From the IMG/VR virus record IMGVR_UViG_3300030329_003927, positions 1-36,132 of that record: 36,132 nucleotides of DNA; one strand, given 5' to 3'. The stretch comes from a virus. The notes under the pieces are model-generated. The model ran no database searches, had not been told where the DNA came from, and worked only from the letters and a program-made list of their open reading frames with translations. Below are positions 1 through 36,132 of this stretch, piece after piece; the first letter of the stretch is position 1, and each line of letters opens with the position of its first letter. A program made the position numbers and the translations under genes.

Positions 1-2620
1 TAGAAGCTCCTTTATCTCCATCTAATATCTCTTGTGGAGTTAATAGTTCATATATGGTTCTTCCGCCATTACGCATTCCAAAGTAATATACTTGTTGGTC
101 CCATATTTGACGAGCCATCCACTGTCTTAATTCTCCACGAGCTTTTGTTGGTAAAGATAAATCTATTTTAGCGTGTTTTTTTACCCAACTCTCAATTGAA
201 TCAGCTAATTCTTCAGAGCGATTAATCTTATTAGGAGCATCTTTTCCAGGTAATAATTTAGATGTTGCTAAATTAATTTGAGCTGCAATATTTAATTCCA
301 TCTCTCCTTTTAATGCTCTATCTCCAATACTATCATAAGCTTTAGAAAGATATTTTCTAGTAAAATCAATAGTAGTCTTTGTTGGGTCTACTCCAATCCC
401 AGGGCTTGTATCTAATGTTTGAGGAGAACCTTCTAAATCATGAATAGCTATAATAGTACCTTTGTCCTCATCTAAAACATATTCTTTTTCAGTGTTAATA
501 TAAACATCACGTTCTTTTTCTATACGCTCAAGCTCTTTATACATCTCTGCAACTTCATTTTCAAGTCTTGCCTCTTCTGTTTTAGGAACAGGTTTATTTG
601 CTAATCTAGCACCTTCACGTAAAGCAGCTAATTCAGATTCTCCATATTGTATTACTTCTTCAACTTCTTTAATTTCTTTATCAATTCTATCTAAAATAGG
701 TTTAAGTATAGTACGTCCTTGAGCCCTTGCTCTTTTTACTTCTTCTATTTCTGATTTAGATAATGCTATCTCTTTGCCTTCATAATGGCTATGTAACCAC
801 GATTTTATAGCTTTCTTGGCCACATCACTAATTTCCCGAGTTCCTATACCTGCCCAGTTTTTTGGAGGCTTAGGAGGGTCTCCTTGTAATCTTTGAAATG
901 TACCAGTATTATAGTTATATTGATGCCATGAATCACTAGTTTCTTTACTGCCTTGCTTACTGTCAAAGACAAATACATTTTTCTTATGACGTATAGCCAT
1001 ATCTATACCCCAGCCTGTACCACCATCGACAACACGCATAGCATTCCTGCCTTTTTTAATAATAGGAGCTGTTGCATATACGGACTGAGCATGTTTAACT
1101 ACATGCCAATTACGTCTAATTAAATCTGTTACATAATCTGTTAAGTTTCCAGTAGGTCTATCAATATTAACACTAGTTTTTTCCATCTCTTTATTAGCTT
1201 CGGCTAATTGGCTTTCTGTTAATTTAACAACTTCTCCTTTTGAACGAACTGCAGTTGGTAAATGTTTTTCAAAACTGTAATGGAAAACAGGAGCTCCTAA
1301 TTCACTCATTACTTCTGCAAAGTACCTATCAGCTCCCTCTGCTCCTCCAGATGTCATGCGTGTTTTAAATTTATCTAAAAATCCTCTTTTACGTTTATAT
1401 GTTGCTACACCAGTATTTTCATTAAACTGCTCCATTTCATAGCCTGGAATCTCTACAGGCTCTTTAAGTTCAGCTTCTAATCTTTCTGGATTAAGCTTCC
1501 CTATAAGAGAATTTATCAATAAATTATCTTCAGGTTTTCCCCATGTTGTTTCTGCCATTTTTTCTAATATTGGCTTTACTTCAGGCTGTACAGATTCCCA
1601 TTCTGGATGCATTTTAATATCATAAGATTCATTTAATTTAGGGTCAGTCTCCATACGTTCTCTAAATTTTCCAAACCATTTATTAGCTTTAGCATGAGTC
1701 CATGGCATTTCACTTTTACCAAAATAAGCACCCATCACGTATTCATAAACTTGTTCTGGAGTAGTTGCTCCTCTCATAGTAGTAGGTAATCCCATAAATA
1801 ATGAACCTGCCATACCACGTGTAAACTTTTGAGCTCCTTCAGATGTTATACCAAGTTTATCTAAGCTAAGATTACCAATTCCTCTAAACACTCCACCAGC
1901 CATTGCACCATGTAAAAAACTATCCATCATTACATCTACACCACCTTGCCAAGCTGATATAGATGATGCCGCTCCTAGATGAAATGCTCCTTCCATAACG
2001 TGACGTGCCATATTGCCTGTTAAAAAATCATATGCAGTACTAGCTGCGCCTACTCTACCCTTTTGAACTTCTCCTATTATAGGCTTAACAATACTTTTTG
2101 CATGTTTAGTTAATATTTTGGCTCCAGCCATAGGAATTGATTTATCATTTAAAGCTCTAGCTGTTTCAGCTAAACTATGTAATGCATTACGTTTAGTAGC
2201 ATGAACTCCTTTTAATGCATTTAATCCTTTAGCTCCTAAACCTAATGGAGTAGCCATAATACCAGGAGCAAATCCCGCTAAGTGACCTAGATTTCTAAAT
2301 ATCTGCTCGTACTCATTGTCAGCAGGTTCCATTAAATTAAAGGTTGTAAAGCCTTCAAAGAATCCAGCTCCAGCTTGTTTTAAGGCATCTATAAGATTAA
2401 ACTCACCTTCGTAAAAAGGTAGTCCATAATACGCAGCGTGTTCTTGAATTTGCTTATTATCGTTTTCAGTATAGTGATGAGCGTACTTACGTTGATTATT
2501 TATTTGGTCACGTGTTTGTTTCTCATCCCATATAGGTTGGAATTGTTGTTGGTTATTCGCAATAGCCTGTTGCTCCTCAGGCTTTGGCTCTGCCACATTA
2601 TATGGCGTATATAATGACAT
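1..2620 (-). CDS. Large virion or ejected protein with SLOG-like domain, partial
   Basis: The reading frame is open from an ATG at 2620 (GGAGG site just upstream) to the left edge, at least 873 codons, so the C-terminus is missing. The first ~120 residues include a short N-L-G-H-L-A-G-F-A-P motif followed by Gly/Ala-rich hydrophobic stretches, as in phage internal virion or polyvalent proteins. Residues ~420-600 read T-S-G-G-A-E-G-A-D-R, then H-Y-S-F-E-K-H, V-D-G-G-T-G-W-G, V-F-V-F-D and G-I-G-T-R-E-I. This order fits a Rossmann-type SLOG/YpsA-like nucleotide-binding domain. A highly charged, probably coiled-coil segment follows (~620-710). It is the last visible gene of the late operon, 8 bases after its neighbour. 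I infer a protein carried in the capsid and possibly injected with DNA; the SLOG call is from motif recall. Confidence 0.7.
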   Translation of the reverse strand, partial: MSLYTPYNVAEPKPEEQQAIANNQQQFQPIWDEKQTRDQINNQRKYAHHYTENDNKQIQEHAAYYGLPFYEGEFNLIDALKQAGAGFFEGFTTFNLMEPADNEYEQIFRNLGHLAGFAPGIMATPLGLGAKGLNALKGVHATKRNALHSLAETARALNDKSIPMAGAKILTKHAKSIVKPIIGEVQKGRVGAASTAYDFLTGNMARHVMEGAFHLGAASSISAWQGGVDVMMDSFLHGAMAGGVFRGIGNLSLDKLGITSEGAQKFTRGMAGSLFMGLPTTMRGATTPEQVYEYVMGAYFGKSEMPWTHAKANKWFGKFRERMETDPKLNESYDIKMHPEWESVQPEVKPILEKMAETTWGKPEDNLLINSLIGKLNPERLEAELKEPVEIPGYEMEQFNENTGVATYKRKRGFLDKFKTRMTSGGAEGADRYFAEVMSELGAPVFHYSFEKHLPTAVRSKGEVVKLTESQLAEANKEMEKTSVNIDRPTGNLTDYVTDLIRRNWHVVKHAQSVYATAPIIKKGRNAMRVVDGGTGWGIDMAIRHKKNVFVFDSKQGSKETSDSWHQYNYNTGTFQRLQGDPPKPPKNWAGIGTREISDVAKKAIKSWLHSHYEGKEIALSKSEIEEVKRARAQGRTILKPILDRIDKEIKEVEEVIQYGESELAALREGARLANKPVPKTEEARLENEVAEMYKELERIEKERDVYINTEKEYVLDEDKGTIIAIHDLEGSPQTLDTSPGIGVDPTKTTIDFTRKYLSKAYDSIGDRALKGEMELNIAAQINLATSKLLPGKDAPNKINRSEELADSIESWVKKHAKIDLSLPTKARGELRQWMARQIWDQQVYYFGMRNGGRTIYELLTPQEILDGDKGAS

Positions 2621-2628
2621 TTATCCTC

Positions 2629-3981
2629 CTACTTTTGAACTCTATTTGCTTTATTCCACTCTTCTATTGCATCTTTTATTGTACTGTAAGAGGTTCCAAT
2701 GGTCAGTGCTAGACCTATTACTTCCCCAATCGGTACAGGTCCATCTGCTGCAGCAGCTAATCCCCATTTTGCTGCCATTGCAGGTGCTTTTTGGGCTAAT
2801 CTTTTTGCTACAAATTGTCCAAGACCCATGCCTCCAACACCAGTAGCAACACCACCTTTTACTACAGCTCCAGCTTTCTCTCCACCAATCATTTCTGCTC
2901 CATATCCAGCAACGTTACCCAATAACATAGGAGCGAACCCTTGTAAATGTTTTAAGTTCTTTAAATTCTTTCCCCATTCACCTTTCATAAATGTACGATA
3001 TCTAGTATCTCTACCACCTATCCTACCATCAAGGCCTCTTAATTCATTCCTACCTTTTTGAGCTACTTCTTTTAATTTATCTTGAGCCTCTTTTACTAAT
3101 TCTTTAGCAGCTCTAATGTCAGATGCTCTACCTTTATAACTACCTTTACTTTGTATTTCTTGTAAATATTTTTTAGCATCTTGAACAGCACTTCTACTAT
3201 CCTTCATATAGTTATGATAATTTTGTTTTGCCAATTGTATTACATCGTCTGGTGTAGCATTAGCCCAATCATATACCATTTGACCACCTGTATATGCTAA
3301 TGTCGCCCCAAATGCTGTACCAGCAGGGCCAACATCGCCTATTAAACCTGTACTTGGTAAATGAGGATTATAAGGATTAAAAAAGTCTTGAGCTTGCGAT
3401 GCTTGAGGCCCAATCTGTTGCATTAAACTAACATTATGAGCTAAAGTTGGGTTGTCTGCTATAATTTTAGCAACTTCATCATTACTATAGCCTTGCTTAT
3501 CTAACATTTGAATTTGACCACTAAGCTTAGAGTATCTAGATTGAATCATTTTTTGATAAAAGTTTTCAAGTAAAGGTGTATCATAAGTAGCATTAAATGT
3601 TTTTCCCGATGCTATTACTTTACTTTTATACATACGCATAGCTTCATCCCATGTAGGAATTTTATCATACTGATTATCTCCAGCGTCATAAGCTAATCCC
3701 TCAGAAGTATTAAATCCACCTTTACCATAAGTTAAATTATACATCCATTCACTAATGTCATTATTTTCAAATCCACCAGCTAGAGTTCCATCTGTACGTT
3801 CTCTCATGAATTTTTGATATTCATGGTCAGACTTCTTTAATTCTAAAGAATCTAATTGCAATTGATTATTGAACGCTGTTTGGTTTTCTTGGTTCTTTAA
3901 TTGCCTTGCTTTTAAAATTAAATCAGGTATACTGCTTAATGCTTCTGCTATTGGGTCTTGTTGAACAACTATATTTCCCAT
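2629..3981 (-). CDS. Putative internal virion protein
   Basis: 450 residues, no family recognised with certainty. The N-terminal ~300 residues are polar and helical, with charged, Lys-rich stretches around 260-335. The C-terminal third turns hydrophobic and rich in Gly and Ala, with possible membrane-active helices at ~350-380 and ~395-435. A segment near residue 345 reads N-L-K-H-L-Q-G-F-A-P, closely matching a segment of the downstream 873-residue protein, so the two may share a structural or ejection module. It sits between an S74-ending protein and the SLOG-bearing protein in the late operon with gaps below 10 bases. Context favours a capsid-internal or tail-lumen protein; this is inference. 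Confidence 0.6.
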   Translation of the reverse strand: MGNIVVQQDPIAEALSSIPDLILKARQLKNQENQTAFNNQLQLDSLELKKSDHEYQKFMRERTDGTLAGGFENNDISEWMYNLTYGKGGFNTSEGLAYDAGDNQYDKIPTWDEAMRMYKSKVIASGKTFNATYDTPLLENFYQKMIQSRYSKLSGQIQMLDKQGYSNDEVAKIIADNPTLAHNVSLMQQIGPQASQAQDFFNPYNPHLPSTGLIGDVGPAGTAFGATLAYTGGQMVYDWANATPDDVIQLAKQNYHNYMKDSRSAVQDAKKYLQEIQSKGSYKGRASDIRAAKELVKEAQDKLKEVAQKGRNELRGLDGRIGGRDTRYRTFMKGEWGKNLKNLKHLQGFAPMLLGNVAGYGAEMIGGEKAGAVVKGGVATGVGGMGLGQFVAKRLAQKAPAMAAKWGLAAAADGPVPIGEVIGLALTIGTSYSTIKDAIEEWNKANRVQK

Positions 3982-3990
3982 AATTTCTCC

Positions 3991-4965
3991 CTACCTTCTT
4001 CCTATTGATTTAGCACGTTCTATTATCTTGCTATAATCTACTTTTTTAAATCCTTGACTGTTACTAATTGCTTCAGGGTAAATTTTCTCTACATCCTGAG
4101 CCATATATCCTATTTGAGGGCTACCTTTATCATATGTATAATTATATGTATATACAGGCATACCTATATTATCAACGTGTTGAAATTGTATATTCTCTTT
4201 TAATCTCTCGTCTGAGAATAATTTGCCAATACCTTTGCCTAACTTACCAATAGTACTATCCCAAGCTTTGGTAAAAAAGCCTTTTTCTTTAGGAGCTGTT
4301 GGAGCATCTACTGCAGATTCCATGCCAATAACTCGCTCTCCAAACTGTTGCATAGCTTTTTCCCTAATATCATGAATACTTCTTTGAGCCCCATCCCAAC
4401 CTCGGTCTATTGCTTTGGTTATCCCACTAAAAATATTTTGTCTTTGTGCATCTATTTGAGGATTCCCAGTTTGCTCAAAACCTTGCGATGCTTTCATGTT
4501 TGCTTCTGCCTGCATTGCTTTTTGCAACGTTCCTTGAGCTCCTTCTCCAATATCACTAATACCTAAGGCTACATCTTCCATAACCCTATCTTCGGCTGTT
4601 GGGTCATAATCCCCAATTTGATATCTATCCATATCCTCTTGAGTGGTTCCAGAGTAACCTAGATTTTGAGCTAACTTTAACCGCTCTTCTTCACTCATAC
4701 CAATAAATTGCGAAGGGTCTAGGTCTGTATATTCTCCCCAATCCATTTCGCCATAATCCCCTTCATAATATTCCGTTAATCCAGTAGAAGGGTTATTAGT
4801 ACCTGCACCTATTTCTTTAGTCAATAACTCTCCTAACACACCATAGTCATCAATAGCACGTGCTTCTCTTGTATTTACGTGAGACAATTCTCCATTTACA
4901 TTACGTAGCTCTGAATCTCCATTTCTTCCTTGTGCTGCTAAATAATCATATATAAAATTTTTCAT
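3991..4965 (-). CDS. Virion protein with C-terminal S74-type chaperone/autoprotease
   Basis: 324 residues. The C-terminal ~75 residues carry the peptidase S74 signature: S251-D-E-R-L-K-E-N-I, then Y-T-Y-N, G-Y-M-A-Q-D-V-E-K-I-Y-P-E-A and V-D-Y-S-K-I. In known S74 proteins (K1F endosialidase spike, T5 L-shaped fibre) this intramolecular chaperone guides trimer folding and then cuts itself off at the Ser of the S-D motif. The copy here is shorter than the ~100-150 residues usual in fibres. The N-terminal 220 residues are acidic and Gln-rich and do not look like a fibre shaft. The segment W235 to N258 is nearly identical to one in the 301-residue protein at 9451-10356, so the two share a duplicated C-terminal cassette. 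Role on the particle is unknown. Confidence 0.8.
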   Translation of the reverse strand: MKNFIYDYLAAQGRNGDSELRNVNGELSHVNTREARAIDDYGVLGELLTKEIGAGTNNPSTGLTEYYEGDYGEMDWGEYTDLDPSQFIGMSEEERLKLAQNLGYSGTTQEDMDRYQIGDYDPTAEDRVMEDVALGISDIGEGAQGTLQKAMQAEANMKASQGFEQTGNPQIDAQRQNIFSGITKAIDRGWDGAQRSIHDIREKAMQQFGERVIGMESAVDAPTAPKEKGFFTKAWDSTIGKLGKGIGKLFSDERLKENIQFQHVDNIGMPVYTYNYTYDKGSPQIGYMAQDVEKIYPEAISNSQGFKKVDYSKIIERAKSIGRR

Positions 4966-4973
4966 AATATTCC

Positions 4974-5972
4974 TTAGTCGTATTTCTGTCCTGGTTGTAC
5001 ATTAAAATTAATACCTCCATAAGTAGTTAAGTCAGGGTCAGGTGTTTGATATAATCCTAATAATCCCGTTTGTGGGTCATCTGGTTGATTTGAATATAGG
5101 TGGTCATCCCAAGCGTCATCACTGACAAACAAGTCTCGTGGAGTAAATATCTTATTATCGTTAGATACCCCAGTAACATCATGAGCCCCTGTATATCCTG
5201 GCCCAAATAAAGGACTATCTCCTCCAGCTCCTTGTGTATCGATAATATTACTGTGTACATCACTTTTACTAATTGGAGTAAAATCAGTTGTTGTAAAAGG
5301 CTCAGGTTCAACTCTTGTTCTACTAGTTATATTTCCAAAGTCATCTGGCATCATATTAACATCCCCTGCAGGAGCCATGGTGTCTACATTAAAGAAATCA
5401 ACAAAATTATCCATTCCACCTTCAACTAAATCATCTCCAGCGTCAGACATCCCTCCTTGTATATATTGCATAGCATCTGTAGGGTTTCTAAAATCGACAT
5501 CTTTTAAAGCATCAAAATATGCATCACTACCAACATCAAGCCCTTTAGTAAAATGGTCAATTTTAGCAGTATCAGATAAAGTACTAGTCATAGGATTAAA
5601 ATAACCTTGAACAGCTGCTGACATACCAGCTTTGATAATAGCTCCATCGTCTTGCCTTTGCAATGATTCATACATATCCTGAGTATCTGATTGTCCAAAT
5701 TTTGTTTTAATATCTGGGATAGATTTATCAGCTAAATTCCTTCCTATCGCTTGACCTGCAGCTGCGCCTACACCTGAAGCTATAGCTCCAGCAGCTAATG
5801 ATAATCCTCCAGTTACAGGAGCCAATAATACTGGTAAAAATGTACCAAGTAATCCACCTATACTACCAAATATACCACGCTTAGATGTTTCTTTTTGAGC
5901 CGCATCTTGCCTAGCCTTCGCATCTGCGTCAGCATCACGTTTCATCAACATTCCACCAAAATCTAATCCCAT
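4974..5972 (-). CDS. Putative internal virion protein, Gly/Ala-rich N-terminus
   Basis: 332 residues, family not recognised. A charged, Lys/Asp/Ala-rich start (residues 1-32) is followed by a strongly hydrophobic Gly/Ala/Leu stretch (~33-80) that could form one or two membrane-inserting helices. The remainder is acidic, Asp-rich and polar. It lies 8 bases upstream of the S74-ending protein in the late operon. A hydrophobic N-terminal segment in a late phage protein fits a DNA-ejection or membrane-contact role, but nothing in the sequence proves it. Confidence 0.55.
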   Translation of the reverse strand: MGLDFGGMLMKRDADADAKARQDAAQKETSKRGIFGSIGGLLGTFLPVLLAPVTGGLSLAAGAIASGVGAAAGQAIGRNLADKSIPDIKTKFGQSDTQDMYESLQRQDDGAIIKAGMSAAVQGYFNPMTSTLSDTAKIDHFTKGLDVGSDAYFDALKDVDFRNPTDAMQYIQGGMSDAGDDLVEGGMDNFVDFFNVDTMAPAGDVNMMPDDFGNITSRTRVEPEPFTTTDFTPISKSDVHSNIIDTQGAGGDSPLFGPGYTGAHDVTGVSNDNKIFTPRDLFVSDDAWDDHLYSNQPDDPQTGLLGLYQTPDPDLTTYGGINFNVQPGQKYD

Positions 5973-5973
5973 A

Positions 5974-6228
5974 TTATTCCTCTTCTACTGGTTTAAATTT
6001 GAACCATTGTCCACCAGCTTTTATTAAAAGTCTAACACCTTCATCTGTAACACGTAATTGCATCTCCGCTTCTTCTCCTTCATCATCTAAAGGATTTCCT
6101 TCTCCAAGAATTAATCTATCTTGTTTTAAATGATGTAAGTTACGTATTTCTCTTTTCATTTGCTCTGTGGTTCCAGTTAAACCATCCATTAAAGCTTGAT
6201 TTATATCATTTCCCGAAGATTCAAACAT
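5974..6228 (-). CDS. Small hypothetical virion-operon protein
   Basis: 84 residues, acidic. A helical N-terminal half (M-F-E-S-S-G-N-D-I-N-Q-A-L) leads into a C-terminal half that looks like a small beta unit (Q-L-R-V-T-D-E-G-V-R-L-L-I-K, then W-F-K-F). It starts in a TAATG overlap with the stop of the 917-residue gene, so it is probably translationally coupled to it. No family recognised. Context suggests a minor structural or assembly protein. Confidence 0.6.
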   Translation of the reverse strand: MFESSGNDINQALMDGLTGTTEQMKREIRNLHHLKQDRLILGEGNPLDDEGEEAEMQLRVTDEGVRLLIKAGGQWFKFKPVEEE

Positions 6229-8981
6229 TATTTAACCGCCTTTATTCTGTATACAATACTTATATCATTAATTTCAAAAGTAGAATCTATAGCATTAGTT
6301 CCATCACCACTAATCTTAAGTTGAAAACTATAGATATTATTAACTGAACTTCCAGGAATTAATTCCGCTGCTAGCCAGTCATTAGTAGCAGCATCAAATG
6401 GGATACACTTAGCAGCAGCGTTAGCTTTCGTGCTTGAACCATCTGTGCCACTTGTAATTTTATAAAAATTACTACTAGGAGCTGCACCATTTATACCATA
6501 TTGTACTTGTACGTGAGTCGCATCACCTCTATAAGAGATATATACTTTATAAATTTTCTTACGTACTCCTGGAGCACCAAAATCATAATCTTTTGTAAGG
6601 ATATTAACATTTGCTGAATCTACTGCAGCATTAGACCATTGCTGTATCGTATCATCAGCTCCATATTGAGCTTGTATTAAATTATTATCATAATCATTAA
6701 TCATATTGCTTAATGAAGTAACACTTCCAGCATTTGTGCCAAAAGCCTTACCTGCCATACCTTTTACAAAACTACGTGTTGTAAAGTCATATATATAAAT
6801 ATATCCTTCACCTGAATGAGTTCCACTGTCGCCATCAAAATGTTGTTGAATTAATAGTTGCTTCTTATTAGGGATATATCCTACTACTGGAGTATGCGTT
6901 CCTGAATTTGTAAATGCATCCCATGAAGCCTTACTAATAACTTCTTGTCCGTTTTTTTCAAATAAGTTAACTACTTTTCCTCCATTATAAAAATAAACTC
7001 CATTTTTATTCGCCCATCCTACACCTATATCTGTAGTGGCTACTTGACATCCGTTTTTAACACCTAATCCTCGATGTTGTGTCTCTAAGTATTCTTGTCC
7101 TTTAGATACATTGATAATATACAACGTTTTATCTTTAAATTGCAATAGCCTATCGGCAAAAGTAGCTAAATGATTAATTGCCTCTCCATCCTCTGTAACC
7201 ACGTCTATATATTGGCTAGATGGGAATTTATCATATTGTCCTACAGGAGATTTCATTAATCTATCTCCATAGTGTACAACTTGACCTACTTTTAAATCAC
7301 CTACAACCATTTTTTGTTTTACATTTCCTACGTAAGCTCGTTGACCTACAATTACACCAGTCTTATAGGATTCTAAAGTTATTTCATCTGTATGAGAATG
7401 CCCATTAGCGGTAAAATAACTTAAATATTTAGGAGGGTGTTTAACTACATTAGTATCATCATTATGTTTACTAGGGCTAGTCATATAAAAATAACCTTTA
7501 TCGCCTGGACTAGATTGGTGTCTTGTACCTGCTCTCCAATCTGAATAACCACTACTTGCACCAGTAGTTGATTGCGCTCCATATACCTTAACACCTTTAC
7601 TCATATCGCAATCCATTAATCTCCATAATTGTGAATGCCCATCTTCATTAGATGACCAATATACTCGCACTCCTGAAATACGCTTATTTCCTGTATTTGT
7701 TCTTGTTGCAGCAGTAGCAGAACCAAAATTAAAATTATGGTTATTGGGAAAATCATCAGGGTCCGTTGCGTGTGTTACACTATGCTCTACAGCCCCGTGA
7801 TGAGCCCCATTACATTTAATATATGGTTTAAAGCTCACTGAAACCATATCTCCTGTAGTATTATGCGTAGCTGTTCCATCTGAAAATTTCATTTCAAGTT
7901 TAGGTGTATCAGCTGCAAGCGCAGTATTTCCAGTTGCGTGAAGAGATTCTGTAGGATACATTTGCATTAATTGAGGAAGACTTTCTTGTGTCCCATCATC
8001 ATAAACAGTGGTAACATGAAATTTGTATCTTGTTCCAGAATCAGGCATCCAAGAGCCTGAATCATCCACTCCTTCATCAAATTCTATTCCAAATCCCCAA
8101 AACATATTTGTAGTACCTGCAGCTGAATCAACAGCAGAACCATTTTCACATGTTTCATCAGCAAATGCAAAACCATGAGCATCATGAGCTGAAGTAGTAT
8201 CTTTACAATTAGCCATAATAGCATTTATACATACTCTTTCTTCACCTAAATAGTCACCTTCATAACCATCCTCTGGGAAGCAAGGTACAATTGCAGCATC
8301 TGTAGTATAAACAAGAGGAACATTTACTTTGGCTGTCATAGAAGGGTCAGCAGTAATAGAGAGTATTCCTGTCTCAGATGTCCATGTATCTACAAATAAT
8401 CCGTATGTTTTAGGCTTAATTAATCCCCGCCATTTTGGAACATTGTCTGCACCATTAAGCGCATCACAAACACGCAATCCTCCTTTAACAAAATACATTG
8501 AAAGATATGCTCCAGCTCCACCTAAATCAATCAAATTAGCAGCTGTAGTAGACGTATTCCAACATTTATTAGAACCAAAAGCCTCTTTTTGAAATGTTCC
8601 AACATGAGCTCCGCCTGTCGTATCATATAATGATATATAATTCGTTGCTACTTCAAGAGTCTTATCGGCATCATTGATATATATATCTCCATCAGAATAA
8701 TCATACATTTGATAGTCTAGAGAATATGATATTAACCCCGTTCCTTTATTAGACTCTCCACTAGAAAGAATTGTACATGTCGTACTATATTCATCTTGTA
8801 TAGCCGGACCATCAGGATTAGCTTCATGATTAATAAATGAACCCATGAGTGTAATTCTGCCAACTTCATCAACCATTGCGTCTTCACAAGCAGCTAATTC
8901 ATTATCGACAATATCTCGTGGGTCAGAATTATTATTAATTCCACCTTCAAACCTATCTATTTTTAATACTTGTTTAGGCAT
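6228..8981 (-). CDS. Large tail-type structural protein
   Basis: 917 residues, Thr/Gly/Asp-rich and mostly beta-predicted. The N-terminus (residues ~9-41) has the F-E-G-G-I-N-N-N-S-D-P-R-D-I ... D-N-E-L-x-x-C-x-D-x-M-x-D-E-x-G-R-I pattern. I associate this with podovirus tail tube or nozzle-type proteins, which often open with G-G-x-N and an aspartate-proline pair and contain beta-propeller-like repeats. The central part includes many Tyr/Trp-containing strands (V-Y-W-S-S-N-E-D-G-H, Y-F-Y-N-G-G-K-V), again like a propeller. The holin-like gene start overlaps it by 8 bases. Structural role is likely; assignment to the nozzle specifically is a weaker inference. Confidence 0.6.
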   Translation of the reverse strand: MPKQVLKIDRFEGGINNNSDPRDIVDNELAACEDAMVDEVGRITLMGSFINHEANPDGPAIQDEYSTTCTILSSGESNKGTGLISYSLDYQMYDYSDGDIYINDADKTLEVATNYISLYDTTGGAHVGTFQKEAFGSNKCWNTSTTAANLIDLGGAGAYLSMYFVKGGLRVCDALNGADNVPKWRGLIKPKTYGLFVDTWTSETGILSITADPSMTAKVNVPLVYTTDAAIVPCFPEDGYEGDYLGEERVCINAIMANCKDTTSAHDAHGFAFADETCENGSAVDSAAGTTNMFWGFGIEFDEGVDDSGSWMPDSGTRYKFHVTTVYDDGTQESLPQLMQMYPTESLHATGNTALAADTPKLEMKFSDGTATHNTTGDMVSVSFKPYIKCNGAHHGAVEHSVTHATDPDDFPNNHNFNFGSATAATRTNTGNKRISGVRVYWSSNEDGHSQLWRLMDCDMSKGVKVYGAQSTTGASSGYSDWRAGTRHQSSPGDKGYFYMTSPSKHNDDTNVVKHPPKYLSYFTANGHSHTDEITLESYKTGVIVGQRAYVGNVKQKMVVGDLKVGQVVHYGDRLMKSPVGQYDKFPSSQYIDVVTEDGEAINHLATFADRLLQFKDKTLYIINVSKGQEYLETQHRGLGVKNGCQVATTDIGVGWANKNGVYFYNGGKVVNLFEKNGQEVISKASWDAFTNSGTHTPVVGYIPNKKQLLIQQHFDGDSGTHSGEGYIYIYDFTTRSFVKGMAGKAFGTNAGSVTSLSNMINDYDNNLIQAQYGADDTIQQWSNAAVDSANVNILTKDYDFGAPGVRKKIYKVYISYRGDATHVQVQYGINGAAPSSNFYKITSGTDGSSTKANAAAKCIPFDAATNDWLAAELIPGSSVNNIYSFQLKISGDGTNAIDSTFEINDISIVYRIKAVK

Positions 8982-9240
8982 TCTTATCCCATTTAAATAA
9001 ACGTGTTATTATCTCAATCAACGTTTGATATGATTTAACTATACCACGTTGTTCTATCTGCATTTTCTTCTGTTGGTCTATCAGTTTAACTATAATACCT
9101 TCTAATCGATTAAACTTTTGATGTATATCTTTAGTTAAATCATTTTGAATGTACTGATTTTGTTTCCAAATAAAAAATCCAAAAGCCATTGCGACAGCTA
9201 CTGGTATCCCAAATTTTTCTATCACCTCTATAGGATTCAA
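8974..9240 (-). CDS. Holin-like membrane protein (BhlA/UviB type)
   Basis: 88 residues. One N-terminal transmembrane helix (residues ~8-26, G-I-P-V-A-V-A-M-A-F-G-F-F-I-W) is followed by a long charged amphipathic or coiled-coil segment (Q-N-D-L-T-K-D-I-H-Q-K-F-N-R-L to R-L-F-K-W-D-K). This layout matches BhlA/UviB-type holins, small single-span proteins that permeabilise the inner membrane and release the endolysin. The lysozyme-like protein at 27040-27729 is the probable partner, though it is far away in the same operon. A spanin or a virion membrane anchor would look similar. Confidence 0.6.
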   Translation of the reverse strand: MNPIEVIEKFGIPVAVAMAFGFFIWKQNQYIQNDLTKDIHQKFNRLEGIIVKLIDQQKKMQIEQRGIVKSYQTLIEIITRLFKWDKNA

Positions 9241-9242
9241 AG

Positions 9243-9443
9243 CTACTTATCTTCTCCGAGATTCAATGCTTGAATCATCGCATTAAACTTCTTCTTTCTA
9301 ATATCACTCCACATAGGCATCGTTCTAAACATTGCACCTACTGATTTCTCTGTAGGCCAAAATCGTTGAGCCGTTGCTACGGAATCTCTATTTTTAGTTT
9401 TACGCTTTATCCAATCCCATAAAGGGCCATTTCCTGCAATCAT
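9243..9443 (-). CDS. Small basic hypothetical protein
   Basis: 66 residues, basic, Trp-rich (four Trp) and Met-rich, with no signal peptide or membrane span. It lies two bases before the holin-like gene and seven bases after the Met/Gly-rich S74 protein, so it belongs to the late operon. No family recognised; a lysis or tail accessory role would fit the position only. Confidence 0.55.
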   Translation of the reverse strand: MIAGNGPLWDWIKRKTKNRDSVATAQRFWPTEKSVGAMFRTMPMWSDIRKKKFNAMIQALNLGEDK

Positions 9444-9450
9444 AATGACC

Positions 9451-10356
9451 CTATCTGTTAGCTGTTGTGAAGTCTACATCTACTTGAGAGTAATCAACTC
9501 TTAAATAGCCGTTATTAGCCCTTTCTGCTGCCCAAGGGACTTCATGTGCCATTACGCCACGATAACGTCCGCTACCATAAGATTTATCTTTGTAATCAAA
9601 CTCATAAACATTAACTCCCATTGGCGATTTACCAATATAAGTTACATTCTCTTTAAGCTTTTCATCTGAGAATATCTTACCAAGACCTTTTCCTAAAGCA
9701 CCTATTGAGCTATCCCACATTTTTCCAGCAACACCTTTAGAACCAACTATATTACTAGCTAGCTTACCAAAATTCCCTACACCCTTACCTAAACCACGTA
9801 CAAATGGATTTTTAGATTGAGCCATTTTATTACCATAATGTTGCATTCCGCCGTGAATTACATCAGCAGGATTCCAGGTTTTTTGCTTCATCATTCCACC
9901 TAACAAACCTCCTGCTGCTAGACCCATTGGGCCTAAAGCGCCTAGAGCTTTCATCCCTAAACCACCCATTCCAGCCATACCTTTGAGTCCCATGCCAGCC
10001 ATATTGCCTATGCCACCCATCATACCAGGAATACCACCCATCATACCAGGGAGTCCGCCCATCATATTGCTTATTCCACCCATCGCTGTAGATGCAGCAC
10101 CGCCAATATTGCCAAGCATATTCATTCCGCTACCAGCCATGTTACCAAGCATGTTCATTCCGCCACCGCCAACTTGCCCTAGTGCATTCATTCCACCTTG
10201 CATTAATCCTGGAATAGCACCAAAGTCCCATTGACCTGGCTGACCACCAGTAGGAGTATAAGTGCCTGGGTCTGGTGCTGGAGCCCCGCCACCTATAGCG
10301 CCACCTCCAGGGTCCATTACCCCTCCTGCTTGTGGTTGATTATTTATATATGTCAT
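9451..10356 (-). CDS. Met/Gly-repeat virion protein with C-terminal S74-like domain
   Basis: 301 residues. Residues ~46-157 are a low-complexity Met/Gly/Leu tract built from short units such as M-N-M-L-G-N and P-G-M-M-G-G, likely hydrophobic and flexible. After a Trp-containing stretch come W214-D-S-S-I-G and a Gly-Lys linker. The S74-like end follows: S230-D-E-K-L-K-E-N-V, Y-E-F-D-Y, R-G-V-M-A-H-E-V and V-D-Y-S-Q-V. The last ~85 residues are nearly parallel to those of the 324-residue protein at 3991-4965. In S74 proteins the Ser of S-D is the cleavage point. A Met/Gly tract feeding into a self-cleaving chaperone is unusual and suggests a membrane-active virion protein; this is inference. 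Confidence 0.75.
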   Translation of the reverse strand: MTYINNQPQAGGVMDPGGGAIGGGAPAPDPGTYTPTGGQPGQWDFGAIPGLMQGGMNALGQVGGGGMNMLGNMAGSGMNMLGNIGGAASTAMGGISNMMGGLPGMMGGIPGMMGGIGNMAGMGLKGMAGMGGLGMKALGALGPMGLAAGGLLGGMMKQKTWNPADVIHGGMQHYGNKMAQSKNPFVRGLGKGVGNFGKLASNIVGSKGVAGKMWDSSIGALGKGLGKIFSDEKLKENVTYIGKSPMGVNVYEFDYKDKSYGSGRYRGVMAHEVPWAAERANNGYLRVDYSQVDVDFTTANR

Positions 10357-10381
10357 CTTTCTTCTCCTAACTACTTATTAA

Positions 10382-10789
10382 TTAATATGGACTATCATCG
10401 CGATTAGCCGCACTTATTAAAATATCAATATTCTTTTGTTTTGAAATCCAATTTTGCCATACATCATGCGGCATTCCATCTGGAGTATTCATGGTATAAT
10501 AGCTATGATATAAGGCATTTTTAACACTATTTGGCATATCTTCAGATGTTTCAACCATATCATGAAAAGCATTTGGCTGTAATTCCCATGGATGGTTGGT
10601 TTCTCCAACCCATCTATATTGCCCACTATCATTCCCATGCCCTTGAGAAGGGTCTAATATACCATATAGCTCATTTGCTGCATTAGCATGAGCACTTGTA
10701 GGGAATAACTCTTTTGCTTCATCAGCTACTGTTGGCTGCTTCTCTTTTCTATTAAGTCCAGCTAAAAGTCCTTTTATCTTATCTATCAT
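10382..10789 (-). CDS. Hypothetical late protein
   Basis: 135 residues, family not recognised. A basic N-terminus (M-I-D-K-I-K-G-L-L-A-G-L-N-R-K-E-K) precedes an acidic, His/Asn/Trp-containing region with several prolines (N-H-P-W-E-L, N-T-P-D-G-M-P-H-D-V-W). No membrane segment. It begins two bases after the phosphoesterase gene stop, so the pair is probably co-translated. Likely a minor virion or assembly protein by context only. Confidence 0.55.
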   Translation of the reverse strand: MIDKIKGLLAGLNRKEKQPTVADEAKELFPTSAHANAANELYGILDPSQGHGNDSGQYRWVGETNHPWELQPNAFHDMVETSEDMPNSVKNALYHSYYTMNTPDGMPHDVWQNWISKQKNIDILISAANRDDSPY

Positions 10790-10791
10790 AA

Positions 10792-11568
10792 CTACCCTTT
10801 TATCAATTCACCCCATAATGAGGCTTTACCATCTATTATTTGTATTACATGAACAGTAAATCTACCACCCGTATAATAATCTACAACAGCAAATGCATGC
10901 GCCCATTTATGCTGTCTTCCACCTAACCATTTATTCTTTTCAGAACTCATATCTTTTAAACAACCCAAACTCCATGCAGACTTTGGACCATCCATATGTG
11001 TCACCGTATCTTGCTGTAAAGCGTGATGATGACCATATATAATATTACATCCTAGCTTCCTAAGATGATTAGCAGCGTGGTATTGACCTCCAAAGTGATG
11101 TCCGTGATAGTAATACAATTTACCTATCTTTAAATACTCACCTGGTGCATGATACTTATAACCACGCTCTTTAAACTTGCCAGCTTTTTCAAACGATAAA
11201 TCTAAATAAGGATGTTCTGCATTAAAGAAATCTAACCATTCATCATGATTACCAGCACATATATGCTTTGTCTTTACGTTTGCTTTATCCAACGATTCAT
11301 CAATATCATCTAACAGTTCATTCACTCCCTTTATATCTTCCTCTACTTGAGGTAATATAAATTCCAATGGCGGTTTTTTCTTTCTTTTCCATTGCCAATG
11401 TGAACATCCTGCAAATTCACCTAAATCTCCTAAATCAACGTATATATCAGGTTTTACTATCTCAATCGCTTGCTTTACTACGCTGATTGCTTTTCTATCG
11501 TGTATAGGTGCGTGTTTATCAGGCGTAACAATTGCACGCTTGACGACACCTTTGTCGCTACTAGCCAT
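10792..11568 (-). CDS. Calcineurin-like metallophosphoesterase
   Basis: 258 residues, the full length of a single-domain enzyme. The five metal-binding blocks are visible in order: D17-x-H19 (T-P-D-K-H-A), G-D-L-G-E at 47-51, G-N-H-D-E at 106-110, H155-G-H157 and G-H-H-H at 179-182. This family uses two metal ions to hydrolyse phosphoesters (nucleases, cyclic nucleotide phosphodiesterases, phosphatases). Relatives occur in phage genomes, often with unknown substrates. Its placement among structural genes is odd for a DNA-metabolism enzyme and may mean it is packaged or acts late. Substrate cannot be read from sequence. Confidence 0.88.
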   Translation of the reverse strand: MASSDKGVVKRAIVTPDKHAPIHDRKAISVVKQAIEIVKPDIYVDLGDLGEFAGCSHWQWKRKKKPPLEFILPQVEEDIKGVNELLDDIDESLDKANVKTKHICAGNHDEWLDFFNAEHPYLDLSFEKAGKFKERGYKYHAPGEYLKIGKLYYYHGHHFGGQYHAANHLRKLGCNIIYGHHHALQQDTVTHMDGPKSAWSLGCLKDMSSEKNKWLGGRQHKWAHAFAVVDYYTGGRFTVHVIQIIDGKASLWGELIKG

Positions 11569-11580
11569 ATCAAAAAACTC

Positions 11581-11886
11581 CTAACTGAAAAGGTCTCTTT
11601 CTACAAATCCCCAATCAAGAGGGGATGTCCAAAGTCCTTTTGCATTAGCAAGCAAAACTTCTGTTTCGCTTCGTGGGAACTTCAAAAATAAAGCATCGCA
11701 TTTTAAGCATGCCCATAATATCGGTTCATCTTTTGCTCCTAATACCTCTACTGCTTCCATTTTGCGTGATTTACAATGTAGACATTTTGCTGGCATTTCA
11801 GCAAATGGCTCATCATTTTCTACTCCAATTGATTCAACCACGCTATCTGCTTGATTATCTACAATAAGGTCTTCTAATATTATCAT
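11581..11886 (-). CDS. Small zinc-ribbon protein
   Basis: 101 residues from the ATG at 11886. That start is chosen because AAGGA lies just upstream of it, whereas a TTG 12 bases earlier would put this site inside the gene. Two Cys pairs form a zinc ribbon in the middle: C-L-H-C-K-S-R-K and, ~20 residues later, W-A-C-L-K-C-D-A. The N-terminus is acidic. Zinc ribbons of this size in phages bind nucleic acid or protein partners. It lies 12 bases upstream of the phosphoesterase gene and may work with it. Confidence 0.65.
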   Translation of the reverse strand: MIILEDLIVDNQADSVVESIGVENDEPFAEMPAKCLHCKSRKMEAVEVLGAKDEPILWACLKCDALFLKFPRSETEVLLANAKGLWTSPLDWGFVERDLFS

Positions 11887-11894
11887 ATGTTCCT

Positions 11895-12062
11895 TCAAAT
11901 ATCAAGTTTTTTCTTAACACTATTCCATACCTTATCATCTAATTTGTTTTTAGATGATTTAACGAGATAGTCACCTAACACTCCTACCACGCTTTTTATT
12001 ACGGATTCAGTAAACATATTTTTTACTACAAATCCAACTGATTTACTTAATATAAGTTTCAT
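11895..12062 (-). CDS. Small basic protein, 55 residues
   Basis: This ATG-initiated frame ends with TGA eight bases before the zinc-ribbon gene. A good AAGGAG site precedes the start by ~6 bases. The product begins M-K-L-I-L-S-K-S-V-G-F-V-V-K, has a moderately hydrophobic amphipathic N-terminal half (possible membrane association, S-V-I-K-S-V-V-G-V-L-G) and a Lys-rich C-terminal half. No family recognised. Placed directly after a holin-like gene, it may belong to the lysis group. Confidence 0.6.
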   Translation of the reverse strand: MKLILSKSVGFVVKNMFTESVIKSVVGVLGDYLVKSSKNKLDDKVWNSVKKKLDI

Positions 12063-12072
12063 ACCACTCCTT

Positions 12073-12225
12073 TTATTTTTTAAATTCTCTTACTATTTTA
12101 ATAGCTAAATGTAAAGCTGTTAATAACCCTACCACTACTGCAACAGCATCAGGCAACCAGCCTGTTAAAATTACTCCTGCTGAACTGCCTCCGATTAACG
12201 TTGTTTTTAAAGTATCGTTTATCAT
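12073..12225 (-). CDS. Small holin-like transmembrane protein, 50 residues
   Basis: Start ATG at 12225 is preceded by AGAAAGGA. The 50-residue product has a Gly/Ser/Ala-rich N-terminal hydrophobic stretch (I-G-G-S-S-A-G-V-I-L-T-G-W) and a strong second span (A-V-A-V-V-V-G-L-L-T-A-L), then a basic tail I-K-I-V-R-E-F-K-K. Two short spans and a positive C-terminus fit a class II holin. It is the second holin candidate in this operon (the other is at 8974-9240); one could be a holin and the other an antiholin or pinholin. Confidence 0.6.
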   Translation of the reverse strand: MINDTLKTTLIGGSSAGVILTGWLPDAVAVVVGLLTALHLAIKIVREFKK

Positions 12226-12234
12226 AATTCCTTT

Positions 12235-12576
12235 CTAATCTACAATAGACTTTCGAGCCCATGTTGATATATTTTTAGTTTTTAGTACCCACGACTCTGT
12301 ACCAGCAATATTCCATTTAACATCTACATTATTCCATAATGCTGGACTATTAGCCCATTCTAAATCACGTTCTTGCATAGCATTAACAGCTTTTTTCTGC
12401 ATATCGCCATAATCAGCGTATGTTTCCCAAACTGTATTCATATCATTCCAATATTCGGAAGTGTTTAGATTCCATCTTATCATATTGACAATACGCTGTT
12501 GCCAAGTAGAAATAGAACCTACTTTCTTTATAACCCAATTAACAGATGGTGTAATATCTTTAATATTCCACGCCAT
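12235..12576 (-). CDS. Trp-rich hypothetical virion protein
   Basis: 113 residues with an exceptional number of tryptophans (about a dozen), spaced through the chain. The start and end echo each other: V-G-S-I-S-T-W-Q-Q-R-I-V near residue 22 and T-K-N-I-S-T-W-A-R-K-S-I-V near the C-terminus. The repeat suggests a small duplicated fold. Its start overlaps the stop of the adaptor-like gene by one base. Family not recognised; a neck or tail accessory protein is plausible from context. Confidence 0.6.
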   Translation of the reverse strand: MAWNIKDITPSVNWVIKKVGSISTWQQRIVNMIRWNLNTSEYWNDMNTVWETYADYGDMQKKAVNAMQERDLEWANSPALWNNVDVKWNIAGTESWVLKTKNISTWARKSIVD

Positions 12577-13250
12577 TAAAAATCTATCGGTTTAATATGC
12601 CCAGTATGGCCATAATTAGCACGAGCATATTTTTTGCCTTCTTTTACATAATCTTTATATTTAATATCAAAAACAGTATGTAAATTAGGGTTTAAATTAG
12701 GAGGTCTTAAATACCCATCTGCAATTACTTTTAAAGGTAAAGCCTCATGAAACTGGCTAGGCAAATCAGATGTCTCCGTTAAAGTACTTGTAAAGGGAGT
12801 TGCTTGAGCAATCGCATGTATACGCATTTCTTTTACTTCTGATATCGATTGAAATTGACTTACTTTATCATCACGTGTAACTGCATCTACTACTTTCTCT
12901 ACAACCCCTAATCGCCTATTATCAACATACCAATATCTTTCATTTGATGAAGAAGCAGGAGTTGGTAATTGATTCGTACCATCAGCCCATTCATCATCAT
13001 CAATTTTAGGCATCTCTAATAACCGTGGTATTGCAATATCGTTAATTTGAACTTTAGTAATTTTCAATATATCACTATGTAATTCATAATATCTTTTACC
13101 TGCTTCAGAATTTTGCACAAAAGATGTTTTAATTAACTCAGTACGTGCACAATAATCATCTTGGGCTCTATTTATACCTAAACGTATTTCAGTATGTCCC
13201 ATAGTTGGGTGATGCTGTTGTACTAGTTCTATTAATTCCAATTGAGTCAT
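12576..13250 (-). CDS. Putative head-tail adaptor-like protein
   Basis: 224 residues. Helical N-terminus with L-G-I-N-R-A-Q-D-D-Y-C-A-R, then Y-Y-E-L-H-S-D-I-L-K-I-T-K-V and W-Y-V-D-N-R-R-L-G-V. The run of an N-terminal helix bundle followed by 'Y-x-L-x-x-D-I-x-x-I-x-x-V' and a Tyr/Trp strand is typical of phage adaptor or neck proteins that bind below the portal. The 264-residue protein at 16075-16869 has a similar plan. Starts in a TAATG overlap with the preceding 54-residue gene. Family assignment is by pattern only. Confidence 0.5.
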   Translation of the reverse strand: MTQLELIELVQQHHPTMGHTEIRLGINRAQDDYCARTELIKTSFVQNSEAGKRYYELHSDILKITKVQINDIAIPRLLEMPKIDDDEWADGTNQLPTPASSSNERYWYVDNRRLGVVEKVVDAVTRDDKVSQFQSISEVKEMRIHAIAQATPFTSTLTETSDLPSQFHEALPLKVIADGYLRPPNLNPNLHTVFDIKYKDYVKEGKKYARANYGHTGHIKPIDF

Positions 13251-13414
13251 TAGTCTTCCTTAGTGTTTTCCGCATTTATCTTTTCTAATATTTCTATCGC
13301 CCCTTCAGCTTTTAAAGCCATAGCTTTATATGTTTCTAACTGAACCTTTAAAGATTCTATTACTTCATCATTACTTAATACTTCTTTTTTAACTTCTTCT
13401 TTTACCTTAGTCAT
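13250..13414 (-). CDS. Small coiled-coil protein, 54 residues
   Basis: ATG at 13414 preceded by GAGGAGAG at good spacing; stop TAA overlaps the next start (TAATG). The product is almost entirely Glu/Lys/Ala/Leu helix (E-V-I-E-S-L-K-V-Q-L-E-T-Y-K), i.e. a single charged helix likely to dimerise as a coiled coil. No family recognised. It is a chaperone or accessory candidate for the adjacent long fibre-like protein. Confidence 0.6.
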   Translation of the reverse strand: MTKVKEEVKKEVLSNDEVIESLKVQLETYKAMALKAEGAIEILEKINAENTKED

Positions 13415-13426
13415 TACTCTCCTCTA

Positions 13427-16075
13427 TTATGTTTTTTCTATTGTTACATACCCACCATAAACTATATCGTCATTGGCGCTAGTAATTACTTTAATTAATA
13501 ATATTTTATCATCTGCCCCGACATGATTAGATGATAAATCGGTGTCATCACCAATAGTTAATCCAGAATTAGATATTTCACTACCAATTGTACCATCATC
13601 TAAATCTAAAGTATAAACTTCGATTTGATTTGCTGTATCAGACCCATTAATCCTAACTTTCGTTGCTGTGTAGCCAAGCGGTATATCTATATATGCATAT
13701 AGTGTATTTGTACCAGCAACACTACCTCGAATACCATAATTAGAACCATCGTCTTCAATTGTACCATATGCAACACTTGTAACATCATCGTTGCTATAAA
13801 AATCTGTTGCTTTAATTTTAATTTGAGTTCTACCTTCTAGAATTTTCCCAGTAATCTCCATGTCTCCACCAGTAGTCAATTTTAATACATTCGAAGAACC
13901 AGGAGCAGTACCTGTGCCAAGAGTAAATGCGTCAGAGTCACTAACATCAAGACCTCCAGTCCACTCTACACCTCCTCCTGCAGCGTATTGTATAAATGCA
14001 TCATTAGTACTCTGAGAACTTATTTTTAGATAAGCTGCCTCAGCACCAGCAACTTTTTGAAAAGTTATACCAGTACCATCTACAGTAGAGGCTGTCGGCA
14101 TAATATGAATATCATTCACAAGCTCAAGAACCCCATCTTTATCTATTGCAAACTTTTCTGCAGCAGCACCTCCACTTTTCATTAATTTAAAGCTTAATGT
14201 AAAATCTTCAGAACCAGCTGTAAGAACAGTAGGAACAGCATCTATAGTGGCTCCTACTTCAACATTCCCAAGAGTAGTCTCTGTTGCAAAGCCTAAGCCA
14301 GTACCTATTCCAGCTGCTGGTGTTCCGCCAACTTCTCCTTTTAATAATAATAATTGATTAACTGCATCAACCTCACCTGTAGTGCATCTTATTTCTATAC
14401 CGTCATCATGAACGTGTTGTAATTGAACTTCGCCATGAACCCCCAGAGCGATAAACGTACTATCTACAGCTAAACCTAAATTATTATACATTGTAATATT
14501 TTTATCTTGGTCAATTAATAATGCTTCGACAGATGTATTCTTTGTAGCACTACTAACACCAGCTGCAGGAGCTACCCAGAACTTAAAATGTCCACCGTGA
14601 CCAGTTCCTTTTCCTTGCCCAGCATAGAAATCCATATCTCCACCTGTTAAATCTGATGTACCCCCAATTAGCGTATGACCTGCGTGAATTTGCACGTTTT
14701 TACCTGTAGTCGCGTTGTCTACCTGAATGCACTCTATCTTACCATCTGAACCTTGTGTGAATTTCATTGTTGGAGTAGCCATATCAGTACTAAAACTTCC
14801 TCCAGTACCACTGACAGTTCCAGCAACAGTTAAATTACCACCTGTTATAGAAACATCTTCATAAACATCAATTGTTAATGAGTCATTTTGGTCAGAAGCT
14901 CCCAAACTTAATGTTTTACCAGCAGCTGCTTTCATTATAATATTACCTTCAGATGTAATATTCGCAGTACTTGTACTAGAAAAGTATATCTCCGTAGCAC
15001 TATCATTAGTCAACGCTAATTGACTAGCTCCAATATCTACTTTGCCAAACGTGTCACCTGAAGTACCTCCACTTAACGTCATTACTGTAGCTAAACTATT
15101 AAGAGAACTTGTACTACTACCTCCAGTCTCTGCTATTTTAAATATAATGTTTCCGCCTGCTGCCGTTCCTTTACCTTGACCGCCTGCAATAGTTAAACTA
15201 CCACCACCTATATCATTTGCTCCTCCAGCAGTTGGATTTCCTCCTGCTATAGTTAAACCAAGACCTACAGCATCATGAGCAGTTGCTTCTGGCTCTATAT
15301 AAGATGCTTGAGCAAATCTAAGATTACCACTTCTCATTACAATTTGGCCATCTACCCCAGCTGTTCCAAATGTAATTACATGACTTGAATCTGAACTTCC
15401 ATAACCAGCACGTAACCCCATCGATTGTTCGCCTATTATATTAGCAGCATTTCCAGTACCTGAAAAATATATTTCAGCTCCAGAATCGCTTGTAAGAGAT
15501 AGCTGAGATGTTCCAAGCTCTATTGAATCATCTTCAAATGTTGCACAATTAACTCCACCAGCATAAACTTTAAGTTTATTCGCACTTCCTTCAGTGATAT
15601 AAGTGTCTCCTACAGTATCTGTACTAGTACTAGACGTAGCTCCAAAATATAACTTATTAGTACCTGTAATTGATAAGTCTGTATTTATAAAATTAACTTG
15701 AGAATCTTTTCTAACTCTTATATTACAATCATTATAAGCTTGCCCAATATAATTGTATGTAAGAGTTTCACCATCGCCATATCCGCCATATCCAGGTAAC
15801 CGCGTATTATCGGTTTGCTTTCCAAAATTAAAACTACGTGCCCAACCACCACTAGTTGAAGTTTCTATTTGAACACCATGATAGGGACTACCAGTATTTA
15901 TATGTACTTGTAAGCCAGAAGTCTCAACAGCAATACCTTCCGTAGATATCATTAGTGCAGAACTAGTTCCATCACCATCTTCTACAGCTTTTAAACTTGC
16001 ATTAACACCTGTATCAGATATTTTTAATAATAATGGATACGTAGATGCAATAGTTTGATTAGTTAATGATGCCAT
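13427..16075 (-). CDS. Long repetitive fibre-like tail protein
   Basis: 882 residues, Gly/Ser/Thr/Ala-rich, with very few aromatic or charged clusters and beta-predicted throughout, the composition of a trimeric tail fibre shaft. Internal repeats are visible. S-Q-L-S-L-T-S-D-S-G-A-E-I-Y-F-S (~188) matches S-Q-L-A-L-T-N-D-S-A-T-E-I-Y-F-S (~352). The A-G-G/A-G-Q-G-K-G-T motif recurs near 295 and 485. The C-terminal ~120 residues differ (Y-A-Y-I-D-I-P-L-G-Y) and could be the receptor-binding or trimerisation tip. It sits between the two adaptor-like genes. Likely forms an adhesive fibre or side fibre; ligand unknown. Confidence 0.7.
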   Translation of the reverse strand: MASLTNQTIASTYPLLLKISDTGVNASLKAVEDGDGTSSALMISTEGIAVETSGLQVHINTGSPYHGVQIETSTSGGWARSFNFGKQTDNTRLPGYGGYGDGETLTYNYIGQAYNDCNIRVRKDSQVNFINTDLSITGTNKLYFGATSSTSTDTVGDTYITEGSANKLKVYAGGVNCATFEDDSIELGTSQLSLTSDSGAEIYFSGTGNAANIIGEQSMGLRAGYGSSDSSHVITFGTAGVDGQIVMRSGNLRFAQASYIEPEATAHDAVGLGLTIAGGNPTAGGANDIGGGSLTIAGGQGKGTAAGGNIIFKIAETGGSSTSSLNSLATVMTLSGGTSGDTFGKVDIGASQLALTNDSATEIYFSSTSTANITSEGNIIMKAAAGKTLSLGASDQNDSLTIDVYEDVSITGGNLTVAGTVSGTGGSFSTDMATPTMKFTQGSDGKIECIQVDNATTGKNVQIHAGHTLIGGTSDLTGGDMDFYAGQGKGTGHGGHFKFWVAPAAGVSSATKNTSVEALLIDQDKNITMYNNLGLAVDSTFIALGVHGEVQLQHVHDDGIEIRCTTGEVDAVNQLLLLKGEVGGTPAAGIGTGLGFATETTLGNVEVGATIDAVPTVLTAGSEDFTLSFKLMKSGGAAAEKFAIDKDGVLELVNDIHIMPTASTVDGTGITFQKVAGAEAAYLKISSQSTNDAFIQYAAGGGVEWTGGLDVSDSDAFTLGTGTAPGSSNVLKLTTGGDMEITGKILEGRTQIKIKATDFYSNDDVTSVAYGTIEDDGSNYGIRGSVAGTNTLYAYIDIPLGYTATKVRINGSDTANQIEVYTLDLDDGTIGSEISNSGLTIGDDTDLSSNHVGADDKILLIKVITSANDDIVYGGYVTIEKT

Positions 16076-16869
16076 TAAGCTTGTCCTCCTGGAGCTTGAA
16101 AGTTAAATTTACCCATATATTCAGCCTTTATATTCATCATTCTATCTTTATAATAATCATATTTTTGCTTATTAAGAGCACTAGCACTTTGAATAGCTGT
16201 CATTGTAGCTTGAGCCATTTCAGAATCTTCATCTACTAAATAATCCCATACATCTTGACCTGAACCTGGTTTATCATCATTCATCATTTTCGATATAGTA
16301 TCTAGAGATAGAAAATCTGAACCAGTATGTTGTATTAAACTCAATAATTGCTTTCCTAAAACCATATATGCTGCATATAAAACAATATGTTCATAATATG
16401 CTTCAGGAAACCCGTTAATAGAAGTAGCAGTCGCTATAGCAGCGTTAGTATCATAAGTTCTAATATAATAAAAATACCCTGTCTCACCAGCGGTGGGGAT
16501 AGGGCGAATATGGGCTGTTCCATTAAATATATAATAAACAGGGTCATCAGAAGTAGCTTGATAAATAGAATTAGCGTTATCTAAATACTGCCTTTGTGTT
16601 TCAGGCACCTTTCTACAAGGAAATCCAGTTCTTTCTGCATATTCTATGCTACGAATACCATCAGTATCAAGTGATGGGGCAGCGTCGTTTCTTACCAATG
16701 ACGATTCAACAAAATCGTGAATTTCAGCTTCATTAGTCTTTTTTAATTTATCTATCACGTCATAACAGCCATCTATTAAAAATTGTTGCATTGCATTATC
16801 ATCTACTGCATCAATTTGAACACCTGCTAAGTCTATAATTCTATCTTTAAAATTCGTAACTAAAGCCAC
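16075..16869 (-). CDS. Putative head-tail adaptor/neck protein
   Basis: 264 residues. The start codon is GTG at 16869, joined to the previous gene as TAGTG. The helical N-terminus (F-K-D-R-I-I-D-L-A-G) with D-D-N-A-M-Q-Q-F-L-I-D-G-C-Y-D-V-I-D-K-L, then Y-Y-I-F-N-G-T-A-H-I-R-P-I-P and E-A-Y-Y-E-H-I-V-L-Y-A-A-Y, is the pattern of phage connector proteins of the gp6/DUF-adaptor kind. Its late-operon position between capsid proteins and the fibre-like protein supports a neck role. Assignment by pattern. Confidence 0.55.
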   Translation of the reverse strand: MALVTNFKDRIIDLAGVQIDAVDDNAMQQFLIDGCYDVIDKLKKTNEAEIHDFVESSLVRNDAAPSLDTDGIRSIEYAERTGFPCRKVPETQRQYLDNANSIYQATSDDPVYYIFNGTAHIRPIPTAGETGYFYYIRTYDTNAAIATATSINGFPEAYYEHIVLYAAYMVLGKQLLSLIQHTGSDFLSLDTISKMMNDDKPGSGQDVWDYLVDEDSEMAQATMTAIQSASALNKQKYDYYKDRMMNIKAEYMGKFNFQAPGGQA

Positions 16870-16997
16870 TATTTCTTACCTTTTATTTTCATACGTTTTA
16901 CTTTACCAGAATCTAATTTACGCCTATTATCAGGGGTAACTTCACTTTTCCAGGGATTACCTATATTCCCTGAACATACTACTTTATTTAAAGGCAT
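16869..16997 (-). CDS. Small basic protein, 42 residues
   Basis: ATG at 16997 overlaps the upstream stop by one base and its TAG overlaps the next GTG start, so it is embedded in a translationally coupled chain. The product is Lys/Arg-rich (V-K-R-M-K-I-K-G-K-K at the end) with a conserved-looking S-G-N-I-G-N-P-W core. No family recognised; nucleic-acid or portal-neck contact is possible from charge. Confidence 0.55.
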   Translation of the reverse strand: MPLNKVVCSGNIGNPWKSEVTPDNRRKLDSGKVKRMKIKGKK

Positions 16998-17446
16998 TAA
17001 CCTTTAATACCTAATGATGGAGCATTAATCCCTACTCGTATTGTACACTCAGCGCCAACATCACCTGCGGGATTTAAGCCTAATTTATAAAATTTATATA
17101 AAGCTTCATCATTCTCTGTACTAACCTCTATATACGTAGTTAAATCTGTAATTGAAGCATTAGCTATAGTAGCTGTTTTTACTGTATCCCACTTAGCTAT
17201 TGCTAAATCACTATCATTACTACCATATAAAGTGTAAACAATATCATTAGTATCAACAGAATCTGCAGTCGTATTAATAGCAAGGGTAAAATATCTTCCA
17301 GGGTATGCAAACGCTTCAGACTTTTGGTCTGCTGAACTATTTGTATCAGGGTCATTCCATGTAAAATCACAATAAGGATATCCTACTGAAGGAACTCCTG
17401 GCGTGGGATTTTGTCCACTTTTCCAACTTGTTACACTATCTGCCAT
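16997..17446 (-). CDS. Small beta-rich virion protein
   Basis: 149 residues, acidic, Thr/Asp/Ser-rich and beta-predicted (Y-F-T-L-A-I-N-T-T, I-V-Y-T-L-Y-G-S-N-D-S-D). No signal or membrane span. The layout of a short all-beta protein in the capsid block fits a decoration, minor capsid or neck protein. It is 11 bases after the Ser/Lys-rich gene. Family not recognised. Confidence 0.6.
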   Translation of the reverse strand: MADSVTSWKSGQNPTPGVPSVGYPYCDFTWNDPDTNSSADQKSEAFAYPGRYFTLAINTTADSVDTNDIVYTLYGSNDSDLAIAKWDTVKTATIANASITDLTTYIEVSTENDEALYKFYKLGLNPAGDVGAECTIRVGINAPSLGIKG

Positions 17447-17457
17447 AATTTAATCTC

Positions 17458-17763
17458 CTATCGTCTTCCTGAACTTGATTTTTTCTCTTCTTCTTTTTTC
17501 TTTGTCTGTGTAGATTGGCTAGAACCTGCCTGTTGTGCGCTACTACTACTACTTGAAGATTTACCACCACTTTTCATACTAGCAGACTTGTTATCACCTG
17601 TTTTAGACTTTTTGCTTGATGTATCAGACTTTTTTTCTGAAAATGTAGGATTACTACCACCAGATTTTATAGTCACGCCTAAACCCATTTGGGTCATAAT
17701 ACTATCCATAGAACCCTCAAGTTTATCTAAATTTATATTAATTTTATTATCACCTTTTCCCAT
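17458..17763 (-). CDS. Ser/Lys-rich low-complexity protein
   Basis: 101 residues. Residues ~1-34 are an ordinary amphipathic helix region (L-D-K-L-E-G-S-M-D-S-I-M-T-Q-M). From ~35 on the chain is Ser/Lys/Gly/Gln low complexity including a run of seven serines and a K-K-K-E-E-E-K-K block, ending S-S-S-G-R-R. The disordered, positively charged tail suggests a DNA- or capsid-lumen-binding protein. It lies in the capsid block. Function unknown. Confidence 0.55.
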   Translation of the reverse strand: MGKGDNKININLDKLEGSMDSIMTQMGLGVTIKSGGSNPTFSEKKSDTSSKKSKTGDNKSASMKSGGKSSSSSSSAQQAGSSQSTQTKKKEEEKKSSSGRR

Positions 17764-17773
17764 AATTACCTTC

Positions 17774-18307
17774 CTATGCCCTATATGGCATAATCTTAAT
17801 TTTTAATGTTACAGCCCCATCTGTTTGCGCGGCCGATAATCTAATGCCTATTGCAGTATGACGTGCTTGCATAGAAGATTGTGTAGTATCAATATTAAAT
17901 GCATCGAAGTCTATTAATCTTGGAGCACCCCATTCAGCTTGATTCATATCAGTAGTTGCAGTTGTTATGCCGTCAGTATCTCCAGTAACCCAATTATCAC
18001 TAATAATACTTTCATCATTCTGCCCATACCATCCAATTTCAGCACTAGTATCTGTAATAGTCCCAGTTCTTTTAAACCACATCATCATATCAGTTGTAAA
18101 TTCATAGTCCATCAAAGGGCATATTAATACGTCATTAGCAGTGAGATTATGCGTCTCACCAGAACTAACTCCATTTTCAAATTGAAATGTATAAACACCA
18201 CGTTCTTCAACTAGTGTTCCACCTACTTTTTTATCAATTTTACCAATAGATTGAGGATATAAATAAATACTATTAGTTACTAACTTTTTCCCAAATGTTG
18301 TTGCCAT
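17774..18307 (-). CDS. Capsid-block virion protein, 177 residues
   Basis: Beta-rich, acidic product with M-M-M-W-F-K-R-T-G-T and I-G-W-Y-G-Q-N-D-E-S. A GAGG-type site (AAGAGGCAAT) precedes the ATG. It follows a small stem-loop (18328-18343) downstream of the 219-residue gene, so its expression relative to the capsid proteins may differ. No family recognised; decoration or head-completion protein is a guess from position. Confidence 0.6.
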   Translation of the reverse strand: MATTFGKKLVTNSIYLYPQSIGKIDKKVGGTLVEERGVYTFQFENGVSSGETHNLTANDVLICPLMDYEFTTDMMMWFKRTGTITDTSAEIGWYGQNDESIISDNWVTGDTDGITTATTDMNQAEWGAPRLIDFDAFNIDTTQSSMQARHTAIGIRLSAAQTDGAVTLKIKIMPYRA

Positions 18308-18327
18308 ATTGCCTCTTATTTATAGAA

Positions 18328-18343
18328 GGGAGCCTAAGCTCCC
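18328..18343 (-). terminator. Perfect 6-bp GC stem-loop in capsid block, possible attenuator
   Basis: GGGAGC, four-base loop, GCTCCC, in the ~60-base gap between two late genes. On the minus strand, the coding direction here, it is followed by TTCTATAAAT rather than a clean T-run; a T-run lies on the opposite side. It could act as a partial terminator or a 3' mRNA stabiliser for the abundant capsid transcripts. Mechanism not proven. Confidence 0.45.
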
Positions 18344-18366
18344 ATCTATATTTTTTACTTTTTTAA

Positions 18367-19026
18367 TTACGATGGGTCAGCCCCAATACCACCAAATACC
18401 ACAGGATTATTAATCGTATCATTCTTTTTAGCTTGTTTATCTAAAGGAACAGAATTAACATATGCAGCATTAACGACAGCAATACCAGCATTCAGGATAG
18501 TATGAGTTATACCATCACCACCTGAACCGCCGCCTGCATCAAGCGCAACCATTTTAACCCTTAATCTAGTAACACCATTTCCCAGCAAGTCTTCATCAAG
18601 ATGGTCACTAGGGAACATCCATTGAGAACCCCAATCCTGAGCAGGAGCCGCTATCTCGACCCAAGTTCCTGAATCTAATTCAGCTGCAGTACCAGGAACT
18701 ACTTCCTTGCCACTATTGAAATTGTTATTATTTGACTGTTTATAATATTCCCAACATGCTTTTAACTGAGAATTACCTAAATCCCCAATAACAAAAGTAG
18801 TTGAAGGGTCTATCGTCCCTACACATAATTCAGAGCTATAATAATCAGCAGTAGTATCTGTATGATAAGTACCAGCAGCTACATCATCCATGATAGTATT
18901 CGCTGTATATTTAAGACCTGCATCATCAATACTTACAGTCCAATTAACGTTTAAATTGCCGATTGGACGGGACCCCGAAGGGTCCCCGCCTATTCCACCA
19001 ATTGTTAAAGTACTTTGGTTAGCCAT
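18367..19026 (-). CDS. Virion protein next to the major capsid gene
   Basis: 219 residues, Gly/Asp/Asn-rich and beta-predicted. The two ends carry the same short motif: G-G-I-G-G-D-P-S near residue 10 and G-G-I-G-A-D-P-S at the C-terminus. It lies 11 bases after the major capsid gene, the usual place for a decoration or minor capsid protein. A very stable GC stem with a UUCG loop lies just inside its mRNA (18969-18986). Family not recognised. Confidence 0.6.
   Translation of the reverse strand: MANQSTLTIGGIGGDPSGSRPIGNLNVNWTVSIDDAGLKYTANTIMDDVAAGTYHTDTTADYYSSELCVGTIDPSTTFVIGDLGNSQLKACWEYYKQSNNNNFNSGKEVVPGTAAELDSGTWVEIAAPAQDWGSQWMFPSDHLDEDLLGNGVTRLRVKMVALDAGGGSGGDGITHTILNAGIAVVNAAYVNSVPLDKQAKKNDTINNPVVFGGIGADPS
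18969..18986 (-). other. Ultrastable 7-bp stem with UUCG tetraloop inside a coding region
   Basis: On the mRNA strand the bases read GGGACCC-TTCG-GGGTCCC, a C(UUCG)G-closed stem. It is ~40 bases after the start codon of the 219-residue gene and encodes G-D-P-S-G-S-R. It is conspicuous in AT-rich DNA. Confidence 0.6.
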
Positions 19027-19037
19027 AATTGACCTCC

Positions 19038-20372
19038 TTAAGTAAACTTCAAAATAGCGTGAGTTTCAGGAAGTTGTATTTCTAAACCAGCCTCAGTTAT
19101 GATTTGGTCTTTTCTTCCATCATCTCCATTATTCTGTATGTTAGTCTCAATAAATGTGTCTCTGCTAATACCGTTACCAACCAATGGTCGATAAGCAACA
19201 TTACTTAAGTCAATACAAATACAGTAATCTTCCCAAAGTCCTCTTAATAAAGGCTCTTGGATAAAGTGTAAATTACCAAAGATTGTATTCACTACAGTTA
19301 CAGTATGTCCAAATGCACCAGGAACTGTATTTACATCTAATCTATATTGGCTTGCACCAACAGAGTTATTTAAGAATGAACCAGAACCTAATTTATTTAA
19401 ATAAGTAATAACTTTTCTTGAAGCTAATACTAATTTATTGCCAGAGTTACCACCCTCAGGTGCAAAGAAATCTTCCATTGCATCTAAGAAAGCATCATAA
19501 CCTGATGAAGCATAAGACATGCTATACACTTTACCATTAGTTTCTGTATATGGTAAAATACCATGAGTATATCGAGTTGGAGCAGCTGCACCAGTCTCAT
19601 TACTTGATGCACCTACACCAAATAATAAAGCTTGCTCAATATCCATTTTATGTTCCATTAGTTTATCTTGCCAAACACGTTGATATTCATTAGAAATACC
19701 TCTGTATTCAGTAGCCATTGCAGTACCAGAGAACATGTTCATTGCAGTTTTAAAAATCTGACAATACCCTTCTCTGTCCATTAATGCATCTTGCCAACCG
19801 TCTGGAGCATTGGTACCCTCAGCATGTGAGCTACCAATCACAGAAGCTTTAGCATCATCTGCAAAAGCACATGTTGCACTAAATAAAGCTTTAAATTGTA
19901 CCTCTAAAGTACCAGCACCTGAAGTAACGCTAGGTGTTCCATCTACTCTAAAGCGTCTTACAGCCCCAGTTGTATCTTCTATACCAACAATTAAACCTTC
20001 TACTAAAAATTCAGGTCTATACTCAGCTGTTTGAATTGCGCCATATTTATCATAATTTACGTAAGTTTTAACATGACTAGCAGTACCAGTTGAGCCATCC
20101 ATTATTGTAGTGCCTGATGTATATGCTGCACTAGCTGATGAATCACCTAAGTTAAAATTACGTCTTTGCCATTGATGTCTTTGTTCTAAGAACTTAAAGA
20201 CTGGGTCGTTGGTTGCCTTCTTTGCCACGTTAGATAAGTATACGAAAAAAGGACTTTGGTTAGGAGCTAATTCAGCTACTCTATCACCAAAGTTAAATAT
20301 TCTTCTATTATCTGTAAGAGCTACGGAGCTAGAAGGAGTGTTACCACCATTCCCACTAAAAAATGTTCCCAT
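19038..20372 (-). CDS. Major capsid protein
   Basis: 444 residues. Sequence features include an N-terminal arm, then A-P-N-Q-S-P-F-F-V-Y-L-S, a Gly-rich mid region, and a helical segment W-Q-D-K-L-M-E-H-K-M-D-I-E-Q-A-L-L-F-G. Similar segments occur in HK97-fold capsid proteins of environmental tailed phages. Position supports the call: it directly follows the scaffold, portal and terminase genes in transcription order. AGAGG precedes the ATG. I see no protease gene or obvious delta-domain cleavage, so maturation appears to rely on the separate scaffold protein. Confidence 0.82.
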   Translation of the reverse strand: MGTFFSGNGGNTPSSSVALTDNRRIFNFGDRVAELAPNQSPFFVYLSNVAKKATNDPVFKFLEQRHQWQRRNFNLGDSSASAAYTSGTTIMDGSTGTASHVKTYVNYDKYGAIQTAEYRPEFLVEGLIVGIEDTTGAVRRFRVDGTPSVTSGAGTLEVQFKALFSATCAFADDAKASVIGSSHAEGTNAPDGWQDALMDREGYCQIFKTAMNMFSGTAMATEYRGISNEYQRVWQDKLMEHKMDIEQALLFGVGASSNETGAAAPTRYTHGILPYTETNGKVYSMSYASSGYDAFLDAMEDFFAPEGGNSGNKLVLASRKVITYLNKLGSGSFLNNSVGASQYRLDVNTVPGAFGHTVTVVNTIFGNLHFIQEPLLRGLWEDYCICIDLSNVAYRPLVGNGISRDTFIETNIQNNGDDGRKDQIITEAGLEIQLPETHAILKFT

Positions 20373-20434
20373 TTTTATACCTCTTTACATTAAACCCTCT
20401 ATCAACTGCTTTTGCCTTCAAGTAGGGTTAGTTA

Positions 20435-21388
20435 TTATTTAAACGGATTCTTACTATTAAAATCCTTAATCATTGCGTCCATAACTTGGTCTTCTGTGGC
20501 AGTTGTCGCTTCCTGGCCTGTGCCAGGCATAACACCCATAGGAGAAGGTATTTGTTGCGCTCTCTTCGTTTGTTCGAACGTAGGAGACGGACTATTTTGA
20601 ACAGGAGCTCCCTGAGGGGCGCCTTGTCCTGTCTTCATCCTCCACAATTGCACCAAATTATCCATTGTTAATGACTCATCAGATGACATGTCTTGAATAA
20701 AAGAACCAGCTTCTTCTTTAGTTAAACCATATTTGTTCATAACTAAGTTACCAACTTGGTTAATTTGCTGTTTCTGCTGAGCAATAGCTTGTTGCCTCTG
20801 TACTTCTTGAACACGTGCATTTCTTTCATTTTCCACTTGTTCTCTCATTACAGCTGCATCGTATTGACTTTTAAGTTCTCTATATTCCTCCATGTTATCT
20901 CGCCATTCTTCTTGCTCGTCTAAAAATCGAGCACTTTCACTTGAAGGGTCATTATATGCCTCTTCTCGTGAATAATTACGAGGTTTTACTGGTCTTGCTG
21001 GGGCATCAGGAAACCTTTCGGGTTCAGATTCTTGAGGAGGCTGATTAGCTAATATTTGCTGTTGCATCATTAACTGTTGTTGAGCCTGAGCTTCTTTAAC
21101 CTGGCCTAATTCATTCTCTAACTTAGCAGCTTGTGATTGCCAGTACTGATATCTAGTATCATCGTTTCTAGCATCATCTGCTGGGGTTGGAGATGGCGTT
21201 TCTACTGATTCATTTGTGGGTGTCCCAAAAGCGGGAGCCGTATCATCAACATTACCTAGTATAATATCGTCAACGGACAATTCGCTTGAGGAGTCCTGAC
21301 CAGCATCTACTTGTGGAGCACCGAAAGCATCAGTGGTATCCTGTGTATTTGCATTTTGAGGAGTATCCTGCACATTTGCGTTTTCCAT
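20435..21388 (-). CDS. Capsid scaffolding protein
   Basis: 317 residues, acidic, with very high Gln, Asp and Glu content and no hydrophobic core typical of a globular enzyme. The first ~90 residues are Asn/Asp/Thr/Pro-rich and disordered. A long Gln/Glu/Arg coiled-coil region covers ~95-225 (Q-Q-Q-L-M-M-Q-Q-Q, E-W-R-D-N-M-E-E-Y-R). The C-terminal end is short and basic (F-N-S-K-N-P-F-K), as expected for the shell-binding end of a scaffold. Position between portal and major capsid genes, with a TAATG junction to the portal, strongly supports the call. Confidence 0.8.
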   Translation of the reverse strand: MENANVQDTPQNANTQDTTDAFGAPQVDAGQDSSSELSVDDIILGNVDDTAPAFGTPTNESVETPSPTPADDARNDDTRYQYWQSQAAKLENELGQVKEAQAQQQLMMQQQILANQPPQESEPERFPDAPARPVKPRNYSREEAYNDPSSESARFLDEQEEWRDNMEEYRELKSQYDAAVMREQVENERNARVQEVQRQQAIAQQKQQINQVGNLVMNKYGLTKEEAGSFIQDMSSDESLTMDNLVQLWRMKTGQGAPQGAPVQNSPSPTFEQTKRAQQIPSPMGVMPGTGQEATTATEDQVMDAMIKDFNSKNPFK

Positions 21389-23616
21389 TACTTTTTACCT
21401 TTTTCTTTTGCTGCCCCTGTACCACCTTTAGGGGGTGAGCCGTCTTTAATTGAGCGACGAATGTCGCTTTTAATGGTGGATAAATTGTCATCAAGCCGTT
21501 TTTCAAATATGGTATTAGCAGCTTTTGCTTTATTACTAACATTGTCCATTTCTGATTTAAACTTCTCAACTTCAATTCGTTTGCGGAGATTAACCGCTTC
21601 TCTATCACGAGTTTGTAAATCACCTTGTAATTTTTTAACTTGCTCTTGAGCTCCTTGAAGTTGTCCTTGTAACTGAGCAATAATGTCAGTCCTTTCAAGA
21701 ACGCCCTCAATATCGAATACTTCTGTCTTTTTAAGAACTTCTTCTTTATCAATCAGCCCTTTAGTATAAGCATCCATATAGAACTCAAGTTCAGCAAATC
21801 GATTAGTAGGTAAGGTTGAGCCTGCTACTACGATTACATCATATTTACCAATCGTGATATTATTGATGATTTGAATTTCATTTGTCTTATCATCATAAAG
21901 CTTTTTATTCACCGCATATTCTGTCATAGAATTGTTAGGTTGTACTACTCTAAAGACTTTCTCTACAGTGTACAATTGCTGTATTAAAGGTATAGCTACT
22001 TCTGCAACGCGAGTAAGACTAGCTTCAATATCAGCTAATTTTGATTTAATTTTTCTTTGCCCAAATTCATCTAAAGCAATAGTAGCTTTATATGTTTGAG
22101 GGGCAACGGATGAATTTCCTTGCATCATTTCATATAAACCTAATTGATGGTCTATATCATTTTTAGCATCTTGTTCATTTTTATATAATTCATTAGGAAG
22201 AGGCATAGGCTGAACAGGTGTTGGAGCACCAGCATCCATATCAACTGGAATAGCAACTCCAGGTTGAGCCCATTTTTCTTCAAATTCTTTCATATCAACG
22301 CTACCTTCAGGTATTAATATCTTTGTATTAGTACTTGTAGTAGCATGAGCCACTATTAAAGAACGTGTTTTATTGATATACTCTTGCATATCACGTACCA
22401 TTCTTACATCTGATATAGGATATGGTGTTCTTGTATGTATATTGCAAAAAGGAACAATAGGATAATTCTCAGTAGGCAATATTCTGCTATATAGCTTCTT
22501 ATCTCCTATTACTATACACTGATGAACTCTCTTAACCTGAACCCTTGCCACTTCAATATATTTTTTCAATATCAATTCTTGATAATCCACCTCTACAACA
22601 TCAGGCTTTTCAGGGGTTGGAAGGTCTTCAATTGAAGCTCCCTTTCTCCCCAAGTCATCTACCATCATTTGATATTGTTGTTGTATTTGCTGCTCTAGCT
22701 GCAAAGCTAGCTTTTGTGCTTGTTCAGGGTCTACAATAGGCTGTCCATTAATTAACCAAGCTGGTTGCTTAATGTACTCTTTAAACTTATCATCCTCTAG
22801 CAAGTCTTCAGTACCAGAGAAGCGTTCAAAAATCCTATATCTATCTACTATTTCTTTAGAATACCATTCATAACCACGCACATACTCATCACTATCGCCG
22901 AATGTACCATGATTAGTCTTAGTCTCTGTATCCTCTGGGAATATTACTTGACCATTATCTACGCGTTCAGTAGTTGGTCTATCTGACCATTGTTCTGATT
23001 CGGCATTATTAATTGCCTTTTCATACATGGGATATAATTTCTTGGCTTGGTCACGTGTAAAAAACCGAGATATTATAATATTCTCGGCGTCATCAAAAAA
23101 GCGGTCCCTTGAGTTAGGGTCCACATAGACATCAAGAGGGTCTACGCTATGAAAGCGTACCTCGCCTTTACCCATATCCATCATAGGGTCTTGATATACG
23201 TGAATATAACCCAAGCCAGTTACGTAGTAATCATCTACAACTTCCCTGATTACGCTCCTCCCATCAGATATATCATACATATATGATAATAAAGCGCTTA
23301 ATACTTGAGCTACTTTGTTATCTGAATCTTCTCGAGCAGCACATCTAAACGACGGTCTATTGGCTGTAATCATAGCCTTCGCGGCTTCTACCGCTGGGTG
23401 TATTCGATTAACTACTATTGGAGCTTGGCCACGAGCTTGTAATGTTTTACGTTGCTCGTCAGTCCATTGCTTGCCTAGTCTAAATTCTTTATCTTCCTGA
23501 ACATGCTGTGCCCACGTATCTCTTTTCTTAGAATACGTACGCCAGATATCATGTACCTTCTGGACAGCTTGTTTATCTGTCATTTTTCCGTATTTAGTAG
23601 ATTTCTTTTTCTCCAT
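21388..23616 (-). CDS. Portal protein
   Basis: 742 residues, the size of P22-type portals. Motifs include R-L-G-K-Q-W-T-D-E-Q-R near the N-terminus and V-V-N-R-I-H-P-A-V-E-A-A-K. Residues following have the V-D-D-Y-Y-V-T-G-L-G-Y and D-P-L-D-V-Y-V-D-P pattern of this family. A long C-terminal barrel-like coiled coil (~640-710) leads to a Gly/Lys-rich end. Portals form the dodecameric ring at one capsid vertex through which DNA is packaged by the terminase. It lies 17 bases after TerL. Confidence 0.88.
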   Translation of the reverse strand: MEKKKSTKYGKMTDKQAVQKVHDIWRTYSKKRDTWAQHVQEDKEFRLGKQWTDEQRKTLQARGQAPIVVNRIHPAVEAAKAMITANRPSFRCAAREDSDNKVAQVLSALLSYMYDISDGRSVIREVVDDYYVTGLGYIHVYQDPMMDMGKGEVRFHSVDPLDVYVDPNSRDRFFDDAENIIISRFFTRDQAKKLYPMYEKAINNAESEQWSDRPTTERVDNGQVIFPEDTETKTNHGTFGDSDEYVRGYEWYSKEIVDRYRIFERFSGTEDLLEDDKFKEYIKQPAWLINGQPIVDPEQAQKLALQLEQQIQQQYQMMVDDLGRKGASIEDLPTPEKPDVVEVDYQELILKKYIEVARVQVKRVHQCIVIGDKKLYSRILPTENYPIVPFCNIHTRTPYPISDVRMVRDMQEYINKTRSLIVAHATTSTNTKILIPEGSVDMKEFEEKWAQPGVAIPVDMDAGAPTPVQPMPLPNELYKNEQDAKNDIDHQLGLYEMMQGNSSVAPQTYKATIALDEFGQRKIKSKLADIEASLTRVAEVAIPLIQQLYTVEKVFRVVQPNNSMTEYAVNKKLYDDKTNEIQIINNITIGKYDVIVVAGSTLPTNRFAELEFYMDAYTKGLIDKEEVLKKTEVFDIEGVLERTDIIAQLQGQLQGAQEQVKKLQGDLQTRDREAVNLRKRIEVEKFKSEMDNVSNKAKAANTIFEKRLDDNLSTIKSDIRRSIKDGSPPKGGTGAAKEKGKK

Positions 23617-23633
23617 AAAGCGTAATATAACTC

Positions 23634-25130
23634 CTACATTACCTTCCAGTCAAGTATTTTTTTAATAAAGTTGCTTTTATCGTCCTCTTTGACGTATTTT
23701 TTAACCCTACATGCCCTATGCCCATCTAATGCAGTCCATACAGCATCCATAATATCATCATGCTTGCCTTTAGGGTATGACAAGAACTCTTGTTGGGCAC
23801 TTAAATCTTCAGGCCTAAAGTAAAAATCTCCTTTTGCAAAGATAGGAACCAGCGAGAGCAAGCGCTCTGATTTCGCATTTCTAGGTTTAACGCCTCTTTC
23901 CAGCCCTGGAATATATAAATTCTCCTCTTGCATTAGTTGTTTAGTTGCAGTCCTAAGCGCTTCTTGGTACCCAACTGTCTCTATTTTCATCCGTTTAGGC
24001 CTGAATTTTTTATATACAGATATAATCTCATTAGGTTGTTCTGCAGGTGATATCCGCTTTTGTACACAATCGATGAGATATTTTCTATTATCGCCATCAA
24101 CAGCAATGGTAGCGATGACAAAAAAGTCAGCGCGCCTTGATAAAGAACTAGCAGGGTCAACCCCACTATACACATCAACTGGTATAATTTTTTCATCATC
24201 ATCGTCTAGCTCCTGTATTAAACATGCTTGTCCTCCTCTTCTTTCAAACTTGTAATGATGCATCTTAATCCACTCAGGTTTAAATGGCGCATCATCAGGA
24301 GATTGAGCAATATTCATATACTCCTGATAAAATCCGTTCAAATTACCTACAGATGCAAATTCATCTTTAATTCCTAATATACGCTCTTTTGGGAACCTTT
24401 CTGGCCATATAGACTTTTGGTTTTCATCCCATATAGAATACCATAATGTTTTCCATGCACTACTATCTTTTGCCCAATATAAGAAACAATCCTCTGATAT
24501 TACCGTTCCAATCATACATATCTTTCCATCATCGGATAATGAAGGTATAACCGCCTCTGTCATCCACTTTCTATTCTTGGCACGTGCCTCTGGAGTATAT
24601 GCATTAAGCTCTGACTCAAAGTCATCAACTATAATTAGGTTAGGCCTTGTATCTCCTTCAATAAAACCACGGACTCTTTGTCCTGTACCTACAGCTATTA
24701 TCCTGGTACCATTAGCAAGCAATACATCTGTATTAGTCCACCTGCTTGCAGTATTAGGACCTAAATCACCAAATATGCCTCTAAACTTCTCTGAATGTAT
24801 CAAGTGATATTTAATACGTGATAAGAAGTTAATAGACTGAGCTTGTGACTCAGATACTATAACTATAAATAAATCCTCTTTAGACGACTTAAATGCTGTT
24901 CTCCATAATGGATAAATAAGAGTGGTAACAGTACTCTTTGCCGTTCCCCTAGGAGCAGCTATTAGCACTCTTTTTGTGTCGTCATCCTTTAAAGAAGAAT
25001 ACACCTCGTGATGGAACGGTGGTGTTTGTTTGCGGAGGGCTGTCGGGAAGCAGTATCTTCCAAATAGTGCCATATTCTTCCGCATCTTCTTTAGTGCTTC
25101 TAGTTGAGCATACTTTTCTTCAAAATCCAT
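23634..25130 (-). CDS. terL: Terminase large subunit
   Basis: 498 residues. The ATPase half has Walker A at ~59-67 (A-P-R-G-T-A-K-S-T) and Walker B at ~165-172 (L-I-I-V-D-D-F-E). The nuclease half carries G-V-D-P with D325 as the likely first metal ligand and the C-terminal K-H-D-D-I-M-D-A block near 463 as the last, as in RuvC-like terminase nucleases. It pumps DNA through the portal and cuts the concatemer. Its ATG overlaps the stop of the HExxH gene (TAATG), with the portal gene right after. Confidence 0.95.
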   Translation of the reverse strand: MDFEEKYAQLEALKKMRKNMALFGRYCFPTALRKQTPPFHHEVYSSLKDDDTKRVLIAAPRGTAKSTVTTLIYPLWRTAFKSSKEDLFIVIVSESQAQSINFLSRIKYHLIHSEKFRGIFGDLGPNTASRWTNTDVLLANGTRIIAVGTGQRVRGFIEGDTRPNLIIVDDFESELNAYTPEARAKNRKWMTEAVIPSLSDDGKICMIGTVISEDCFLYWAKDSSAWKTLWYSIWDENQKSIWPERFPKERILGIKDEFASVGNLNGFYQEYMNIAQSPDDAPFKPEWIKMHHYKFERRGGQACLIQELDDDDEKIIPVDVYSGVDPASSLSRRADFFVIATIAVDGDNRKYLIDCVQKRISPAEQPNEIISVYKKFRPKRMKIETVGYQEALRTATKQLMQEENLYIPGLERGVKPRNAKSERLLSLVPIFAKGDFYFRPEDLSAQQEFLSYPKGKHDDIMDAVWTALDGHRACRVKKYVKEDDKSNFIKKILDWKVM

Positions 25131-26197
25131 TATTCGTCTTTATCTAGCATAGTCTTGCCTATATAAGCTGCGGGAATTACTCCCCAAAGCTTAGTAAGTT
25201 CATTATCAACTAATCCAGGATATAAGTCATCTAGCATAATTTTAGTACTCTTGCCAGACTCATCAGCATAATGAGGTATTTTCAGCATTCGACTTAATGG
25301 GCCTTTTAATTCTGCTACATGACCTAAAACCTCATCTGCATTATCCATATATCTTAAATGTCCTTGTCCATACTTGCTTACTAAATCTGGATTATAATAA
25401 TCAGCATACCAAGGGTCTCCGAGCAATTCAAAGTCATCTACATCTAGCTTATTTAATTTTTTTGCGTCATGGATTTTACTATACTGTTGTGTAATGTTCT
25501 CTGTGTGAGGATTCTGAAAACGTCCCCATTTATGATTCATATCAATATAAGGGTCGTTTAAACCATGTTGTATTTCATGTCTTAAAGTGCTGCTTGTACC
25601 ACCTCTTCCTGTATTAATCTTTATCTTATTAGTAAAAGGATTATAGTTTCCTAAATCTCCCGTATATCTAGTTCTAAATGTTAGATTCCCTGGCTTAGTA
25701 AGTTGGTCAAGTCTAGCTTTAAGCCATAAATCATATAAATCAGGGTCATTATTAAATATATCCCCAACTTCATCTCCGAATGTATATTTTAATCGGTCAA
25801 GACCTTGCTGCCCTAGTTTATCCTCTAATATATCAGCCTTAACTTCCTTTAGCTTTTTTAAATTCTTGCCATAATGTCCTGCTTTTAATCTAGTATACGC
25901 TCCTAGTAGTCCTTTTTTTACATCAACTATACTAGATTTGATATTCTTAACAGTTTGGGGTATATCTTTGACCATTTGTAATAAAGACTTACCTTTTGTT
26001 ACAGGAGCCCCAATAGCAGTTTCTAATGTACCTAAGCCTCCTTGGGTATCAATTCTTCCAGTAAATAGGTTATCAAAGAAAGTCGGAGGAACAGTTATGC
26101 TTCCAGGGTCACGAGTAGTTATCGTCTTTTTATCTGGTAACTTTGGAGTCTTTATATCTATATTGACTTTAGTATTGTCTGATGACGCGAAATTCAT
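25130..26197 (-). CDS. Putative zincin metallopeptidase-like protein
   Basis: 355 residues. A clear HExxH motif H207-E-I-Q-H211 sits in T-L-R-H-E-I-Q-H-G-L-N-D, preceded by strand-like K-I-K-I-N-T, the usual context of zincin metallopeptidases. E208 would be the catalytic base, and an acidic or His third ligand may lie at ~H285/E290 (E-V-L-G-H-V-A-E). A basic A-G-H-Y-G-K-N-L-K-K-L-K region precedes it. It overlaps TerL by one base and the small-terminase candidate by four. Zincin domains are known in phage polyvalent proteins delivered with DNA. Peptidase activity is a motif-based inference, and the third ligand is not certain. Confidence 0.6.
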   Translation of the reverse strand: MNFASSDNTKVNIDIKTPKLPDKKTITTRDPGSITVPPTFFDNLFTGRIDTQGGLGTLETAIGAPVTKGKSLLQMVKDIPQTVKNIKSSIVDVKKGLLGAYTRLKAGHYGKNLKKLKEVKADILEDKLGQQGLDRLKYTFGDEVGDIFNNDPDLYDLWLKARLDQLTKPGNLTFRTRYTGDLGNYNPFTNKIKINTGRGGTSSTLRHEIQHGLNDPYIDMNHKWGRFQNPHTENITQQYSKIHDAKKLNKLDVDDFELLGDPWYADYYNPDLVSKYGQGHLRYMDNADEVLGHVAELKGPLSRMLKIPHYADESGKSTKIMLDDLYPGLVDNELTKLWGVIPAAYIGKTMLDKDE

Positions 26198-26973
26198 TCT
26201 TCAGATACATCTTCCTTTTTTTCCTCAATTTGTACTCGTTGCACCGTTAATCCTTTTTCTTCTTCTTTTAGCTCATCTATAAGCTTTACACTAGAAAAGG
26301 CCTCAATTGTATCAGTAGTCTTAAGTAAATGCTTTTCTTTCATACCATGCATATCCTGAAGGTTATCTACTGCTTTTAAAAGATTTGATATATCTTTCTT
26401 ATCTTGAGCTAATTCAATAGCCTGCTTTAATAAATCTAACGTATAGTCTTCATCTAGACCGTGCTCCGTTAATCTTTTACCTAGTTCTTCTCTTACCATA
26501 CCTTGAAATATCTCCGTTTTCATTGTCCTCTTCCACTTACGTTTCTGAGAATCATTAATTTCACCTAATGCCCACTCTATAGCCTGGTCATAATCAGGTT
26601 TTAAAGCAAACATCATAGCTAACGCCTTCATCTTCTGCTGTTTAGACTGAACCTCTAAATAAGACTTTCCAGTCATAGTGACATTAGTTTTACGTCCTTT
26701 AGCGTTTAAAGGCTTAGTTTTATGCTTTGGGCTAAAAAACGTATACCCAAAAGGGAATCTCATGTAAATATTCTTACGACCTGTATTATCAGTATACTCG
26801 CGACGGGAAAGCACTGTGGCCACATACTTGTCGTCAGTAAGTGCATGTTCTCCAATATCAGCAGTTTTCCATTGTTTATAATCAATTCCACGTTCTTTTG
26901 CTTCCTTTTCTTTGTAAATGGGGTAATGTGTCTCTTTCTTATCCCCTTTATGCTTAATCTTAATAATATACAT
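26194..26973 (-). CDS. Putative terminase small subunit
   Basis: 259 residues. The N-terminal part is beta-rich and basic (Y-I-I-K-I-K-H-K). The C-terminal part is a helical array (L-L-K-Q-A-I-E-L-A-Q-D-K-K-D-I-S-N-L-L-K) ending in N-L-Q-D-M-H-G-M-K-E-K, similar in layout to the oligomerisation and C-terminal region of small terminases. It is upstream of TerL, separated only by the HExxH gene. Small terminase recognises the packaging site and regulates TerL. The family is divergent, so this rests on position plus the helical C-terminus. Confidence 0.5.
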   Translation of the reverse strand: MYIIKIKHKGDKKETHYPIYKEKEAKERGIDYKQWKTADIGEHALTDDKYVATVLSRREYTDNTGRKNIYMRFPFGYTFFSPKHKTKPLNAKGRKTNVTMTGKSYLEVQSKQQKMKALAMMFALKPDYDQAIEWALGEINDSQKRKWKRTMKTEIFQGMVREELGKRLTEHGLDEDYTLDLLKQAIELAQDKKDISNLLKAVDNLQDMHGMKEKHLLKTTDTIEAFSSVKLIDELKEEEKGLTVQRVQIEEKKEDVSEE

Positions 26974-26975
26974 TC

Positions 26976-27032
26976 TTAATCGTTAATCCAATAAGGATAC
27001 GTAGATTCCCAATAATCTTCCTCTATATACAT
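26976..27032 (-). CDS. Possible 18-residue microprotein
   Basis: A short ATG frame (M-Y-I-E-E-D-Y-W-E-S-T-Y-P-Y-W-I-N-D) fills the gap between two late genes, with AAGGG upstream. Acidic and aromatic. Too short to prove coding; it may instead be spacer. Confidence 0.25.
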   Translation of the reverse strand: MYIEEDYWESTYPYWIND

Positions 27033-27039
27033 ATAACCC

Positions 27040-27729
27040 TTAATCAAAGAGACTTTCCACTACTTTTTTAATATCAAATGCCGCATTTACCTTTTTATGG
27101 TTATCTACAGTTTCATTTACTACTTTATCAGTTGCTCTATATGTATCATATACTTTTAGAAATTCTTCAGGAGTACCAGCATCTGGGTTGCGATTCCACA
27201 ATCTATCCCATTGAGATGCTTGTTCATCTAGATTAACAGGTATTTTCTCTTTATCTTTAAACATTAACATACGTGTTAACATAAAAGCTGTTCTAGGGTC
27301 CTTTGCATGTTTAGAAAATCCAGTATACTTGCCATCTTCTATATTAGCTAATTTAGTCATATCCCAGTCTTCATACCCTGGAAGAGACTGCATATACTCA
27401 TTAATCTTATTAACTTGATGAAATCTGCCACTTCTATGATGCTTTTGAGTCTTTTCATTAAATAATACAGCATTATAGTCATCAAGGAAGTCTTGATACT
27501 TAATAGGGTCTACTTGAGTCAAACCCATTGAATATAGATTATCTGGACTATAACCAGATGTAGGCATCCCATAATGTGTCTCTTTACCCATGATATTGGT
27601 AATATAGTCCCCTGCAGGGTCTGAACCAAATAGTTCGCTGTATATACTATCCATTTCGGTAGCATATGGCTGTAAGTTGCTCGCAGCCTTTTTTATATCT
27701 TCTTTAGTATATTTCTTCTTATTTGTCAT
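27040..27729 (-). CDS. Lysozyme-like transglycosylase / endolysin candidate
   Basis: 229 residues from the ATG at 27729 (M-T-N-K-K-K-Y-T-K-E-D). A longer form starting at 27807 looks like a signal peptide, but its codons overlap the neighbouring gene, so I reject that start. I-M-G-K-E-T-H-Y-G supplies the candidate catalytic Glu, S-M-G-L-T-Q-V-D-P the G-x-x-Q block, and the D-P-R-T-A-F-M-L-T-R and Q-W-D-R-L-W-N segments match phage lysozyme-like proteins. It cleaves cell-wall peptidoglycan for lysis or for DNA entry. No signal peptide, so export would need one of the holin candidates. Confidence 0.7.
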   Translation of the reverse strand: MTNKKKYTKEDIKKAASNLQPYATEMDSIYSELFGSDPAGDYITNIMGKETHYGMPTSGYSPDNLYSMGLTQVDPIKYQDFLDDYNAVLFNEKTQKHHRSGRFHQVNKINEYMQSLPGYEDWDMTKLANIEDGKYTGFSKHAKDPRTAFMLTRMLMFKDKEKIPVNLDEQASQWDRLWNRNPDAGTPEEFLKVYDTYRATDKVVNETVDNHKKVNAAFDIKKVVESLFD

Positions 27730-27877
27730 TATTGTCCAATCTTGGCCATTTACCACTACTATCAGGGCTAATATTGCGCTTATATGCCGTAATATAGTCA
27801 TATTCATCAGAATACGGGTTATTTACCCCATGTTTACGTGACCACTCCCTTAAAGTTAATAATTGTATATCTCCCAT
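27719..27877 (-). CDS. Small hypothetical protein, 52 residues
   Basis: I choose ATG 27877, with GGAAGGA a few bases upstream. Longer forms from 27889 or 27949 are possible, but 27949 has no ribosome binding site. The core reads L-T-L-R-E-W-S-R-K-H-G-V-N-N-P-Y and Y-D-Y-I-T-A-Y-K, ending G-K-W-P-R-L; tyrosine-rich proteins of this kind occur near late genes in environmental phages. Its last 11 bases overlap the transglycosylase start, implying coupling. Function unknown. Confidence 0.55.
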   Translation of the reverse strand: MGDIQLLTLREWSRKHGVNNPYSDEYDYITAYKRNISPDSSGKWPRLDNNDK

Positions 27878-27980
27878 TAATCCTTCCATTCTATAACTAA
27901 TAGGTATATCAGCATTAAAACCACGGCTAATACCGATAAAAAAGCCCATAATTCAATAAATAGCTTAATCCAGCCTGGAA

Positions 27981-28064
27981 TCACTTCTTCTTCTTTTTCT
28001 TCTTAGCAACCTTTTTCTTAGGTCTGCCTACTTGATTTCCATATGTCCCTTTTCCGTAAGGCAT
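27981..28064 (-). CDS. MPYGKGTYG-type basic microprotein, 27 residues
   Basis: A 27-residue ATG frame with a strong AAGGAGATTAATT upstream site. It reads M-P-Y-G-K-G-T-Y-G-N-Q-V-G-R-P-K-K-K and ends in an all-Lys tail (A-K-K-K-K-K-K-K). Very short proteins beginning with M-P-Y-G-K-G-T-Y-G and ending in a Lys/Arg tail recur in phage genomes in my recollection, with no known function. The charge suggests nucleic-acid binding. Confidence 0.65.
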   Translation of the reverse strand: MPYGKGTYGNQVGRPKKKVAKKKKKKK

Positions 28065-28066
28065 AA

Positions 28067-28270
28067 TTAATCTCCTTCTATTAGTTCTGGGTGAATATAC
28101 GTGATTTCTTCCTCCATGTCCTTAATAGCTACTTCTTTTGCTGTATTTAACAGTGGGTCATCAACGTTGCTATATTCGTTATTAAGGACCAAAATAGGTG
28201 TTTTACGGACGTTTTTCTTAAAAATCGACCAATGACCCCTATCTATCGTTATATCGCCATAAAATACCAT
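28067..28270 (-). CDS. Hypothetical protein, first gene of the late arm
   Basis: 67 residues, acidic C-terminus (M-E-E-E-I-T-Y-I-H-P-E-L-I-E-G-D). The start ATG at 28270 has no Shine-Dalgarno match upstream, so it could be leaderless or start from a later codon. It is the first minus-strand gene next to the divergent control region. No family recognised. Confidence 0.45.
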   Translation of the reverse strand: MVFYGDITIDRGHWSIFKKNVRKTPILVLNNEYSNVDDPLLNTAKEVAIKDMEEEITYIHPELIEGD

Positions 28271-28321
28271 TTATAAATATAATAATAAAATAATATATAA
28301 AACAAGAAAAAAATAAAAAGC

Positions 28322-28350
28322 TTGACTTATATACCATTTTGGGTTATTTT
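28322..28350 (+). promoter_or_regulatory. Sigma70-like promoter for the early arm
   Basis: TTGACT at 28322-28327, 17-base spacer, TATTTT at 28345-28350. It faces the plus-strand early genes. A perfect 12-bp palindrome (TACTACGTAGTA, 28350-28361) begins at the last -10 base, an operator-like placement. No transcription start is known, so the assignment is by consensus. Confidence 0.5.
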
Positions 28351-28452
28351 ACTACGTAGTAGTTATATATAGTATACTATATACTAGTATTAACGTGTTT
28401 ATATTAAAAATACAACTACTAGTAGCTATATAAAACCCCCCACTGTATACAG
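28350..28452. repeat. Cluster of five perfect palindromes, operator-like
   Basis: 28350-28361 (12 bp, TACTACGTAGTA), 28366-28383 (18 bp, TATATAGTATACTATATA), 28381-28390 (10 bp, ATACTAGTAT), 28416-28425 (10 bp, CTACTAGTAG) and 28443-28452 (10 bp, CTGTATACAG). AT-rich DNA gives some palindromes by chance. Five within 103 bases just behind a promoter is dense enough to propose repressor sites or a lysis-lysogeny-type switch, but no repressor gene is visible in this window. Confidence 0.5.
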
Positions 28453-28523
28453 CGTTTCCCACAAAAACACGTTGAAAACAAGCCTTTTCAAAAAATTGCC
28501 TTAGAATGCGTGCACGAGATATA

Positions 28524-28653
28524 CAAGTTGGCACACCGCTTGAAAAAAAGGGCTATACCAACTTACTTTCGTTGAAAGTTCAGGTGATATATCTTGGCGA
28601 ACTTTCATCGAAACTAACTTGGTATAAAATTTTCAAGACGGTGCACCAAGTTG
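28524..28653. repeat. 130-base imperfect inverted repeat (long stem-loop)
   Basis: The inner 15-base arms are 28567-28581 and 28599-28613 (14 of 15 match) with a 17-base loop. The middle arms are 28554-28565 and 28615-28626 (one mismatch). The outer arms are 28524-28546 with 28630-28653, interrupted by a few mismatches and one bulge. As RNA it folds to a ~60-bp interrupted stem in the leader of the early transcript. Possible roles: RNase III site, attenuator, replication origin or small RNA. Confidence 0.65.
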
Positions 28654-28738
28654 CCCACTTACACTTCGCTATGCTCTAAAACCAAAGCAGACATAGCAAC
28701 TAACTCAAAAGCTTTGGAATAATGAAAGGAAAATTACA

Positions 28739-29071
28739 ATGAAAAATGTAATTAAATTAATGGTTAATGTTTATGCAAATGTTAAAGCTGAAATCAAAGA
28801 AGTATTTAAATCAGTTTCGGATTTAGGTATTTATGAAAATGCTTGGCAATCTAAAACTAATGATAATAATATTGTTATTGGTTTAAATGCTGTGTTAGAT
28901 GATGCTGAATTTGATAAATTAGTAGCTTTATTTGATAAATCAGGTGTTTCTCTGAAAAGAGCTGATTTAGATAGTAGAGATTCTCAAAGAGCTATGGATA
29001 GAATGGATAATATAAAAGATATGTTATTTATTAGTAATCCTGCTAATTTAGATGATTTATTTGCTTGCTAA
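28739..29071 (+). CDS. First early gene, hypothetical
   Basis: 110 residues, family not recognised. Helical, with equal acidic and basic content (V-K-A-E-I-K-E-V-F-K-S-V-S-D-L-G) and no membrane span. GAAAGGAAAA precedes the ATG. It stands alone between the long hairpin and a strong terminator, so it is a monocistronic early unit; such genes in phages are often host-takeover proteins. Function unknown. Confidence 0.65.
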   Translation: MKNVIKLMVNVYANVKAEIKEVFKSVSDLGIYENAWQSKTNDNNIVIGLNAVLDDAEFDKLVALFDKSGVSLKRADLDSRDSQRAMDRMDNIKDMLFISNPANLDDLFAC

Positions 29072-29093
29072 TTTAAAAGCATTAAAACATTAG

Positions 29094-29141
29094 ATATAAG
29101 GTTGATTATGATAGTACATATAATCAGCCTTATATTTTTTT
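29094..29141 (+). terminator. Rho-independent terminator
   Basis: A 16-bp stem (one G-U pair) 29094-29109 / 29120-29135 with a 10-base loop, followed by a run of seven T. It is 23 bases after the stop of the first early gene and ends that transcript. Confidence 0.8.
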
Positions 29142-29174
29142 ATATACTACACACATTGCTGTGAGTTTACATTA

Positions 29175-29269
29175 ATAAAGGCATTTCTATTGTCAGCTAT
29201 TAAGCCCAAGTCTATTAAGTAGACAAACCCCTTAATTTGGTAGGAAATATAGTATAGAAATGTCTTTAT
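29175..29269 (+). ncRNA. Structured leader or small-RNA candidate
   Basis: The outer 16-bp stem is 29175-29190 with 29254-29269 (one G-U). Inside is a GTCTA-TTAAG-TAGAC hairpin (29210-29224), and other complementary segments could form a third arm. It lies between the terminator and the 29351 gene. It is not a tRNA. Expression or switch behaviour is unproven. Confidence 0.45.
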
Positions 29270-29350
29270 AATTATACATTTAAAGTGATAGATAAAAAAT
29301 TTTTTTAAATAAAGAGTATTAATAACTGCAAAATAAAAAGGAAAAACAAA

Positions 29351-29506
29351 ATGATAAAATATTACTTAGCAAGACTAATATTATGGGCTGTAAATGTAGT
29401 ACAAACAAGAAGAAATAGTGATACTGAATTAGTAACTAATGTCTTAACTAATTATAGTACTATTCTTAATAAGTCATCTAAAGCAGATGATGAATTGGAG
29501 TGGTAA
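29351..29506 (+). CDS. Small early protein, 51 residues
   Basis: ATG with AAAAGGAAA upstream. The N-terminus is amphipathic to hydrophobic (Y-Y-L-A-R-L-I-L-W-A-V-N-V-V), possibly membrane-associated, followed by a polar Asn/Thr/Ser tail ending D-D-E-L-E-W. The next gene starts two bases after its stop. No family recognised. Confidence 0.55.
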   Translation: MIKYYLARLILWAVNVVQTRRNSDTELVTNVLTNYSTILNKSSKADDELEW

Positions 29507-29508
29507 TA

Positions 29509-29661
29509 ATGTATAAATATGGAACTTGGAAATCTAGTTATTGTCCTTATAGGTATAAATATGAGCTTGTCAATTGGGCAAGCTCAAGGTTTAATAAGCC
29601 TAAGAGTTATTTTAACAAAAAGAGCAAAAAACAATTATATGCTATGTATTATAATTGTTGA
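29509..29661 (+). CDS. Small basic Tyr-rich early protein, 50 residues
   Basis: Starts two bases after the preceding stop. Many Tyr and Lys (S-S-Y-C-P-Y-R-Y-K-Y), then S-R-F-N-K-P-K-S-Y-F-N-K-K-S-K-K-Q-L-Y-A-M-Y-Y, a pattern I recall from small phage proteins with K-S-Y-F and Q-L-Y-A-I-Y blocks. Basic, so nucleic-acid binding is possible. Function unknown. Confidence 0.6.
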   Translation: MYKYGTWKSSYCPYRYKYELVNWASSRFNKPKSYFNKKSKKQLYAMYYNC

Positions 29662-29771
29662 ACATTAACCATACTCTTCCTTGATAGTCCTAGACATGAC
29701 TTTAAACTGTCTAAAATTTTGATTTAATAATGTAATAATAAACACGTAAAATAAAGAAAGTGGGGTGTAAG

Positions 29772-30425
29772 ATGAGTAGTTGGAAAATAAATAGGCCTTG
29801 GTTAATTCAAAGATTATCTAAAGGTAGCGGATATAAAAATCCTTTTGGTGATGTAAATAATGGTGTTGATTTAAAAGGTATAGAACAAATAATTAAACCT
29901 GATTATATGGGTGCTGCTGAATTTGAATGGGGTAAATATGGTTCAACTCTTGAGAAAATGGTAGAAGCTAAATTTAAAGGTGATTTATATCTTAAAAAAG
30001 TACCAATTAAAATATGGCAATTATGTAATGAATCAGATGATGGTAATGTTGTTAGTAAAACTAATGTTGGTGTATGGATATCAGTTATTTATTGGTGTTC
30101 AGAAACAACAACATTAGATGATATTACTGCTCGTATTCAACAAATTGCTGATAGAAGCGATGAAAATCCTGATTTTAAATGGTGGGGTGGAAGCGAAACA
30201 TCAAAGAATGATTATGGTTCTTTTAATCAAGCATTAATGTATAAGTATGAAAATGATAAAGATGGACCATTATTTGATGATAAATTAGCAACAGGTTGGT
30301 TAGATGTTGATACTGAAAACCATTGTGGCTTAATGTGGTTTGTTGATAATGATTTTGCAGTTAAAGTAATGAAGTATTTCTCAAAATTATCTAAAGCAAA
30401 ACATAATGAAATGATTAGTGAATAA
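29772..30425 (+). CDS. Early protein with D-Y-M-G-x-x-E-F-E-W-G motif
   Basis: 217 residues from ATG 29772 (GGGGTG just upstream); a GTG at 29760 would add four residues and is less likely. It contains I-I-K-P-D-Y-M-G-A-A-E-F-E-W-G-K-Y-G near residue 45. A D-Y-M-G-S-A-E-F-E-F-G-like motif recurs in phage and bacterial proteins of unknown function. The rest is mixed alpha/beta with many Trp. No membrane span. Possibly a phage-host interaction protein; I do not assign a function. Confidence 0.65.
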   Translation: MSSWKINRPWLIQRLSKGSGYKNPFGDVNNGVDLKGIEQIIKPDYMGAAEFEWGKYGSTLEKMVEAKFKGDLYLKKVPIKIWQLCNESDDGNVVSKTNVGVWISVIYWCSETTTLDDITARIQQIADRSDENPDFKWWGGSETSKNDYGSFNQALMYKYENDKDGPLFDDKLATGWLDVDTENHCGLMWFVDNDFAVKVMKYFSKLSKAKHNEMISE

Positions 30426-30436
30426 TTAAATAAACA

Positions 30437-30461
30437 GGGGAGATGTCATTGATGTCTCCCC
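30437..30461 (+). other. GC-rich 7-bp stem-loop
   Basis: GGGGAGA (30437-30443), 11-base loop, TCTCCCC (30455-30461), just after the stop of the D-Y-M-G gene and ~20 bases before the next start. It lacks a T-run, so it is not a standard terminator; it could be an RNA-processing or translation-control site. Confidence 0.5.
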
Positions 30462-30482
30462 ATAGCATAAGGAAATAGCGTT

Positions 30483-30611
30483 ATGAGAAACAGTAAGCAA
30501 ACTAAAATGGATAGAAAGAAAAAGAATATCCATTTAAAACAGTATGGTAGAACCCCTGCACAAATAGCACGTATAAAGGCTAGAAATATACGTAGAAAGG
30601 CGGTTAATTAA
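30483..30611 (+). CDS. Highly basic small protein, 42 residues
   Basis: ATG preceded by AAGGAAA. Lys/Arg-rich throughout (K-Q-T-K-M-D-R-K-K-K-N, R-I-K-A-R-N-I-R-R-K), with a short A-Q-I-A-R helix. The next gene starts directly after its stop (TAA then ATG). Likely nucleic-acid binding by charge. Function unknown. Confidence 0.6.
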   Translation: MRNSKQTKMDRKKKNIHLKQYGRTPAQIARIKARNIRRKAVN

Positions 30612-31163
30612 ATGGCTTGGAAGTATTATAAAAATGGTAAATTGCAAGCAGAATCTGATGATATTCCTGAATCTATGGAAGATGCAATAATAGAATTACA
30701 GGAAAATGGTCATGATGTTAGTGATTGCATAATAGATAACACATCATCTTGTGATGAAACTGATGTATGTAATACATATGCAAATACAGGGGATTGTAAT
30801 TGTGATGATTTTTGGTCACCTGATTATCCACCTGAAGAAGAAGAGTATAAAAATACTATGATGTTTAGACCAGTAACTGATGAAGAAGTTAAACGGTTTG
30901 AAGAATATTATAAAATCTTAAAAGAAGAAGGTAAAGCATTAAAAGTTTCTAAAGATTTTAATAAAAAAGTATGGCAAAAAATAGATGAAAATAATGCTAT
31001 TAAATTAAGTAGCCATAAATCATGGTGGATTAACTTTAAAAATCAATGGACAGATGAAGATTTAACTTATTTAATAGGCTGGATTTTCATATTATATTTA
31101 ATGATAGGAGTGGTTAAATACCAGCCAAGTATCTTAGATGTAATATTATGGCCATTTGTATAA
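30612..31163 (+). CDS. Cys-rich early membrane protein
   Basis: 183 residues, family not recognised. N-terminal helical/strand part, then a Cys-rich stretch with C39, C47, C53, C62 and C64 (T-G-D-C-N-C-D-D-F-W), a P-P-E-E-E-E turn, a charged middle, and one C-terminal transmembrane helix at ~152-169 (Y-L-I-G-W-I-F-I-L-Y-L-M-I-G-V-V). The five Cys could bind a metal. C-terminal anchoring places the bulk in the cytosol. Possibly acts on the host membrane early in infection. Confidence 0.6.
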   Translation: MAWKYYKNGKLQAESDDIPESMEDAIIELQENGHDVSDCIIDNTSSCDETDVCNTYANTGDCNCDDFWSPDYPPEEEEYKNTMMFRPVTDEEVKRFEEYYKILKEEGKALKVSKDFNKKVWQKIDENNAIKLSSHKSWWINFKNQWTDEDLTYLIGWIFILYLMIGVVKYQPSILDVILWPFV

Positions 31164-31171
31164 CTTACTGA

Positions 31172-31308
31172 CAGAGTAGAGAGCATCCACGTGAGTAATG
31201 CCAGGTAGTTATAGGTTGTTATTTCCTTTCATACTACCCTTTTGATACTCTGAAAAAGAGAGTTAGGTGTAATCGCGGCTCATTAGAGTGTAGCGCACCT
31301 GACTCTCT
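31172..31308 (+). ncRNA. Tandem structured RNA elements
   Basis: First element: CAGAGTA (31172-31178) pairs with TACTCTG (31246-31252), enclosing GCAT/ATGC and GGTAGT/ACTACC arms, an 81-base three-way junction. Four bases later, a 13-bp stem (31257-31269 with 31296-31308, one G-U) holds CGC/GCG and CTC/GAG inner pairs. The first is tRNA-sized but has no T-loop consensus, so it is not called a tRNA. Confidence 0.45.
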
Positions 31309-31316
31309 ACCTCAAT

Positions 31317-31532
31317 TAAACAATTAATTAAGTAATAGTATAAAAACTCTTAATATAGTTTCTCCTATAAAAACATTATTGGTGTTTTGTTTTTTATTCA
31401 TAATAGGTGAGACGTTGACAATGAACTGTTAATGGTAAGATAATTCGAACGGGATTATCTTATATTGCCTGGCTGGAAGTTGCAGGAATTACTTAATTAA
31501 TATCATTTAAACAATTAATTAAGTAGCAGTAT
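31317..31532. repeat. 25-bp direct repeat pair with an inverted 14-bp copy
   Basis: 31317-31341 and 31508-31532 are 25-base direct repeats with two mismatches (core AAACAATTAATTAAGTA). ATTACTTAATTAAT around 31484-31497 is the inverse of part of the unit. They flank the operon promoter and could be protein-binding sites. Confidence 0.55.
31415..31462 (+). promoter_or_regulatory. Promoter and operator-like palindrome for the Ubl operon
   Basis: TTGACA at 31415-31420, 18-base spacer, GATAAT at 31439-31444. The -10 lies in the left arm of a perfect 9-bp inverted repeat (TAAGATAAT, 9-base spacer, ATTATCTTA; 31436-31462). A repressor bound there would block transcription. Inferred from consensus. 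Confidence 0.55.
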
Positions 31533-31590
31533 GCTGAACACGCAAATATATCCACTTGTGATATATCAGTACAACTGCTACTTAGTTAAT
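31514..31590 (+). other. 17-bp stem-loop before the operon's first gene
   Basis: 31514-31530 pairs with 31574-31590 (17 bp, one G-U). The loop contains an inner 7-bp hairpin (ATATATC 31546-31552 with GATATAT 31560-31566). It ends ~10 bases before the AAGGAGA ribosome binding site of the 31612 gene. The left arm is part of the second direct repeat. Confidence 0.6.
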
Positions 31591-31611
31591 ACAACATAGG
31601 AAGGAGATAGT

Positions 31612-31806
31612 TTGGAAAAAGTAGTAAGTGTAATGGAACAATATCACGTCTTTAAGAAGAAAGTTGATAAAATGAATAATAAAACTTTACAAAAGACATT
31701 AATGATTATAGATAATGCTGAAGGAGTCAGTCATGATGATTTCTTTGAAATAGCAGCATATTTATTATTTATAGATAAATTTGACATACAAATAGAGGAG
31801 GATTAA
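31612..31806 (+). CDS. Small acidic helical protein, TTG start
   Basis: 64 residues. Start codon is TTG at 31612, chosen because a strong AAGGAGATAG lies ~5 bases upstream and no better start follows. Helical throughout (M-E-Q-Y-H-V-F-K-K-K-V-D-K-M, D-F-F-E-I-A-A-Y-L-L-F-I-D-K-F-D), ending in an acidic tail. First gene of the ubiquitin-like operon. Family not recognised; could be a cofactor, substrate or regulator of the system. Confidence 0.6.
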   Translation: MEKVVSVMEQYHVFKKKVDKMNNKTLQKTLMIIDNAEGVSHDDFFEIAAYLLFIDKFDIQIEED

Positions 31807-31808
31807 GT

Positions 31809-31985
31809 ATGGCAGAGAAATTATATGGTTTGACTGAAAAAGGTAAGAAATTACTTGAACAGTTAAAATATAATAAAAAGCAAGAACACGTGAATATGGT
31901 AGACATGGCGTCTAGCATATTATTGATTAATCATGAGAACAAGAGTTCTCACAGTTCGCATAAAAGCGAGAAAGAGAGTAAATAA
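31809..31985 (+). CDS. Small protein with winged-helix-like start
   Basis: 58 residues. Begins L-Y-G-L-T-E-K-G-K-K-L-L-E-Q-L-K, resembling the Y-x-L-T-x-K-G-x-x-L-L helix of winged-helix regulators, but too short for a full domain. C-terminus is Ser/His/Lys-rich (K-S-S-H-S-S-H-K-S-E-K). It lies two bases before the Ubl gene and two after the previous stop, so it is co-transcribed with the system. It could be a small regulator or a substrate. Confidence 0.6.
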   Translation: MAEKLYGLTEKGKKLLEQLKYNKKQEHVNMVDMASSILLINHENKSSHSSHKSEKESK

Positions 31986-31987
31986 AG

Positions 31988-32245
31988 ATGGCTACAGAAA
32001 CAGTAGTAACTACAACAGAAACAACTATTCAACTAATGAATGGTACAATGACATTACAACCAACAAGAGTAGTAATGGCAGCAACAGAAAATAATGCAGC
32101 AAATACAGTTGGAGCATTAAGAGAAGAGTTAGGATTATCAGGTCACATATGTGTAAATGATGTTGACTCTTCTGATGCAACACCAATTGCTGAAGATGAT
32201 AGAGTTGTTCATGTTGCAGGTAATAAAAGAGGTGGTAATCAGTAA
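31988..32245 (+). CDS. Ubiquitin-like beta-grasp protein with terminal Gly-Gly
   Basis: 85 residues. After a Thr-rich N-terminus come strand-like T-T-I-Q-L-M-N-G-T, helix T-V-G-A-L-R-E-E-L-G-L (40-50), strand H-I-C-V-N-D-V-D and the E-D-D-R-V-V-H-V-A-G turn-strand seen as 'L-x-D-G-D-x-V' in ThiS/MoaD/Ubl folds. The end is K-R-G82-G83-N-Q. Gly-Gly is the tail E1 enzymes adenylate. The two extra residues mean a protease must trim it first, and the JAB protein nearby can do that in other Ubl systems. Conjugated or carried as a thiocarboxylate; the former is favoured by the E2 partner. Expressed in the same operon as its enzymes. Confidence 0.8.
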   Translation: MATETVVTTTETTIQLMNGTMTLQPTRVVMAATENNAANTVGALREELGLSGHICVNDVDSSDATPIAEDDRVVHVAGNKRGGNQ

Positions 32246-32469
32246 TTATCACATTGGGTACAAATAAGGTTCTTTTAGGTAGAGAAACGCACGCTTATGT
32301 CAATTCGGTTGGTCCAGCAATGGAAAATACCGCAACACAACAAGGTCACGCCTCAAATTCCTAATCAGCTTATTTGATTAATACTAGAATACATCAGGGG
32401 AGGTACTTAGCCTTACCTCAAAGAGACGTGTGCTACAATCTCCCCTGAGATAAAAAGGAGTAAATAAAA
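32246..32469 (+). other. Intergenic region between Ubl and E2 genes
   Basis: 224 bases. It holds a possible 36-residue frame (32254-32364, TTG start, no good ribosome binding site) and a stem-loop with competing pairings (32394-32448). The AAGGAG site for the E2-like gene is at its end. Confidence 0.6.
32394..32448 (+). other. Stem-loop with two competing pairings upstream of the E2-like gene
   Basis: TCAGGGGAG (32394-32402) can pair with CTCCCCTGA (32440-32448, 9 bp). Alternatively GAGGTA (32400-32405) can pair with TACCTC (32414-32419), sharing three bases. The AAGGAG of the next gene is 8 bases beyond. This could switch ribosome access or just be a processing site. Confidence 0.5.
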
Positions 32470-34275
32470 ATGCAATATTCATTTGATTTTACAAAAAAAC
32501 CAGAAACCCCTGATTTAGATTTAAGTCATTTAAATTATCAACAATTATCAGGATTCGCTGAGTTTTCAAGAAACTTAGCTAGCTTTAATGAAAGATATGA
32601 TATGGATTTAGTAGCTACTAGAAGTGCTAGATGGCAACCAGGGACATATAATAAAATAAAAGATAATATTAACAATATATTATATCCACATTGGAAGAAA
32701 AGACGTGGAGCTAATAGTATTCATAAGCTATTAGAAAGAAATAACTGGCGATATCAAAACTTTCAAGATTCATTAGATAAACTTGATACTATGCTATATC
32801 GTTATAGAAAAGATGGAACAGAGCTTTATACTGATGAAGATTTAGATGAAGCTAAAGCATTATTATATGAATTGTTAAATAATTTTACAACAGAACATGA
32901 TAATGTTAAAATAGATATCAGTCCTATTCCTCATTACGGTAGAACACTAAGAAGTTATGTTGGTTCATATGATGATACTAACACTGATAGAGTTGGTAGA
33001 TTATATCCTGAAATTAATGAAAATAATGAAATTACTGGAGTATGGAATACTATTATGTATGAAAGCTTGGACCACGCTAATGATATTAAATACGACCATT
33101 TTGGAGAATCTAATCCAGGTAAATGGTTTATCAATATTAGAATATTATTAGAAGATGTTAAAATAAATGTAACTAACTCTGCTATGACTAAACAATATGC
33201 TGAATTACCTTATGGTAAATTAATAGTATGTTTTACAACAGATTTAGTAACATTGGTTACAAATCATCGTAGAATAAATAAAGGTCAACATCTAGTTAAA
33301 ACTGAATATGTTGGTACAGTAGCTCATAAATTTCCATATATGTATGGAATAGAACATCCATTTATATATACTAGTGATAGATATGGTGGAACTAATATGA
33401 TAAATCATTTCAACACGTATGGTAATGGTAATATATGTTTAGGTGAATTAAGTACTGATATATATGGAGCTATATTCCAAGGTAATATTACATTGCTTAA
33501 AATGTATCTTAATATATGGGCTAATTCATTCTCAGTAGGTGTCACATCTCCACTCAATACTTTAAATAAAGTAACATTTGGTGTAAGAGAAAAATGGGAT
33601 GCAAATGTACGAGCTCATATATCAGGAAGTAATCATGCTTGTCATAAATATATAAAACATGCTAAGAAAGATGAGAAATTAAGCTTTCTTGACAAATTTT
33701 GTAATGGATGCGCTATATTAGACACATGTAAAATATATGCAAAGCTAAATATGGATAAAACATCATGGGCAGATGTAGCTGATGCTAGTTGGCTTCAAGC
33801 ACATAATAAATTATGTATGCATTTATCTGATGAAGTAGATACTAGTAAGATATATGAAATGTTTGCTGATATGTATTACTTTAAAACTATAGAGAGATTC
33901 AATCGTAGAAGTATAGAACGTGTCTTTGGCGAAAATATGAGTGTTAGGGACTTTAAAGATTATCGCGAAATTATAGATAATTTTATATTAACAGGTCCCA
34001 CTGAAGATAACATCGTATTAATATATGAAATGTTTTCACGTGGTTGGACATTAAATAAAGTATATCGTGATAATTCGCAAATGTATGAAGAGCTAGCATT
34101 ACAAACTGAAGGCATGACCTTTGAAGAAGCTATTAGTAAATTAACAAATAACGATATAGAAAATAATCATTATTCTTGGTTATATGCACAAAGATATATA
34201 CCAAGTAGAGATGAGCATTGGACATATAATAAATTCCTTAACGGGAGAGAGGAAGGTGTTAGATATGGCAACTAA
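32470..34275 (+). CDS. E2-like ubiquitin-conjugating enzyme, multidomain
   Basis: 601 residues, much larger than a bare E2 (~150). AAGGAG precedes the ATG by 9 bases. The E2 core is placed at ~215-370. The active-site block is H-F-N-T-Y-G-N-G-N-I-C323-L-G-E-L, matching the E2 H-P-N-x-x-x-x-G-x-I-C-L signature, with C323 as the thioester Cys. It is preceded by a P-x-x-Y/F-x-x-x-x-H-P-F-I-Y segment. A His/Cys cluster follows: H389-x-C391-H392, then C411-x2-C414-x5-C420, a possible zinc site. The N-terminal ~200 and C-terminal ~150 residues are helical and unrecognised. It transfers the Ubl from the E1 to a target and may itself bind substrates. Its end overlaps the JAB start by 11 bases. The E2 call rests on the signature plus neighbours. 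Confidence 0.8.
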   Translation: MQYSFDFTKKPETPDLDLSHLNYQQLSGFAEFSRNLASFNERYDMDLVATRSARWQPGTYNKIKDNINNILYPHWKKRRGANSIHKLLERNNWRYQNFQDSLDKLDTMLYRYRKDGTELYTDEDLDEAKALLYELLNNFTTEHDNVKIDISPIPHYGRTLRSYVGSYDDTNTDRVGRLYPEINENNEITGVWNTIMYESLDHANDIKYDHFGESNPGKWFINIRILLEDVKINVTNSAMTKQYAELPYGKLIVCFTTDLVTLVTNHRRINKGQHLVKTEYVGTVAHKFPYMYGIEHPFIYTSDRYGGTNMINHFNTYGNGNICLGELSTDIYGAIFQGNITLLKMYLNIWANSFSVGVTSPLNTLNKVTFGVREKWDANVRAHISGSNHACHKYIKHAKKDEKLSFLDKFCNGCAILDTCKIYAKLNMDKTSWADVADASWLQAHNKLCMHLSDEVDTSKIYEMFADMYYFKTIERFNRRSIERVFGENMSVRDFKDYREIIDNFILTGPTEDNIVLIYEMFSRGWTLNKVYRDNSQMYEELALQTEGMTFEEAISKLTNNDIENNHYSWLYAQRYIPSRDEHWTYNKFLNGREEGVRYGN

Positions 34276-35203
34276 ACCTGAACAAAATAAAAACAAAAAG
34301 TTCTACATATCACGTGAGAACTTCGATAAAGTCATAGCATATGCTGAATCAGCTTATAGACAATTTACGTCTGAAATAGGTGGTCAGCTAGTTGTTTTAG
34401 AAGATACAGATGGTGATTATATATTAGAAGACCCTGTAATTCTTAAACAAGAAATATCAGCTAGTAATTGTGAGCTTGATGGTGGACAACTAGCAGTTCA
34501 TTATTCTAAAATGATAGGTAAACATGGTAATAATGTAAGACATTGTTGGTGGCATAGTCATCATACAATGGGAGCATTTTGGTCAGGTACTGACGATGCT
34601 ACTATATTAAGCCATCCTGCTGATGACTGGACATTATCTTTAGTAGTTAATTTAAAGAGAGAATATAAATTACGTATTCAATTCTTTAAACCATTTCTAC
34701 ACGAAGAAAATGTAGAATTAAACTTCCTTCAAGAAGAGCATGAAACCAATGATGTAATAGATAAAGAAGTTAAAGCATTATGCAGTAAAGAAACTTCATC
34801 TGTTATAACCTATGGTGGCAAAGGAACTCAAGGTACATTATGGCCTCAAAATAAACAAAGACCTTCACATGGGTATGGGTATGGCTATAATTATGGCTAT
34901 ACTTATGATTTATGGGATGATGTAGATGAACTTGAGTTAACAGGCGTTCCTAGTAAATTGTTTGAAGTATGCGTAGAAGAAATGGATAAATTATCTGATA
35001 ATTTAACTGATGGTTCTATAAAACTAAAAGGTTTTCGTAAAGGCATAAAAAGCATTAACGAAAAACTGCAACAATATAATGTTAGAGTATTGCCAAGTAT
35101 ATCAAAAGGTAATAGGACTGATATAGAAAATGAATTACTATATCTACATGCACATGATATGTTTGAAAATATACAGAAAGGAAGTGTTCAAAATGCGAAT
35201 TAA
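34265..35203 (+). CDS. JAMM/JAB metalloprotease, Ubl isopeptidase
   Basis: 312 residues from ATG 34265, chosen for its GAGAGGAAGG site (a start at 34184 lies inside the E2-like gene). The JAMM zinc site is complete: E37 (S-E-I-G-G), then H97-S-H99, seven residues, S107-x2-D110. Such enzymes cleave after Gly-Gly to process Ubl precursors or remove the tag from targets. A Gly/Tyr low-complexity run follows (~198-215, G-Y-G-Y-G-Y-N-Y-G-Y), then a helical C-terminal ~100 residues of unknown role. It overlaps the E1 start by 11 bases, so translation is likely coupled. Confidence 0.92.
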   Translation: MATKPEQNKNKKFYISRENFDKVIAYAESAYRQFTSEIGGQLVVLEDTDGDYILEDPVILKQEISASNCELDGGQLAVHYSKMIGKHGNNVRHCWWHSHHTMGAFWSGTDDATILSHPADDWTLSLVVNLKREYKLRIQFFKPFLHEENVELNFLQEEHETNDVIDKEVKALCSKETSSVITYGGKGTQGTLWPQNKQRPSHGYGYGYNYGYTYDLWDDVDELELTGVPSKLFEVCVEEMDKLSDNLTDGSIKLKGFRKGIKSINEKLQQYNVRVLPSISKGNRTDIENELLYLHAHDMFENIQKGSVQNAN

Positions 35204-35849
35204 TGAAAGAAGCTTGCATTTAGTCAATGATTTTGATGATAAAATCTTTCACATTCTTGGTTGCGGGGCTATTGGTAGTTCCGCAGCTACTCAACTAGCA
35301 AGAATGGGTGCAATGCAATTTGTATTGTATGACTTAGATAAAGTTGAGATACAAAATGTTGGTGTAAGCCACTACATATATAAGGATATACAAAAACCTA
35401 AAGTAGTAGCATTACGTGAACATTTAGAAAACATAAACCCAGAAGTACGTGTTCATGAACAATACGGTAGATTTACCGAGTTCATTAAGCCCATAGGAGA
35501 AGGTGACATAGTAGTTTTAGGGTTTGACAGTATGGATAGTCGCTTAGAAGCCGCGGAGGAATCTATGAAAGGTAAAAATAAACCTTATCTTTTAATAGAT
35601 GGCCGTATGGGTGCGGAGGAATATCATCAGTTTACATTTAGGAAACCAACTCTTAAGGAATATAAGAAAACATGGTATCCCGATGTAATGGCTGAAGATG
35701 AGCCATGCAATGCTAAAGCGACTTCCTACTGTTCTAACATGAGTGGAGCTTTTATAGCTAACACTATAAAGAAAACGTTAAATGATGAAGATTGCCCTAA
35801 ACAATTTTTCTTTACATTTCCAGCTTTAGTGCTTGGAAAACCAAAGTAA
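35193..35849 (+). CDS. E1-like ThiF/MoeB-family adenylyltransferase
   Basis: 218 residues from ATG 35193 (AAAGGAAG upstream). The Rossmann nucleotide site is L-G23-C-G25-A-I-G28-S, followed by L-Y-D47-L-D-K-V-E, I-Q-N55-V-G-V, and D-I-Q-K-P-K-V-V-A-L, the usual E1 order. D112 lies in the V-L-G-F-D-S-M-D strand. C172 (D-E-P-C-N), C180 (S-Y-C-S-N-M-S-G) and C201 are candidate thioester cysteines. It lacks the R of the canonical N-L-x-R-Q block (here N-V-G-V-S-H) and a C-terminal Ubl-fold domain; both are seen in some compact ThiF forms. It activates the Ubl for the E2. Confidence 0.9.
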   Translation: MRINERSLHLVNDFDDKIFHILGCGAIGSSAATQLARMGAMQFVLYDLDKVEIQNVGVSHYIYKDIQKPKVVALREHLENINPEVRVHEQYGRFTEFIKPIGEGDIVVLGFDSMDSRLEAAEESMKGKNKPYLLIDGRMGAEEYHQFTFRKPTLKEYKKTWYPDVMAEDEPCNAKATSYCSNMSGAFIANTIKKTLNDEDCPKQFFFTFPALVLGKPK

Positions 35850-35885
35850 TTGTTGTAGATTATATAGTCGTTATTTAACAAAATT

Positions 35886-35993
35886 GAATTTATCAAGAGT
35901 CAATAACTGGGTTCGTAACTCTCGTGTGAAGACAGGTGGTATACACCGTATACAGCAACATGAGGAGAACATAAGTGAGACTCTTGATAATTC
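35886..35993 (+). other. Long stem-loop between E1 and the next gene
   Basis: GAATT-T-ATCAAGAGTC (35886-35901) pairs with GACTCTTGATAATTC (35979-35993), 15 bp with one bulged T, 12 of them perfect. The ~77-base loop includes a GGTG/CACC hairpin. It lies 14 bases before the ATPase start. A longer plus-strand frame across here (35833-36081) is a shadow. Confidence 0.55.
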
Positions 35994-36007
35994 AGAAACG
36001 GAGCAAA

Positions 36008-36132
36008 ATGGTACTAAAAGTAGCAAAGAGAAAAGCTGTTTCTCAAAATCCAAGTACGCTATTAATGTATGGCCCTCCTAAAATCGGTAAAACTACAATG
36101 TTATCCAGATTAGACAAATGTCTTATCATTGA
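36008..36132 (+). CDS. P-loop ATPase (AAA_24/Sak4-like), partial
   Basis: The first 41 codons are present and the frame continues past the right edge. CGGAG precedes the ATG. After a basic start (M-V-L-K-V-A-K-R-K-A), the sequence L-L-M-Y-G-P-P-K-I-G-K-T-T is a Walker A motif in the 'G-P-P-K-x-G-K-T-T' form typical of phage RecA-like single-strand annealing ATPases (Sak4/AAA_24). It begins the recombination or replication block. Enzyme subtype is uncertain until the rest is seen. Confidence 0.7.
   Translation, partial: MVLKVAKRKAVSQNPSTLLMYGPPKIGKTTMLSRLDKCLII

Follow-up and report, generated by a model that had tools for sequence, protein, structure and literature searches.

Ubiquitin-like (Ubl) protein conjugation in bacteria has so far been known mainly as a cellular antiphage defence, and the locus described here raises the question of whether a phage carries such a pathway of its own and what that pathway would modify. 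The window, by which we mean the whole stretch of DNA analysed (an IMG/VR virus record of 36,132 bases with genes for terminase, portal and major head protein on its minus strand), contains a cassette of four plus-strand open reading frames (ORFs) at 31988-35849, as the sequence-only reading had claimed in calling the genes co-directional. Its statement that the last three genes overlap by 11 bases holds as two 11-base overlaps (E2-like/JAB and JAB/E1), given ribosome-site-supported starts; the JAB length, for example, was counted from an ATG preceded by a Shine-Dalgarno sequence. The gene next after E1 is a neighbour outside the cassette, the start of a Sak4-like single-strand-annealing ATPase (36008-36132, plus strand; phrog_124, E 8.5e-6), which the contig end cuts.

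The four ORFs are genuine genes that go together. Scanning IMG/VR with an E1 profile, restricted to two exact peptide patterns, revealed 349 related viral loci, a spread far wider than one sequence could tell, and the 30 non-redundant loci with complete cassettes all had the order Ubl-"E2"-JAB-E1 on one strand, with no other gene order seen among them. Since this order is shared by 30 non-redundant relatives and all four genes are under purifying selection (dN/dS 0-0.47), their co-occurrence goes beyond chance; distances among the four proteins also correlate (r 0.81-0.92, Mantel p 0.001). In 84,980 cellular species a scan likewise limited to exact peptide patterns brought up no cassette, just two generic 32-residue matches, while among isolates E1 relatives were found in 76 phage records, nearly all of them crAss-like Bacteroides or Flavobacterium phages. 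Two loci have extra genes between the Ubl and E2-like genes (L083:1988-3756, 1.8 kb; L087:605-3765, 3.2 kb), the second insert including an ORF whose sequence (GCMYKCNYCYM) looks radical-SAM-like. A 47.5-kb contig showed no exact overlap of its ends that would mark it as circular.

Three of the four products can be assigned securely from their sequences, supplemented by a structural model for the Ubl. The last gene (35193-35849, plus strand, 218 aa) is predicted to encode a minimal E1 of the ThiF/MoeB/UBA5 type, and the earlier call of a ThiF-type E1 is confirmed by a Pfam ThiF match at E=1.4e-20. The best NCBIfam model was likewise ThiF in 21/21 members, and profile searches of the PDB returned UBA6, MccB, UBA5, ThiF and MoeB, with PaaA also among the best matches. 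Across 36 non-redundant relatives, crAss-like and Flavobacterium phages included, the ATP-site residues (GxGxxG, the acidic residues D47, D49 and D112, N55, K70 and the Arg-finger Arg6) were kept in 35-36 members and Cys172 (35706-35708) in all 36. Cys172, whose position resembles that of the active cysteines of ThiF and UBA5, is the predicted thioester cysteine.

The product of the third gene (34265-35203, plus strand, 312 aa) is identified by its motif as a JAB/JAMM metallopeptidase, bearing Glu37 (34373-34375) and H97-S-H99-x7-S107-x2-D110 (34553-34594). All zinc ligands that had been read from the letters (E37, H97, H99 and D110, together with S107) were verified, the H,S,H,S,D set being kept in 52/52 relatives and the glutamate in 49/52, again with crAss-like and Flavobacterium phages included. 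Matches to Pfam Prok-JAB (E 0.003 for the window copy, down to 2.8e-5 for relatives) all fell below the curated cut-off. In Flavobacterium phage Fpv1 (L012:3653-5945) JAB is divided into two ORFs with an opposite-strand gene between them, possibly a mobile insert.

The first gene (31988-32245, plus strand) encodes an 85-aa Ubl modifier precursor. The product had been described as a Gly-Gly-ended beta-grasp protein; the beta-grasp part stands, whereas the Gly-Gly is not the end, as Gly82-Gly83 (32231-32236) are followed by Asn-Gln (...KRGGNQ) and trimming would therefore be needed. The AF2 model (pLDDT 70.8) had Caldiarchaeum ubiquitin as its top PDB match by Foldseek, followed mainly by TGS, NEDD8, SAMP1 and other beta-grasp proteins (best E 0.012, none <0.001), so that the beta-grasp fold, whose absence would have spoken against the first reading, is what the best matches support. 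Pfam ThiS was matched by 12/27 Ubl relatives (best E 9.5e-5). Gly-Gly is present in 27/27 relatives, mostly as K-x-G-G, although identity falls to about 25-50%; some relatives stop exactly at GG, and most, the window copy included, have a short tail (0-10 aa, with one of 101 aa). Variable tails after an invariant Gly-Gly call for a trimming peptidase, a job for JAB. The protein with the 101-residue extension (L066:637-1188) is a natural candidate substrate of such processing.

The identity of the fourth product, a 601-aa protein (32470-34275, plus strand) roughly fourfold the length of a UBC domain, is less certain. The E2 signature H-x-N-x5-G-N-I-C-L attributed to it was upheld in part: Cys323 (33436-33438), the putative transfer cysteine, is invariant in 33/33 relatives, as are P297, W350, P361 and N363, and the GNxC is kept, whereas H315 and N317 vary across the family. 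Conserved instead are an HP[FY][IV] motif (its HP at 33355-33360) about 26 residues N-terminal to Cys323 and a G-N-x-C-x-G strip, after which come two helices and a P-x-N motif. Short members of the family read HPYV-x(7-9)-GNVCMG, near the HPNI-x5-ICL arrangement of E2s without the Asn; the HPN tripeptide of E2s is absent, its Asn position being Phe or Tyr. H296 and the cysteines C391, C411, C414 and C420 (33640-33729) are kept in 31-32/33 relatives, and the four-cysteine cluster suggests a probable zinc or other metal site. Conservation is lowest in the C-terminal half (13% mean pairwise identity vs 24% in the core).

Searches for an E2 fold were negative within their scope. Sequence searches of Pfam, NCBIfam and the PDB returned no E2 match for the 601-aa protein; hhalign against three human E2s gave only a non-significant match of 14-15 columns, and its alignments to a Cap2 and to a plasmid UBC protein fell short of significance. 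The AF2 model (pLDDT 85.3) has an order of secondary structure partly like that of E2, and by fold it strongly matched six viral proteins and weakly matched several crAss-like proteins, among them a cr128_1 protein of 435 residues, the length of the gene in its cassette's E2 position. A Foldseek search of the PDB with the whole 601-residue chain found no E2 among its matches (best E 0.22); the absence of an E2 fold had been named beforehand as the outcome that would count against the assignment, and a whole-chain search is not decisive on that point. The E2 fold is unproven because neither sequence nor fold search recovered a UBC/E2 domain. As no E2 was found and the crAss-like fold matches are weak, we prefer the name "E2-like cysteine protein" to E2, while the motif, the gene order and the invariance of Cys323 lead us to infer an E2-like carrier. 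The claim of a complete phage Ubl-conjugation set is accordingly narrowed: there is good support for a set of Ubl, E1 and JAMM proteins plus a fourth whose cysteine is invariant, and the identity of that fourth protein as an E2 is not proven. A match of the E2-like protein to Vibrio phage 2.275.O was dismissed as chance, since it fell on a P-loop ATPase ORF with an E of 0.4.

Building on the computed gene set, its order and conservation, the catalytic residues of E1 and JAB, the beta-grasp Ubl and the replication context described below, we propose a phage-borne Ubl-conjugation pathway expressed with DNA replication and recombination genes, to which we assign a probability of about 0.6. In such a pathway, JAB would trim the Ubl precursor after Gly83; a probably homodimeric ThiF/UBA5-like E1 would adenylate the Gly-Gly end and hold the Ubl as a Cys172 thioester; and the Ubl would be handed to Cys323 of the 601-aa protein, acting as an E2-like carrier. 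The variable helical C-terminal part of that protein, behind the probable zinc site, may pick targets, whose amino groups, on phage replication or host proteins, would be joined to the Ubl, and JAB may also take the Ubl off again. A more far-reaching version, that this is a widespread virus-encoded system in which the phage covalently modifies its replication and recombination proteins, that the transfer is made by a new kind of cysteine enzyme outside the UBC family whose zinc part recognises the targets, and that crAss-like gut phages hold the same pathway unrecognised, is put forward as tentative, with the odds against it.

The strongest rival is a sulphur-carrier pathway, in which the ThiF-like E1 would make a Ubl thiocarboxylate, JAB would recycle the Ubl (as in CysO/Mec and TtuB) and the 601-aa Cys-rich protein would be a sulphur-using enzyme, for instance one thiolating nucleotides, DNA or tRNA in the vicinity of the replication genes. 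It owes this rank to ThiF being the top-scoring family for E1 and to the lack of any E2 match for the fourth protein. The ThiS matches in the Ubl family, and the invariant cysteine and conserved four-Cys cluster of the 601-aa protein, are in keeping with it, and operons joining JAB, ThiS and E1 in sulphur metabolism are described in Iyer 2006 (PMC1779556). JAB and the E1 cysteine are compatible with both the conjugation and the sulphur-carrier reading. On the other hand, no gene for a rhodanese, SirA, a cysteine desulphurase or a PP-loop protein was recognised in the cassette region of the window, nor in the 9-17 kb annotated neighbourhood of the reference cassettes, and Cys323 lies within an E2-like G-N-x-C motif; we therefore consider a sulphur carrier unlikely. 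Another proposal is that the 601-aa protein is a substrate or scaffold: it, or else a small molecule, would receive the Ubl straight from E1, with no wider conjugation. The best PDB matches for E1 include MccB, which modifies a peptide, and the peptide-acting PaaA, and the failure to find an E2 fold points the same way; yet Cys323 is invariant within its E2-like motif and a JAMM peptidase is present in every cassette, and we regard this arrangement as distinctly improbable.

A different purpose, counter-defence, was among those raised when the locus was first read: the phage set would feed on or block a host Ubl defence such as Bil or CBASS Cap2/Cap3, either as a competitor for its Ubl, E1 or targets or through removal of host conjugates by JAB. 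Bacterial Ubl systems do act against phages (PMC10097602), and the highest evolutionary rate is that of the E2-like gene (dN/dS 0.37-0.47 vs 0.14-0.22 for E1). Blocking a host system, however, needs no self-contained set with its own modifier, and 349 loci amount to a widespread distribution, unlike that of patchy anti-defence genes. The genomic context also speaks against it, the cassette lying inside a replication/recombination module, not in an accessory island, in two distant phage groups. Among 65 non-redundant loci surveyed downstream (in 58 the DNA extends 1.5 kb or more past E1), ORFs of one P-loop ATPase family (Sak4-like, a name backed by the phrog_124 match of the window copy) lie just 3' of E1 in 41, and ORFs that read from their sequences as SSB-like and primase-like lie 3' of E1 in 38 and 49, respectively; in crAss-like phages DNA primase lies on one side of the cassette and uracil-DNA glycosylase on the other. 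With two distant phage groups keeping the cassette in the replication block, a defence-specific trick would seem the less likely role, and we rate counter-defence as quite unlikely. The position argues for a putative core role in infection over that of an anti-defence accessory, and it favours, as targets of the proposed conjugation pathway, replication or recombination proteins, or host proteins early in infection.

The four-gene layout of the window is shared by crAss-like phages (crAss001 gp79-gp76; cr111_1; DAC15) and Flavobacterium phage Fpv1. Their E1 is homologous (26-30% identity), as is their JAB, with JAMM intact, and they have a Ubl-like gene with K-S/R-G(G) and then a tail, a Cys protein in the E2 position and a replication context; the Ubl and E2 counterparts were assigned by position and features. 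Hhalign of the window Ubl against its crAss counterpart was not significant, and the crAss protein in the E2 position showed weak fold similarity to that of the window and no hhalign match. In crAss001 (L026:3214-7624) the genes of this layout are annotated as hypothetical, metalloprotease and thiamine biosynthesis ThiF. Public phage records label cassette E1 genes as thiamine-biosynthesis ThiF, an annotation that our analysis corrects. A search of literature available without subscription found no paper on the full set in phages and none linking the crAss ThiF with ubiquitin. If the conjugation reading is true, viruses of bacteria, hundreds of uncultured phages among them, run a Ubl pathway themselves, tied to DNA replication, and cultivable phages with the matching layout, crAss001 and Flavobacterium phage isolates, offer a direct way to test it.

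Among cellular systems, the antiphage operon BilABCD has the gene order Ubl, E2, JAB, E1, which the phage cassette would match if its E2-like protein is an E2; Bil, however, is a cellular defence, whereas the window cassette is viral. Within PADLOC no Bil model appeared among the best 25 matches listed for the E1, and none for the Ubl, E2-like or JAB proteins; the listed matches gave only CBASS-type E1-E2 models. The E1 matched the PADLOC E1-E2 model at E 7.7e-15 and NCBIfam 6A-MBL at 4.8e-10, and CBASS Cap2/Cap3 and 6A-MBL have a similar E1 adenylation domain and share the JAB peptidase (PMC1779556, PMC10097602). In CBASS, though, a single fusion protein combines E1 with E2, and it is cGAS/CD-NTase that becomes modified, whereas the phage has separate genes and a true Ubl, and no CD-NTase was recognised among the neighbouring genes searched. 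For PRTRC, whose hallmark genes are PRTRC_A/B/C and ParB, matches were weak (PRTRC_A, E 0.018; PRTRC_ThiF, E 0.0026) and far below cut-off, and the features that define CBASS and PRTRC are absent. In Iyer 2006 (PMC1779556), CBASS and 6A-MBL correspond to operon types 6a-6b, and type 6d shares with the phage a small Ubl with C-terminal Gly, a Cys E2-like protein, JAB and E1; type 6d is cellular and has an extra alpha-helical protein and a JAB-N domain, whereas the phage E2-like protein is larger and carries the Cys cluster. For phages, the passages of that survey on them give just the Ubl-JAB pair in lambda-like tail genes: lambda/T1 tail assembly I-K shares a phage Ubl plus JAB but is without E1 or E2 and belongs to tail genes, as opposed to the replication genes around the cassette. 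By analogy, the cassette would resemble Bil, CBASS Cap2/Cap3 and the type 6d operons in its working, with membership established in none of them.

Between the Ubl and E2-like genes, directly 5' of the E2-like ribosome site, lies a stable RNA hairpin (32394-32448, plus strand; window fold z -3.6) with no match in Rfam. Single-sequence folds placed hairpins of differing sequence at the same position in most relatives, which suggests a conserved structure and possibly a new regulatory RNA family; speculatively, the hairpin could set Ubl above enzyme levels. Stem sequences have changed yet stayed complementary in the window (32246-32469) and upstream of the E2-like gene in L009, L052, L062, L079 and L101, and in seven close relatives the non-coding stretch is about 225-247 bases long with 74% mean column identity. 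At the opposite end of the window, adjoining the structural genes, a large open-ended ORF (2-2620, minus strand; 873 aa in the window) has a DprA-like domain match in the middle of the protein (phrog_768, E 2.8e-11).
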